The notes under the pieces were generated by a model. That model had not been told where the DNA came from. It saw only the letters and a list, made by a program, of their open reading frames with translations, and made no database searches. Positions 1 to 53,510 of a stretch of DNA of 53,510 bases are shown here, piece by piece (the stretch's first letter is position 1; every line of letters begins with the position of its first letter). A program made the position numbers and the translations under genes. Where the stretch lies: positions 1-53,510 of the forward strand of contig CAIUWA010000019.1 in assembly GCA_903902745.1 (NCBI GenBank), written 5' to 3'. This stretch comes from an uncultured Opitutia bacterium. Its GTDB lineage: Bacteria; Verrucomicrobiota; Verrucomicrobiia; Opitutales; Opitutaceae.

Positions 1-86
1 ATTGGAGCGATTTCGCCCGCCTTCGCCCTCTCGACGCGGGCGTCGGCGCGGCAGTCTTCTATATCGCTGTCGCGATAGGCGAAGAC

Positions 87-171
87 TGGTGCCCGGGCGC
101 GGACTCGAACCGCGATGCCTTACGGCACAGGCTTCTGAGACCTGCGTGTCTACCAATTCCACCACCCGGGC
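87..171 (-). tRNA. tRNA-Leu (anticodon CAG)
   Basis: On the minus strand an 85-nt cloverleaf starts GCCCGGG and closes with CCCGGGC, then discriminator A and an encoded CCA. The long variable arm (class II tRNA) and the GGTTCGAGTCC T-arm are visible. The anticodon loop is CTCAGAA, so the anticodon is CAG, which reads CUG leucine codons. The D-arm TGGTAGAC is typical of leucine tRNAs. Confidence 0.95.
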
Positions 172-291
172 ATTGAGCGGGACGGAAAAAAGACACGGCC
201 CCACCCCATGGCGCAAGAAAATTGATGGCGCGCAGCCACCCGCCACTTTCACTCGCCACTCACGCGCCCAGCGTGCAACTTTCCCCTCCCC

Positions 292-939
292 ATGAAAAAA
301 GACGAAGTCCTCGCCAAGATCAAAGCCGAGAAGGTCATCGCCCTCATCCGCGCCGACTCGTCGGACGGCCTCCTGGATTGCGCCCGGGCGCTGGCCGCCG
401 GCGGGCTCACCAGCATCGAGCTCACCATGACCACCCCCGGCGCCATCGGCATGATCAAGCTGGCCTGCCGCGAGCTGCCCGACTTCATCTTCGGCCTCGG
501 CACCGTGCTGGACGCCAAGACCGCGCGCGAGGGCATCGAGGCCGGCGCGAAGTTCATCGTCACCCCCGGCTTCCGGCCCGAGGTCATCGCGCACTGCCGC
601 AGCGTCAACGTGCCGATCTTCAGCGGCGCGCTCACGCCCACCGAGATCATCAACACCTGGGACGCCGGCGCCGACGCGGTGAAGATCTTCCCGGCGGAGT
701 TTTTCGGCCCCGCCTACATCAAGTCGATCAAGGGCCCGCTCCCGCACATCCCGCTGGTGCCCACTGGCGGCGTGAACGCGGAGAATGTCGGCGAGTTCCT
801 CAAGGCGGGCGCCTATGCGACGGCCGCGGGCAGCTCGCTCGTCGAGGCCAAGGCCCTGAAGGAAAAAAACTGGGCCGCCGTCACCGCCAAGGCGAAGGCG
901 TTCGTCGCCTCCGTCGCCGCAGTCGCCGCGGTGAAGTGA
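292..939 (+). CDS. eda: 2-dehydro-3-deoxyphosphogluconate (KDPG) aldolase
   Basis: A 215-residue class I aldolase that cleaves KDPG to pyruvate and glyceraldehyde-3-phosphate in the Entner-Doudoroff and uronate pathways. The TIM-barrel signatures are in order: Arg20 in VIALIR, Glu43 in SIELTMTT, GLGTVLD near 68-74, TPGF near 91, SGALTPTE near 111-118, and the Schiff-base Lys131 in AVKIFPA. The length matches the family (205-215). The start at 292 follows a pyrimidine-rich leader (CTTTCCCCTCCCC) with no Shine-Dalgarno site. The Ala/Lys-rich last 20 residues are a low-complexity extension. It stands alone here; a PfkB KDG-kinase-like gene lies at the other end of the window. Confidence 0.93.
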   Translation: MKKDEVLAKIKAEKVIALIRADSSDGLLDCARALAAGGLTSIELTMTTPGAIGMIKLACRELPDFIFGLGTVLDAKTAREGIEAGAKFIVTPGFRPEVIAHCRSVNVPIFSGALTPTEIINTWDAGADAVKIFPAEFFGPAYIKSIKGPLPHIPLVPTGGVNAENVGEFLKAGAYATAAGSSLVEAKALKEKNWAAVTAKAKAFVASVAAVAAVK

Positions 940-940
940 G

Positions 941-1005
941 CAATTGTAGCGGCGGTCTGTGACCGCCGTTCTTGAAATCGGCACTCAAAGGGCGCCGCTA
1001 CAATT
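941..1005. repeat. Inverted repeat, family R1 (TAGCGGCGGTCTRTGACCGCCG)
   Basis: The outer arms are AATTGTAGCGGCG (from 942) and CGCCGCTACAATT (993-1005). The left half also holds an inner GGCGGTC/GACCGCC hairpin. A second copy with the same core lies at 16868-16928 inside tlpA. The right arm ends one base before the ATG of the next gene. It looks like a REP/MITE-like dispersed hairpin. Confidence 0.75.
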
Positions 1006-1383
1006 ATGAACTCCCGCCGCCCACCTCGCTGCGTGGCCGTGCAGGCCTACTATCACTGGGTGATGGCCGCCACGGTGCTGGTAGGTACCGGTCTCGTGTT
1101 TTTCCTGACGCGGAGCAGTCCAGTCTTCGTCATGAGCCCCAAAGGCTACGCCATCACTCTCGGAATCGGACTGCTTTACGCGCTCACCGGTGCCCTCGTC
1201 TGGCTCGGCCTGCGGCCGGGACTTTATCTGAATTATGCGTGCAGCCTGATCTATCTGGCCCGGCCCCGGCTCGGTCTCGCCCTATGGGCCGACATGCGCC
1301 GCCCGGAATTCAAGGCGCACTTTGGCCGCCGCAACGATGACTCCAAGCCGGTTTCACGCAGAGGCGCGGAAAACGCAGAGTAA
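1006..1383 (+). CDS. Small hypothetical membrane protein
   Basis: A 125-residue protein I do not recognise. Two hydrophobic helices are visible, roughly residues 14-34 and 46-68, with a third weaker one near 74-86 that includes YACSLIYLARP. The tail is charged. The ATG abuts the right arm of repeat R1, and the last ten or so residues (VSRRGAENAE) are encoded by the left arm of another inverted repeat, which also supplies the stop codon. Both ends of the frame are therefore defined by repeat DNA, so the true protein end may have been replaced. It may be an inner-membrane protein of unknown role. No operon partner is evident. Confidence 0.6.
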   Translation: MNSRRPPRCVAVQAYYHWVMAATVLVGTGLVFFLTRSSPVFVMSPKGYAITLGIGLLYALTGALVWLGLRPGLYLNYACSLIYLARPRLGLALWADMRRPEFKAHFGRRNDDSKPVSRRGAENAE

Positions 1384-1435
1384 TTCCCTTTGGGTTTCCT
1401 GAACCCGCTGCGCTCTCTGCGCCTCCGCGTGAAAC
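1351..1435. repeat. Inverted repeat, family R2 (GTTTCACGCRGAGGCGC)
   Basis: Left arm 1351-1370 begins GTTTCACGCAGAGGCGCGGA. Right arm 1415-1435 is the reverse complement of GTTTCACGCGGAGGCGCAGA plus G. The arms flank a roughly 44-nt spacer between two genes whose 3' ends meet here. It overlaps the last codons of the upstream gene and may act as a bidirectional terminator or a dispersed element. Confidence 0.75.
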
Positions 1436-1439
1436 CTGC

Positions 1440-2213
1440 CTATTTTTCTTCCAGGTACTTCGCGATGTCCGGGATGCGTTTGGCCCGGCGGCCGGCGGCG
1501 TCCTTGGCGAGATACGGGTCTTCCTCCGGCGCGGCCTGGACCTCCTCTTCCCCTTCGGTCTCGGACTCTTCATCCGCGTCGATCACCTCGCCATCGGCGC
1601 CGGTGACGATCCAGTCCTGCTCGTCATCGAGAAAATGTGACATCCGCCGGGCCTGCGGATCGAGCACCAGCCGCGGGTTTTTCAAGCGACCGTTGGCCTT
1701 CACGATCTCGAAGAGGCACGGATAAAACCGGCCCTGGAAGTGCGCGAGGAAGTCGCTGAGCCACTTGTTACCCACTCCCTCGCGGCGGGTGAGCAGCACG
1801 ACGTCGGCGAAATGGATGCACGCCTCGTACCACGCCAACAGCGGCGGGTTCTGCTCGACCAGCCGGCAGTTCACCACGCAGAGGACGCGCGCAAGTTCCC
1901 CGCCCTGCCCCGCGAGCCAGGCCTTGAAGACCTCGATCTGTTCCACCGGGTTGTGACGGCCATGGGTCACAAAAAATACGTGCGTGGCGCCTGGCGGCAG
2001 GGCGCCGTCGATGAGCTCGTTCTCCCAAGTCCAAAGGCCGAGGTTGGGCAACTTTTCGTCGAGATCGCTGGTGGACTCGCCTTCGGCAAACAGGACGGCG
2101 AGGCGGTCGGCTTCATCAAAACCACCATCAATCAGGTCGGCCAGCACCTCGCGCCGGCCCGAGCCGGCGGCGCCGAGGACAAGATAGACGAGGGGTTTGG
2201 CGGGAGGGGACAT
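1440..2213 (-). CDS. CobW-like P-loop protein with degenerate Walker A
   Basis: A 257-residue protein that opens with a hydrophobic strand and a P-loop-like GAAGSGRREV (about residues 14-23). The layout resembles CobW/G3E GTPases: a first strand and loop, a later VVNCRLVE strand (where CobW has VVDA), then HFADVVLLTRREG (where CobW has ADRILLNKTD). The Walker A Lys-Ser/Thr pair is Arg-Arg, and the NKxD motif is replaced. Nucleotide binding is therefore doubtful. The last 55 residues are acidic (repeated Glu/Asp), then end KRIPDIAKYLEEK. It is probably cytoplasmic. The function is unknown; a metallochaperone-like fold is only an inference. Confidence 0.6.
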   Translation of the reverse strand: MSPPAKPLVYLVLGAAGSGRREVLADLIDGGFDEADRLAVLFAEGESTSDLDEKLPNLGLWTWENELIDGALPPGATHVFFVTHGRHNPVEQIEVFKAWLAGQGGELARVLCVVNCRLVEQNPPLLAWYEACIHFADVVLLTRREGVGNKWLSDFLAHFQGRFYPCLFEIVKANGRLKNPRLVLDPQARRMSHFLDDEQDWIVTGADGEVIDADEESETEGEEEVQAAPEEDPYLAKDAAGRRAKRIPDIAKYLEEK

Positions 2214-2221
2214 GAATTTTC

Positions 2222-2250
2222 TACCACGAAGACACGAAGCGCACGAAGTG
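2222..2250. repeat. Repeat family R3 (ACCACGAAGACACGAAG), single arm
   Basis: TACCACGAAGACACGAAGCG and a further GCACGAAG unit form a run of short CACGAAG repeats just upstream of the P-loop gene's start. The same CACGAA-based motif recurs as an inverted pair at 15962-16102 and again at 27850-27885. Confidence 0.55.
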
Positions 2251-2274
2251 GCAAATGCAGGAAATCACCCTGAC

Positions 2275-2354
2275 GCAGTTGGTAGTTCGCAGTTGGCAGT
2301 TGGTTCAAATCGTCGATCCGACCGACCAATTCCCAACTGCAAACTACCAACTGC
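2275..2354. repeat. Inverted repeat, family R4 (GCAGTTGGTAGTT)
   Basis: The 22-base arms at 2275-2296 and 2333-2354 pair at 21 of 22 positions, separated by a 36-nt spacer. The arms contain internal near-repeats (GCAGTTGG twice). It sits just downstream of the aroC stop and upstream of the P-loop gene, both on the minus strand. Confidence 0.8.
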
Positions 2355-2370
2355 ATTCCCTTCCGTCCGT

Positions 2371-3477
2371 TCAGAACTTGAAAGTCCCGTTCTGCGCCGC
2401 CTGCCGCATCCAATGATCCAGGATGACCAAAGCGGTCATCGCCTCGACGATCACCACGGCGCGCGGCAGCACGCACGGGTCATGGCGACCGCGGGCGGCG
2501 AGCTCCGTCGGCGCGCCCTGCACGTCGACGGTCCGCTGCGGCTGGAGGATCGTGGCCGTGGGCTTGAAGGCGACGTTGAAATAAATCTCCTCGCCGTTGC
2601 TGATGCCGCCCTGCACGCCACCGGAGCGGTTGGTGGCGGTGCGCACACGGCCGCCGCGCGACTCGAAGGCGTCGTTGTGCTCACTGCCCTTGAGGCGCGT
2701 GCCGGCGAAGCCGCTGCCGATCTCAAAGCCCTTGGTCGCCGGCAGCGAGAGCATGGCCTTGGCGAGGTCGGCCTCGAGGCGGTCGAACACCGGCTCGCCC
2801 AGTCCGGGCGGCACGCCGCGCACGCGGCACTGGATGACGCCGCCGACGGAGTCGCCCGTGCTGCGCGCCTGCTTGATGCGCTCGATCATGGCCGCGGCGG
2901 TCGCGGGATGCGGGCAGCGCACCGCCGTGGCCTCGACCTCGGCGAGCGTGGGGAATTTTTCCAGTGCGCCGGCGGGCACGGCGAGGTCATGCACCTGCGT
3001 GACAAACGCGCGGATCTCGACCGGCTGGGCCGGGACCGCCAGCGCGAGGATCTTGCGCGCGATGGCGCCGGCGGCGACGCGCCCGACCGTTTCGCGCGCG
3101 GAGCTGCGACCGCCGCCCTGGTGATCGCGGAGGCCGAACTTGGCCTGGTAAGTGTAATCGGCGTGCGACGGACGGAATTTTTCGCGCATCTCGTCATAGG
3201 CTCCAGGCCGCGCATCGGCATTGCGCACGAGCATCGAGATCGGCGTGCCGGTGGTGCGGCCCTCGAACACCCCGGACAGGATTTCGACGCGGTCCTCCTC
3301 CTTGCGCGGGGTGACGATGTCGCTCTGGCCCGGCCGGCGGCGGTCGAGATCGGCCTGAATTTCCCCTGCGGCCAGCGGCAGCAGCGGCGGGCAACCGTCC
3401 ACCACAACCCCCACCGCGGGGCCGTGGCTTTCGCCCCACGTGGTGACCGAAAAGAGTGTGCCGAAACGGTTGGACAT
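2371..3477 (-). CDS. aroC: Chorismate synthase
   Basis: A 368-residue enzyme that converts EPSP to chorismate with reduced FMN, the last shared step of aromatic amino acid synthesis. The N-terminal [19 protein letters not shown] matches the family start, including His17. Further signatures are [23 protein letters not shown] (split: [11 protein letters not shown] then [12 protein letters not shown]), [24 protein letters not shown] and the C-terminal GGISNGE motif. I chose the start at 3477 because the family begins with this MSN(x)FG motif; the open frame extends 32 codons further without homology. It is divergent from gspD. Its leader contains a 10-bp stem (see separate entry). Confidence 0.95.
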
Positions 3478-3489
3478 TGTGACCCAAAA

Positions 3490-3546
3490 GGGTTGGCGGC
3501 GGCCTTTTCCGTCGCAAGCGGCAAATCCGCCAACCCAAGGCAACCT
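3490..3546 (-). promoter_or_regulatory. Stem-loop in the aroC leader (possible attenuator)
   Basis: The perfect 10-bp arms GGGTTGGCGG (3490-3499) and CCGCCAACCC (3537-3546) lie 12 nt upstream of the aroC ATG. On the aroC strand the stem is followed at once by TTTT. A leader structure or weak terminator in the aroC mRNA is possible. This is inference from sequence only. Confidence 0.35.
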
Positions 3547-3656
3547 TGCGCGGACTATGCCGTCATAACACAAGACCGTTTACAACCCGGGGCGGCCTGC
3601 CTTTGATTCCGTGCCCCGGCGCAACCGGCTTTCTCCCTAACCTCCCATCCACCCGC

Positions 3657-5786
3657 ATGAGCCTGCGCCTTCTTCGTCTGTTCTTCGTCGCCTGTATGGC
3701 CGTCTCCGTCGCTGTCCACGCCCAGACCCCGCCAGCGGCCAATGCGGCCGATCCCCTCGTCGGCCCCATCAAGATGCCCGACGCAGACATCGACACGGTC
3801 TTCGGCGCGCTCGAAAGCCTGACGGGCAAGATCATTTTCCGCCCCCAGGCGCTGCCCACCGCGACCTACAACATCCGGATCGAGAAGGACACCCCGACCT
3901 CCCGGGCCATCCTCTACATCCTGACCTCTCTCCAACTCAACGGCATTGGCATCATGCCGCTGGACGAGCACACGATGAAGGCCGTCTCCTCCCAGAACGC
4001 CAAAAGCGAGGCGGCCGAGTTGATCACCGGCTCTGCGCTCGACCAGCCACCCAGCGGGAAAATCGCCACGAAGATTTTTGTGCTTAATTTCCTGCGCTCG
4101 CAGGAGCTGGTACAGCAGATCCAGTCCATGCTCACCCAAAATCTCGGCGGCCAGAGTGTCATCCAACTGCCGAATGCCAACGCCGTGCTCGTCACCGAAA
4201 CCGTGACCAATCTCCAGCGCATCGAAACCCTGCTGAATACCGTGGACCGGCCCACGACCGGAAATCTCACGCCGAAATTTTATGTCCTGAAGAACGGGGC
4301 CAAGGCCAGCGACCTGGTCACCCGTATCAACACCATCATCGCGCCCCAACGCGCCCAACTCGGGACCGCCACGACCTTCACTGCCGACGATCGCACCAAC
4401 CAGATCATCCTCATCTCCCATCCGGCAAACTACCCTCTGTTTGACTCGCTGATCGACAAACTCGACGTCAAGGCCGACCCGAACACCAACAACGCGGTAA
4501 TTTACCTCAAGCATGCGGTTTCCACGGATGTCGCCACCCTGCTGAGCAATCTGGTCAACAACCAAAACACCGCAGTGCAACGGACTGCGGCGCAGTCGGT
4601 GCGGCCCGGCCAGGGTGTCGCCGGGGTCAATGCCGGGGCCAACATTCCCGGCGTGAACAACAACGGCGTCGTTTTCCAAGGCAACGCATCCGCCAACGTG
4701 GGGCCCCAGGGCCAGATCGCGCAACCCGTGACCGCGCCAGTCGCGGTCACGCCGACATTCAACCTGAACAACCTTGCCGCCGCGTCGGACGCCTTGAACG
4801 CCTCGACCCAATTCAGCGGCATGATCACCATCCAGGCCGATGTGCGCAGCAACGCCATCGTGGTCGCGGGTACCGCCACCGACATCGCCATGATCCGGGC
4901 CCTCGTGGACAAGCTGGACGTCCTCCTGGCCCAGGTGCGCATCGAGGTGATCATCGCCGAGGTGACGCTGGGTGACACGGACCGGAGCGGCATTTCCGCC
5001 CTCAATCTCACCGTGGGCACCGACACCCCCGGCGGGCCGGGCGGTGACAACGGCCACGGCACCCACATCACCAACTTCGGCGGGACCGTGGCTGGATGGG
5101 CGATCTCTTCCGGCGTGGTGAATCCCCTGGCGTTTCAAGCCGCCTTCAGCGACGCCGGCAATCGGAACAACGTGAAGGTCATCCAGGCCCCAACGATCGT
5201 CACTTCCCACAACAAGCTGGGCGAGGTCATCGTCGGCCAGCAGGTGCCCTACATCAGCAACGCCACCTCGAGCACCGCGACGGCCACAACCAGCGATGTC
5301 GTCAACCAGAGCGTGCTGTTCAAGGACATCAACCTCGACCTGAAGGTCACGCCGCTCATCGGCGACGACGGCAGCATCCAGCTCACGATCGACCAGCTCA
5401 TCGAGGACCAGATCGGCAGCATCACGGTGAACGGCAGCCCGACCCCGATCATTGGCACCCGGCACGCCACGTCGTTCATCAACGTCTTCGACGGCCAGAT
5501 GATCGTGCTGGGCGGCCTGCAGCGCACCTCGCTGACGAACACCCGCCAGAAGCTGGGCTTCATTTACGAAATTCCCGTCCTCAGCCACTTGTTTGGTGAT
5601 CGCACCAAGACGACCAGCCGCACCGAACTCCTCCTCTTCATCCGGCCGCACGTGCTGCCGCCGGAAAAGGGCACGGCCGACACCTTGAATTCGATCAAGA
5701 ATCTTTCGAACAAGGACCAGGTCGACCAATACCTCAAGGATCCTTCGAAGCCGGCGAAAAACGGAATGTTCGAAGACCTCAAGTAA
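3657..5786 (+). CDS. gspD: Type II secretion / type IV pilus secretin (GspD-like)
   Basis: A 709-residue outer-membrane secretin that forms the exit ring of a type II secretion or pilus-like system. A signal peptide covers about residues 1-22 (ending VHA). An N0-like domain follows at about 35-105 (MPDADIDTVFGALESLTGKIIF), then N1 and N2 domains around 135-270 with the repeated KFYVLKN and TNQIILISHP strands. N3 is interrupted by an Asn/Gly/Ala-rich insert near 320-390. The secretin core spans about 440-660 (VRIEVIIAEVTLGD, VPYISN, VLGGLQ). The ATG at 3657 starts a clear signal peptide; the frame upstream is non-homologous. It is followed after 9 nt by gspE, so the two are co-transcribed. Confidence 0.92.
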   Translation: MSLRLLRLFFVACMAVSVAVHAQTPPAANAADPLVGPIKMPDADIDTVFGALESLTGKIIFRPQALPTATYNIRIEKDTPTSRAILYILTSLQLNGIGIMPLDEHTMKAVSSQNAKSEAAELITGSALDQPPSGKIATKIFVLNFLRSQELVQQIQSMLTQNLGGQSVIQLPNANAVLVTETVTNLQRIETLLNTVDRPTTGNLTPKFYVLKNGAKASDLVTRINTIIAPQRAQLGTATTFTADDRTNQIILISHPANYPLFDSLIDKLDVKADPNTNNAVIYLKHAVSTDVATLLSNLVNNQNTAVQRTAAQSVRPGQGVAGVNAGANIPGVNNNGVVFQGNASANVGPQGQIAQPVTAPVAVTPTFNLNNLAAASDALNASTQFSGMITIQADVRSNAIVVAGTATDIAMIRALVDKLDVLLAQVRIEVIIAEVTLGDTDRSGISALNLTVGTDTPGGPGGDNGHGTHITNFGGTVAGWAISSGVVNPLAFQAAFSDAGNRNNVKVIQAPTIVTSHNKLGEVIVGQQVPYISNATSSTATATTSDVVNQSVLFKDINLDLKVTPLIGDDGSIQLTIDQLIEDQIGSITVNGSPTPIIGTRHATSFINVFDGQMIVLGGLQRTSLTNTRQKLGFIYEIPVLSHLFGDRTKTTSRTELLLFIRPHVLPPEKGTADTLNSIKNLSNKDQVDQYLKDPSKPAKNGMFEDLK

Positions 5787-5795
5787 GCGCCTCCC

Positions 5796-7520
5796 ATGAC
5801 CGCGCTTGTTACGGACACCCTGCCCGCATCACTTGCCGGGCGCCTCACGGATGAGCAACGCCAGGCCCTTGCCGAGGCGCCGCGCGAGAAGCGTCTTGAG
5901 GTTCTCACGGCCGCACTCGGCGTCCCCGAGCCCGAGACCTTGAAGCTGCTGGCCGACGCGGCCGGCCTCGACATCGCGCTCAACCTGGAGACCGACCCTG
6001 ATGCCCGGGGCATCCTGCCGGCGCGGCTGGTCTACGATTACCAGTTCATTCCCATCCGCTACGGCCAGGCGATGGAAGACCGGCCCGCGCCCGAGGTGCT
6101 GGCCAAAATGCCGCTGCACCTCGCCACCGCATGGCTGCCGGATGCCGTGATGGCCGACTGGCTCCGCACGTTCACCCCCCGGCCGCAGGTCTGGCACCTC
6201 GCCGTGCCCGAGCGCGTGCACCAGCTGATCATTGAGAATTTCGGCGTCGGCTCCGGTTCGCTCGAGGATTCCGACGACGGCTACGTCGCCCCGGAGGCCC
6301 TCCAGCAGCAGGAAGAAGTGGTCGACGAGGACGCCGCCGTGGTGCGCTTTGTCACCGACGTGATCTCGCAGGCGATTGAGGACCAGGCAACCGACATCCA
6401 CTTCGAGCCGCAGGAGGAGCAGCTCCGCATCCGATATCGCGTGGACGGCCTGCTCGTGCCCGTGCCGGTACCGGAAAACCTCCTGCGCTTCCAGGACGCC
6501 ATCATCTCGCGCCTGAAAATCATGGCGCGCATGAACATCTCGGAAAAGCGCCTGCCGCAGGACGGCCGCATCAACTTCAAGGCCCGCGGCGCCACGCTCG
6601 ACATCCGCGTGTCCACCGTTCCGACCATCTACGCCGAGTCCATTTCGCTGCGCCTCCTCAACCAGAAGAAGGAAGCCTACACGATGGACCGCCTCGGCAT
6701 GAGCGCCGACGAGCAGGCCCAGATCGTGCAGATTCTCGACTACCCGCACGGCATCATCCTCGTCACCGGCCCGACCGGCTCCGGCAAGTCGACCACGCTC
6801 AATGCCTTCCTGCGGAAGATCAACGCCACCGACCTCCGCATCATCACCATCGAGGACCCGATCGAATACGAGGTGCCCGGCGTGAACCAGATGCAGGTAC
6901 GGCCCGAGATCGGCCTCACCTTCGCCGATGCGCTGCGCCATGTGCTCCGGCAGGATCCCGATGTCATCATGGTCGGTGAAATTCGCGACAAGGACACCGC
7001 CGAGATCGCCATCCGCGCCTCGCTCACCGGTCACCTGGTCTTCTCCACGCTGCACACCAACGACGCGCCCGGCGCCATCACCCGGCTCGTCGACATGGGC
7101 ATCGAGCCCTTCCTGGTCGCCTCGGCCATCGAGCTCGTCATCGCCCAGCGCCTCGTGCGCCGGCTCTGCCCGGAGTGCTCGCGCCCCGCGCCGGTCAGCA
7201 AGATCAAGCTGATCGAAAGCCTCGCGATCCTCGGCTGCCCGCCGGATGACGCCGAGACGGTTCATGAGCTCAAGTCCCCCGTCGGCTGCGACCGCTGCCG
7301 CGGCACCGGCTATCGCGGCCGCGTCGGTGTCTTCGAGATTTTCCGCCTCAACGACGAGATGCACGAACTCGTCCTCAAGCGCGAGAGCACGCGCACCCTC
7401 GCGGAATGTGCGCGCAAGAACGGCATGCGCACCCTCGGCCAGAGTGGCTGGGAAAAGGTGAAGTCCGGCCTCACGACGCTGGATGAGGTGCTGCGCGTCA
7501 TCACGGTGGCCGAGAAATGA
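5796..7520 (+). CDS. gspE: Type II secretion ATPase GspE / PilB family
   Basis: A 574-residue AAA-type secretion ATPase that powers assembly at the inner membrane. An N-terminal GspE_N-like region (about 20-150) precedes the ATPase. Seen in order: ATDIHFEPQ near 198-206, RYRVDG near 213, Walker A GPTGSGKST at 325-333, TIEDPIEYE (Asp box), Walker B region DPDVIMVGEIRD, and the His-box TGHLVFSTLHTNDA. The C-terminal zinc-binding cysteines appear as CPEC and CDRC before GTGYRGRVG. Length and motifs are those of a full enzyme. Its stop overlaps the next start (ATGA). Confidence 0.95.
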   Translation: MTALVTDTLPASLAGRLTDEQRQALAEAPREKRLEVLTAALGVPEPETLKLLADAAGLDIALNLETDPDARGILPARLVYDYQFIPIRYGQAMEDRPAPEVLAKMPLHLATAWLPDAVMADWLRTFTPRPQVWHLAVPERVHQLIIENFGVGSGSLEDSDDGYVAPEALQQQEEVVDEDAAVVRFVTDVISQAIEDQATDIHFEPQEEQLRIRYRVDGLLVPVPVPENLLRFQDAIISRLKIMARMNISEKRLPQDGRINFKARGATLDIRVSTVPTIYAESISLRLLNQKKEAYTMDRLGMSADEQAQIVQILDYPHGIILVTGPTGSGKSTTLNAFLRKINATDLRIITIEDPIEYEVPGVNQMQVRPEIGLTFADALRHVLRQDPDVIMVGEIRDKDTAEIAIRASLTGHLVFSTLHTNDAPGAITRLVDMGIEPFLVASAIELVIAQRLVRRLCPECSRPAPVSKIKLIESLAILGCPPDDAETVHELKSPVGCDRCRGTGYRGRVGVFEIFRLNDEMHELVLKRESTRTLAECARKNGMRTLGQSGWEKVKSGLTTLDEVLRVITVAEK

Positions 7521-7987
7521 GCCCCGCCATGCCGCTTGATTATCGCCGCGCCACCCCCGACGATTCTCCACTGCTCGCCGGGTGGAACCAGCAGCTGATC
7601 CGGGACGAACGCCATCGCAACACCATGAGCCTGCCGGAGCTGGAAACCCGCCTCCGCGGCTGGCTGGCCGGCGAATACCATGCGGTGATCTTCACCCACT
7701 TGTCCGAGCCGGTCGCATACGCCCTCTACCGCGAGGAGCCGGCCCTGGTCTATCTGCGCCAGTTTTTTGTGCAGCCCGACCATCGGCGCAGCGGTGTCGG
7801 CCGCGACGCCATTCGCATCCTGCAGGACCTCGTCTGGCCCCGCGACAAGCGCCGCACGGTCGAGGTGCTGACCGGGAATGAGGCCGGCATCGCCTTCTGG
7901 CGCGCGAACGGCTATCAGGATTATGCCCTGACCATGGAGGTCATGCCACCCGTTGAGAAAGTGAAAATGAAAGTGAAAGGGGTGTGA
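7517..7987 (+). CDS. GNAT-family N-acetyltransferase
   Basis: A 156-residue acetyltransferase, substrate unknown. It has the GNAT layout: DYRRATPDDSPLL strand-helix, a central PALVYLRQFFVQPDHRRSGVGRDAI segment (split for length: LRQFFVQPDHRR, SGVGRDAIRI) that is the acetyl-CoA binding motif A (R-x-x-G-x-G/A), and FWRANGYQDY near the end (motif B). The start overlaps the gspE stop by four bases (ATGA). The last 11 residues (VEKVKMKVKGV) are encoded by the left arm of repeat R5. A GNAT between gspE and gspF is unusual. It might modify a component of the machine, or be a passenger gene. The function is inference. Confidence 0.85.
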   Translation: MSPAMPLDYRRATPDDSPLLAGWNQQLIRDERHRNTMSLPELETRLRGWLAGEYHAVIFTHLSEPVAYALYREEPALVYLRQFFVQPDHRRSGVGRDAIRILQDLVWPRDKRRTVEVLTGNEAGIAFWRANGYQDYALTMEVMPPVEKVKMKVKGV

Positions 7988-8054
7988 GGCCACGCTTGGC
8001 TCACGGTTAACCCTGATCTCCTCCCGATCCGCACTTTCACTTTCACTTTCACTC
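7957..8054. repeat. Inverted repeat, family R5 (CTTTCACTTTCACTTTC)
   Basis: Left arm 7957-7979 is GAAAGTGAAAATGAAAGTGA plus AAG. Right arm 8033-8054 is ACTTTCACTTTCACTTTCAC plus TC. The arms pair over about 22 bases. The left arm lies inside the GNAT coding end and the right arm stops 8 nt before the gspF ATG. Related CTTTCACT tracts precede eda (about 244-254) and the kinase at 52769 (about 52729-52752). Confidence 0.75.
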
Positions 8055-8062
8055 ATCCGTCC

Positions 8063-9304
8063 ATGCCTCGCTTCGACTATACCGCCCGCGACCGCGCGGG
8101 AGCCGCCGTCACCGACGTGCTGGAAGCTCCCAGCCGGCGGGATGCGTTGCGCCTCCTCACGGCGCGCGGGCTGCAAGTCGGCATGATCAGCGAGCAAGCC
8201 GGCGCCAAGGGCGGGGCCGCGCCCAAATCGCCGCGCCGCGCCCTGCTGGCCTCGGCCCGCGCGACCCCGCCAACCCGGCGCGAACGCCTGAATTTCCTGC
8301 AGGCCCTGCATGACCTCACCACCAGCGGCCTGTCCGCGGGTGAATCCGTGCGGCTGCTTTCGCAGCGCATCAAGGAGCCCGCGCTGCGCACCTTGTGCGC
8401 CGGCCTGTGGGAAAAGTTGAGCGAGGGCGCGCCGCTGTCGCGCGCGATGGCCGCCTTCCCGGAGGTGTTCGACAGCTCGACCATCAATCTCATCCAGGCC
8501 GGCGAGGCCACCGGCTCGCTCAACGACACCCTGACCCGGCTCATCGCCTACTTCACTGAGCAGCGCGAGCTGCGTCGCCAGCTGGTCGCCGCCCTCGCCT
8601 ACCCGGTGCTGATGGTGTTCGTGGCCGGCGGGGTGATCGTGTTCTTCCTCTGGTTCCTGCTGCCCAAGCTCCAGGACCTCCTCACCTCGCTCCACAGCAA
8701 GCTGCCCACCTCGACCCGGATCCTCATCGGCATCTCGGAATTCGCCATCCACTACGGCCTTTTTGCCGTCGGCGCGCTGGTGTTTGTGGCGGCCTCGTTC
8801 TGGCGCTGGCGCGCGACGGAAGCCGGCCGCGCCACGTCCGACGCCTGGTTGATCAAGGTGCCGCTGCTGGGCGAGTTCATCGTGGCGCAGACCGTGCTCG
8901 CGTTCAGCCAGACACTATCCGTGCTCCTGGAAAACGGCATCACCGCCTCCGAGGCGCTGCGCATGACCGAGCGCCAGATCGGCAACCATTTCCATCGCGA
9001 GGCCTTCAAGACCGCCACCGCACGCGTCATGGAGGGCGAGGCCCTCTCGCTCGCGCTCACCCGCACCGGCTGCTTTCCCGACCTGGTACTCGACCGCCTC
9101 GCCGTCGGCGAAAACACCGGCAACGTCGTGCCGAGCCTCAGGCAGATCGCCCAGGCCTATCAAAGGCTGATTTCCCAGCGGCTGAATTTCTTCACCCAGA
9201 TCATCGCCACCACCGTGCTGCTGGGCGTGTTCATCTTCGTGGGTTTCATCGCGTTCGCAATCGTGCAGGCCGTGTTCCAGGCCAGCCAGAGCATGCGGTC
9301 GTAG
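8063..9304 (+). CDS. gspF: Type II secretion inner-membrane protein GspF / PilC family
   Basis: A 413-residue polytopic platform protein. It has the usual short N-terminal domain (MPRFDYTARDRAGAAVTDVL, then ARGLQVGMI), two T2SSF helical domains (about 95-215 and 285-405), and membrane helices near 175-197 (VLMVFVAGGVIVFFLWFLL), 225-245 and 380-402. Repeat-unit signatures FLQALHDLTTSGLSAGESV and FSQTLSVLLENGITASEAL are clear. The gene is full length, unlike the broken paralogue at 42930-43636. No Shine-Dalgarno is present; repeat R5 occupies that position. It completes the D-E-F set. Confidence 0.94.
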   Translation: MPRFDYTARDRAGAAVTDVLEAPSRRDALRLLTARGLQVGMISEQAGAKGGAAPKSPRRALLASARATPPTRRERLNFLQALHDLTTSGLSAGESVRLLSQRIKEPALRTLCAGLWEKLSEGAPLSRAMAAFPEVFDSSTINLIQAGEATGSLNDTLTRLIAYFTEQRELRRQLVAALAYPVLMVFVAGGVIVFFLWFLLPKLQDLLTSLHSKLPTSTRILIGISEFAIHYGLFAVGALVFVAASFWRWRATEAGRATSDAWLIKVPLLGEFIVAQTVLAFSQTLSVLLENGITASEALRMTERQIGNHFHREAFKTATARVMEGEALSLALTRTGCFPDLVLDRLAVGENTGNVVPSLRQIAQAYQRLISQRLNFFTQIIATTVLLGVFIFVGFIAFAIVQAVFQASQSMRS

Positions 9305-9305
9305 G

Positions 9306-9395
9306 TGGAGCACGATGACCCCAACGCGCTGAGAACCTCCGTCCACCCCTGATCGACAACGGAGCTGGACAACGCGTTGGGGTCAACGCGTTCCA
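9306..9395. repeat. Inverted repeat, family R7 (GACCCCAACGCG); possible terminator
   Basis: The 23-base arms 9306-9328 (TGGAGCACGATGACCCCAAC plus GCG) and 9373-9395 pair with three mismatches around a 44-nt spacer. The element fills the gap between convergent gspF and the Ig-like gene, where it could end both transcripts. There is no U-run typical of an intrinsic terminator. Confidence 0.7.
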
Positions 9396-9401
9396 TTCGC
9401 A

Positions 9402-11237
9402 TCACTGGATGTCGTAGACTTCGATCAGGGCGTTGCCGGTGGTCTGGTTCGCGCCGGCGACCTGGACGGTGTACGCCCCGGCAGGCAGGGTGATCAGCAG
9501 CGCGGCGTCCTTGCTGCCGGCATTGAGCGCGAAGGGGCCCGGGATCGCGGCCGCCGCCGCCGCATTGGGCTCGTCGCCCCAGTTGTCATTCGCCGCAAAC
9601 ACCACGTCCTGGTTGTTGCTGTCCTTCGCATGGATCTCCATCACGGGATCCGCCAGCAAGCCACCGACGCCGAAGCTGGAAAGGGTGGGTCCCACGCCGC
9701 GCACCAGCAGGGTCTTCGGCGTGTTGCCGCTGATGATGAACCCGGCAATGAGCACGTTGTCGCCCGTACCGGAAAAGTTGAGGGTGGAAACATTGACCAG
9801 CCGCGGCGTATTGCCCGTGCCGACGTCATAGACCTCCACCAGGGTCACGCCGACCGTCCCGGCACCGTTGCTGACCAAGGCGGTGCGATCACTGTCCACA
9901 TTGAGCAACATCGCGGAGTCCTTGCTGTTGGGCAGGAAGGGAAAGGGACCGGGAATCGCCGCGACGGCGGGATCGTTGCCCCAGTCATTATTGCTCTTCA
10001 CGATCGTATCCTGCCCGTTGATCTTCTGATGCACCTCCAGGATTGGATCCAGGATCGTGCCGGGCACGCCCAAGGCTCCCAAGGTCGGGCCGGAGGCGCG
10101 GATCAACAGCTGCTTGCTGCCCCCGCTCATGATGAAACCGACCGTGAGTGACTGCCCGGCCACGCCCGTCGGTGCGCGCACGGAAAGGTTCGCGATCCGT
10201 CCAGGATCGGAGGCGGCCACCACGAGCCGCGCAAAACGGCTGGTCACGGAACCACCGGTCGTGGTGACGACCACGGTGTAGTCGGCGGCATTGCCAGACT
10301 GGAGATTGGTCAGACTCAACGTGCTCGCCGTGGCACCGGCGATGGCGGTGCCGTTCTTGCGCCACTGGTACGTCGGACTGGTCCCGGTGGCAGTGACGGA
10401 AAACGTGACTGCGCCTCCCGGCGCCACCGTCTGGCTCAGCGGCTGGACGGTGATGGCCGGGGCCGCGCCCTGCGGTGTATTGACCGTGAGCACTGCACTG
10501 CTGCTCGTGACTGCCCCGGCACTGTTCGTTGCCACAACCGTGTAGGTGCCGGCGTTGGTCGTGGTCACGCTGGTGAGGGTCAGGGTGGAATTTGTCGCTC
10601 CGCTGATCGCCACGCCGCCTTTTTGCCATTGAAAGGTCGGCGAACCGCTGGCGGCCGCGGTAAATGTTACGTTCGCGCCGGTGTTCACCGTCTGGCTCTG
10701 GGGTTGCGTCGTGAACGCGGGTGCCGTCACTCCGCTGCCGGCACTCACATCGATGGTATAGGTGAAGGACGGGGAGACGAAACCCCCATCCTCACCGACC
10801 AGATCGAGAGTGTACGACCCCGCCTTGGTCGGAGTGCCGGAAAGCACCGGGTTGCCTGTGACGAAAGAGCCGAGGTTGGTCCGCCCGTTGATGTCCAGGC
10901 CGGGCGGTAGCGTGCCGCCAATCTGCCACTGCACGGGGCTGGTCTGGGTGCCGGTCAGCCCGAAGGCGACCGAGGGGATTGGTGTGCCCACCGTGGCCTT
11001 GAGCGGGCTGTCCACATTGGTCACGAGTTCGGTCGCACCCGCGCGGGAATGCAGGGCACCCAGGGCCGCCACCGTGGCCGCGGACCGAAGCACGGTGCCC
11101 ACCGGCGATGAAATCACGAGTCGCTCGACCGTCGCGGCCACCTGCAGCACCGGCGTCCGCTGCAACAGGGCGAGCAGCGAGAGTGTCGGGAGATTGAGCC
11201 ACTGCAGCCGGCGCCGCAGCAGGGAGGACAGATTCAT
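9402..11237 (-). CDS. Secreted Ig-like repeat protein with tandem C-terminal domains
   Basis: A large exported protein (611 residues from the chosen start). A long N-terminal leader carries LLALLQRTP and a second hydrophobic AATVAALGAL stretch ending near residue 68. It is followed by a putative-Ig (He_PIG-like) domain at about 75-165 (PPGLDINGRT...LSGTPTKAGSYTL). Two I-set-like Ig domains follow at about 173-260 and 263-350, each with a core FQWQKGG or YQWRKNG and a DYTVVVT/TYTVVAT edge strand. Two related ~125-residue repeats come next, both with GPTL...DP.(L/M)E(V/I)H...N(D/N)W and ending VEVYD or IEVYD. It may be a surface or extracellular adhesin or binding protein. Starts at 11261 or 11315 are possible; none has a Shine-Dalgarno. 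Confidence 0.8.
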   Translation of the reverse strand: MNLSSLLRRRLQWLNLPTLSLLALLQRTPVLQVAATVERLVISSPVGTVLRSAATVAALGALHSRAGATELVTNVDSPLKATVGTPIPSVAFGLTGTQTSPVQWQIGGTLPPGLDINGRTNLGSFVTGNPVLSGTPTKAGSYTLDLVGEDGGFVSPSFTYTIDVSAGSGVTAPAFTTQPQSQTVNTGANVTFTAAASGSPTFQWQKGGVAISGATNSTLTLTSVTTTNAGTYTVVATNSAGAVTSSSAVLTVNTPQGAAPAITVQPLSQTVAPGGAVTFSVTATGTSPTYQWRKNGTAIAGATASTLSLTNLQSGNAADYTVVVTTTGGSVTSRFARLVVAASDPGRIANLSVRAPTGVAGQSLTVGFIMSGGSKQLLIRASGPTLGALGVPGTILDPILEVHQKINGQDTIVKSNNDWGNDPAVAAIPGPFPFLPNSKDSAMLLNVDSDRTALVSNGAGTVGVTLVEVYDVGTGNTPRLVNVSTLNFSGTGDNVLIAGFIISGNTPKTLLVRGVGPTLSSFGVGGLLADPVMEIHAKDSNNQDVVFAANDNWGDEPNAAAAAAIPGPFALNAGSKDAALLITLPAGAYTVQVAGANQTTGNALIEVYDIQ

Positions 11238-11366
11238 CGGGCAATGGGGACGGTGGGTCATGGGCAAAGTTACGCCGCGGTGGATACCAGGGGCTGAGAC
11301 AGAACTTTGAGTCACGTATGCCCCGGCGGAAAGCGAATGACCGTAACGCGGTTGTTACCTTGCTTA

Positions 11367-11385
11367 CCTTCCTCTCCGAGGAAGG
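11367..11385. repeat. Perfect 8-bp hairpin CCTTCCTC-TCC-GAGGAAGG
   Basis: A perfect 8-bp stem with a 3-nt loop lies in the gap between the porin stop and the Ig-like gene start. It sits directly beside repeat R6. It could be a terminator stem, but no U-run follows on either strand. Confidence 0.4.
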
Positions 11386-11513
11386 GGTAATTGGGAATTT
11401 GGTATTGGTAATTTGGCGTCAAAATTGAAGTGCGCAGGCCTCGCCGCCGAAGCCCAATCGCGCAGCATAGGGAATTTCCGGACCCATTCCCAATTCCAAA
11501 ATACCAATTACCC
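11385..11513. repeat. Inverted repeat, family R6 (GGGTAATTGG..ATT)
   Basis: Left arm 11385-11416 (GGGTAATTGGGAATTTGG then TATTGGTAATTTGG) and right arm 11489-11513 pair imperfectly over about 25 bases. It is an AT-rich island in a GC-rich genome. It fills most of the 295-nt space between the Ig-like gene start and the porin stop; apart from the adjacent hairpin I see nothing else there. Confidence 0.7.
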
Positions 11514-11532
11514 GCGCGCCAGCGCGTCAGCG

Positions 11533-12789
11533 TCAGAACCGCAGGACGAACTGAGTGGCGAGGGTGTGCGCGAACCGGTGCGGGCCGTTTTCCTCATGCT
11601 GCAGGCTGTACTGCAGCTTGATCTGGGTGTGCGGCGTGAAGCGATAGCCGGGCGCAAGATCAATGCGCCAGAGCTCGGCGCCCCAGGGCGCGCGGCCGCC
11701 CGCGCCGTCCGACACGGCGGCGAAGAGCTGCTGGTTCCAGCGCACGGCGCCGAAAAACTGCGGCGTGAATTTGTACTTCGCCTCCGTGTACCAGGCAAAG
11801 GTGTCGACGTTGCCCACTCGCGGGATCGTAAAGCGAGCTTCATAGAATTCCGTCCACACCTGGAGATGATGCCAGGCGTAGCTGATGTCCTGCCCGATGA
11901 CAGTCTCGCGATAGGCGTCGAACCGGCGGCCGGCAGCGATCGTGGGAGCAGCCAGCGGGCGGAGGTAGGGCCCGGTACTGGCGGAAAGACCCAGGTTCCA
12001 CCGTTCGTCCGGTGCGTAGCCGAGACGGCCGCTGAAAGTGGGATGACGCAATCCCACCAGCACGGCGTCCCAGGCTTCGGGCCGGGACGAGAGCGATGCG
12101 TTCTTTACTTCCAGCGCATAGCGGATCCGGTTGAACGCGCCGGAAAGGGCGGCCCCACTCGCATAGGCCGGACCCCAGATGACCGGCACCCGCCGCTGCT
12201 TTTCCACGGCCGTGACACGGGCGGGCAGCCCCGGCCGGACGTGGGACCATTGCAACAGCACCAGATCCGACGGCACGGGCTCAATATCCCAGACGCCTGT
12301 GAGATTCTCATAGGGCAGCGGGGCGGTCACGAAGGGATTTTCCCACGAGCCATGCCGCGGAACCCAGTTGCCCACTGCCGTGGCGAACTTCCCGATTTGC
12401 AGATTGAAGCGCGCGTTGTCCGCCGGTGTGAAACGCAGGGCGTATTCATCCAGCCGCAGGCGCGCCCCACCCGCCCCCGGATCAAAACCGCGGTCCACGC
12501 GCGCCTGGGCGAAGGCATAAAGATTCGACTGGTATTGGGCGTCGAGGAAGACCACCAGGCGCGGATTGAACAGGTCGTTGCCCGGCGCGTTGATCAGGCC
12601 CGGCGCCGGCGGCTGGAAGTGATAGCCTTCGAGGGCGACACTGCCGCTCAGCCGCGCCCGGAGACTGTCCTGCAGGACACTCACGTTGAGGGCCTCGTCC
12701 ACCCGGTCGAGCCAGTCATCCGCCGCCCAGCCGGCGGCCGTGGCCACAGCCGCAACGAAACAGATAATTGTGATGCGCCGGAGTTTCAT
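11533..12789 (-). CDS. Predicted outer-membrane porin (beta-barrel)
   Basis: A 418-residue protein with a signal peptide (about 1-22, ending AGWAA). The rest is alternating amphipathic beta strands, many ending in aromatic residues. The C-terminus FAHTLATQFVLRF ends in Phe, as usual for BAM substrates. The layout resembles diverse OprP/phosphate-selective or generic porins. RLRLDEYALRFTP and FNLQIGKFATAVGNW near 105-140 look like the strand pair seen in such porins. Substrate unknown. It is the last gene of a four-gene operon: its ATG overlaps the histidine kinase stop (ATGA), so its expression is tied to the kinase. Confidence 0.75.
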   Translation of the reverse strand: MKLRRITIICFVAAVATAAGWAADDWLDRVDEALNVSVLQDSLRARLSGSVALEGYHFQPPAPGLINAPGNDLFNPRLVVFLDAQYQSNLYAFAQARVDRGFDPGAGGARLRLDEYALRFTPADNARFNLQIGKFATAVGNWVPRHGSWENPFVTAPLPYENLTGVWDIEPVPSDLVLLQWSHVRPGLPARVTAVEKQRRVPVIWGPAYASGAALSGAFNRIRYALEVKNASLSSRPEAWDAVLVGLRHPTFSGRLGYAPDERWNLGLSASTGPYLRPLAAPTIAAGRRFDAYRETVIGQDISYAWHHLQVWTEFYEARFTIPRVGNVDTFAWYTEAKYKFTPQFFGAVRWNQQLFAAVSDGAGGRAPWGAELWRIDLAPGYRFTPHTQIKLQYSLQHEENGPHRFAHTLATQFVLRF

Positions 12790-14567
12790 GCGGATTCGCC
12801 GGCGGTGGATGGTGCGCGGGCCAGGCGGAAGCTGACTTCAAATTCCGTCCCTGCTTCGTCCGAACGCACGAGGCGCAGGTCACCTTGGTGAAGCCGGGCC
12901 AGTTCGCGGGCGAGGTTCAGGCCCAGGCCGTAGCCGGGGACATTCTCCCCCATCGCCCCTCGGTGAAAGCGTTCGAAAATATTCGCCTGCGCCGCGGGCG
13001 GGATCGGCGCACCTGTGTTGCCGATCACCAGACGCACGCGGTCACCGTCCTCCCGGGCCGTAAGACGGATGCGGCCACCGGGCCGGTTGTACTTGCGCGC
13101 GTTCTCCAGGAGGTTTTGCAGGATGAGCGAGGTGTAGCGTTTTTCGCCCGCGATGTGGAGCGCCGGGGGGAAATTTGTTTCCACCCCGAGGTTGAGCCCG
13201 TCCGGCAGCGCGCCGAGGTCATCGAGCGAAGCCTCGATGAGCTGCGTGAGGTTCACCGGGTGGAAATCGAGCTTGAGCCGGCCGGCGTCCAGGCGGGAAA
13301 GCAGCAGCAAATCCTCGATGACACTCGAGAGCCGGTAAGTCTGGTGGATGAGCGCGGAGAGCTGGTCGCACTCCGCGGGCGTGAGGTTCTCCCGCGCCAG
13401 CAATTCCTCGAGGCCGGCGCGGAGCACGGTCACCGGGGTCTTGAGCTGGTGCGAGGCGTCGGCGGAAAAACGCGCGGAGCGCTGCAGCTCCGCGCTGGTC
13501 AGTTCCAGCGCCGCCTCGGCGCGCTCGCGCTGGGCGCGGTTTTCCTCCGAGTCCACCGCCAGCTTTTCCACCGGCTGCGACAGCCGCCCCGCGAGCACGT
13601 GGCTGGCGCCCAGCCCGCCGAGCAGCAGCAGCCCGCCGAGGCCGACCACCTGCCAGCGCAACTGCCGCTGGCGGGCGAGCAGCTCCGTGAGCGGATAGAC
13701 GCAGACCTCGTACGCCGGCGGGAAGAGCGAGCCGGGGTTCAGCCGCTTGTAGAACAGCAGGTGCGGCACCCCGCCCACCGGCAGGTGCACGCTGCTCTCG
13801 GCGCCACCCGGGGTGGCAAGGACGCGGGTCATTTCCGCGGCGAGCGCCGCCTCGGCGGCCTCATCCCGGGAAGACAAATACAGCCGGCCGTCCAGCCAGA
13901 TGCCGCTCCGGATGCCCGAGCCCGGGCGCAGGCCGCCCAGTTCCACCGGCTTGAATCCGAGCACGAGCGCGGCGATGACTTCGCCATTTTCCGTGGAGAT
14001 GATCGGCATCGCGATGACCTCCGAGAGTCCCGGTGCGGCGCCGCCCGGGAGATAGCCGAGCTGCGGCTGGTCGGGCACGACCCGGGTCGCGAGCTGTCTT
14101 TCCTCCTCCGATTGTAACCGGCCCACGTTTCGCGCGCCGGAGGGTGGAATCACCGCGCCCTTCCGGTCGAGAAAGCGATAGAACCGCGCGTGCAGCCCAT
14201 GCGCCGCCTGCTCCGGCGACTGCAGCTCCTCGCTCTCCATCACATCGCGCAACTCGTCGTCCGCGCTCGGATAAAGCAGGTCGAGCGCATGGTCCTCCTC
14301 CAGCGCCGCATGGATGCGCGGCCGGCGCACGAGCGCCCGGCAGCGCTCCACCATCGCGGCGTGGCGGATCTCCTGCACATGGTGCAGCGCATCCAGCTCG
14401 GCCTGGAACTGGCGCTGGAGGTCCTGCTCCACGCTGGCCGCCAGGTTGCGTTGCGCGAAAAAGAGCGCCAGCGCGGTGATGACCGAAACCACCAGCATCA
14501 TCGCGACCAGCAGCTTCAGGCGGAAGCCGGTGACGCGCGAGGGCTTCGGTCCGGAGAGGGCGGTCAC
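12786..14567 (-). CDS. Sensor histidine kinase
   Basis: A 593-residue membrane kinase with TM1 at about 17-38, a large periplasmic sensor of about 270 residues, TM2 at about 306-325, then HAMP-like and HisKA/HATPase domains. The phospho-acceptor is His373 in SHQLKTP. The N-box is NLLENARKYN (about 485-494), and the ATP lid is GYGLGLNLA. The sensor contains two PxxxxENGEVIAAL-like (Cache-type) strands. I chose the GTG at 14567 because it overlaps the upstream stop (GTGA); an ATG would need 25 extra codons. It pairs with the response regulator at 15244 and with the cupredoxin and porin between and after. The signal is unknown. Confidence 0.92.
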   Translation of the reverse strand: MTALSGPKPSRVTGFRLKLLVAMMLVVSVITALALFFAQRNLAASVEQDLQRQFQAELDALHHVQEIRHAAMVERCRALVRRPRIHAALEEDHALDLLYPSADDELRDVMESEELQSPEQAAHGLHARFYRFLDRKGAVIPPSGARNVGRLQSEEERQLATRVVPDQPQLGYLPGGAAPGLSEVIAMPIISTENGEVIAALVLGFKPVELGGLRPGSGIRSGIWLDGRLYLSSRDEAAEAALAAEMTRVLATPGGAESSVHLPVGGVPHLLFYKRLNPGSLFPPAYEVCVYPLTELLARQRQLRWQVVGLGGLLLLGGLGASHVLAGRLSQPVEKLAVDSEENRAQRERAEAALELTSAELQRSARFSADASHQLKTPVTVLRAGLEELLARENLTPAECDQLSALIHQTYRLSSVIEDLLLLSRLDAGRLKLDFHPVNLTQLIEASLDDLGALPDGLNLGVETNFPPALHIAGEKRYTSLILQNLLENARKYNRPGGRIRLTAREDGDRVRLVIGNTGAPIPPAAQANIFERFHRGAMGENVPGYGLGLNLARELARLHQGDLRLVRSDEAGTEFEVSFRLARAPSTAGESA

Positions 14568-15247
14568 GGGAAATCCACCCGGAGCACCCCATCCACCGTC
14601 AGCTCGACCGGGCGCTCCAGCGTGGTCTTGCTGTCCACCCACGCCTTGAGGACATACCGCCCCGCCGGCAGCCCAGCCAGCCGGAAGTGCCCGTCGGTGT
14701 CGGTCATCACAAAATACGGCGTGGCGAGCACCAGGATCAGCGCGCGCATGTGCTCATGGATGTCGCAGCGCAGCGTGATGAGCCCCGGCACGTCGAAGAC
14801 CTGCGAGGGCACCGGCGTTTCGTTGGCCCGGTAACGGCCGAGGTCGAAGCGCTTCGGCAGCGAGTAGGAAAAGATGTTGTGATAGGTGTCGTCGAGGTTG
14901 GGAAACTCCACCTTGGTGCCGACCTGTACCGGCAGGAGCGACGGCACAAAGGTCAGGTCCTTCTGGATGAGCTGCGCCACCGGCGGTGTCGCCGGCGCGG
15001 GAAAGACCCCCTCCAGATAGACCACGGCCAGCGGCGGGTTCGTCGAGAGCACCCCGCCCTGCGTGACAATTTCATACCGCTTGTTCACCACGGGGGCCGT
15101 GCGCGTCTTCGGCAGCGGCACGTGTCCTTCGATCACTGCCTGCGCTTTCAGCATGCCGGGTGTGAGCAGCAGGATCAAAAAGATCATGCTGCGGATTGTG
15201 GCGGGAGCTCGGCCTTGGGAACGAGGGTGCTGGGCGCTGGGGTTCAT
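14564..15247 (-). CDS. Secreted cupredoxin-like protein with carboxypeptidase-regulatory-like tail
   Basis: A 227-residue periplasmic protein (signal peptide near 15-37, ending LKAQA). A cupredoxin-like fold at about 85-180 carries a plausible type-1 copper set: His123 (TYHNIF), Cys161, His164 and Met167 (CDIHEHM). The following strand LATPYFVMTDTDGHFRLAGL and LPAGRYVLKAW form a transthyretin/carboxypeptidase-regulatory-like domain. Similar proteins are often labelled methylamine-utilization or plastocyanin-like, a guess on my part here. Its ATG overlaps the response-regulator stop and its stop overlaps the kinase GTG. It is likely to act in copper or redox sensing with the kinase. Confidence 0.8.
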   Translation of the reverse strand: MNPSAQHPRSQGRAPATIRSMIFLILLLTPGMLKAQAVIEGHVPLPKTRTAPVVNKRYEIVTQGGVLSTNPPLAVVYLEGVFPAPATPPVAQLIQKDLTFVPSLLPVQVGTKVEFPNLDDTYHNIFSYSLPKRFDLGRYRANETPVPSQVFDVPGLITLRCDIHEHMRALILVLATPYFVMTDTDGHFRLAGLPAGRYVLKAWVDSKTTLERPVELTVDGVLRVDFP

Positions 15248-15939
15248 GCGGGGCGGGGGGAGCCTTCGGCGGAACTTACCGCATAGCCGACGCCGCGGAA
15301 AGTATGAATCAACGGCACGGCAAAACCCGAGTCCACTTTCTTGCGCAGGCGGGTGATGAAGATTTCGACCGTGCGCGTGTCGTACTCATGGTCGCGCTGC
15401 CAGACCCGCTCGCAAAGTTCCGTCCGGGAAAACGGCCGCCCCGGCTCCTGCATCATCACCTGCAGCACGTCGAATTCGCGGGGCGAGAGCGCGATCGTCC
15501 GGCCGGCCCGCGTGACCCGACGGTGGCGCACGTCCACCAGCAGGTCGCCGACCTTGAGCAGGTCGGCCGGGACCGGGGTCGTCGCGCGGCGGCCCAGCGC
15601 CTCGACGCGGGCCACGAGCTCGTCCATGGCAAAGGGCTTGGCCAGATAGTCGTCCCCGCCGGCCTGCAGCCCTTTCACCCGGTGTTCCACCTCGCCGCGC
15701 GCGGTCAGGATGAGCACGCGGGTCGAGCCGTTGACCTGCCGGAGCCGGGCGAGCACCGAGAGGCCGTCGAGTCCAGGCAGATTGAGGTCGAGGACCACGA
15801 GATCGGGTGGCTCCTGCAGTGCGGCCCGCAACCCCTCCGCGCCATCGTGCTGCGTGCTGAGGATATGTCCGCGGCGCTCCAGCGCGCGGCTGATGTGCCC
15901 GGCGAGCTGGGGTTCGTCTTCAATCACAAGGATGCGCAT
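15244..15939 (-). CDS. OmpR/PhoB-family response regulator
   Basis: A 231-residue two-domain regulator. The receiver has Asp51 (DLVVLDLNLPGLDG), acidic pocket IEDE at 6-9, Thr79 (VLILTARG) and Lys101 (LAKPF). The C-terminal winged helix has ALSPREFDVLQVM and the recognition segment RTVEIFITRLRKKVD, typical of OmpR-type DNA binding. It is first in an operon with the cupredoxin, kinase and porin, all four joined by 4-nt overlaps. It probably controls its own operon. No paired half-sites could be fixed in the 180-nt upstream gap. Confidence 0.94.
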   Translation of the reverse strand: MRILVIEDEPQLAGHISRALERRGHILSTQHDGAEGLRAALQEPPDLVVLDLNLPGLDGLSVLARLRQVNGSTRVLILTARGEVEHRVKGLQAGGDDYLAKPFAMDELVARVEALGRRATTPVPADLLKVGDLLVDVRHRRVTRAGRTIALSPREFDVLQVMMQEPGRPFSRTELCERVWQRDHEYDTRTVEIFITRLRKKVDSGFAVPLIHTFRGVGYAVSSAEGSPRPA

Positions 15940-15961
15940 GGGGGGTCAAGCAATCGGAGGT

Positions 15962-16102
15962 CACCACGAAACACACGAAATACACGAAAAGAAACCCTGA
16001 TGGAAATTTTCTCACTCTAACTCTTTCCGCACCCACCACTCCGGACCGCTCTGGACGGACCGATTCCGATTATTTCGTGTGCTTCCTGTCTTTCGTGGTT
16101 AA
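15962..16102. repeat. Inverted repeat, family R3 (ACCACGAA..ACACGAAA)
   Basis: ACCACGAAACACACGAAATA on the left and TATTTCGTGTGCTTCCTGTC then TTTCGTGGTTA on the right form an imperfect inverted repeat with a spacer of about 80 nt. It fills the gap between the DUF4266 gene's stop and the response-regulator start. Confidence 0.65.
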
Positions 16103-16122
16103 ATCCAATGCAGGTTTCCTGC

Positions 16123-16386
16123 TCAATTGCAGCCGCAGCCACTGCCGCCGACGCCCCGGCCGCCCGTGGCGGACTCCCGCGAAAAATAGACATGCTCGGC
16201 CGCCGCCGTGGCGAGCGGGTCGCGGTCGGGACGCATGAGGTAGTCGGCCAGCGTGCCCCTCTCCCAGGGCTGCACGCGGACGAGGCTGGCGCTCGTGCAA
16301 CCGCCGAGGCCGGCCACCGCCAGCGCACCCAGCAGCAGGAGGAAGAGCCTCGGAACATTCCGGAACGGACGACGGTGATTTTTCAT
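16123..16386 (-). CDS. Small lipoprotein of the DUF4266 family
   Basis: An 87-residue predicted outer-membrane lipoprotein. The signal peptide has a hydrophobic core at about 13-27 and lipobox L-G-G-C with Cys30. The mature part carries the family signature: RVQPWERGTLADYLMRPDRD, then HVYFSRESA and a terminal GGxGSGCGCN. Function is unknown. It is the last gene of the DUF3570-apbE-tlpA cluster, starting 4 nt after the tlpA stop. I recognise this gene order as a recurring association. It may be the partner or anchor of the redox system; that role is inference. Confidence 0.85.
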   Translation of the reverse strand: MKNHRRPFRNVPRLFLLLLGALAVAGLGGCTSASLVRVQPWERGTLADYLMRPDRDPLATAAAEHVYFSRESATGGRGVGGSGCGCN

Positions 16387-16390
16387 GAGA

Positions 16391-16948
16391 TCAGTTTTTT
16401 TCGGCCAGCAGGATTTCGATTTCCTTGCGCAGTTCGCGCTCGGTGTCGTCGTGCCAGCCGGCGTGCACGAACCGCACCCGGCCGTCACGGCCGATCAGAT
16501 AACTCGTGGGCATGGTGGGCACCACGACCTGGCGGACGAGCTTCTGGTCCGCGTCGAGCAACGTGGCAAAGGGCGGGGCCAGCTTCTTGACGAACCGGTC
16601 GTAGTCCGGGGCCTTTTCGTCGATGCTCACGGCCACGATGACCAGGCCGCGCGCCGCATAATCGCCGTGAACCTTGGCATACGCAGGAAACGACGCCTTG
16701 CATGGCGCGCACCACGAGGCCCAGAAATCAACCAGCACGATCTTGCCCGCGGTCGCGGGCAGGGCACCGCGGAGACCGGCGGCGGCCAGCGGGGGGAATG
16801 ACTCGCCCGTTTTCACCTCGGCGCGGACGTAGGGCGCCGCCACCAGCGCCAGCATGAGCACAAACAGTTGTAGCGGCGGCCTATGACCGCCGTTCCGAAC
16901 CCGGCGGTCATAGACCGCCGCTACATTCAAGACGTTATGAGGCGACAT
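16391..16948 (-). CDS. TlpA/ResA-like periplasmic thioredoxin, repeat-invaded N-terminus
   Basis: A 185-residue thiol-disulfide oxidoreductase with WASWCAPC (Cys80, Cys83), KIVLVDFWASW, and the cis-Pro in TMPTSYLIGRDGRVRF. The signal sequence is anomalous. From the ATG at 16948, residues about 8-27 (including VAAVYDRRVR and NGGHRPPLQ) come from repeat R1, inserted between a short N-terminal stub and the hydrophobic LFVLMLALVAAPYVRA segment. Starts at the GTG or ATG around LMLALVAAP would remove the repeat. It overlaps the apbE stop by 14 nt. It probably keeps Cys residues reduced or oxidised for the neighbouring envelope proteins. Confidence 0.85.
   Translation of the reverse strand: MSPHNVLNVAAVYDRRVRNGGHRPPLQLFVLMLALVAAPYVRAEVKTGESFPPLAAAGLRGALPATAGKIVLVDFWASWCAPCKASFPAYAKVHGDYAARGLVIVAVSIDEKAPDYDRFVKKLAPPFATLLDADQKLVRQVVVPTMPTSYLIGRDGRVRFVHAGWHDDTERELRKEIEILLAEKN
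16868..16928. repeat. Inverted repeat, family R1, second copy (inside tlpA)
   Basis: TTGTAGCGGCGGCCTATGAC then CGCCG pairs with CGGCGGTCATAGACCGCCGC then TACA. It is the same family as 941-1005. It lies in frame in the tlpA N-terminus and supplies about 20 codons to it. Confidence 0.8.
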
Positions 16949-17921
16949 ATTGGAAAAATCCGCGGGTTTGCCCGCGCGCGTTGTCCGTGAGCAGCAGGCC
17001 CTCGGCGCCGGGACAGGACTGGATGAACTCGATGCCCTTCGGCACCCCCAGCATGAAGGCCGTGGTCGAGAGCACCCCGGCCTGGAGGCACGTGCCCGTG
17101 ATGACCGTGGCCTGGATGCAACCGTTCGCGACCGGCCACCCGGTGCGCGGGTCGATGATGTGGCCATAGCGGCGCCCATCGATCTTGAAGCACCGGATAT
17201 AGTCGCCCGAAGACGCAATGCCCCGGCCGCTGAGCCCCACACTCGCCCAGGACGAGCCCGGGTGTTGGGGATCCTCGAGCCCGATGTGCCAGGCCGGCCG
17301 GCCCGGCGGCGCGCCCAGCGCCCGGAGATCGTGGCCAAAATCAACGAGCACATTGTTGATGCCATGGTCCACCGCGATCTGGGCCGTGAGATCGACGGCG
17401 TATTCCTTGCCGAATCCGCCAAAATCGAGCGCCATGCCTGGCTCGGGCAGGAAAACCTTGCCCGGCGCGCGCTGCACCTTGGCCCAACCCACCAGCCGGC
17501 GCGCTGCTTCGATCTCGGCCACCGCCGGCACGCGGGGTTGGGGCGCCTTCCAGTTCCAGAGCTGGATGAGCGGCAGGGAGGTCGGATCGAGCACGCCCTG
17601 CGTCATGAAATGCAACGTGTCGCACAGCTTGAGGAGCTGCTCCATTTCGGCGTCGACCTCGATCCAGGATTTCCCGGCCGCCGCGTTGATGCGGCTCACG
17701 AGGCTGTCCGGACGGAACCGGGAATACTTCGCTTCGAAGGCCTGCACCCAGGCCACCGCGGCCCGCTCGAAGGCCGCGGCCTGCACGTCACCCTCCGGCG
17801 CCACGTATTGTACTTCGCACTTCGTGCCCAGCGCGGGAAAAGTCAGCCGGCGCGGCGGCTCCGCGACAGTCCCCTGCGCCGTGATGGGCGGGGTTCGCTG
17901 GGCAGAGACGACGAGGGCCAT
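16935..17921 (-). CDS. apbE: ApbE-family FAD:protein FMN transferase
   Basis: A 328-residue ApbE-like protein, which in known members attaches FMN to Thr/Ser of target proteins. Family signatures: DFGGFGKEYAVD at about 166-177, LVDFGHDLRALG at 192-203, SSGDYIR at 238, and GHIIDPRTGWPV at 253-264. The metal-ligand Asp in the usual A-D-x-x-S-T motif is Gly282 (QAGVLSTT), so metal binding may differ. I see no clear signal peptide or lipobox at the ATG, although its neighbours all have export signals. It overlaps tlpA by 14 nt and follows the DUF3570 gene by 37 nt. The start at 17921 is the first plausible ATG. Confidence 0.87.
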   Translation of the reverse strand: MALVVSAQRTPPITAQGTVAEPPRRLTFPALGTKCEVQYVAPEGDVQAAAFERAAVAWVQAFEAKYSRFRPDSLVSRINAAAGKSWIEVDAEMEQLLKLCDTLHFMTQGVLDPTSLPLIQLWNWKAPQPRVPAVAEIEAARRLVGWAKVQRAPGKVFLPEPGMALDFGGFGKEYAVDLTAQIAVDHGINNVLVDFGHDLRALGAPPGRPAWHIGLEDPQHPGSSWASVGLSGRGIASSGDYIRCFKIDGRRYGHIIDPRTGWPVANGCIQATVITGTCLQAGVLSTTAFMLGVPKGIEFIQSCPGAEGLLLTDNARGQTRGFFQYVAS

Positions 17922-17958
17922 GGGAACTCGGGATTGGGGATTCGGCGCCGGACTGGTT

Positions 17959-19128
17959 TCACCAGGAGAACTTAAACCCAAAGGTCCGGAGGGTCGCGCG
18001 GCAGTAGGCGCTCTGGGGCGTGAAGCCATCCCGGCCACTCATCCGGTAGCTTTCAATGGAGGCGTCAACCTGCAGGCGGTCCGACGCGTTCCAAATCGCC
18101 TTGAGCGAATAGTTGTAAGTGCGCAGGGCGGACAGCCGGTAATCAGACGAGTAAAACGGTCCATGTGACCGCGGCGGTCCTGACACCGGCACGATGCTGG
18201 TCCCGTCGAGACGGTAATAATAAAAATCTGCCGCGGTCTGGTCGTGAAACCGCAGCCCCGGCTTCAGGATGAAGTGCCCGCCGATCCGCTGGAGCCAGGC
18301 GAGGTCGACCGTGTGAGCCTTCGTGCCGAACGTATCGTGATAAAAACGATAACTCGCATCCAGCGCCCCATACAGTTGCGGAAACGCGCGGTTCACCGAG
18401 GCCAGCGCGACCCATTTGTCGCGTTCGTCCGGCCGGTTCTCCCCGAAGGTTTGGCGCAGGAAGACACCGGGGATGACCTCGATGGATTTCTGCACCAGCT
18501 TGTACGGATCGCCGAGATAGCCGGTCGAGCGGCCCCACGTCAGGTTGACGGTCACCGAGGTGAGCGGATCCAGCAGCTGAGTGAGGCCGACGATGACATC
18601 GTTGGACCGCTTCTTCGCGTTGGGCGACTGGAAGAAAACCTTCACGTCATCGTCCGTGCCGGCGACCCCCGCGAGCAGCGTGGTGTTCTTCTGGTTGAAA
18701 TCCGTGAGCGTGTTGAGCGACCAGCCGTTGGAGACATAATCGCTCTCGCGGCTGTTGGCGGCGGCGAGCGAAAGGTTGACGCGGGCAAACTGGTGCGAGA
18801 ACTCGGCGCTCCACGCCTTGCGCCGCTCGTGCATCTGGACCAGCACCACTTGGTCGCTGCCGGTGGGCGCCGGCCGGCCGTCGGGCGTGGCCCCGGCAAT
18901 CGCATCGATCACGCCCTCCACCTTCAGACGCGAATCCGTGCCCAGGTCCTGCTCCACGTGGGCGCTTCGCGTCTGCACGACGATGCGGCCGCCCGCCTCA
19001 AGATAGTCCTCATATTTGTAGCTGACCGCGTCCTCCGCCCGGCCCAGCCGCGGGAGCGTCAACGCCAGTGATGCGGCCAGCAGGCCGGCCTTGAATTGCA
19101 GCAATCGCGGGGATGGGTACTTAGTCAT
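17959..19128 (-). CDS. DUF3570-family predicted outer-membrane protein
   Basis: A 389-residue protein with a signal peptide (about 1-31, ending LGRA) and long amphipathic beta strands ending GFKFSW, consistent with a barrel. Early in the mature part is DAIAGAT (Asp75-Thr81) followed by PDGRP, close to the flavinylation consensus D-x-x-S/T-G-A-T/S, with Ala at the fourth place. The segment SDYVSNGWSLNTLTDFNQKN is typical of the family. It is first in the operon and has a palindrome 29 nt upstream of its ATG. It is proposed as the substrate of the adjacent ApbE; unproven. The ATG at 19128 gives a clean signal peptide. Confidence 0.82.
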   Translation of the reverse strand: MTKYPSPRLLQFKAGLLAASLALTLPRLGRAEDAVSYKYEDYLEAGGRIVVQTRSAHVEQDLGTDSRLKVEGVIDAIAGATPDGRPAPTGSDQVVLVQMHERRKAWSAEFSHQFARVNLSLAAANSRESDYVSNGWSLNTLTDFNQKNTTLLAGVAGTDDDVKVFFQSPNAKKRSNDVIVGLTQLLDPLTSVTVNLTWGRSTGYLGDPYKLVQKSIEVIPGVFLRQTFGENRPDERDKWVALASVNRAFPQLYGALDASYRFYHDTFGTKAHTVDLAWLQRIGGHFILKPGLRFHDQTAADFYYYRLDGTSIVPVSGPPRSHGPFYSSDYRLSALRTYNYSLKAIWNASDRLQVDASIESYRMSGRDGFTPQSAYCRATLRTFGFKFSW

Positions 19129-19156
19129 GCTTTGCCTCGCAGGTGGGGGTTGGCCG

Positions 19157-19177
19157 TTGGGACAAGCACTGTCCCAA
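19157..19177 (-). promoter_or_regulatory. Palindrome upstream of the DUF3570 operon (TTGGGACA-N5-TGTCCCAA)
   Basis: A perfect 8-bp inverted repeat with a 5-nt spacer, centred about 40 nt before the DUF3570 ATG. Its position and symmetry fit a transcription-factor site, or a small hairpin in the 5' leader. The regulator is not known. The rest of the 257-nt gap to 19386 shows no gene or clear promoter. Confidence 0.4.
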
Positions 19178-19385
19178 ATGGTTGCATCGGCCTGCACTGT
19201 TGGTCGGCATGATTTGATTACAAGAACAAGATTGCCGGATCGGCGGCATGAGCCTGATGAGCGCGAAATATCCCCCAGCCGCACTCTCCGTCATTTACGT
19301 TCAGGACCGGACTCACCAGTCAGCTTCTTCGTTGGCTTAGGCGGGGCATCGTCCGCTCCATCCCACGGAGCCATTCCAATCCCCG

Positions 19386-20198
19386 TCAACCGGTAGCCAC
19401 GGCCAGGACTGCGGGGGGCGGAACCGTCGCACACGTCACTCTCACCGGGCCGGCGTTTACCTTGCCGAAGATCGTCGTGAGCGGGGCGTTGGCCGCATCG
19501 CGCCCGCGGGCGATGACTACGATGTGCTCCGGCGAAATGCCATCGCTCGGATCGAAAAGATACCACTGACCGCCCAGGTAGACCTCGAGGCAGGCATGAA
19601 AATCCATCGGCTCGAGGCCGGCCGCGTAGCCGCCCACGTAGCGCGCGGGAATGGAGAGGGCGCGGCACAGCGCGATGGCCAGGTGCGTGTAATCGCGACA
19701 CACGCCCTTGCGGAGCTGCCATACGTCCCACGCCGACGTGCGCGAATCCGTGGCCCCGGGGGCGTAGGTGAGGTTGGCGTCGACCCAGCGGCAGATTTCG
19801 CGCACTTGCTCCGCCCGGTTCTCGATCTTCCCGAAAAGCTCCCACGCGACCTGGGCGAAGCGGTCGCTTTCACAATAGCGGCTCGGCAGCGTGTAGGTCA
19901 GCACGGTCAGCGGAAGGCGGCCGGGATTGTCCGCCTTCATCTCGGCCGGTGGCAGCGGCCGCAGCACCTCCACCGTCGCCGCGTAACGCAGCTCGAATGG
20001 CCCGGCCGGGACTTCCACCCGGTAAACCCGGTTGCCCTTCGAGGTCGAAATGCGCTCCGCCGGAACCTCCGGAACGCAGACCACGCTCTCGTCGAGCAGC
20101 TTCTGCTGGGCACCCGCGTTGGCGAGGATGTTGAACGTGAAATTGGCGGTGGGCGCCAGCACCTGGTAGGCAAACGTGCAACCGACGGAAATGATCAT
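19386..20198 (-). CDS. Transglutaminase-like protein
   Basis: A 270-residue protein with an N-terminal beta-rich region (about 1-110) and a transglutaminase-core cysteine-protease-like domain. The catalytic Cys is in RKGVCRDYTHLA (about 167), followed by LCRALSIPARYVGGYA, then the His of DFHACLEVYLGGQW and the Asp of LFDPSDG. Such proteins cleave or crosslink peptides, or act on cell-wall or polyglutamate material. No signal peptide is seen, so it may be cytoplasmic. It stands alone between the DUF3570 operon and a regulator. The specific substrate cannot be told from sequence. Confidence 0.85.
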   Translation of the reverse strand: MIISVGCTFAYQVLAPTANFTFNILANAGAQQKLLDESVVCVPEVPAERISTSKGNRVYRVEVPAGPFELRYAATVEVLRPLPPAEMKADNPGRLPLTVLTYTLPSRYCESDRFAQVAWELFGKIENRAEQVREICRWVDANLTYAPGATDSRTSAWDVWQLRKGVCRDYTHLAIALCRALSIPARYVGGYAAGLEPMDFHACLEVYLGGQWYLFDPSDGISPEHIVVIARGRDAANAPLTTIFGKVNAGPVRVTCATVPPPAVLAVATG

Positions 20199-20259
20199 GT
20201 CGCGCCGGAGTGTGCTAACCGCGGAGCCTTGGGCAATCCCAACCTCGCCGCTGGCGCGG

Positions 20260-20381
20260 AAGCTCCAAATTCCAATGAAACCTCAAATCTCAAATTCCGG
20301 AGGCTTGAAGTTTCATCGGAGCCCTGGTCGCCTCTGGCGCCGCCAAAGGCGGGTAAACTTGGCGGAGGGTGCTTGGAGCTT
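20260..20381. repeat. Inverted repeat, family R9 (AAGCTCCAA / TTGGAGCTT)
   Basis: The outer 9-bp arms AAGCTCCAA (20260-20268) and TTGGAGCTT (20373-20381) enclose inner arms ATGAAACCTCAA (20275-20286) and TTGAAGTTTCAT (20305-20316), 11 of 12 paired. It fills the 260-nt gap between the NarL-type regulator stop and the transglutaminase start. Confidence 0.6.
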
Positions 20382-20458
20382 TTATTCCAGCTGCTCGCGC
20401 CGGAAGAATGAGACCACCGACAGGGCCAACCGCACTCTACCGGGATCAACTCTGCCCC

Positions 20459-21109
20459 TCAGATTTTCACCAGCCCGTGCTGGATGCTGTAGCGCGTGAG
20501 GCTCGCCACATCGCGCACGCCAATCTTGTCCATGATGTTCGCCCGGTGCTTTTCAACCGTGCGGACGCTGAGGTTGAGCTGGGAGGCGATTTCCTTCGAG
20601 GACTGGCCGCTGGCCACGAGCTGGGCGACCTCGATCTCGCGCGCGGACAATGGGTCGGCCCCGGCCTGCACCGGCGGCGGGCTCGCGGGCGGCGTCTTGT
20701 GGGGCGTAATTTTCGTCTTGGCCGCAAAATACAATCCGCCGGCCGCCACTTCCTGCACCGCCTGCACGAGGTAATTCAGGGGCTTGGTCTTGTCCACGTA
20801 GCCCTGCACGCCCAGGGCGATGAATTGCGCCGGCAATTCGCCGTCCGTGCTGCCGGTCAGCACCAGGATGCGGATGTCCGGCAATTTCTCGCGCAGGGCG
20901 CGGATGACTTCGAGGCCGTGCATGCCCGGCAGGCCGAGGTCGCAGATCACCATCGCCGGGCTGGTGCGCAGGCAGTAGGCCAGCGCCTCGGCCCCGTCCC
21001 CGAATTCCGCCACCACGCTGAGGCCGCCCGCCTTTTGCACGGTGGACCGCAACATGTGACGAACCATGGTTTCGTCTTCGATCAGGACTACCTTCATCAA
21101 GGAGGGCAT
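20459..21109 (-). CDS. NarL/FixJ-family response regulator
   Basis: A 216-residue DNA-binding response regulator. The receiver has EDE at 11-13, phospho-acceptor Asp57 (VICDLGLPGMHG), Thr in VLTGSTD and Lys in DKTKPL. The C-terminal LuxR helix-turn-helix contains LSAREIEVAQLVASG then SSKEIASQLNLSVRTVEKH. No cognate kinase is adjacent. The start may also be four codons downstream (MKVVLIED). Target genes cannot be inferred; the unknown gene at 21172 is 62 nt upstream on the same strand and could be co-transcribed. Confidence 0.92.
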   Translation of the reverse strand: MPSLMKVVLIEDETMVRHMLRSTVQKAGGLSVVAEFGDGAEALAYCLRTSPAMVICDLGLPGMHGLEVIRALREKLPDIRILVLTGSTDGELPAQFIALGVQGYVDKTKPLNYLVQAVQEVAAGGLYFAAKTKITPHKTPPASPPPVQAGADPLSAREIEVAQLVASGQSSKEIASQLNLSVRTVEKHRANIMDKIGVRDVASLTRYSIQHGLVKI

Positions 21110-21171
21110 CGGCAATAAGTTGGAAACAAGCTGATAGTGGAGGTTTTCAATCTTCCCGGCGCACCGCAAGC

Positions 21172-21807
21172 TCAGCCCGCGCGAATCTGTCGCCAGAGGA
21201 AAACCCTCAGCGCCCGGAAATCTTCCGGCAGAAAAACCTCCCGGTTCCTGGTCAGATCTTCCGGTCGGCCCGATACCCACGCCTTGGCCAGCAGGGCATC
21301 ATGCTGATCGGGCCGCAGCGAGACCCAGTAGGGACAGTCGACGCAATGCGTCCCGCTCAAGCGGCCCCGGGCGCGTTCCAGTTCCTGCCGGCGGCAGGCG
21401 CCTTCGACCACTTCCCGGTAGGACTCACGGCATTGCCGGAATTCCGGCTGCAGGCAGGCTTTCAGCAACTGGCGCGTGGGCGTATCCAGCTCGGCGTGCC
21501 GCTCCGGCAGGCCGAGGCCATGAAACACTTTCGCCGCCAGTCCGGCCGCGCGGTCTGCCGGCATCTCCCCCGGCTCGCCGGATGCGGACTCCGCCAGCGG
21601 ACTGGGCAGTCCCGCCTCATTCACCACCGTCCACAACCGTCCCACATATTCCGCCAACAGTGGCTCGGGCAGCGGGGGGCGGCGGTTCTGCGCAAGAAAC
21701 CGACGAACGCAGGTTTCAACCAGGGTGGCGAATACGGCCGCAGCGCCGCCATGGGCAGATAGGAGGCGCCGGTGGGCCTCCGGGGTGAGTTCTTCGCGAA
21801 TCGGCAT
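21172..21807 (-). CDS. Hypothetical protein with Cys motif
   Basis: A 211-residue soluble protein I do not recognise. It is mostly helical, with a C-terminal half holding Cys126, Cys138, Cys155 and Cys158 (THCVDCPYW), which may bind a metal such as zinc. The N-terminal part is Ala/Leu/Glu-rich. It has no signal peptide or transmembrane helix. It lies upstream of the NarL-type regulator on the same strand and may form a small operon with it. Function unknown. Confidence 0.65.
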   Translation of the reverse strand: MPIREELTPEAHRRLLSAHGGAAAVFATLVETCVRRFLAQNRRPPLPEPLLAEYVGRLWTVVNEAGLPSPLAESASGEPGEMPADRAAGLAAKVFHGLGLPERHAELDTPTRQLLKACLQPEFRQCRESYREVVEGACRRQELERARGRLSGTHCVDCPYWVSLRPDQHDALLAKAWVSGRPEDLTRNREVFLPEDFRALRVFLWRQIRAG

Positions 21808-21872
21808 ATGTCTCGCCGCTGCACTTCGGCCCCGGCCGCAACAAAGTCAACGCGGGTTCAAGTCAGATGGGG

Positions 21873-21941
21873 CAGGATATCCTGATCCCGCCGTATTCGG
21901 GACCAAGCCCCATTCAACCGGCGCGGTAAGGATAACGCGCC
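21873..21941. repeat. Two palindromes in the 21808-22094 gap (family R10)
   Basis: CAGGATATCCTG (21873-21884) is a perfect palindrome. GGCGCG and CGCGCC (21920-21941) are inverted arms around GTAAGGATAA. They lie in the 287-nt gap between the divergent hypothetical and MocR genes, which also has an AT-rich stretch near 21960-22025 (TTAGAATTAATTAAAACTGT) that may hold the MocR promoter. Confidence 0.4.
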
Positions 21942-22094
21942 CTACTTCGGGATCCCTTTCCCAATCATCTCAAAATTGTTATGGTCACACGTTAGAATTA
22001 ATTAAAACTGTACTGGTATCAAACCCAGCGGGCTGGTCCTGCCCGGCCACACCCGTTTCGGCTACACTCCTTACCTGCCTCGTCCCTTTCCGCC

Positions 22095-23540
22095 ATGATC
22101 CAGACCCTCGCCGCACCCAAGCCCACTCCGCTCTATGTCATTTTGGCGGACGAGCTGCAGTCGCTCGTCGGCCAGGGCACGCTCCGTCCCGGCCATCGCG
22201 TGCCGTCCGTCCGGCGCATGGCCCTGCAGCGCGACGTAAGCATCTCCACCGTCATCCAGGCATACACTTTGCTCGAGAACCGCGGCGTGCTCGAGGCCCG
22301 GCCCCAGTCTGGTTACTACGTGCGGGCCCGACTGCCCGGCGATGCGCCCGAGCCGCGCATGGCCCGGCCCATGGCCAAGCCGAGTTATGTCGGCGTCAAC
22401 GACCTCACGGCCGAGATCATGAGTTTCGCCACCGACCCGGCGTACGTTCCGCTCGGCGCGGCGCTGCCCGACCACACCCTGTTTCCCACCAAGAAGCTGG
22501 CCCGCCTGCTCGGGGCCGTGGGCCGCAACGATCCCGCGCTCCTCGGCCGCTATGCGATGAACTGGGCCTACGATCCCCTCGCGCGGGAAATCGCCCGGCG
22601 CTATCTCCAGGCCGGCACCCCCCTTTCCCACGACGAACTCGTCGTCACCATCGGCTGCGCCGAGGCCATCAACCTTTCCCTCCGCGCCGTCACCAAGCCC
22701 GGCGACACCGTGGCGCTCGAGTCCCCCGCCTACTTCGGTTTTCTCGAAACCATCCAAAGCCTCAACCTGCGCGCGCTGGAAGTGCCCACCGATCCGCGCA
22801 CCGGCATCTGCCTCGATGCCCTGCGCGATGCCCTCGAGCACAACGACGTGAAGGCCATCCTCGTGATGCCCAGCTACCAGAACCCGCTGGGCTCGTGCAT
22901 GCCCGACGAAAAGAAGGAGCGCCTCTACCGCCTGCTGGCGGACTACGACGTGCCCGCCATCGAGGACGACATCTACGGCGACCTGCATTTCGGCGAGCGC
23001 CGGCCCAAGCCGCTGAAGGCGTGGGACACCGACGGCCGCGTGCTGCTGTGCAGCTCGTTCAGCAAGACCCTCGCCCCCGGCCTGCGCGTCGGCTGGTGCG
23101 CGCCCGGCCGCTATCTCGAGCGCGTGCGCCGGCTCAAGTTCACCAACACCCTCGGCACGCCGGTGGTGCTGCAGAAGACCGTGTCCGATTTTCTCCGCAA
23201 CGGCGGTTACGACCACCACCTGCGCTCCATTCGCCGGGCCTACCAGAACCAGCTCCATCTCTTCTCGCAGGCCGTGCTGCGGCACTTCCCCGAAGGGACG
23301 CGCCTCAGCCGGCCGCAGGGCGGGTTCATCCTCTGGGTCGAGCTGCCGCCCGGGGTCGACACGCTGCGCCTGCATCGCGAGGCCCTGAAGCATCACATCA
23401 ACACCGCGCCAGGCGCGCTCTTCTCCGTGAAGGACCGCTACCGCAACTGCCTGCGCCTGAACTGCGGCCTGCCGTGGGGCGAAGCCATTGAGTCCGCCGT
23501 GCGGAAGCTGGGCGAACTGGCGAAGCAGCAGCTCCATTGA
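22095..23540 (+). CDS. MocR/GntR-type regulator with aminotransferase domain
   Basis: A 481-residue fusion of an N-terminal winged-helix GntR domain (about 10-76; PLYVILADELQSLV, RVPSVRRMALQRDVS, YTLLENRGVLE) and a class I aminotransferase-like domain. The PLP lysine is Lys324 in CSSFSKTLAPGLRVGW. EDDIYGDL near 290-297 and NPLG near 263 are also family features. MocR proteins sense PLP or amino-compound metabolites and regulate a neighbouring gene. The neighbour here is a DMT exporter joined by a TTGA overlap, so it may control that exporter. The ATG has a pyrimidine-rich leader and no Shine-Dalgarno. Confidence 0.92.
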   Translation: MIQTLAAPKPTPLYVILADELQSLVGQGTLRPGHRVPSVRRMALQRDVSISTVIQAYTLLENRGVLEARPQSGYYVRARLPGDAPEPRMARPMAKPSYVGVNDLTAEIMSFATDPAYVPLGAALPDHTLFPTKKLARLLGAVGRNDPALLGRYAMNWAYDPLAREIARRYLQAGTPLSHDELVVTIGCAEAINLSLRAVTKPGDTVALESPAYFGFLETIQSLNLRALEVPTDPRTGICLDALRDALEHNDVKAILVMPSYQNPLGSCMPDEKKERLYRLLADYDVPAIEDDIYGDLHFGERRPKPLKAWDTDGRVLLCSSFSKTLAPGLRVGWCAPGRYLERVRRLKFTNTLGTPVVLQKTVSDFLRNGGYDHHLRSIRRAYQNQLHLFSQAVLRHFPEGTRLSRPQGGFILWVELPPGVDTLRLHREALKHHINTAPGALFSVKDRYRNCLRLNCGLPWGEAIESAVRKLGELAKQQLH

Positions 23541-24469
23541 TCTCCGGCGTGAATCCACCTGCTCCCGCTCCCTCCCGCTCGGCCCTGCTGCTCGCTTTCG
23601 CCGCGATCTATCTCATCTGGGGCAGCACCTACCTCGGCATCCGCGTGGCGGTCGAAACGATGCCGCCCTTCCTGATGGCGGGGGTGCGTTTCACCCTGGC
23701 GGGTCTGCTGCTGCTGGGTTTTCTGCGCCTGCGGGGCGCCCCTTGGCCGACCCTGCGCCAATGGCGGATCAACGCGATCATCGGCACGTTCCTCCTGCTT
23801 GGGGGTAACGGCCTCGTCGTCTGGGCCGAGCAGGTCATTCCCTCCGGCGTCACCGCCCTGCTCATCGGCGTGAGTCCGCTTTTTATCGTGCTGACCGAGT
23901 GGATGTGGCCCGGTGGCATCCGCCCCACTGTGGTCACGATGGGGGCGCTGGCGCTGGGTTTCGCCGGGGTCACCTGGCTGGCCGCTCCATGGGAAAATTC
24001 CGCCCAGGGCGGAATCAGCCTCACCGGACTCGCCGCAATTCTGGTCGCATGCGTCTCCTGGGCCATCGGCTCGATCTACTCGCGCCACGCCAAGCATGAC
24101 GCCGATGCGTTTGTCGCCTCTGCCCTGCAGATGCTCGGCGGCGGCGGCTCCCTGCTGCTCGCCGCGCTCGTGCTGGGCGATTTCACCCGGTTCAACGCCG
24201 CGGCCGTCACGCTGAACTCCTGGGTCGCGTTCGTGTATCTCGTTACCATGGGCTCGCTCGTCGGATTCTCGACCTTCGTCTGGCTGATGAAGCACAGCAC
24301 GCCCGCGCGCGTGGCCACCTACGCCTATGTGAACCCCGTCGTGGCGGTCTTCCTCGGCTGGCTGCTGCTCGGCGAGCCGATCGGTCCGCGCACCTTGGTG
24401 GCCTCGGCCATCATTGTGGCCGCCGTGGCGATCATCACCACGCAGAAGAGCCGCCGGGACCCGGCCTGA
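23537..24469 (+). CDS. EamA/DMT-superfamily transporter
   Basis: A 310-residue inner-membrane protein with about ten hydrophobic helices and two EamA repeats (about 15-140 and 160-305). It starts FAAIYLIWGSTYLGIRVAVE, the typical EamA opening, and ends in a helix and KSRRDPA tail. DMT-family members export amino acids, metabolites or drugs. The TTG at 23537 overlaps the mocR stop; a GTG four codons downstream is an alternative. Its regulator is probably the MocR protein beside it. The substrate is unknown. Confidence 0.9.
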   Translation: MISGVNPPAPAPSRSALLLAFAAIYLIWGSTYLGIRVAVETMPPFLMAGVRFTLAGLLLLGFLRLRGAPWPTLRQWRINAIIGTFLLLGGNGLVVWAEQVIPSGVTALLIGVSPLFIVLTEWMWPGGIRPTVVTMGALALGFAGVTWLAAPWENSAQGGISLTGLAAILVACVSWAIGSIYSRHAKHDADAFVASALQMLGGGGSLLLAALVLGDFTRFNAAAVTLNSWVAFVYLVTMGSLVGFSTFVWLMKHSTPARVATYAYVNPVVAVFLGWLLLGEPIGPRTLVASAIIVAAVAIITTQKSRRDPA

Positions 24470-24565
24470 AGCAGGGTGAGTCCGCCGGCGGAAACGCAAA
24501 CGGGCTTCATAAATTTTTCCCCCGCGGGCTTGCGCAGCGTTTCACCAGCTCCAAGCTGGAACGCC

Positions 24566-24880
24566 ATGCCCACCCCCCAACCGCCCCATGAAGACGTGGT
24601 GCACAGCGAGACGTTCCTGCGTTCCCTGATGCGCCGTCAACTCAGCCTCTCCATCTCCTGCGCTGCGGCCTTCCTCATCGCCCTGATCGCGATGCCGCTG
24701 ATCAACTATTTCAACCCCGCCTTCATGGCCACGCGCGTGGCGGGCTTCACGCTCACCTGGCTGATCCTGGGCGTGCTGTTCTTCCCCTTTGTCTGGATCA
24801 TCTCGGGGATCTTCATCAAACGCTCGATCGCGTTGGAGGACGATGAGGTCAAAACGGTGCAAGCGGGGAGGAAACTGTGA
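24566..24880 (+). CDS. DUF485-family small membrane protein
   Basis: A 104-residue protein with two transmembrane helices, about 29-50 and 64-90, in the DUF485 pattern (RRQLSLSISCAAAFLIALI, then TRVAGFTLTWLILGVLFF). In known systems such proteins (YjcH in E. coli) are co-transcribed with an acetate/solute symporter. The stop overlaps the symporter's GTG at 24877 (GTGA), matching that arrangement. The start at 24566 gives the expected length. Confidence 0.88.
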   Translation: MPTPQPPHEDVVHSETFLRSLMRRQLSLSISCAAAFLIALIAMPLINYFNPAFMATRVAGFTLTWLILGVLFFPFVWIISGIFIKRSIALEDDEVKTVQAGRKL

Positions 24881-26706
24881 CCATGAGCGCGCTTTCACTC
24901 CCCTTCGCATTCCTCGGCGGGGTTGACCCCTGGATCTTCACCTTCGCCTTTGTCACCGTCGCGATGACGATCTGGATGGGCTTCCGCTCCGCCAAGTCCT
25001 CGAAGACTGCCAGCGACTTCTTCGTCGCCGGCCGCTCCGTGTCCGTCGGCTGGAACGCCTCGGCCATCTCCGGCGAATATCTTTCCGCCGCCTCGTTCAT
25101 GGGCATCGCCGGCATGGTGATGTCCTCGGGCTACGACGCGCTCTGGTATCCGGTGTGCTATGCCTGCGGCTACCTCTTCCTGCTGCTGTTCATCGCGGGG
25201 CCGCTGCGCCGCTTCGGCGCCTACACGATCCCGGATTTCGCCGAGGGCCGCTATGATTCGCCGCTCTTCCGCAAGATCGCCGTGTGTTTCGTGCTGTTTA
25301 TCGGCTTCTTCTACACCATGCCGCAGATGAAGGGCGCCGGCACGACCCTGGCCTACATTTTTCCCGGCATGCCCTACTGGGGCGGCGTCCTGCTCGTGGG
25401 CGCGGTCATCACGCTCAATGTCGCCCTCGGCGGCATGAAGGGCATCACGCTCGTGCAGGCGGTCCAGTACTGGATCAAGCTGTTCGCCATCAGCGTGCCC
25501 ATTTTCGTCCTGCTGTCGGTCTACGGCTTCTATGGCACGCACCTCCAGGCCAACCACGTTAATCCCGCCGCCGCCCCGGCCGCCATCGTCGGGGAAGCCG
25601 ACAACAGCCGCGCCACCGAAGCGGCCGCGGAAGTCGGACGCAAACCCCTGGTGGAAAAGGCGCCGGCGGACACCTCCTGGGTTTCACCCTTCGGTCCGCT
25701 GACCACCAAGGCCGCCAAGGCCGCGGGCCTCACGGCGGAACAGACCAAGCCCTACTCGCTCCTCTACACCTACTCGCTTATCATGGCACTGGTCTGCGGC
25801 ACCGCCGGCCTGCCGCACATCCTGGTGCGCTTCTATACGAATCCGGACGGGGCCGCCGCCAAGCGCACCACGATGTGGGTCATGATCCTGATCGGCGTCT
25901 TCTACGTGTTCCCGCCGGTCTTCGGCGTGATCGGCCGTAACCTCATGCCCGAACTCTATTCCGGCGTCGGCGCGAAGGGCACCGACAAGGTCGTGCTCGA
26001 GCTCCCCACGCTGCTGAGCGCGAAGTATGGCGTGCTCGGCTCCATCCTCAGCGGCATCACCTGCGCGGGCGCGTTCGCTGCGTTCATGAGCACGTTCAGC
26101 GGCCTGCTGGTCTCGATGACCGGCGCGCTGGCCCACGATGTCTATGGCCGGATGATCAAGCCGACCGCCACCGCGGAGGAGCGCATGCGGATGTTCAAGT
26201 GGTGCGCCATCCTCGTCGGCGGCATCTCGGTCGTGCTCGGCGCCTTCGTGGAAAACCTCGAGATCGCCTTCATGGTCGGCCAGGCCTTCGCCATCGCGGC
26301 CGCCAGCTATTTCCCGCTGCTGTTCATGAGCGTCTGGTGGCGCGGCATGACGATGAAGGGCGCCGCGACCGGCATGCTGGTCGGCGGCCTCAGTTCCCTC
26401 GTCGCCGCCGCGCTGACCAACGTCAGCACGCTCGCGCTCGACAAGGGCCCGATGGGGAAGATTTTCGGCGGCTTTGCCCCGCTCAACACCTATTGGTCCC
26501 ACCATCCGCTGCTGCGGACCCTCTGCGACCAGCCCGCCATCTGGGCCGTGCCGCTGGCGATTGTCCTTATGGTCGTCGTGTCGAAGGCCACCGCCAGCGA
26601 CGTCCCTGGCGATGTTCGCATGAAGATGCTCGTCCTGCACGCTCCCGAAAAACTCGGGCTCAAGCAGGAATACATCCAGGAGCACGCCGCCGGTCCGGGA
26701 CACTGA
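24877..26706 (+). CDS. Sodium:solute symporter (SSS family, ActP/monocarboxylate-like)
   Basis: A 609-residue Na+-coupled transporter with about 13 helices. Family features: SDFFVAGRSVS, SAASFMGIAG near 69-78, GGMKGITLVQAVQYW, GTAGLPHILVRFYT and a second half with FAAFMSTFSGLLVS. A roughly 65-residue hydrophilic, Ala/Lys-rich loop sits near 220-285. Likely substrates are acetate or other monocarboxylates, by family and by the DUF485 partner; not proven. The GTG at 24877 overlaps the previous stop. The ATG at 24883 is equally plausible and has GGGGAGG upstream, one of the few Shine-Dalgarno sites here. Confidence 0.9.
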   Translation: MTMSALSLPFAFLGGVDPWIFTFAFVTVAMTIWMGFRSAKSSKTASDFFVAGRSVSVGWNASAISGEYLSAASFMGIAGMVMSSGYDALWYPVCYACGYLFLLLFIAGPLRRFGAYTIPDFAEGRYDSPLFRKIAVCFVLFIGFFYTMPQMKGAGTTLAYIFPGMPYWGGVLLVGAVITLNVALGGMKGITLVQAVQYWIKLFAISVPIFVLLSVYGFYGTHLQANHVNPAAAPAAIVGEADNSRATEAAAEVGRKPLVEKAPADTSWVSPFGPLTTKAAKAAGLTAEQTKPYSLLYTYSLIMALVCGTAGLPHILVRFYTNPDGAAAKRTTMWVMILIGVFYVFPPVFGVIGRNLMPELYSGVGAKGTDKVVLELPTLLSAKYGVLGSILSGITCAGAFAAFMSTFSGLLVSMTGALAHDVYGRMIKPTATAEERMRMFKWCAILVGGISVVLGAFVENLEIAFMVGQAFAIAAASYFPLLFMSVWWRGMTMKGAATGMLVGGLSSLVAAALTNVSTLALDKGPMGKIFGGFAPLNTYWSHHPLLRTLCDQPAIWAVPLAIVLMVVVSKATASDVPGDVRMKMLVLHAPEKLGLKQEYIQEHAAGPGH

Positions 26707-26722
26707 GCCGGCCGATTGCGCC

Positions 26723-26747
26723 AGGGGCGTTCTTCGCGGACGCCCCT
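26723..26747. terminator. Hairpin between converging symporter and gpsA
   Basis: AGGGGCGT and ACGCCCCT form an 8-bp stem with a 9-nt loop, 16 nt past the symporter stop and 19 nt before the gpsA stop. It could end both transcripts. No strong U-run is present. Confidence 0.55.
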
Positions 26748-26765
26748 ATACGGACTGCCCCAGCG

Positions 26766-27788
26766 CTACGCGCGCACAAACGGCAGGGCCGTCTCGCGCT
26801 TCAGTTCGCGCGTCATCAGGGCGGCGAGCGCGGCCGCGGGCTTCTTGCCCTCGAACAGGATGGCGTGCGTTTCTCGCAGGATGGGCGCGTCGATGTTTTT
26901 CTCGGCGCAGAGTCCCGCAAACGACTCGGTGGTGTTGTAACCCTCGACCACCGTCTTGCGGTGCGCGATCAATTCGGCGGCGCTCCGTCCCTCGCCGATC
27001 AACTGGCCGAACTCGCGGTTGCGGCTCCAGCCGCCGTGGCAGGTGGCCACCAGGTCGCCAAATCCGCTCAGGCCGTAAAAGGTTTCCGGCCGCGCGCCCA
27101 GCGCCGCCCCGACGCGCACCATCTCGGCCAGCGCCCGCGTGAGCAGGGCCGCCTTCGCATTGTCCCCCAGGCGCAGCCCGTCGCAGCACCCGGCGGCGAT
27201 GGCGTAAATATTTTTGAGACAGCCGCCATACTCCACCCCCGCCGAGTCATCGCTCGTGTAGATCCGCAGCGTTAGTCCGCTCATGGCGGCCTGCACTTCA
27301 TTCACGCGGGGATTGGGTCCGACCGCCGCCAATACCATCGCCGCCGGCAATCCGCGCGCCACCTCGGCCGCATTGGTTGGGCCGGTCAGGGCCCCCACCA
27401 GTTGGTCGGGCAACACTTCCGCCAAAACCTGCGAAGGCCGCAAATGCGTGCCCAGTTCAAGTCCCTTGGCCAGGCTCACCACCAGCCGGAGCCTGGACCG
27501 GGAACCCAGCGCCGTTTTCAGCCGCGTCCCCGTTTCGCGCAAGGCATGGGACGGACTGGCGACCAGCACCACCTCGGCCCCGGCCACGCCCGAGGCCAGA
27601 TCGGATCCGACCCGCAACTCAGCCGGCAGCGCAAAGCCGGGCAGGTAGTCCTTGTTTTCTCGGGAAGTCGTCATCGCCTCCGCCTGAGCGGCCCGGCGCG
27701 GCACCAGCACGACCCCATGGCCGAGTCGCAAAAGGTGCAGGGCAAACGCCGTGCCCCAGGCTCCGGCGCCGACGACGCAGAAATTCAT
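26766..27788 (-). CDS. gpsA: Glycerol-3-phosphate dehydrogenase [NAD(P)+]
   Basis: A 340-residue cytoplasmic enzyme that reduces DHAP to sn-glycerol-3-phosphate for phospholipid synthesis. The Rossmann motif is GAGAWGTAFALHL at residues 8-20. NKDYLPG (about 55), SLAKGLE (about 132), GALTGPTNAAE and the catalytic-lysine segment GCLKNIYAIAAG are all present. Length is typical (330-345). The start at 27788 is where homology begins; the frame extends further upstream without it. It has no Shine-Dalgarno. Confidence 0.95.
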   Translation of the reverse strand: MNFCVVGAGAWGTAFALHLLRLGHGVVLVPRRAAQAEAMTTSRENKDYLPGFALPAELRVGSDLASGVAGAEVVLVASPSHALRETGTRLKTALGSRSRLRLVVSLAKGLELGTHLRPSQVLAEVLPDQLVGALTGPTNAAEVARGLPAAMVLAAVGPNPRVNEVQAAMSGLTLRIYTSDDSAGVEYGGCLKNIYAIAAGCCDGLRLGDNAKAALLTRALAEMVRVGAALGARPETFYGLSGFGDLVATCHGGWSRNREFGQLIGEGRSAAELIAHRKTVVEGYNTTESFAGLCAEKNIDAPILRETHAILFEGKKPAAALAALMTRELKRETALPFVRA

Positions 27789-27800
27789 GGGGGGAGTATT

Positions 27801-27987
27801 AGTCCACTGAGCCCGCGGAACACACGGAAAAAACGCTTTCCCGAAACTTTTGGCCACGAAGAGGCACAAAATGACACGAAAATAATCTGCCTTTGATCCC
27901 GGAATTTTAGCCACTGATCACACCGATGAGCACGGATAACCGCATACGATATCTGTGTTCATCGGTGAAATCAGTGGCCAAAAAAAA
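27801..27987. repeat. Repeat cluster, families R3 and R8 (CCACTGATCACACCGATGAG)
   Basis: 27850-27885 has a CCACGAAG/ACACGAA unit (R3). 27908-27987 is an inverted repeat: CCACTGATCACACCGATGAG then CACGGAT pairs with ATCTGTGTTCATCGGTGAAA then TCAGTGG. The cluster occupies almost the whole 212-nt gap between gpsA and lysA. Confidence 0.7.
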
Positions 27988-28000
27988 TCCGCGACCCGGC

Positions 28001-29305
28001 CTACTTCAAAAATGCCGGAATCTTCTCGCCGGCGATTACCTGTTCAAAGGTCTCGCGGGCATTCACCAGTTCGAATGCCGAACCCTTGACCATTACCTCG
28101 GCGGGCATGGAGCGCGTGTTATAGCGGCTCGCCATGACATAGCCGTACGCGCCGGCGCTCATGAAGGCCAACAGCTCGCCCTCGCCCACTTCCTGGATCG
28201 AGCGGTCCTTCGCAAAGCAGTCGCCGCTCTCGCAGATGGGCCCAACCACGTCGGCCACGAGCGCACGTCGCGCGGTATCGCGGTGCAGTGGCACGATCTC
28301 GTGGTAGCTGTCGTACATCGCCGGGCGCACGAGGTCGTTCATCGCCGCATCGACCACGAGGAAATTTTTGCCCGCGCCCCGCTTCAGGTGCTCGACGCGC
28401 GCCAGCAGCACGCCAGCGTTGCCTACCATGAAGCGGCCGTGCTCCAGCAGGATCTTGAGGCCGAGCGGCTTGAGCAGCGGGACGAGCGCGGCGCCGTAGG
28501 TCTCCGGCGTGAGCGGGCGCTGGTCGGCCGGTTGCGCGTCCCACCAGGCCTGCTGGCCGCTGGCGAGGGCGTCGCGGTATACGATCCCCATGCCGCCGCC
28601 GATCGAGAAATAGGTGATGCCATACTTCGCCTTCAGCTCCGCCGCAAAGGGCGCAACCTTCTCGACCGCTTCGACGAACGGGGCGACCGACGTGAGCTGC
28701 GAGCCAATGTGCATCTGCACGCCGCGGAGCAGGAGGTGCGGGTACTTCGCCGCGGCCTCGTAGGCGGCGGCGGCGTACTTCATCGGAATGCCAAACTTGT
28801 TGTCGCTCTTGCCCGTGGTGATCTTGGCGTGGGTGTGCGCATCGACGTCCGGGTTGATGCGGATGGCAATGGGTGCCTTCACGCCGAGCTTGCCGGCCAC
28901 GTGGTTGATCCGGGCGAGCTCGGGTTCGCTTTCGACATGGAACGCGAAAATGCCGCCCGCGAGCGCCAGCTTGATCTCCGCCTCGGTCTTGCCGACGCCG
29001 GCGAACACGCTCCGCTGTACGTTGGCCCCGGCAGCCTGCACCCGGCGGATTTCACCGCCGCTCACTAGGTCGAAGCCGGCGCCGAGATTCGCAAAGTGCC
29101 GCAGGACCGCGAGGTTCGAGTTCGCCTTCATCGCGAAGCAGATCTGGACGTCGAGCCCGGCGAGCCCCTTGGCCAGGCGGGTGTAGTTGTCCGCCATGGT
29201 CGCGGCGCTGTAGACGTAGGTCGGAGTTCCGTAGAGTTGTGCGACCCCCGCGAGGTCGACGGATTCGCAGGTCAGGTTCTGGCCGGTGTAGTGGAAGTGA
29301 TGCAT
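28001..29305 (-). CDS. lysA: Diaminopimelate decarboxylase
   Basis: A 434-residue PLP enzyme that decarboxylates meso-diaminopimelate to lysine, the last step of the pathway. The PLP lysine is Lys60 in ICFAMKAN. Other family features are VSGGEI near 81, HIGSQL near 191, GGGMGI near 228 and CESGDCFAKDR (CESGD box). Length is typical (415-435). The start at 29305 follows a pyrimidine-rich leader with no Shine-Dalgarno. Diaminopimelate also feeds peptidoglycan in a diderm of this type. No other lysine gene is adjacent. Confidence 0.95.
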   Translation of the reverse strand: MHHFHYTGQNLTCESVDLAGVAQLYGTPTYVYSAATMADNYTRLAKGLAGLDVQICFAMKANSNLAVLRHFANLGAGFDLVSGGEIRRVQAAGANVQRSVFAGVGKTEAEIKLALAGGIFAFHVESEPELARINHVAGKLGVKAPIAIRINPDVDAHTHAKITTGKSDNKFGIPMKYAAAAYEAAAKYPHLLLRGVQMHIGSQLTSVAPFVEAVEKVAPFAAELKAKYGITYFSIGGGMGIVYRDALASGQQAWWDAQPADQRPLTPETYGAALVPLLKPLGLKILLEHGRFMVGNAGVLLARVEHLKRGAGKNFLVVDAAMNDLVRPAMYDSYHEIVPLHRDTARRALVADVVGPICESGDCFAKDRSIQEVGEGELLAFMSAGAYGYVMASRYNTRSMPAEVMVKGSAFELVNARETFEQVIAGEKIPAFLK

Positions 29306-29389
29306 GGGGGTCGGGAAAAAGTCGTTAAAACCCGGACGCTAGCGAGTTTCCCCTTGATAAAACGACCCTAAACTTACGAAGGTACGACT

Positions 29390-29644
29390 GTGTTGCGCGC
29401 CCTGAAGAACCTCTGCCACCGACCCGCCGTCCGCTTTGGACTGGCGCGCGACCGGAGCAGCCATCTGCGCGACCCCCGGTTCGTGAGTTTCGTCGCCCAG
29501 AGCAACCGCAAGCTGCTCAACACGGATTTCCACGACGCCGTGCTGCGCGGCCGAAAATTTGGCCGGCAGACGCTGGTCGCCCTGCTCGCCCTGGGCGGCG
29601 CCTGGGTCCTGTTGGAGAGCGCACGGGCCCTGTCGGTGTTTTGA
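29390..29644 (+). CDS. Small hypothetical membrane-anchored protein
   Basis: An 84-residue protein with one transmembrane helix near residues 62-80 (LVALLALGGAWVLLESA). The N-terminal part is basic and rich in Arg/His. A GTG at 29390 is preceded by GAAGG about 7 nt upstream, a plausible ribosome-binding site. Function unknown; no operon partner. It could be a spurious frame, though the helix and start signal support it. Confidence 0.45.
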   Translation: MLRALKNLCHRPAVRFGLARDRSSHLRDPRFVSFVAQSNRKLLNTDFHDAVLRGRKFGRQTLVALLALGGAWVLLESARALSVF

Positions 29645-29762
29645 TCCCGCACCTGGACGAGGAAGCTTGCGGTTTCCACCGCAAAATTGTGCGGAAAAAC
29701 GGGGCGTCTTAACTCACCACCGCCTCCAGTTATCGGGCTAAGACGGCTCGCCCTGTCTTCTC

Positions 29763-30578
29763 TCAACCCGCTCCGCCACCCGTGCTGCTGGAGGCCGGCT
29801 TGAAGGCGCTGCGGAAGCTGGCCTTCAGGTAGTCGCGGTTCATCCGCGCGATGAAATCGTGGGTGATCGTCTTCGGGCAGGCGGCGCTGCACTCGTACTG
29901 GTTGGTGCAATTGCCGAAGCCCATCGCGTCCATCGTGCCCACCATACCGAGCACACGCTGGTCGCGCTCGGGCTGGCCCTGCGGAAAGAGGCCGAGTTGG
30001 GAAACCTTGGCCGCCACGAACAGCATGGCGCTCGCGTTCTTGCAGGCCGCCACGCATGCGCCGCAACCGATGCAGGCCGCCGCGTCCATGGCCAGGTCCG
30101 CGTCCTGCTTCGGCACGGGAATCGCGTTGGCATCAGGCGCCGCGCCGGTCCGCACGGTGATGAATCCGCCGGCCTGCATGATTTTGTCGAAGGCCGCCCG
30201 GTCGGTGACGAGATCCTTGACCACGGGAAATGGACGGGCCCGGAATGGCTCGACCACAATCACGTCGCCGTCGCGAAAACTGCGCATGTAGAGCTGGCAG
30301 GTGGCGATGCCGCGGCCGGGGCCGTGGGGCTTGCCGTTGATCGTGCAGGAGCAGGTGCCACAGATGCCCTCCCGGCAGTCGTGGGCGAACGCGATCGGCT
30401 CCTCCCCCTTGATGGTGAGCCCGTCGTTCACGACATCGAGCAACTCGAGGAACGACATGTCGGGATTCACGTTCGCCGCCGGGTAGTCGGTGAACCGGCC
30501 GGGCGCGGCCGGGCCGGCTTGGCGCCAGACCCGGAGCGTGACGGAGAAGAGCTTCTTGGAAAATTTTTCAGCGACCAT
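29763..30578 (-). CDS. sdhB: Succinate dehydrogenase iron-sulfur subunit
   Basis: A 271-residue electron-transfer subunit that passes electrons from FAD to quinone. The [2Fe-2S] ligands lie in [12 protein letters not shown], with a later Cys in ATCQLY. The [4Fe-4S] set is [11 protein letters not shown], and the [3Fe-4S] set is [13 protein letters not shown] with a later [12 protein letters not shown]. The last residues are Ser/Gly-rich. The start at 30578 is where homology begins. It is the third gene of sdhC-sdhA-sdhB, with a 10-nt gap after sdhA. Confidence 0.96.
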
Positions 30579-30588
30579 GGCCGGGAGA

Positions 30589-32511
<1,923 letters not shown>

Positions 32512-32519
32512 GGCGGAAA

Positions 32520-33308
32520 TCAGCGGCGAATCGCCGCGGGAGCGGCCGGAGCCTTGAACCCCTCGCGCAGGCCCTTCGCCCCGAGAAGGACGGAGCCAGG
32601 GATGATCAAATTGCCCACAAAGTAGGCGACACAGAACAATAGCACGATCTTGTGCAGGGCGCCGGACCATTTGGCGGAACGCCAGCCGATCGTCTGGAAG
32701 AAACTATCTACCCCGTGCAGCAGGTGGAAGCTCAACAGACCGACGGCGATGATGTAGAAAAGGGAGATCACCGGATTTTGGAATCCGAGGATCACCATGC
32801 TGTGCACATCAAGCACCTCGGCGCCGGCCTTCACGACCGGGAAGCCCGCGATGCGGTACTCGTCCACCATGGTGTAGTGCGGCAGGTTTTCCTTGAACTG
32901 CGCGGTGCCGGTGATGCCGAGCGTGAATTGCGCCAGGTGATAGAGCACGAAGGCCAACACGATGTAGCCCGTCCAGCGCACCAGGCGCGAGGCCAGCGTG
33001 GCCCGGATCCATTGCTTCGCGCTGTTCGGCCCATTGCCCGTGCGCGCCCGTTTATTTTCAAGGGCGAGCACCGTCGCCGCCCAGATATGCAGACCCACGC
33101 TGACAAGGAGAATGATGCGGGCCACCCACAGCAGCGGGCCCAGCTGGTGCAGAAACGCCGCGTAGCCGTTGATGTGATCGGGGTGCTGAAAAATCTGCAG
33201 GTTGCCGACCAGATGACCGATCACAAAGCCGACGAGGATCAGCCCGGTCACGGCCATCACGAATTTCCGCCCAATGGAGGAGCGAAACAGATTTCCAGCG
33301 AGACTCAT
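32520..33308 (-). CDS. sdhC: Succinate dehydrogenase cytochrome b subunit
   Basis: A 262-residue membrane anchor with five helices (about 14-34, 54-76, 106-126, 166-190, 214-234). Histidines in [28 protein letters not shown] and FHLLHGVD are candidates for the two b hemes, as in B-type succinate:quinone oxidoreductases. It carries the first position of the operon and is followed by sdhA after 8 nt. The C-terminal tail is Ala/Pro-rich. Confidence 0.93.
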
Positions 33309-33455
33309 CTTGGGGTTTGGGATCGGGTTGCATCAGGCCGGATGGCCGTCGCAGCAGTTGTTGGTAGGCCATGCCTTCCGCCATGTAAAGGCCGTCGCCC
33401 GGGCCACTGCACAAGGGGCGTGAATATAAGCGAACCTAACCCGTTTCAGAAGCGG

Positions 33456-34715
33456 TTACCGCGCGAGCGGCTTGAGCAGGGCGAACTTCCCGCTCGCCGC
33501 CGGGGCAATGAACTTCCGCCGGAAGGCGCTCACCCGCGCGCCCGCGCCCAAGAGGCCTGCCAGCGCCGTCTCGACTTCCGGATGGGCGGCGGCCTCGTCT
33601 GCGACATAATGAAAATCCCAGCGCGTCTCGCCGGTCTGCACCAGGGAGTAATGCCAGCACACGAAATTTTCCGGCAGCGCCGCATCGATGTCCGTCGGCG
33701 ACACGAGCGACCCGTCGGGGCGGAAATAAAGCCCGCCTTCACGGCCCAACAGGCGGAAGCCGGTGGCGCGCTGCTGGACGATGTCACCCGTGTGGTAGCG
33801 CAGCAACGGCATCGCCTCGCGGTCCCGCGTGGTCACGTAGATCTGGTAGACGTCGGGCAGGTTGTCCCGCCATGGGACGAGCTCGATGAACGCATTGGCA
33901 TCGATCACCTGCGAGTTGTCCTTGAAGGCCTCGCCCACGAAGAGATAACCCGCCTCGGTCGAGCCGTAGAGGTCCACCTGCGGCGCAGGAAAAGCCTCGG
34001 CAATGCGCCGGCCGTGCTGGGTGCTGGCCTTGCCGTAGGTGAGGATGATCGCGCGCAGGCTCGGCACGCGCACCCCTCGCTTCTGCACCGCGCGCGCCAG
34101 GAGGGAAAGATACACCGGCTCGCCTTCGAGGATCTCAGGTTGCGTTGCCTGCAGCTCCAGCACGATGCGGTCCCACTCGGGCTCCGGGAACACAAACGGA
34201 TCGCTCGAAAGGTTGAGGTAGACCGTGCCGTCGAAATAGCGGTGCGGGAACGGATGGTCCTCGTAGGGACAGAGGTTGCTCGAACAACCAATCGGGGCGA
34301 GGACACACTTGCGGTGGGACCGGTCGGCGAATTCGCGCAGGATTGGCGAGGCGCGATAGGCCCGCACCGTCTGCGCGTTCCACCAGCCCTGCTCCATGAT
34401 GACCGTCATCGGCGACTGCGTCGTGCCGCCGGTCGACTCATATTCGTAATGCTTGGTCTGGAACCCGCGCTCGATTTCCGCGTAGTCCGCAAAGAACGCC
34501 TGGTGTCCGCGCTCCACGATCTCCTTTTTCGACAGCGCCGGAATCTCGCGATAACAGGACCACTGCAGTTGCGCCGGATGGATCGGGAACCGCTGGCCAT
34601 AAAGGGGGCTGCGCGCGTAGATTCTCCGGATCTCACCCTCCAGCGGAGCCGGCAGGAATTCCCCCGCGGTTGAGCCGAGGGTTCCCGGGGGGTTGGCAAA
34701 AGTCGGCGCGGGCAT
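33456..34715 (-). CDS. PaaK-like adenylate-forming enzyme
   Basis: A 419-residue member of the phenylacetate-CoA-ligase / acyl-adenylate-forming superfamily. Key motifs: the phosphate-binding ESTGGTTQSPM near 92-102, LYGSTEAGY near 255 (adenine/substrate motif), and LRYHTGD near 321. The C-terminal domain is short. This usually means a CoA or acyl-ligase or an adenylate-forming enzyme in secondary metabolism; the substrate cannot be told. No adjacent pathway gene identifies it. It is separated from the sdh operon by 147 nt with no repeat. Confidence 0.78.
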   Translation of the reverse strand: MPAPTFANPPGTLGSTAGEFLPAPLEGEIRRIYARSPLYGQRFPIHPAQLQWSCYREIPALSKKEIVERGHQAFFADYAEIERGFQTKHYEYESTGGTTQSPMTVIMEQGWWNAQTVRAYRASPILREFADRSHRKCVLAPIGCSSNLCPYEDHPFPHRYFDGTVYLNLSSDPFVFPEPEWDRIVLELQATQPEILEGEPVYLSLLARAVQKRGVRVPSLRAIILTYGKASTQHGRRIAEAFPAPQVDLYGSTEAGYLFVGEAFKDNSQVIDANAFIELVPWRDNLPDVYQIYVTTRDREAMPLLRYHTGDIVQQRATGFRLLGREGGLYFRPDGSLVSPTDIDAALPENFVCWHYSLVQTGETRWDFHYVADEAAAHPEVETALAGLLGAGARVSAFRRKFIAPAASGKFALLKPLAR

Positions 34716-34754
34716 GAGGTTTAGACGGGCAGTTAAGCGGAGCGTTACCTGAAG

Positions 34755-35333
34755 TCAAACGACCCGCCCCTTCAGTTCCGCCCAGACCGGCTCAAACAGC
34801 CACAGCGCATTGAGCACGAGCGCATGCGTGATGCGGCCGCACCGTGCCCACGCAAACACCTCCTCCACCGGCGCCGTGGAGACGGCGATCTCCTCGTCAT
34901 GATCCCACGCGGGCGCGGCCACCCGCGCCGCCGCTTCGACCAGCACCAAGTGGCAGCGGTTGCTTTGAATCGCCGGATTCGGATGCACGCTGCCGAGGAG
35001 GCGAGCGGATGCCCCGGCGTAGCCCGTTTCCTCGCGCAGTTCACGCACGCCGGCCGCGACCGGATCCTCGCCGCGCTCGATCACCCCGCCAGGAACCTCC
35101 AGCGAGAACGTATCGATGCCGTAGCGAAACTGCCGCACCAGCACGAGGTGCCCCTGCGGCGTGAGGGCAATCACGTTCACCCAGTCGGGGGCGTCGACCA
35201 CCACGAACTCCCGCTCCGTGCCGCGCACCGGATGACGGAACCGTACACTCTGCAGATCGAGGATCCGCGTGCTCACCAGCAAACGGCGGCCATGATTTTC
35301 CCAGCGGGCGGGATCAGGGGACGAAGGGTTCAT
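34755..35333 (-). CDS. NUDIX hydrolase (ADP-ribose pyrophosphatase-like)
   Basis: A 192-residue NUDIX enzyme that cleaves nucleoside diphosphate derivatives. The Nudix box is GVIERGEDPVAAGVRELREE then TGY, matching G-x5-E-x7-REUxEExGU. Strand-rich N-terminal half (about 20-80) contains VLVRQFRYGID, typical of ADP-ribose or GDP-mannose pyrophosphatases. It follows the PaaK-like gene on the same strand and may form a unit with it. The substrate is not certain. Confidence 0.92.
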   Translation of the reverse strand: MNPSSPDPARWENHGRRLLVSTRILDLQSVRFRHPVRGTEREFVVVDAPDWVNVIALTPQGHLVLVRQFRYGIDTFSLEVPGGVIERGEDPVAAGVRELREETGYAGASARLLGSVHPNPAIQSNRCHLVLVEAAARVAAPAWDHDEEIAVSTAPVEEVFAWARCGRITHALVLNALWLFEPVWAELKGRVV

Positions 35334-35347
35334 GCCGTGAAAATGAA

Positions 35348-35380
35348 AATGCCTCCCGGCCGCAGGGGCGAGGAGGCATT
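35348..35380 (-). terminator. Intrinsic-type terminator after the LysM gene
   Basis: The arms AATGCCTCC (35348-35356) and GGAGGCATT (35372-35380) form a 9-bp stem with a 15-nt loop. On the minus strand it is followed by TTTTCATTTTC. It lies 24 nt past the LysM gene's stop, as expected for a Rho-independent terminator. Confidence 0.7.
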
Positions 35381-35403
35381 AAAAAATGACAAAGCTCGGG
35401 CGC

Positions 35404-35922
35404 TTATTTCTTCGGCAGCTTTAGCTTCTGGCCGATGCTGAGATGGCTCCAGTTGACGCCCGGATTGACGGCTTGCAGATCACCAATCGAAACGCCTACC
35501 GCCTTGGCGATCTTCGTGCCGCTGGTGTCACCGGCCTTGACGATGTATTCGCCGGGACCCGCCACGACCGGGCCGCTGCTCTTGCCGGCGGCCGCCGCGG
35601 GCTTCTTCTGGCCCTCTTCAATTTTGGCAATCTTGCCGTTCGCCTCGAGGATCATGTTGCCGATATCCGTGACGGCTTTCTGCGTCTGCTGCGCGAGTGA
35701 ATCGACGTTCTTCGCAGCCCGGTCGGCCGTGCCGGCCGCGGTATTCGCGGTGGACTCAATGGCGTCGATCTTGGCGACCTTGTCCGCGTGCTCAGCGAGG
35801 GTCTTGTTGGCGGAGGAAACCTTCACCAAAGCAACAGCTGAGAGCACCAGCGCCACCAAGCCGACGATCACGCCGGCCACAGGCAGGTATGAGGTGTTAT
35901 TATCACGAGAAATGGTATCCAT
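35404..35922 (-). CDS. Membrane-anchored LysM-domain protein
   Basis: A 172-residue protein with one transmembrane helix near 14-35 (PVAGVIVGLVALVLSAVAL), an Ala/Asp/Lys-rich coiled-coil-like region (about 36-105), a Lys/Ala/Pro linker and a C-terminal LysM domain (about 125-171; YIVKAGDTSGTKIAKAV, NWSHLSIGQKLKLPKK). LysM binds peptidoglycan. It may be a cell-wall-linked structural protein. The start at 35922 puts the helix close to the N-terminus. Followed by a terminator. Confidence 0.85.
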   Translation of the reverse strand: MDTISRDNNTSYLPVAGVIVGLVALVLSAVALVKVSSANKTLAEHADKVAKIDAIESTANTAAGTADRAAKNVDSLAQQTQKAVTDIGNMILEANGKIAKIEEGQKKPAAAAGKSSGPVVAGPGEYIVKAGDTSGTKIAKAVGVSIGDLQAVNPGVNWSHLSIGQKLKLPKK

Positions 35923-36072
35923 GGTTAAATGTAGTAGACGCGCAGAAGTATCGGAATGGCCCTGCGAAGCAAGCAGAGATTATTGACATTGCGTGGAGCA
36001 ACCCGCGTTTGGCGAGGGGCCGTGGAATACATTGACAGTACTGGTCAATGCGCGTGCGCTGAGTCCGACTTT

Positions 36073-36149
36073 CGGGGTGTAGCTTAGTCTGGTAGAGCGC
36101 CTGGTTTGGGACCAGGAGGTCGTAGGTTCGAATCCTATCGCCCCGACCA
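36073..36149 (+). tRNA. tRNA-Pro (anticodon TGG)
   Basis: A 77-nt cloverleaf with acceptor CGGGGTG and its complement CGCCCCG, discriminator A and encoded CCA. The anticodon loop is TTTGGGA, so the anticodon is TGG, which reads proline CCN codons. The T-arm GGTTCGAATCC and the D-arm are normal. Confidence 0.95.
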
Positions 36150-36167
36150 TTTTATCCCGCCACCGGT

Positions 36168-36914
36168 CTATTTGCCGGCCGGCGGGAGCGAAATCTTGGG
36201 CAAGGAGGCGGGCGGCGCGTCCTTTTTCATTTCCACCGGGGCCACCGGCAAGTTCGAGCGCAGCACCAGCGAACGCTGGGTCCATGGGCTGGACGGGTCG
36301 ATCTGCATCAGCTGGTCCGAGAATTTCGTCACATCGGCTGCCCGACCCGCTTCCGCCGCCAATTTGGCCAGGTGATACGTGGCTTCCGTGCGCAGGCCCT
36401 TGAGCTGGCTGATATCATTCGAGATCTGCTTGAGCGCCGACTCTCCCTCGGCGGCCTTGCCCAGACCGAGCTTGGCCATGGCAGCCCCGAGTTGGGCGCG
36501 CCCGGCCAATGGGCCGGCCATCAGGGTGGCCGCAGCCTTGTCGTAGTTCGTCTGGGCCTCGGCAAACTTCCCCGCCGTATAGGCATCATCCGCCAAACGC
36601 AGCAGAGCAAGGCCCGCCAGCGCGTGGCCGGAGTTAGTCGTGGCGAAAGCATTGAGCTTTTCCGGCGTGCTCGCCGCAGCGTAGCCGGCTTCAACATCCT
36701 TTTCCCGATTCGCTTGGTAAAGCTCCCAGCCACCCCTCGCGAGAATGGCGATCACGAGAACAACCATGCCGGCGATGACCACCTGGCTGTTGGCCTTCCA
36801 GAAGCGGTGCAGCTTTTCCTCGAAGGTCGGCGCGATGTAGTTCTCGTCGACGGCGACAAGATTGCGGTCATCACCAGCGGGGGTGGAGTTGGAAGCAGCA
36901 GCAGGCGTGGTCAT
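36168..36914 (-). CDS. Tetratricopeptide-like membrane protein (YfgM-like)
   Basis: A 248-residue protein with one transmembrane helix near 45-65 (VVIAGMVVLVIAILARGGW), then a helical repeat region of 20-30-residue units rich in Ala/Leu (HALAGLALLRLADDAY, RAQLGAAMAKLGLGK). The layout matches YfgM/ancillary SecYEG or YfgL-type proteins, which sit in the inner membrane facing the periplasm. The C-terminus is Pro/Lys-rich. The start at 36914 begins the homologous part. Function by analogy only. Confidence 0.75.
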   Translation of the reverse strand: MTTPAAASNSTPAGDDRNLVAVDENYIAPTFEEKLHRFWKANSQVVIAGMVVLVIAILARGGWELYQANREKDVEAGYAAASTPEKLNAFATTNSGHALAGLALLRLADDAYTAGKFAEAQTNYDKAAATLMAGPLAGRAQLGAAMAKLGLGKAAEGESALKQISNDISQLKGLRTEATYHLAKLAAEAGRAADVTKFSDQLMQIDPSSPWTQRSLVLRSNLPVAPVEMKKDAPPASLPKISLPPAGK

Positions 36915-37116
36915 GAAACAAGGGTTTGAACGTTGGGAACGAGAACGAGAACAAAACCCCGCCACGGTGTAAATGAAGGAAATGGCCAGATCGTCCCCTA
37001 ATTTTCCCCGGGGCAACCATCGGCGCAACGAATGTGATTTTAACTCGTCAGGCTGCTTCGATTCAAAAAGCCCCGCTTTCCTCCGTCCTGTTGCCCCTCC
37101 CCCTTTGTACCAAGAA

Positions 37117-37138
37117 GGATGCAGCCTTCGTTGCATCC
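37117..37138 (+). promoter_or_regulatory. Inverted repeat GGATGCA-N8-TGCATCC upstream of the Cip1-like gene
   Basis: Perfect 7-bp arms, 22 nt before the ATG at 37160, in the 245-nt gap shared with the divergent TPR gene. It may be a hairpin or an operator. No clear -10/-35 was found nearby. Confidence 0.35.
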
Positions 37139-37159
37139 GACCCCACCCCGAAGCCCATC

Positions 37160-38062
37160 ATGAACACCCTCCCCGCCTGCCTGCGTTCCGCCTTCCGTTC
37201 CAGCCTCGCGCTGGCCATTGCCTGTCCACTGCTGACTGTTCTGAGCCCTCAGCTGTCGGCCCAGACCGCCAGCGCGGACACCGGCGCCCCCGTGTTTTCC
37301 GAGAACTTTGACTCCGGTTCATTGAATCCCAGGGTCTGGCAACTGGCCGAGTCCGGCGACGTTGAGATCACTGTGCAGCAAAGCCAAGTCGCGCACGGCA
37401 AATCCGCCCTGCGGGTCCATACCGCGAAAGATGCCAGCCGGGCCTTCGCTTCCATCGTTGCCACCCATCTGCCGGACTCCGTCCGCAAACACTTCTTTGG
37501 CCGCACCTATATGTTCATCAGCCCGGACATGCCCGCCGGGCACGATGCCTTGCTGAGCGCCGGGCGGCCCGGATGGCCTCTTTCGGATTTTCTGGAAATC
37601 GGGGCTTCCGGCGGAAAAAACCCCATGGTGTCCTACCAGCAAAACGCCCCCCTGCCCATTATCCGCGGCGAAAATGTCGCCAACGACAAGGGGCCGCCGG
37701 CCTATCCGGTCGGACGCTGGTTCTGTCTCGAATGGGAATTCAACGATCAGCCGGACACGATGACGGTTTGGATCGATGGCGAGAAGGTCCGCGAAGCAAC
37801 CTTGAACAACTCCTTTCTCAACCGGCCCAGGAATCCCGCGGGCAAGGGCAACCCTGCCGCCAAAGGGGAAACCGCTCCCGCCGCGGCCGTTGCTCCCGCC
37901 GCTCCGCCCGTCCCGCTGGTTGAGGTCAGGAATAGCGATCTGACCGGCGGCTTCTACGATTTCGCCTTTGGGTTCCGCTACTGGGGCAGCACGAAGGCCG
38001 ATTTCGACATCTATTACGACGATATCGCGATTGATACGAAGCGCATCGGACCAGTGAAATAA
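37160..38062 (+). CDS. Secreted Cip1-like / LamG-fold protein
   Basis: A 300-residue protein with a signal peptide (about 1-35, ending QLSAQ). The mature part is beta-rich and resembles the Cip1 / jelly-roll fold seen in carbohydrate-active proteins: FSENFDSGSLNPRVWQLAE (about 48-66), AFASIVATHLPDSVRKHFFG, GHDALLSAGRPG, GRWFCLEWEFNDQPDTMTVW and FAFGFRYWGSTKADFDIYYD near the end. An Ala/Pro-rich insert (about 223-257) splits the last strands. It may bind or act on polysaccharides outside the cell. The enzyme activity is not established. Confidence 0.72.
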   Translation: MNTLPACLRSAFRSSLALAIACPLLTVLSPQLSAQTASADTGAPVFSENFDSGSLNPRVWQLAESGDVEITVQQSQVAHGKSALRVHTAKDASRAFASIVATHLPDSVRKHFFGRTYMFISPDMPAGHDALLSAGRPGWPLSDFLEIGASGGKNPMVSYQQNAPLPIIRGENVANDKGPPAYPVGRWFCLEWEFNDQPDTMTVWIDGEKVREATLNNSFLNRPRNPAGKGNPAAKGETAPAAAVAPAAPPVPLVEVRNSDLTGGFYDFAFGFRYWGSTKADFDIYYDDIAIDTKRIGPVK

Positions 38063-38073
38063 GGCGCGAGGCC

Positions 38074-38105
38074 GCTTGGGCGGCGGATAATATTTCCGCC
38101 CAAGC
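38074..38105 (+). terminator. Hairpin after the Cip1-like gene
   Basis: Arms GCTTGGGCGG and CCGCCCAAGC form a perfect 10-bp stem with a 12-nt AT-rich loop, 11 nt past the stop codon. There is no U-run, so it may instead be a bidirectional structure before the convergent carB end. Confidence 0.55.
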
Positions 38106-38188
38106 CGTGCTCCGCGCGCGTCCGGGGAGACATCAGCTTCCCGGGGCCGTAAACGAGCCTGCGACCCCGCTGACGCGGTCCGCCGGAA

Positions 38189-41425
<3,237 letters not shown>

Positions 41426-41510
41426 GAACGTAGATTTCGCCGAGAGTTGGGGGCGTCGAAACACTCGGCAAGCGGGAAAGCGCGTGGGGGCGGTTCTCTC
41501 CCGGCCCATG

Positions 41511-41541
41511 AAAAAACCTGGCCTCCGTTGACGGGTGGAGG
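41511..41541 (-). terminator. Possible terminator downstream of the NtrC-like gene
   Basis: On the minus strand CCTCC and GGAGG form a short 5-bp stem (41522-41541) with a roughly 10-nt loop, followed by CCAGGTTTTTT. It lies between the regulator's stop and the carB start. The stem is weak. Confidence 0.4.
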
Positions 41542-41610
41542 GGCATCGCCCTCTCCCTTCCCGGTCAATCCCGCGGGCATTGTGCCCGGCCGGAACGAGC
41601 CACTCGCGAA

Positions 41611-42867
41611 TCAGCCCAGTTTCGCCCGGTCCACGCCAAGAACTTTCGCCGCCATGGCTTTGTCCGCGTGGGAGGCGTGCAGGACTAGGTCAATGTACTG
41701 CTTTTCCTGGCCGGCGAGATATTCAGCGAGGGTCGGCCAGTGCTTTAATTCCTTCAGGCGCATCGGCAGTTGCTGCGAAGTTACAATCCGGGTTTCGACC
41801 GTCGCCGCGATTTTTGAAACGACCTGGTTGAGCTCCGCGAGATTGCCCGGCCAATGGTAGGCCGAAAACACAGCCAGGGCGTCATCGGAAAACTCGACCA
41901 AGCCGGCATCAAAATGCGGGTTGGTCGCCTGCGTGGCATAATGCTTCGCGAGCAGAGGAATATCACCCGTGCGGTCACGAAGTGGAGGCAATTGCACCGG
42001 CAGGGAGGCCACCCGGTAGAAGAGCTCGTCGTGGAATTTGCCCTCGTCGGTGAGATTTTCGAGATCCTCGCTCGTGGCACAGATGAGGCGGAAACCCTGG
42101 GCGTTGTTGCGCAGCACACTGACGAGCTCCTTTTGCATGGCCAACGAGAGGCACTGGATGTGCTGGAGCAAAAGGGTACCGCCCTTGGCCTGTTTTACCC
42201 AAGTGCCGCCTTCGCCGTTTTCACCCAGGAGACCGGAGCGAAAATTGGCCTCGTTGCTCAGGGCACAATCAATCCGCACGAGGGGCGCATCGGGCGGATT
42301 TGAACCCGCGTGCAAAATCTCGGCCACGGTCGTCTTGCCGGAACCCTTCTCCCCCGTCAGCAACACGGGCGTGCGCACGGTGGCGAGCTTCTTGACCTGC
42401 TGGATCAGTTTCTTGACAGCCGCGCTTTTGCCAATGATGCGTGCCTCGATGTCCCCGGCCTTGGCCGAGGACACCCCGCCAGCGGCGGCGCGTTCGGCCT
42501 GGAACTGCTTGTATTCGAGCCCCCGCTTCAAGGTGGCGATGAGCTCATCAACCCGGAATGGTTTTTGCAGATAATCGAACGCGCCAAACTTCAGCGCCTG
42601 CACTGCGCTTTCCGTGCTGGCATAGGCCGTCATGATCACCACCACCGCATTGGGATCGTAGAGCTTGAGCTGCTTGAGGAGCGTGATGCCGTCCATGGGC
42701 TTCATGTCGATGTCCGCCAGCACGAGGTCAAATTTCTCGGCCTTGTAACGCACGAGCGCCTTTTCACCATCCGTGGTAAAGGACGTCGAAAAGCCCGTGG
42801 GCTGGATGACCGCCTCCAACATCTCGTGGATCGAGAGGAGGTCGTCGACGATGAGGACGGAAGGCAT
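41611..42867 (-). CDS. Degenerate NtrC-like response regulator
   Basis: A 418-residue protein with a receiver domain (phospho-acceptor Asp52 in [11 protein letters not shown], Lys102 in LQKPF) and an AAA+ domain. Walker A is intact (GEKGSGKT, 172-179). The GAFTGA loop that contacts sigma-54 is missing; LLGENGEGG is in its place (213-221), and the Walker B Asp-Glu is Gln-His (TLLLQHIQ). The C-terminus ends in a Fis-like helix ([13 protein letters not shown]). It is unlikely to activate sigma-54 promoters and may serve as a non-canonical or scaffold regulator. It starts 62 nt after a broken pilC. Confidence 0.85.
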
Positions 42868-42929
42868 GGAGAGGCCGAACGTTCCGGGTTTGGCGGACCG
42901 GTGTCAACAAGCGCGGTGGCCGCGCGGCG

Positions 42930-43636
42930 CTATTGCAGGCCGCCCGCGACTGCACCGAGCTGGAAGATCGGCAAGAACATCGCCATCACAATGCCGCCCA
43001 CCACCACGCCGAGGAAGACAATGAGCATGGGCTCGATCAACGAGGTGAGCGCGGCCACGGTGGCTTCGCATTCCACGTCGTAGAAATCGGCGATCTTGTT
43101 CATCATGCCGTCGACGTTGCCGGTGGCTTCGCCGGCCTTCACCATGTGTTTCATCATCGGTGGGAAAAATGCATTGGCCGCCAGCACCTCGGAAACCTGT
43201 CCGCCCTGGCTGACGTGCTTGCTGATCTCCACGCAGGCATCCTCGACCTGAACCTTGCCGCTCGCCGAGGACACAATCTCCAGCGTGCGCAGAATCGGCA
43301 CCCCGGAGCGAATGAGCGTGGCGTAGGTGCGGCAAAACCGCGACAGCGCGATCTTGTGGATGAGATTGCCGAAAATCGGCGCCTTGACGAGGCCTTCATC
43401 CTTCAGCCGGCGGCCCCGCGGCGTGGCGATGAACTTGCCGATGCCCCAATACGCAGCTGCTGGGTGAAAAGAGCCAGCTCACCGAGGGGCAACTTGTAGC
43501 CCTTGGACTTTTTTTCGAGTGATTTCTGCTTTGCCAGCGCTTGGGCGGCCTTGACGTTGGGGCGATTTTGCTGACCAGCCTCAGGCCGCGCTGTCCGAGT
43601 CGAGGTCGACGAAGCTGAAGAACTTAGAAAAGCCAT
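42930..43636 (-). pseudogene. pilC: Broken pilC/gspF homologue (internal deletion and frameshift)
   Basis: The N-terminal part (43636-43460) encodes MAFLSSSASS through LPLGELALFTQQL, the start of the first T2SSF domain. It then goes out of frame at about 43450 and reaches a stop near 43403. The reading frame that continues from about 43455 encodes YWGIGKFIATPRGRRLK, APIFGNLIHKIALSRFCRTY and SGVPILRTLEIV, the second domain, and ends at 42930. Compared with the family, about 200 residues of the first domain are missing. The intact gspF lies at 8063-9304. It could also be an assembly error. Confidence 0.75.
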
Positions 43637-43801
43637 GAGGGAAGCAAAAGGGGCCCGGCCCTTTGCAGCAACCCCATTTCCAAGCGGCGCCGGTAAAAAA
43701 GATCACTAGATTCACCGGCCGGCCAAGCGCCTCATCCCTGGCTCGCGGCGAACACAAGCTTGACCGGCCCCTTTCACGCACGAAGCTCCTTCTCGCCGTC
43801 C

Positions 43802-43875
43802 GCGGCTGTAGTTTAGTGGTAAAACCTCTGCCTTCCAAGCAGGTGTCGACAGTTCGATTCTGTCCAGCCGCACCA
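43802..43875 (+). tRNA. tRNA-Gly (anticodon TCC)
   Basis: A 74-nt cloverleaf with acceptor GCGGCTG / CAGCCGC, discriminator A and encoded CCA. The anticodon loop is CTTCCAA, giving anticodon TCC for GGA/GGG glycine codons. T-arm AGTTCGATTCT is normal. Confidence 0.95.
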
Positions 43876-43948
43876 AGTTTCTTTCCCGATTAAAGAGATT
43901 TGCCCGCCGCAACTTGGGCCAGGGAGGGCCTCTTTTCTGCGTCAAAAA

Positions 43949-44806
43949 ATGCCCATCTCCGCGCGCCTTGCCCTCCCTGCTATCCTGCTGGTCGACAATG
44001 GCTCTTTGCAGCCGGCGGCCACTTTGAACCTGCGGGACATTGCCTCCCGGCTGAGCCACGCCTTGGCCTGCCCCGTTGACCCGGTGTCCTTGTTGCATTC
44101 CAGCGCGATCCCCGCCGACCAACTCGGCGGAAAGGAGGCGGAAATTCTTGAGCCTGCACTGGAGCGCCGCCTGCGCGCCGGCATCAGCGATTTCCTGGTG
44201 GTGCCGCTTTTTTTTGGGCCGAGCGGCGCGTTGGGTCACTATTTGCCGGAGCGCATTGGTCTGTTGAAGTCCAAATATCCCCTCCTGCAGGTGCGCGTCG
44301 CCGCACCGCTCATTGATCCAGCCAAATCCGGCGATCGACGCATGGCGGCAATTCTCGAAGAGCGGGTGCGCGCCGTCCTGCCTGCGGTGGGAGCTCCTCC
44401 CGCCGTAATTCTCGTTGATCATGGCAGTCCCCTGCACGCTGTGACCCGTGTGCGCGATCATCTCGCGGCCCAACTGCAGGCCCGTCTCGGCGGGACCGTG
44501 CGGAGTGTGCTTGCCGCCTCAATGGAGCGTCGGCCTGAACCCGAATACTCGTTTAACGAACCTTTGCTCGAGCGCGCTTTCGATCGGCCGGGATTTAATG
44601 GGGGCACCGTTATCGTTGCACTGCTTTTTCTCTCACCCGGTCGTCATGCAGGACCGGGCGGAGACATTGTCCAGATTTGCGCGGCGGCCGAGCAACGTCA
44701 CCACCAGCTCAAAACCGTTATGACCGGTACGATTGGATCCCACGCGGGACTTATCCCCATCCTCGTGGACCGAGTCCACGCCGGACTCACGTGCACTCCA
44801 CTCTAG
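43949..44806 (+). CDS. cbiX: CbiX/SirB-like sirohydrochlorin chelatase
   Basis: A 285-residue two-domain chelatase that inserts iron or cobalt into sirohydrochlorin. The first domain has LLVDNGS where the metal-binding site usually reads HGS (Asn for His) and lacks the second His cluster. The second domain has VDHGSP near 155 and FLSPGRHAGPGGDI near 232, so it is likely the active half. It lies close to cobA and cysI, supporting a role in siroheme iron insertion. Its stop overlaps the cobA stop in a CTAG. Confidence 0.85.
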   Translation: MPISARLALPAILLVDNGSLQPAATLNLRDIASRLSHALACPVDPVSLLHSSAIPADQLGGKEAEILEPALERRLRAGISDFLVVPLFFGPSGALGHYLPERIGLLKSKYPLLQVRVAAPLIDPAKSGDRRMAAILEERVRAVLPAVGAPPAVILVDHGSPLHAVTRVRDHLAAQLQARLGGTVRSVLAASMERRPEPEYSFNEPLLERAFDRPGFNGGTVIVALLFLSPGRHAGPGGDIVQICAAAEQRHHQLKTVMTGTIGSHAGLIPILVDRVHAGLTCTPL

Positions 44807-45567
44807 ATCCCGGCAGCTAAGGCAGCCAATTCCCTCGTCTGCGCCGGAACGCGGGCGACTTCCCCGATTATCACCAACGCGGGTGCCGCGACATCACGGT
44901 GGTTTGCACCGAGCATTTCCGCGAGGGTCAGGAATTCGACGCGTTGGTCGGGCCAGCTTGCGCGACTGACCACGGCCGCGGGAGTATCAGCAAGCATGCC
45001 GCCGGCAATCAACTGCTCGGCAATGCCCGCCAAGCGCCGAGTTCCCATGTAAAGACAGAGCGTCGCGCGCAGCCGCGCATAGGCCGCCCAGTCAATGGCT
45101 GACTCGGGTTTGGCCGGATTCTCGTGACCGGTTAAAAATACCACTGCCGACGAAAGTTCCCGATGAGTCAGAGGCACACCGGCAGCAGCGCCCGCAGCGG
45201 CGGCAGCCGTGACGCCCGGCACCACTTCGCATGGTATCCCAAGCCTAAGCATCGCGGCCAGTTCTTCACCACCCCGGCCAAAGATAAAAGGATCTCCGCC
45301 TTTCAGGCGCACCACGCGGCGGCCCACGCGGGCATGTTTGAGCAAGAGCTCGATGATTTCGTCCTGCGCCACGCTGTGCTGACCACATCGCTTGCCCACA
45401 TGAACGAGTTCGCAGTCTTCACGGCAATAACTGAGCAAAGCTTTTCCCGCCAAATCATCGTAAATCACGATGTCAGCCTCCGCCAGACGGTCGCGGCCAC
45501 GCACTGTGATCAGTTCCGGATCACCGGGGCCTGCACCGACTAAAGAGACTATTCCCACCTCATTCAT
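44803..45567 (-). CDS. cobA: Uroporphyrinogen-III C-methyltransferase
   Basis: A 254-residue SAM-dependent enzyme (SUMT) that makes precorrin-2 from uroporphyrinogen III. It begins VSLVGAGPGDPELITVRG, the SUMT nucleotide-binding opening. Further signatures are VRLKGGDPFIFGRGGEE near 83-99, VVPGVTAAAAAG near 116 and LYMGTRRL. Length fits a stand-alone SUMT rather than a CysG fusion. It is divergent from cysI and shares its stop with cbiX. A precorrin-2 dehydrogenase is not in the window. Confidence 0.95.
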   Translation of the reverse strand: MNEVGIVSLVGAGPGDPELITVRGRDRLAEADIVIYDDLAGKALLSYCREDCELVHVGKRCGQHSVAQDEIIELLLKHARVGRRVVRLKGGDPFIFGRGGEELAAMLRLGIPCEVVPGVTAAAAAGAAAGVPLTHRELSSAVVFLTGHENPAKPESAIDWAAYARLRATLCLYMGTRRLAGIAEQLIAGGMLADTPAAVVSRASWPDQRVEFLTLAEMLGANHRDVAAPALVIIGEVARVPAQTRELAALAAGI

Positions 45568-45596
45568 TGTTTGTTTACCTGATTACTAATCTTAGG

Positions 45597-45610
45597 TTGA
45601 CGTTCGTCAA
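45597..45610. promoter_or_regulatory. Palindrome TTGACG-TT-CGTCAA between cobA and cysI
   Basis: A perfect 6-bp inverted repeat with a 2-nt spacer, centred between two divergent genes of sulfur/siroheme metabolism. Each arm reads as a TTGACG-like -35 box for one direction; a TAGTAA-like -10 lies about 16 nt downstream on the cobA side. AGGAAT and ATTCCT (45612-45631) form a further inverted repeat next to it. It may be a shared promoter/operator for a sulfur regulator. Confidence 0.4.
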
Positions 45611-45648
45611 AAGGAATGTTCAGTTATTCCTCCTTTTTCCACCTTGGT

Positions 45649-47373
45649 ATGGCTACATCTGCGACAGCACAAGTCAGCAAAAACGAGCAAATCAAGCTCT
45701 CCGATCCGACGTTGGGTGGCACCATCGGTGAAACTCTGGCCAATCCGGACGTCGACCGGTTTTCGGAGGATGATGAGCAGTTTCTCAAGTTTCACGGCAT
45801 TTACCAACAAGACGATCGCGACAAGCGAAAGACCGGAAAGCAGTACATTTTCATGATCCGGGCGAGGATCACCGGTGGCATCGTGCCGCCTGAACAATAT
45901 CTGGCGTTCGATGATGTTTCCGAACGCTATGGCAACCAGACACTGCGCATAACTTCGCGCCAGGCATTTCAGTGGCACGGGGTGGCAAAAAAAGGGCTCG
46001 GACCTTTGATGAAAGGTCTCAATGAGGCTCTTTCCACCACCATTGCCGCCTGCGGTGACGTGAATCGCAACGTGATGGCCCCGGCCACGCCCGCGACCAC
46101 CCTTCTCATCGAGCAAGTACATGCCGACTCGCGCCGAGTTTCCGATGCCCTCCTGCCACAGACCCGCGCGTATCATGATATCTGGATCAATGGCGCACCG
46201 CTCAAGCTTAGACCCGAAGAGAAGCAGGCCTTCGAGGATCCCCTTTACGGCAAGACCTACCTGCCGCGCAAATTCAAGGTGGCCTTCGCCATTCCGCCGC
46301 TGAACGACACGGATATTTTCACGAACTGCCTAGGATTTGTCGCCATCACCGATCCGGCAGACCCCACCAAGCTGCTCGGCTACAACCTGCTCGCTGGTGG
46401 CGGCCTCGCCATGAGCCATGGCAACAAGGAAACTTTCCCGCGCACCGCCGATGTGATCGGTTTCTTCACCCCGGACAGGATTGTCAGCGTCGCCCGCGCC
46501 GTGCTTACGGTCCATCGCGATTTTGGTGACCGGACGAACCGGCGCCATGCCCGGCTAAAGTACGTGCTGGAGGATCGCGGAGCGGACTGGTTTCGCTCCG
46601 AGGTTGAGCTCCGCACCGGATTCAAGTTCGAGCCGGCCCGCGCGGCCAAGTTCGACCGCCAAGGCGATCTCTTCGGCTGGCACCGCCAGGTTGATGGGCG
46701 TCAGTTTCTCGGGCTTTACGTCGAGACGGGGCGCATCAAGGACACCCCGCAGCGCCAGCTCAAGACGGCGCTCCGCCGCATCGTTTCCAAGCATCGCGTG
46801 GAAGTACGGCTCACGCCCTCCCAAAACCTGCTGCTCACCAATGTCTCGTCCGGGCAAAGGGACGCCATCACCGCCATTCTCGCCGAGCATGGCATCCCGG
46901 TGGAAAACCAAGCCGCTGCGGTGCGTCGGTCATCGATGGCGTGTCCGGCCTTGCCGACTTGCGGACTGGCACTCGCTGAAAGCGAGCGCGTGTTTCCCGG
47001 TGTGCTCGATCGCCTCGAGTCCCTGCTGGGCGAGCTCGGCCTGAGTGACGAGGACATCGTCGTCCGCATGACCGGCTGCCCGAATGGCTGCGCCCGTCCC
47101 TACATGGCGGAGATCGGCCTGGTCGGACGTGCGCCCGGCAAATACAATCTCTACCTGGGCGGCAACGAAGGCAGCACCCGTCTGAACCGGGAATACCGCG
47201 CCAGCGTCAAGTTGGATGAACTCATCAACGAACTGCGCCCCGTCCTCACGCGCTGGAAATACGAGCGCCAGGAAGGTGAGCATTTCGGTGACTTCTGCTC
47301 GCGCATCGTGCTGCCGGAGCATGCCGCCGCCACTGCGGCTCTCGCCGCGGCGCAACCCATCGCCTCAGCCTGA
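45649..47373 (+). CDS. cysI: Assimilatory sulfite reductase hemoprotein
   Basis: A 574-residue siroheme/[4Fe-4S] enzyme reducing sulfite to sulfide. The [4Fe-4S]-siroheme cysteines are Cys432, Cys438 (MACPALPTCGLA), Cys477 and Cys481 (TGCPNGCARPY). The N-terminal ferredoxin-like halves contain GKQYIFMIRARITGG and TLRITSRQAFQ. The layout matches NADPH- or ferredoxin-type sulfite reductases. I chose the ATG at 45649 over 45616, which lies inside an inverted repeat. It leads the plus-strand operon with cysH, cysD and cysN. Confidence 0.94.
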   Translation: MATSATAQVSKNEQIKLSDPTLGGTIGETLANPDVDRFSEDDEQFLKFHGIYQQDDRDKRKTGKQYIFMIRARITGGIVPPEQYLAFDDVSERYGNQTLRITSRQAFQWHGVAKKGLGPLMKGLNEALSTTIAACGDVNRNVMAPATPATTLLIEQVHADSRRVSDALLPQTRAYHDIWINGAPLKLRPEEKQAFEDPLYGKTYLPRKFKVAFAIPPLNDTDIFTNCLGFVAITDPADPTKLLGYNLLAGGGLAMSHGNKETFPRTADVIGFFTPDRIVSVARAVLTVHRDFGDRTNRRHARLKYVLEDRGADWFRSEVELRTGFKFEPARAAKFDRQGDLFGWHRQVDGRQFLGLYVETGRIKDTPQRQLKTALRRIVSKHRVEVRLTPSQNLLLTNVSSGQRDAITAILAEHGIPVENQAAAVRRSSMACPALPTCGLALAESERVFPGVLDRLESLLGELGLSDEDIVVRMTGCPNGCARPYMAEIGLVGRAPGKYNLYLGGNEGSTRLNREYRASVKLDELINELRPVLTRWKYERQEGEHFGDFCSRIVLPEHAAATAALAAAQPIASA

Positions 47374-47412
47374 TCCCTTCCCCGACTACTGGCTCCAGCC
47401 AATGTCCCTTCC

Positions 47413-48072
47413 ATGACCTCCGACCAAATTACCAAAGCGAACGCCGAATTGCGCTCCAAGTCGCCGCTTGAAATCACCCGCTGGGCCGTCGCCCAGGCAC
47501 GCGGAGGCCCGGCGATCGTCTCCACCAATTTTCGCCCCTACGAGGCGGCCATCCTCCATCTCTGCGTGCAGGTCCAGCCGGACATCCCGGTGCTGTGGGT
47601 CGACCATGGCTACAACCGGCCGGCCACCTACCGGCACGCTGAGGACCTCCGGGCGCGGCTCAAGCTGAACCTGAAGCCCTACCTGCCGCGCATCACCGCC
47701 GCCCATCGCGACACCCTCCACGGCCCGATTCCCACCACCGAGGACGAGGAAGGCCTGAAGCGTTTCAGCGCCCTGATGAAACTGGAGCCCTTCCAACGCG
47801 GCATGAAGGAGCTGGCGCCCGCCGTCTGGATCACCGCCCTGCGCAAGGTGCAAAACCCCAATCGCGCCGAGCTCGACATCGTGTCACCCGACGCAAACTT
47901 CGGCGCCCTGAAGGTCAGCCCGTTTTTCTATTTCACCGACGGCGACATGGAGACCTACCTCCAGCAGCACAATCTTCCGAACGAGTGGGACTACTTCGAT
48001 CCGGCCAAGGCGGACGAGAAACGCGAGTGCGGCCTGCACGCGGCATGGGGCAAAAAAGCCGTGAGTTCGTAA
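47413..48072 (+). CDS. cysH: Phosphoadenylyl-sulfate (PAPS) reductase
   Basis: A 219-residue thioredoxin-dependent reductase that turns PAPS into sulfite. The catalytic Cys206 is in the C-terminal ECGLH motif. The four cysteines that hold a [4Fe-4S] cluster in APS reductases are absent (TALRKVQN in place of CCxxRK), so the PAPS form is more likely. PP-loop residues are altered but present around STNFRPYEAAILH. It is preceded by cysI by 39 nt. No APS kinase is seen in the window, so one must lie elsewhere if this is right. Confidence 0.9.
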   Translation: MTSDQITKANAELRSKSPLEITRWAVAQARGGPAIVSTNFRPYEAAILHLCVQVQPDIPVLWVDHGYNRPATYRHAEDLRARLKLNLKPYLPRITAAHRDTLHGPIPTTEDEEGLKRFSALMKLEPFQRGMKELAPAVWITALRKVQNPNRAELDIVSPDANFGALKVSPFFYFTDGDMETYLQQHNLPNEWDYFDPAKADEKRECGLHAAWGKKAVSS

Positions 48073-48084
48073 AGACCCCCTGCA

Positions 48085-48124
48085 TGGACGGCGAAAGCGG
48101 TAATCCCGCCTTCCGCCCGGTCCA
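48085..48124. repeat. Inverted repeat between cysH and cysD (TGGACGGCG/CGCCCGGTCCA)
   Basis: TGGACGGCGAAAGCGG pairs imperfectly with CCCGCCTTCCGCCCGGTCCA around a 4-nt loop. It sits in the 73-nt gap between two genes of one operon. A transcript structure or a dispersed repeat. Confidence 0.5.
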
Positions 48125-48145
48125 CGCTCTAACTTTCATCAACCG

Positions 48146-49048
48146 ATGAGCAATTACCACCTCGACCACCTTCAGCACCTTGAAACCGAAGCGATCCACG
48201 TGATGCGTGAGGTCGCCGGTGAATTCGAGCGCCCGGCCCTGCTGTTTTCCGGTGGCAAGGATTCCATCTGCCTGCTCCGCCTCGCGGAAAAAGCCTTCCG
48301 TCCTTCCGAACTGCCGACCCCGCTGCTGAACGTCGATACGGGCCACCATTTTCCCGAGTTGAACGTGTTCCGCGACGCGCGGGCGAAGGAACTCGGGGCG
48401 AAGCTGATCGTCCGCCGCGTCGAGGATGCCATCGCGAAGGGCGTCGCCGTGCCGGCGCCCGGCGAGATCAGCCGCAACCGCCTCCAAATTCCCACCCTCC
48501 TCGCCGCCATCGAGGAATTCCGCTTCGACTGCTGCATCGGCGGCGCCCGGCGGGACGAGGAAAAGGCCCGCGCCAAGGAACGCTTCTTCAGCTTCCGCGA
48601 CAGCTTCGGCCAGTGGGACCCCAAGAACCAGCGCCCTGAAATCTGGAATCTCTACAACGCCCGCATCAATCCCGGCGAAAACATGCGCGTATTCCCGCTC
48701 AGCAACTGGACGGAGATGGACGTGTGGGAATACATCCGCCGTGAAAAACTCGCGGTGCCGACGATTTATTTCAGCCATCGCCGCCAGTGCGTCCGACGCC
48801 AGGGCCAGTGGCTGCCCGTGAGCGACATCCTCCCACCCAAGCCGAACGAGGATGTCCGCGAACTCGTCGTCCGGGTGCGCACCATCGGCGACATCATCAG
48901 CACCGGCCTGGTCGAAAGCCCGGCCGACAGCGTGGACGACATCATCGCCGAAATCGCCGCGGCGCGCGTGACCGAGCGCGGCTCCCGCGCGGATGACAAG
49001 TCCTCCGAGGCCGCCATGGAAGACCGCAAAAAGGCCGGTTATTTCTGA
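48146..49048 (+). CDS. cysD: Sulfate adenylyltransferase small subunit
   Basis: A 300-residue ATP sulfurylase subunit that makes APS from sulfate and ATP. The PP-loop is SGGKDS at 35-40. Other family features are LLNVDTGHHFPE near 65-76, CCIGGARRDEEKARAKER and FPLSNWTEMDVWEYI. The C-terminal part with SDILPPKPNEDV is as in known CysD. It is followed by cysN, its GTPase partner, after 34 nt. Start at 48146 has a pyrimidine-rich leader. Confidence 0.96.
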   Translation: MSNYHLDHLQHLETEAIHVMREVAGEFERPALLFSGGKDSICLLRLAEKAFRPSELPTPLLNVDTGHHFPELNVFRDARAKELGAKLIVRRVEDAIAKGVAVPAPGEISRNRLQIPTLLAAIEEFRFDCCIGGARRDEEKARAKERFFSFRDSFGQWDPKNQRPEIWNLYNARINPGENMRVFPLSNWTEMDVWEYIRREKLAVPTIYFSHRRQCVRRQGQWLPVSDILPPKPNEDVRELVVRVRTIGDIISTGLVESPADSVDDIIAEIAAARVTERGSRADDKSSEAAMEDRKKAGYF

Positions 49049-49082
49049 GCCATCCGCTCCCTCAATCTTTCGCGAACCAGCC

Positions 49083-50402
49083 ATGCCTCCTTCCCTGCAC
49101 CACCCGGTCGACATCCTCCGCTTCAACACCTGCGGCAGCGTCGACGATGGCAAATCCACCCTCATCGGCCGCCTGCTCTACGATTCAAAATCGCTGATGG
49201 AGGACCAGATCGAGGCGCTGGAGCGCTCCGCCGACATCACCGGCGGCGGCCAGATCAATCTCGCCAACCTCACCGACGGCCTGCGCGCCGAGCGCGAACA
49301 GGGCATCACGATCGACGTCGCCTACCGCTACTTCGCCACCCCGCGGCGAAAGTTCATCATCGCCGACACCCCGGGCCACGTCCAGTACACGCGCAACATG
49401 GTCACGGGCGCCTCGAGCGCCAATCTCTCCATCGTCCTCGTCGATGCGCGCGCGGGCGTCATCGAGCAGAGCCGCCGCCACACCTGCATCTCCTCGCTGC
49501 TGCGCATCCCGCACCTCGTCGTGGCGGTCAACAAGATGGACCTCGTCGGCTGGAGCGAGGCGCGCTTCCTCGAAATTCGCGACCAGTTCGAGGAATTCCT
49601 GCCGCTGCTCGACATGAAGGACGTGCAGTTCATCCCGATCAGCGCGCTCAACGGCGACAATGTCGTCGATGCCTCGCCGCACACGCCGTGGTACAACGGC
49701 CCGACGCTGCTCGGCCATCTGGAAAGCGTCCACATCGGCAGCGATTGGAATCTCAATGGCTTCCGTCTGCCCGTGCAATGGGTCAACCGGCCCAATAACC
49801 CGCATGATCCGAAGCTGCATGATTTCCGCGGCTTTAGCGGCCAGATCGCCGGCGGCATCGTGCGCGTCGGCCAGAAGGTCCTCGCCCTCCCGGCCGGCAT
49901 CACCAGCACGGTCCAGGAAATCTGGACCTACGACGGGCCCGTCCAGGAAGCCTTTTGCCCCCAGTCCGTCACCCTCGTGTTGGCCCACGACATCGATATC
50001 AGCCGCGGCAGCACGATCATCGGGCTCGAGAATCTGCCGGGCTCGAGCACCGAACTGCACGCCAATGTCTGCTGGATGCACCAGCGCCCGCTCCAGCGCG
50101 GGAAAAAATATTTTCTCAAGCAAACGTCGAACACCGTGCAGGCCGTCGTCAGCGAAATTGAACATCGCATCAACATCACGACCCTCGAGCCGCAAGCCGC
50201 GCCGACGGAACTCGGCCTGAACGACATCGGCGAGATCCGCCTCCGCACGGCCAAGCCGATCGTCTACGACGGCTATGCGACCAATCGCCTGACCGGCTCG
50301 TTCATCCTGATCGAGCAGGGCACGAACGCCACGGTCGGCGCCGGCATGCTCAAGGCCCCGCGCGAAGTGGTGAAGCCCGAGAATGCCGACTACGTGATTT
50401 GA
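49083..50402 (+). CDS. cysN: Sulfate adenylyltransferase large subunit (GTPase)
   Basis: A 439-residue GTP-binding subunit that drives APS formation with CysD. G1 is GSVDDGKS (18-25), G3 is DTPGH near 97, and G4 is NKMD near 152. The beta-barrel domains follow. At 439 residues it is shorter than CysN proteins with a fused APS kinase, and no CysC domain is present. The start at 49083 begins the homologous part; the frame continues upstream without it. Confidence 0.95.
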   Translation: MPPSLHHPVDILRFNTCGSVDDGKSTLIGRLLYDSKSLMEDQIEALERSADITGGGQINLANLTDGLRAEREQGITIDVAYRYFATPRRKFIIADTPGHVQYTRNMVTGASSANLSIVLVDARAGVIEQSRRHTCISSLLRIPHLVVAVNKMDLVGWSEARFLEIRDQFEEFLPLLDMKDVQFIPISALNGDNVVDASPHTPWYNGPTLLGHLESVHIGSDWNLNGFRLPVQWVNRPNNPHDPKLHDFRGFSGQIAGGIVRVGQKVLALPAGITSTVQEIWTYDGPVQEAFCPQSVTLVLAHDIDISRGSTIIGLENLPGSSTELHANVCWMHQRPLQRGKKYFLKQTSNTVQAVVSEIEHRINITTLEPQAAPTELGLNDIGEIRLRTAKPIVYDGYATNRLTGSFILIEQGTNATVGAGMLKAPREVVKPENADYVI

Positions 50403-50508
50403 GGCCGGCCGCGCGACGGCGCTCTCGCGCGTTGCGCCGGGCGGTTCGACCACCTATTGCATTGACACCTCCCCCGCTCCGGCGGCGAAAATCCCCTCCT
50501 TTTCCGCC

Positions 50509-51489
50509 ATGAAACGCGTCCTTCTTACCACCACGTCCTTCCAAGACACGCCCGGCGAACATCACGAGCTGCTGGCTGCCACCGGCTGGGAAATCGTCCG
50601 CGCCCGCGGCCCGCTAAACGAGGCCGATACGCTCGCCTTGGTCGGCGATATTGACGCCTACATCTGCGGCGACGACGCCATCACGCGCCAGGTCCTCGAG
50701 AAGGCCCGCCCCCGCCTCAAGGTCATCAGCAAATACGGCATCGGCGTCGACAAGATCGACGTGAAGACCTGCACCGAGTTCGGCATCCCGCTCCTCTTCA
50801 CGCCCGGTGTGAACCACACGACCGTCGCCGAGCACACTTTCCTGCTGCTCCTCGCCCTCGAGAAAAATTTCCTCTTCCATACCGATTCCACCCGCTCGGG
50901 CGGCTGGAAGCGCAAGACCGGCCACGAGCTGCTGGAAAAGACAATCGGCATCATCGGCCTCGGCCGCATCGGCAAGGAAGTCGCCATCCGTGCCCGCGCC
51001 TTCGGCATGAACGTGATCGGCTATGACGTCTATTGGGACGAGAAATTCGCCGCCGCTCACAACGTGAAGCGCGTCGCCACGCTCGACGAGATCTACGCCG
51101 CCTCCGACTACATCTCGCTCCACACGAATCTCACGCCCGAGACCCGCGACATGATCGGGGCCAAGTCATTTCCGAAAATGAAAAAGGGCGTGTTAATCCT
51201 CAACTGCGCCCGGGGCGAAGTCGTCAACACCGCCGACATGGTCGCAGCGCTCAAGTCCGGCCAGGTCGGCGGCTACGGCACCGATGTCCTCGATGTGGAG
51301 CCCCCGGCCGCCGATCATCCGCTCCTGAAACTTCCGAACGTGGTCTGCACCCCGCACATCGCTTCCCGCACCTACGAGAGCGTTGTCCGCCAAGCCACGA
51401 CGTCAGTCAGAAACCTCATCCTCGCGATGAACGGCGAAAAGCCCCTCGCCCAGGTCAACCCCGAGGTCCCCGTCAAGAAAGTCGTCTGA
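50509..51489 (+). CDS. D-2-hydroxyacid dehydrogenase (SerA family)
   Basis: A 326-residue NAD-dependent dehydrogenase, similar to phosphoglycerate dehydrogenase but lacking the C-terminal ACT domain. The NAD motif is GLGRIGKEVAIRA near 152-164. The catalytic Arg is in NCARGEVVN (about 231) and the catalytic His in CTPHIASRTYESV. The neighbours (an LDH2-type dehydrogenase and a PfkB kinase) suggest sugar-acid rather than serine metabolism. The substrate is not certain. The ATG is preceded by CCTCCTTTTCCGCC, with no Shine-Dalgarno. Confidence 0.85.
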   Translation: MKRVLLTTTSFQDTPGEHHELLAATGWEIVRARGPLNEADTLALVGDIDAYICGDDAITRQVLEKARPRLKVISKYGIGVDKIDVKTCTEFGIPLLFTPGVNHTTVAEHTFLLLLALEKNFLFHTDSTRSGGWKRKTGHELLEKTIGIIGLGRIGKEVAIRARAFGMNVIGYDVYWDEKFAAAHNVKRVATLDEIYAASDYISLHTNLTPETRDMIGAKSFPKMKKGVLILNCARGEVVNTADMVAALKSGQVGGYGTDVLDVEPPAADHPLLKLPNVVCTPHIASRTYESVVRQATTSVRNLILAMNGEKPLAQVNPEVPVKKVV

Positions 51490-51551
51490 CCAGATTTTCT
51501 TCCGTCCCCCTGTCTCCCGTCATCCCGTCCCCTGTCTCCTGACTCCTTCCC

Positions 51552-52646
51552 ATGAGCGAAATCTTCTACGTCGTCCCCGAAGAGCAGCACAACACCCTCG
51601 TCAGCGCCGCCTACAAAAAGCGCGGCTACTCCAGCCAGGAAGCCGCCGCGGGCGCGCGGTTTTGCGCCGAGGCGACCCGCCATGGCATCCGCACGCACAA
51701 CGCCCTCAAGGCGCTTCATCTCGACCATCTCTTCGGCTCCGCCGCCGGCGGCTGCGTGCCGAAGGCCAAGATTGAAAAAGTCCCGACGCGCTTTCGCGGC
51801 GCCCAAGTCTGGAACGCCAACAAGAAGCTCGGCCAGGCCACCGGCTACGCCGCGATCGAGGCCGCCATCAAGCTCGCCGACCGCTACGGCGTCGGGATGG
51901 TTTCCGTCGACAACGCCTTCCATTATCTCTGGGGCGGCGGCTACGTGATGGACGCCGCCAAGCGCGGCTATATCGCCTATACGAACTGCACCGCCGCGCT
52001 CGCCGAGGTCGTGCCCTTCGGCGGCAGGTTCCCCACGCTCGGCACCAACCCGCATTCTTGGGGCTTCCCCACCACCTCCGCCATCGGCTACCCGATCGTG
52101 ATCGACTGGGCCACCTCCGTCGTAGCGATGGGCCGTGTCCAGCAGCTCGCCCGCGAGGGCAAGCAGCTCCCGCCCGGCGCCGCCGTCGACGTTAATGGCA
52201 CGCCCACGACCGACCCGCAGCAGGCGAAATACCTCCTCCCGTTCGGCGCGCACAAGGGCTACGGCCTATCGCTCATGAACGAAGTCATCGGCGCCTTCAT
52301 CGGCGGCTCGCTGCCGACGCTCCGCAGCCGCTGGGACCAGCAGCCCGAGGAAAAGCACACCTGCGCCTTCTTCTTCCAAGTGTGGCATCCCGACGCGATG
52401 AACGCCGGCGCGTTCGCCAAGGGCCGCAACCAGGCCGAGAACGTGAAGGCCGTCATCGCAGACATCCTCGGCCACGGTAACGAAGCCTGCATGCTCCCCG
52501 GCCAGCTCGAAGCCCAGGCCGCCGCGCGCTGCGCCAAAAACGGCGGCCTCCTGTTCAGCGAGGCCGAAATCAACGCCTTCAACGAAATCGCCGGCGAAGC
52601 CCGCAAGCGCGCCTGGAAACTCAGCGACCTGAAAGTCGCTGAGTGA
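51552..52646 (+). CDS. LDH2-family (malate/L-lactate/sulfolactate-type) oxidoreductase
   Basis: A 364-residue NAD(P)-dependent dehydrogenase of the LDH2/MDHG2 family. Features: ATRHGIRTHN near 47 (catalytic His region), FGGRFPTLGTNPHSWGFP near 157, PIVIDWATSVVAMGRV, and LLPFGAHKGYGLSLM near 226. Members act on malate, lactate, ureidoglycolate or 2,3-diketo-sugar acids. With the kinase that follows, a sugar-acid role is plausible. It is 62 nt after the SerA-like gene and they may be co-transcribed. Confidence 0.88.
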   Translation: MSEIFYVVPEEQHNTLVSAAYKKRGYSSQEAAAGARFCAEATRHGIRTHNALKALHLDHLFGSAAGGCVPKAKIEKVPTRFRGAQVWNANKKLGQATGYAAIEAAIKLADRYGVGMVSVDNAFHYLWGGGYVMDAAKRGYIAYTNCTAALAEVVPFGGRFPTLGTNPHSWGFPTTSAIGYPIVIDWATSVVAMGRVQQLAREGKQLPPGAAVDVNGTPTTDPQQAKYLLPFGAHKGYGLSLMNEVIGAFIGGSLPTLRSRWDQQPEEKHTCAFFFQVWHPDAMNAGAFAKGRNQAENVKAVIADILGHGNEACMLPGQLEAQAAARCAKNGGLLFSEAEINAFNEIAGEARKRAWKLSDLKVAE

Positions 52647-52689
52647 GTATTACCTCATTCCTCGCCTGCGGCGCAGCCGCCGGACGAGC

Positions 52690-52757
52690 CTCGCCGTAGC
52701 TCGCCAGAGCGAAGGCGGGCCTTCCACCCTCACTTTCACTTTCTCTTTCACTTCAAC
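52690..52757. repeat. Short repeats before the PfkB gene (R11 and R5 tract)
   Basis: GTAGCTCGCCAGAGCGAAGG then CGGGC (52696-52720) resembles part of the window's first 85 nt (CGCCCGCCTTCGCCCTC). It is followed by a CTTTCACTTTCTCTTTCACT pyrimidine tract related to R5. This 122-nt gap holds nothing else clear. Confidence 0.4.
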
Positions 52758-52768
52758 ACTCCCATCCC

Positions 52769-53510
52769 ATGCCGCTCAAAATCAAACCCGCCTCCGCTTG
52801 CAAGTACGACCAGATCTCGCTCGGTGAGGTCATGCTCCGCCTCGATCCCGGCGAGACGCGCGTGCGCGTCGCCCGCGAGTTCAAGGTTTGGGAGGGCGGC
52901 GGCGAGTACAACACGTCCCGCGGCCTGCGCAAATGCTTCAACCTGCGCACCGCCGTCTGCACCGCGTTCGTCGACAACGAGGTCGGCCATCTCGTCGAGG
53001 ACTTCATCATGCAGGGCGGCGTCGCCACCGACTTCATCAAGTGGCGCGAGGATGACGGCATCGGCCGCACCGTGCGCAACGGCCTGAACTTCACCGAGCG
53101 CGGCTTCGGCGTCCGGGGCGCCGTCGGCGTGCCCGACCGCGGCAACACCGCGGCGTCGCAGCTCAAGCCCGGCGATTTCGACTGGGATGACATCTTCGGC
53201 AAACAGGGCGTGCGCTGGTTCCACACCGGCGGCATCTTCGCCGCGCTCTCCGAGACGACCGCGCAGCTCACCGTCGAGGCCGTCAAGGCCGCCAACAAGC
53301 ACGGCACGATCGTCAGCTACGACCTCAACTACCGCCCGTCGCTCTGGAAAACTATCGGCGGCCTGAAGAAGGCGCAGGAGGTCAACCGCGAGATCGCGAA
53401 GTACGTCGACGTCAAGATCGGCAACGAGGAGGACTTCCCCGCCTCGCTCGGCTTCGCCGTCAAGGGCGCCGAGGACCTCAAGCACATCGAGACCGCCGCC
53501 TTCAAGACGA
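52769..53510 (+). CDS. PfkB-family sugar-acid kinase (KDG-kinase-like), truncated by window end
   Basis: The first 247 residues of a PfkB/ribokinase-fold kinase; the C-terminal catalytic GAGD motif lies beyond the window. Seen: SLGEVMLRLDPGETRVRVA near 17-35, GGGEYNTSRGLRK near 43-55, DNEVGHLVEDF, WFHTGGIFAALSE and SYDLNYRPSLWK near 188-199. These match 2-keto-3-deoxygluconate kinases. With eda at 292 it suggests a KDG/KDPG route, though the genes are about 50 kb apart. A CTTTCACTTTC tract lies upstream of the ATG. Confidence 0.88.
   Translation, partial: MPLKIKPASACKYDQISLGEVMLRLDPGETRVRVAREFKVWEGGGEYNTSRGLRKCFNLRTAVCTAFVDNEVGHLVEDFIMQGGVATDFIKWREDDGIGRTVRNGLNFTERGFGVRGAVGVPDRGNTAASQLKPGDFDWDDIFGKQGVRWFHTGGIFAALSETTAQLTVEAVKAANKHGTIVSYDLNYRPSLWKTIGGLKKAQEVNREIAKYVDVKIGNEEDFPASLGFAVKGAEDLKHIETAAFKT

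Follow-up and report, generated by a model that had tools for sequence, protein, structure and literature searches.

An Exported Cupredoxin Encoded Beside a Membrane Sensor in an Opitutia Bacterium and Its Relatives: A Candidate Copper/Redox Co-Receptor

The exported cupredoxin encoded in a four-gene operon of an uncultured Opitutia bacterium may well be a periplasmic copper/redox co-receptor of the membrane sensor encoded next to it, a reading to which we assign a probability of roughly 0.57. The cupredoxin would load one copper at a type-1 site formed by His123, Cys161, His164, and Met167, and would signal its loading or redox state by touching the periplasmic domain of the adjacent sensor. 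In the window, i.e., the whole stretch of 53,510 nucleotides that was analyzed, the kinase would then act on an OmpR-type regulator and, through it, most likely on its own operon, hence on how much porin the outer membrane contains. The corresponding input pairs of relatives would drive hybrid kinases, nucleotide cyclases, Ser/Thr kinases, or GGDEF-EAL proteins. We infer the physical contact, the direction of signaling, the nature of the stimulus, and the porin as the regulator’s target. More tentatively, an exported type-1 copper protein could be the obligate redox/copper co-receptor for one dCache-like sensor lineage whose outputs can be exchanged among at least five kinds (kinase, hybrid kinase, nucleotide cyclase, Ser/Thr kinase, and GGDEF-EAL), often with an outer-membrane barrel gene alongside; blue copper would then be used for signaling and not for electron transport.

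Organization and Conservation of the Operon

The operon consists of four minus-strand genes, encoding an OmpR-type regulator, an exported cupredoxin, a histidine kinase, and a porin, with successive 4-nt overlaps (ATGA at 15244–15247, GTGA at 14564–14567, and ATGA at 12786–12789). This is the layout given in the initial annotation, and both the open reading frames and the junction positions bear it out (Table 1). As expected for an OmpR/PhoB-type two-component system, Pfam identifies a receiver and a winged-helix domain in the regulator and HisKA and HATPase domains in the kinase. The length of the kinase is counted from the GTG at 14567, and its frame is open further, to a GTG at 14642. A consensus promoter scan for a regulator site gave two sites where 1.0 was expected; both lie on the strand opposite to the operon. 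An Ig-domain protein encoded downstream was rejected as an operon member, since proteins sharing its C-terminal domain sit at varying places in many loci.

Table 1. Features of the operon and of its upstream neighbors in the window.
Feature	Position	Strand	Remarks
Porin, outer-membrane (predicted)	11533..12789	(-)	418 aa; AlphaFold2 and Foldseek (OmpC/OmpF/OprP)
Membrane histidine kinase	12786..14567	(-)	593 aa; GTG start; HisKA 50.2 bits, HATPase_c 74.3 bits
Extracytoplasmic sensor domain of the kinase	13659..14459	(-)	Approximate (residues about 37–303); between two hydrophobic stretches, by eye
Exported cupredoxin (predicted)	14564..15247	(-)	227 aa; CxxHxxM loop; signal peptide by eye
Ligand loop C161-x2-H164-x2-M167	14747..14767	(-)	Kept in 142/142 distinct homologues
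Codon of ligand His123	14879..14881	(-)	Kept in 142/142 distinct homologues
Cupredoxin core	Residues about 88–174	(-)	C-terminal CarboxypepD_reg-like strands beyond
OmpR/PhoB-type response regulator	15244..15939	(-)	231 aa; Response_reg 96.5 bits, Trans_reg_C 84.6 bits (Pfam)
DUF4266 protein, facultative neighbor	16123..16488	(-)	Pfam 77.6 bits; start probably internal to the ORF
TlpA/ResA-like thioredoxin, facultative neighbor	16391..17422	(-)	AhpC-TSA, Thioredoxin_8; start uncertain
ApbE flavin transferase, facultative neighbor	16935..18038	(-)	ApbE 246.6 bits; start uncertain
DUF3570 protein, facultative neighbor	17959..19284	(-)	Pfam 210.5 bits; start uncertain

A search for the same four genes in other genomes, as initially suggested, was made in a verrucomicrobial set comprising the best 80 of 151 confirmed relatives. 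The cupredoxin and kinase genes are adjacent in 80 of these 80 loci and overlap by 4 nt or 1 nt in 70. The porin gene adjoins the kinase gene in all 68 loci whose sequence continues, overlapping it in 55. Chance proximity, an objection foreseen at the outset, does not hold, as the adjacency of cupredoxin and sensor recurs across relatives. The regulator and cupredoxin genes overlap in just 15 of 43 loci, and thus this junction is not a general feature; the regulator may lie upstream or downstream, and the porin before or after the cupredoxin–sensor pair. A separate regulator was not seen in seven of the 68 loci with kinase and porin: four of them are cut by a contig end and one (L110) encodes a hybrid kinase, leaving L042 and L062. 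Sequences with an internal stop were omitted from the alignments, namely the cupredoxin of L043, the kinase of L047 (perhaps a frameshift), and four regulators.

Just upstream of the operon lie the same four genes that make up the DUF3570–ApbE–thioredoxin–DUF4266 flavinylation clusters, and the main text describing those clusters contains 0 occurrences of “cupredoxin” and “Verrucomicrobi” (PMC8238504). Beside the cupredoxin–sensor unit this block is facultative: it was rejected as an obligate part, being found in only 21 of the 80 loci (best 80 of 151). DUF3570 is mostly upstream of the unit and is downstream in L073 and L106.

Folds of the Cupredoxin and the Porin

The second gene had been read as encoding an exported cupredoxin-like protein with His123, Cys161, His164, and Met167 as a ligand set, and both the fold matches and the conservation of the ligands agree with this. 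The AlphaFold2 model (pLDDT 86.9) is a cupredoxin fold. Its first 12 VIA-align matches listed, to cupredoxins, have Z values of 12.0–12.9 and RMSD values of 1.7–2.0 over 82–91 residues; the match list spans residues 88–174. A profile of 40 homologues, run with hmmsearch against solved structures, found the cupredoxin domain of a copper enzyme (9cck, E = 3.8e-9), purple cupredoxin (9.2e-8), and amicyanin (3.4e-6). Against Pfam CarboxypepD_reg the gene product scored 31.3 bits, just below the cut-off of 32.3.

The type-1 set of His, Cys, His, and Met is invariant in the 142 distinct homologues. By source, it was kept in 78/78 pattern-seeded, 60/60 whole-genome (pattern-free), and 8/8 plasmid copies, sets that overlap in that one copy may belong to two of them. 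Ligand conservation among the pattern-seeded loci (best 80 of 151) is biased because the search patterns include the ligand loop. Ligands varying among relatives, an outcome named beforehand as adverse to the annotation, were not observed in these homologues. We infer that a single copper ion would be bound by these residues, in a type-1 site. Among the aligned kinases, conservation of periplasmic His and Cys residues stays below 97% throughout (Cys76 is highest, at 88%), in keeping with a metal site that belongs to the cupredoxin.

The fourth-gene product adopts a porin β-barrel fold in its AlphaFold2 model (pLDDT 85.8). The 50 Foldseek matches listed for this model, with E values of 1.2e-16 to 4.2e-14, TM scores of 0.48–0.58, and RMSD values of 6–10 Å, are nearly all general porins (OmpC/OmpF/OmpK36), plus OprP/OprO. 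The protein had no sequence match in Pfam, NCBIfam, or the PDB. An involvement of small anions finds support in the structural resemblance to general and OprP-type porins and in nothing else observed here. Three cyclase loci carry an exported protein upstream of the cupredoxin; it shows no kinship to the porin or to DUF3034, and we suspect from its letters that it is a barrel.

Sensor Partners and Parallel Descent

The cupredoxin directly precedes a membrane sensor in 35 of 40 wide loci, which comprise 39 of 48 places of one search plus one from another (of the 48, the place in the window itself, G027, and the seven with the weakest matches were omitted). According to Pfam, these 35 sensors are simple kinases (9), hybrid kinases (8), class III cyclases (16), and Ser/Thr kinases (2). 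On plasmids, the sensor behind the cupredoxin is a GGDEF-EAL protein in six of the eight examined, out of 15 plasmid matches. A set of 57 related genomes contains 31 cupredoxins, of which 28 lie directly 5′ of the sensor domain; of the 32 sensor matches (one a fragment), 28 lie directly 3′ of a cupredoxin. The window-type sensor has a single match in each of 12 of the 57 genomes, with a cupredoxin neighbor in 12/12. Exceptions exist on both sides. No cupredoxin was detected for sensors of this kind in G028, G007, and G020. Cupredoxins with no sensor directly behind them were found in L151, L152, and L154 (porin behind), L177 (hybrid kinase further off), L178, G040, and G049 (beside COX1), and L118 (between c-type cytochromes). 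Cupredoxin and sensor stay together in both Verrucomicrobiota and Proteobacteria. Since the cupredoxin also precedes hybrid kinases, cyclases, Ser/Thr kinases, and GGDEF-EAL proteins, the cupredoxin–sensor unit looks like an input module with exchangeable outputs. Hence, the initial view of a two-component unit with its own input stands as regards the conserved two-component system, cupredoxin, and porin, but its restriction to histidine kinases was too narrow.

The sensor domain of the kinase is probably dCache_3-like, as judged from sequence comparisons, and none of 27 window-type sensors matched Pfam dCache_3. When periplasmic parts alone were compared, cyclases matched EAL proteins at 99.9% (E = 2.2e-35), and hybrids matched both cyclases and EAL proteins at 97.6%. 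The sensors of cyclases L150 and L153 resemble the window type, with a match of 99.1% (E = 7.3e-19) between them and window-type kinases, and the window-type clade matched all others at 96.1% (E = 3.6e-9). By themselves, window-type kinases matched hybrids at 77.9% (E = 1.8e-5) and were unmatched to cyclases (4.2%), EAL proteins (2.8%), and Ser/Thr kinases (1.7%). With segments retaining the membrane helices and part of HAMP, the value for the window type versus hybrids was 97.1%; the link of the window type to other sensors is thus weaker once the membrane and HAMP parts are removed. By these values, sensor-domain kinship is strong within most classes and moderate from the window type to all others.

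The trees of cupredoxins and sensors share three clades: simple kinases with L149, L150, and L153 (and L110, a hybrid kinase within this clade), cyclases with EAL proteins, and hybrids. The output label changes at least five times, namely six times on the cupredoxin tree and five on the periplasmic sensor tree, with L110 counted as a hybrid. Cupredoxin and sensor distances of 46 loci correlate with r = 0.91 (0.90 for periplasmic parts alone), and 0 of 2000 permutations gave a value as high; an r of about 0.9 does not prove contact, because genes of one operon co-descend anyway. Trees and distances were computed from the same 46 rows. From the 69 full-length window-type kinase units, 16 were used, together with L148 and L149; the 16 cyclase units contributed 14, as the ORFs of L168 and L173 extend upstream and these two were omitted. 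The others are seven further hybrids, two Ser/Thr kinases, and five of six EAL units. The trees are of the “quick” type; the long branches L174, L113, L153, L148, and L150 are unsure, and L174 shifts between trees.

Alternative Readings and Known Systems

The cupredoxin might instead be an output of the operon, i.e., an electron carrier or redox partner, for instance of the DUF3570–ApbE–TlpA–DUF4266 proteins, with the operon carrying its own regulators. Of 33 regulator-upstream loci with 6.5 kb or more of sequence before them, 21 have DUF3570, which is an ApbE flavinylation substrate (PMC8238504), and the homologues encoded next to COX1 or to genes of c-type cytochromes (L118, L178, G040, and G049) point the same way. 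Yet none of the 18 other loci that reach far enough upstream has DUF3570, only six of the 12 genomes with a window-type sensor, the window’s included, have it within about 5 kb of that sensor, and the constant companion through differing outputs is a sensor, not a redox enzyme, which makes this reading rather unlikely. Less probable still is a role in copper homeostasis, with the cupredoxin as a periplasmic buffer or carrier, the porin as the copper entry, and the sensor reading copper itself. Such a role would suit the invariant type-1 ligands, the heavy-metal family TIGR01387 as the best NCBIfam model of the regulator, and the Copper-bind proteins whose genes follow that of the regulator in L074 and L088. 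Against it, regulator and kinase fall below the heavy-metal cut-offs, the kinase has no invariant periplasmic Cys or His, and no copper pump or oxidase was seen among the window’s proteins and the neighbors of the few loci scanned. Finally, the genes might be passively co-inherited as a stable block whose members are not functionally coupled, as gene order persists in near relatives anyway and linkage alone yields mirrored trees. This is very improbable, given that gene order shifts and outputs swap while the cupredoxin–sensor pair persists in Verrucomicrobiota and Proteobacteria.

In LuxP-LuxQ, ChvE-VirA, and TorT-TorS, the periplasmic domain of a membrane sensor reads a separate periplasmic protein. 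Those accessories are solute-binding-type proteins, whereas the accessory proposed here has a cupredoxin fold and type-1 copper ligands and is paired with sensors of several output types. The two-component operons PrrB-PrrC-PrrA and RegB-SenC-RegA contain a gene for a copper-binding periplasmic protein; PrrC/SenC is of the Sco type with a thioredoxin fold, and we know of no porin and no output exchange in these systems. CusRS, CopRS, and CzcRS also combine an OmpR-type regulator with a HisKA kinase and are metal-linked, but they differ from the present operon, which has a separate cupredoxin. Membership in that heavy-metal group was rejected on the scores of the regulator for TIGR01387 (205.1 bits versus a cut-off of 279.2) and of the kinase for TIGR01386 (123.4 versus 292.55 bits). 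In open-licence PMC papers, where absence does not mean absence in print, no description of the cupredoxin–sensor unit was found.

Cupredoxins are mainly known as electron carriers. A cupredoxin lineage that co-descends with a sensor while outputs change amounts to a natural experiment, and what it points to is the input. It may offer Verrucomicrobiota and Burkholderiales a way to read the copper/redox state of the envelope, and it gives a testable stimulus prediction for cyclase, Ser/Thr-kinase, and c-di-GMP receptors lacking an assigned stimulus. Amicyanin shares the cupredoxin fold and the CxxHxxM loop with the window’s protein, which differs in its extra CarboxypepD_reg-like strands and its sensor partner. 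Methylamine metabolism was rejected as a function, no methylamine dehydrogenase genes being annotated in the seven annotated plasmid regions examined or seen among the ten window proteins scanned. The plasmid homologues are annotated as “methylamine utilization protein” and are akin to MauL; on such genes, this label would need correction.

The operon and its four proteins

Re-reading of the open reading frames in the window returned four minus-strand genes joined by three 4-nt overlaps, as the initial annotation had described. By Pfam, the first encodes an OmpR/PhoB-type response regulator and the third a HisKA/HATPase histidine kinase. Membership in the heavy-metal two-component family was rejected, the matches falling below the family cut-offs. 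In the second product, inspection by eye shows a signal peptide; a cupredoxin core follows, and the C-terminal stretch resembles CarboxypepD_reg with a score just below the cut-off. In its AlphaFold2 model (pLDDT 86.9), the core (residues 88-174) resembles plastocyanin, amicyanin, purple cupredoxin and a NirK domain, with Z values of 12.0-12.9 and rmsd values of 1.7-2.0 over 82-91 residues among the first 12 matches; a profile search recovers the same families by sequence. Its loop reads C161-x2-H164-x2-M167, with the short spacing of amicyanin.

The copper ligands proposed from the sequence alone (His123, Cys161, His164 and Met167) are present in 142/142 distinct homologues. By source, the set is complete in 60/60 copies from whole-genome searches, 8/8 from plasmids and 78/78 from a pattern-seeded search; the last count is biased by its seed, and one copy may fall in two sets. 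His166, next to the ligands, is not conserved (96/143 in a preliminary run). The fourth product has no sequence family match in Pfam, NCBIfam or PDB sequences. It is predicted to form a barrel, and its confident AlphaFold2 model (pLDDT 85.8) is similar to OmpC, OmpF and OprP (Foldseek E from 1.2e-16, TM about 0.5).

Features of the operon and its flanks, in window coordinates
Feature	Coordinates	Placement
Response regulator	15244-15939	first gene of the operon
Cupredoxin	14564-15247	second gene
Histidine kinase	12786-14567	third gene
Porin	11533-12789	fourth gene
DUF3570-ApbE-TlpA-DUF4266 flavinylation block	16123-19284	directly upstream of the operon
DUF4266 C-terminus	16123-16150	
Imperfect inverted pair, CACGAAA-type repeats	15953-15989 and 16073-16109	between DUF4266 and regulator
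Exported Ig-domain protein	9402-11315	behind the porin

Conservation and genomic surroundings

Conservation was counted in the best 80 of 151 confirmed related loci, whose record titles name Opitutae, Spartobacteria, Udaeobacter, Pedosphaera and other groups. The kinase adjoins the cupredoxin in 80/80, the two genes overlapping by 4 nt or 1 nt in 70, and a porin follows the kinase in 68; the 12 remaining loci stop inside the kinase (11) or 80 nt past it (one). Cupredoxin, kinase and porin are the stable core. In the 68 porin-bearing loci, the regulator lies upstream (37) or downstream (24) or is not seen (7); a contig end cuts off four of these seven, and L110 has its own receiver. The overlap between regulator and cupredoxin genes occurs in only 15/43 loci. 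In locus L047, the kinase frame (8636-10399) is broken near its start, perhaps by a frameshift or an assembly error.

The DUF3570 block accompanies 21/33 regulator-upstream loci having at least 6.5 kb upstream and 0/18 other loci; it is a frequent but facultative neighbor, and perhaps a regulated target. In such blocks, ApbE flavinylates DUF3570 (PMC8238504), for which the same paper describes two [S/T]GA[S/T] motifs; the window DUF3570 has only one xGA[ST] motif, AGAT. Across the 21 DUF3570 loci, the motif reads [AST]GATPxG, with a second TGAS in L039 and L071 only. DUF4266 ends in GGSGCGCN in 22/23 loci (GGAGCGCN in L073), an ending that resembles a metal or redox tail. The exact repeat pattern CACGAAANNCACGAAA has five copies in the genome, two of them overlapping and located at the inverted pair (15953-15989 and 16073-16109). 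Among the few loci scanned, downstream regulators are followed by Copper-bind (plastocyanin/azurin) proteins in L074 and L088 and by Ferritin_2 proteins in L074 and L081. In L074, L088 and L101, plastocyanin-domain proteins encoded downstream of the regulator have the same C-terminal domain as the Ig-domain protein.

Sensors behind the cupredoxin and their kinship

The cupredoxin is present in 38 of 387 sampled genomes of the phylum, and 40 loci were taken with about 5 kb per side. The gene directly behind it is a sensor in 35/40, each type confirmed by Pfam: simple kinase (9), hybrid kinase (8), class III nucleotide cyclase (16) and Ser/Thr protein kinase (2). A porin-like gene takes this place in L151, L152 and L154, with no sensor seen within about 5 kb per side; in L177 a hybrid kinase lies farther downstream, and in L178 COX1 follows directly. 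The cupredoxin is, then, not tied to histidine kinases. In L179 and L180, the gene directly downstream of the cupredoxin encodes a membrane-spanning Ser/Thr protein kinase that combines HAMP with a dCache_3/CHASE4-like input.

Eight of 15 plasmid matches were opened. On six (Caballeronia, Paraburkholderia, Comamonas, Novosphingobium), the cupredoxin is directly followed by a GGDEF-EAL protein that also carries HAMP and dCache_3, the dCache_3 match in L113 being just below the cut-off; L115 has a truncated cache fragment there, and in L118 the cupredoxin lies between c-type cytochromes. Within the 57 nearest genomes, 28/31 cupredoxins stand before a sensor domain; that of G044:C121 precedes a PAS hybrid kinase missed by the sensor profile, and those of G040 (L186) and G049 (L187) adjoin COX1. 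Conversely, 28/32 sensor matches stand behind a cupredoxin, the others being in G028, G007 and G020, plus a fragment. The window-type sensor (the type found in the window kinase) occurs in 12/57 genomes, in single copy and always behind a cupredoxin; in G044 its output is a cyclase. The relatives in L178, L186, L187 and L118 (238-277 aa) have the same CxxHxxM loop and form a respiratory branch of the cupredoxin family.

Sensors were compared by periplasmic parts only; values rise when the segments also take in membrane and HAMP regions, and those higher values are not relied on here. On this basis, there is clear kinship between cyclase and EAL sensors (99.9%) and between hybrid sensors and each of these two classes (97.6% in both comparisons), and Ser/Thr kinase sensors are probably related (86%). 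Window-type kinases have clear relatives in the sensors of cyclases L150 and L153 (99.1%, E 7.3e-19). Taken alone, they show moderate kinship with hybrids (77.9%, E 1.8e-5) and no measurable periplasmic kinship with the other cyclases, EAL proteins or Ser/Thr kinases; the whole window-type clade against all remaining sensors gives 96.1% (E 3.6e-9).

Trees of 46 cupredoxins and their 46 sensors both group all simple kinases with hybrid L149 and cyclases L150 and L153 (support 96 for cupredoxins, 100 for sensors), and both contain one clade of cyclases plus EAL proteins (99; 99) and another of hybrids (99; 100). A periplasmic-only sensor tree agrees on the three clades (100, 99, 99). The output label requires five changes per tree, or six on the cupredoxin tree with L110 as a hybrid, and the cyclase label three; L149, L150 and L153 retain the porin behind the sensor. 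Cupredoxin and sensor distances correlate with r = 0.91 (0.90 periplasmic only; 0/2000 permutations as high), a value that linkage alone would also raise. Exchange of the output with retention of the input is well supported in the window-type clade. Descent of all classes from one ancestral cupredoxin-sensor pair is likely, but not certain.

Proposed input role and outer-membrane partners

Since the cupredoxin stays with the sensor through several kinds of output, the simplest account is that it is part of the input. The holo- or oxidized cupredoxin, or its absence, may alter the periplasmic domain of the sensor. An alignment of window-type kinases contains no invariant periplasmic Cys or His; hence, the cupredoxin would be the route by which the metal is read. 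The quantity sensed could be copper supply, redox state or NO/O2, the last hinted at by a truncated haemoglobin in plasmid loci, and from its operon position the porin would be the target of the regulator. LuxPQ and ChvE-VirA are precedents for sensing with an accessory protein, and PrrC/SenC for a two-component operon that includes a copper protein. No description of the cupredoxin-sensor unit was found in the open-licence literature searched. A conserved module with a putative function is well supported by these comparisons.

An outer-membrane partner is common beside the pair. A single profile, built from the proteins that precede the cupredoxin in 6/7 other hybrid loci, matches the window porin (98.5%, E 1.4e-15), and in L179 an Alginate_exp protein is upstream. 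In 6/8 plasmid loci (L111, L113-L117; Caballeronia, Paraburkholderia, Novosphingobium), the cupredoxin and GGDEF-EAL gene, the latter truncated in L115, stand beside a group 1 truncated haemoglobin and a DUF3034 protein, a type of outer-membrane protein. The window porin itself occurs in 14/57 genomes: eleven encode it next to the unit, G044 has it on a different contig, and two have only a fragment or weak match.
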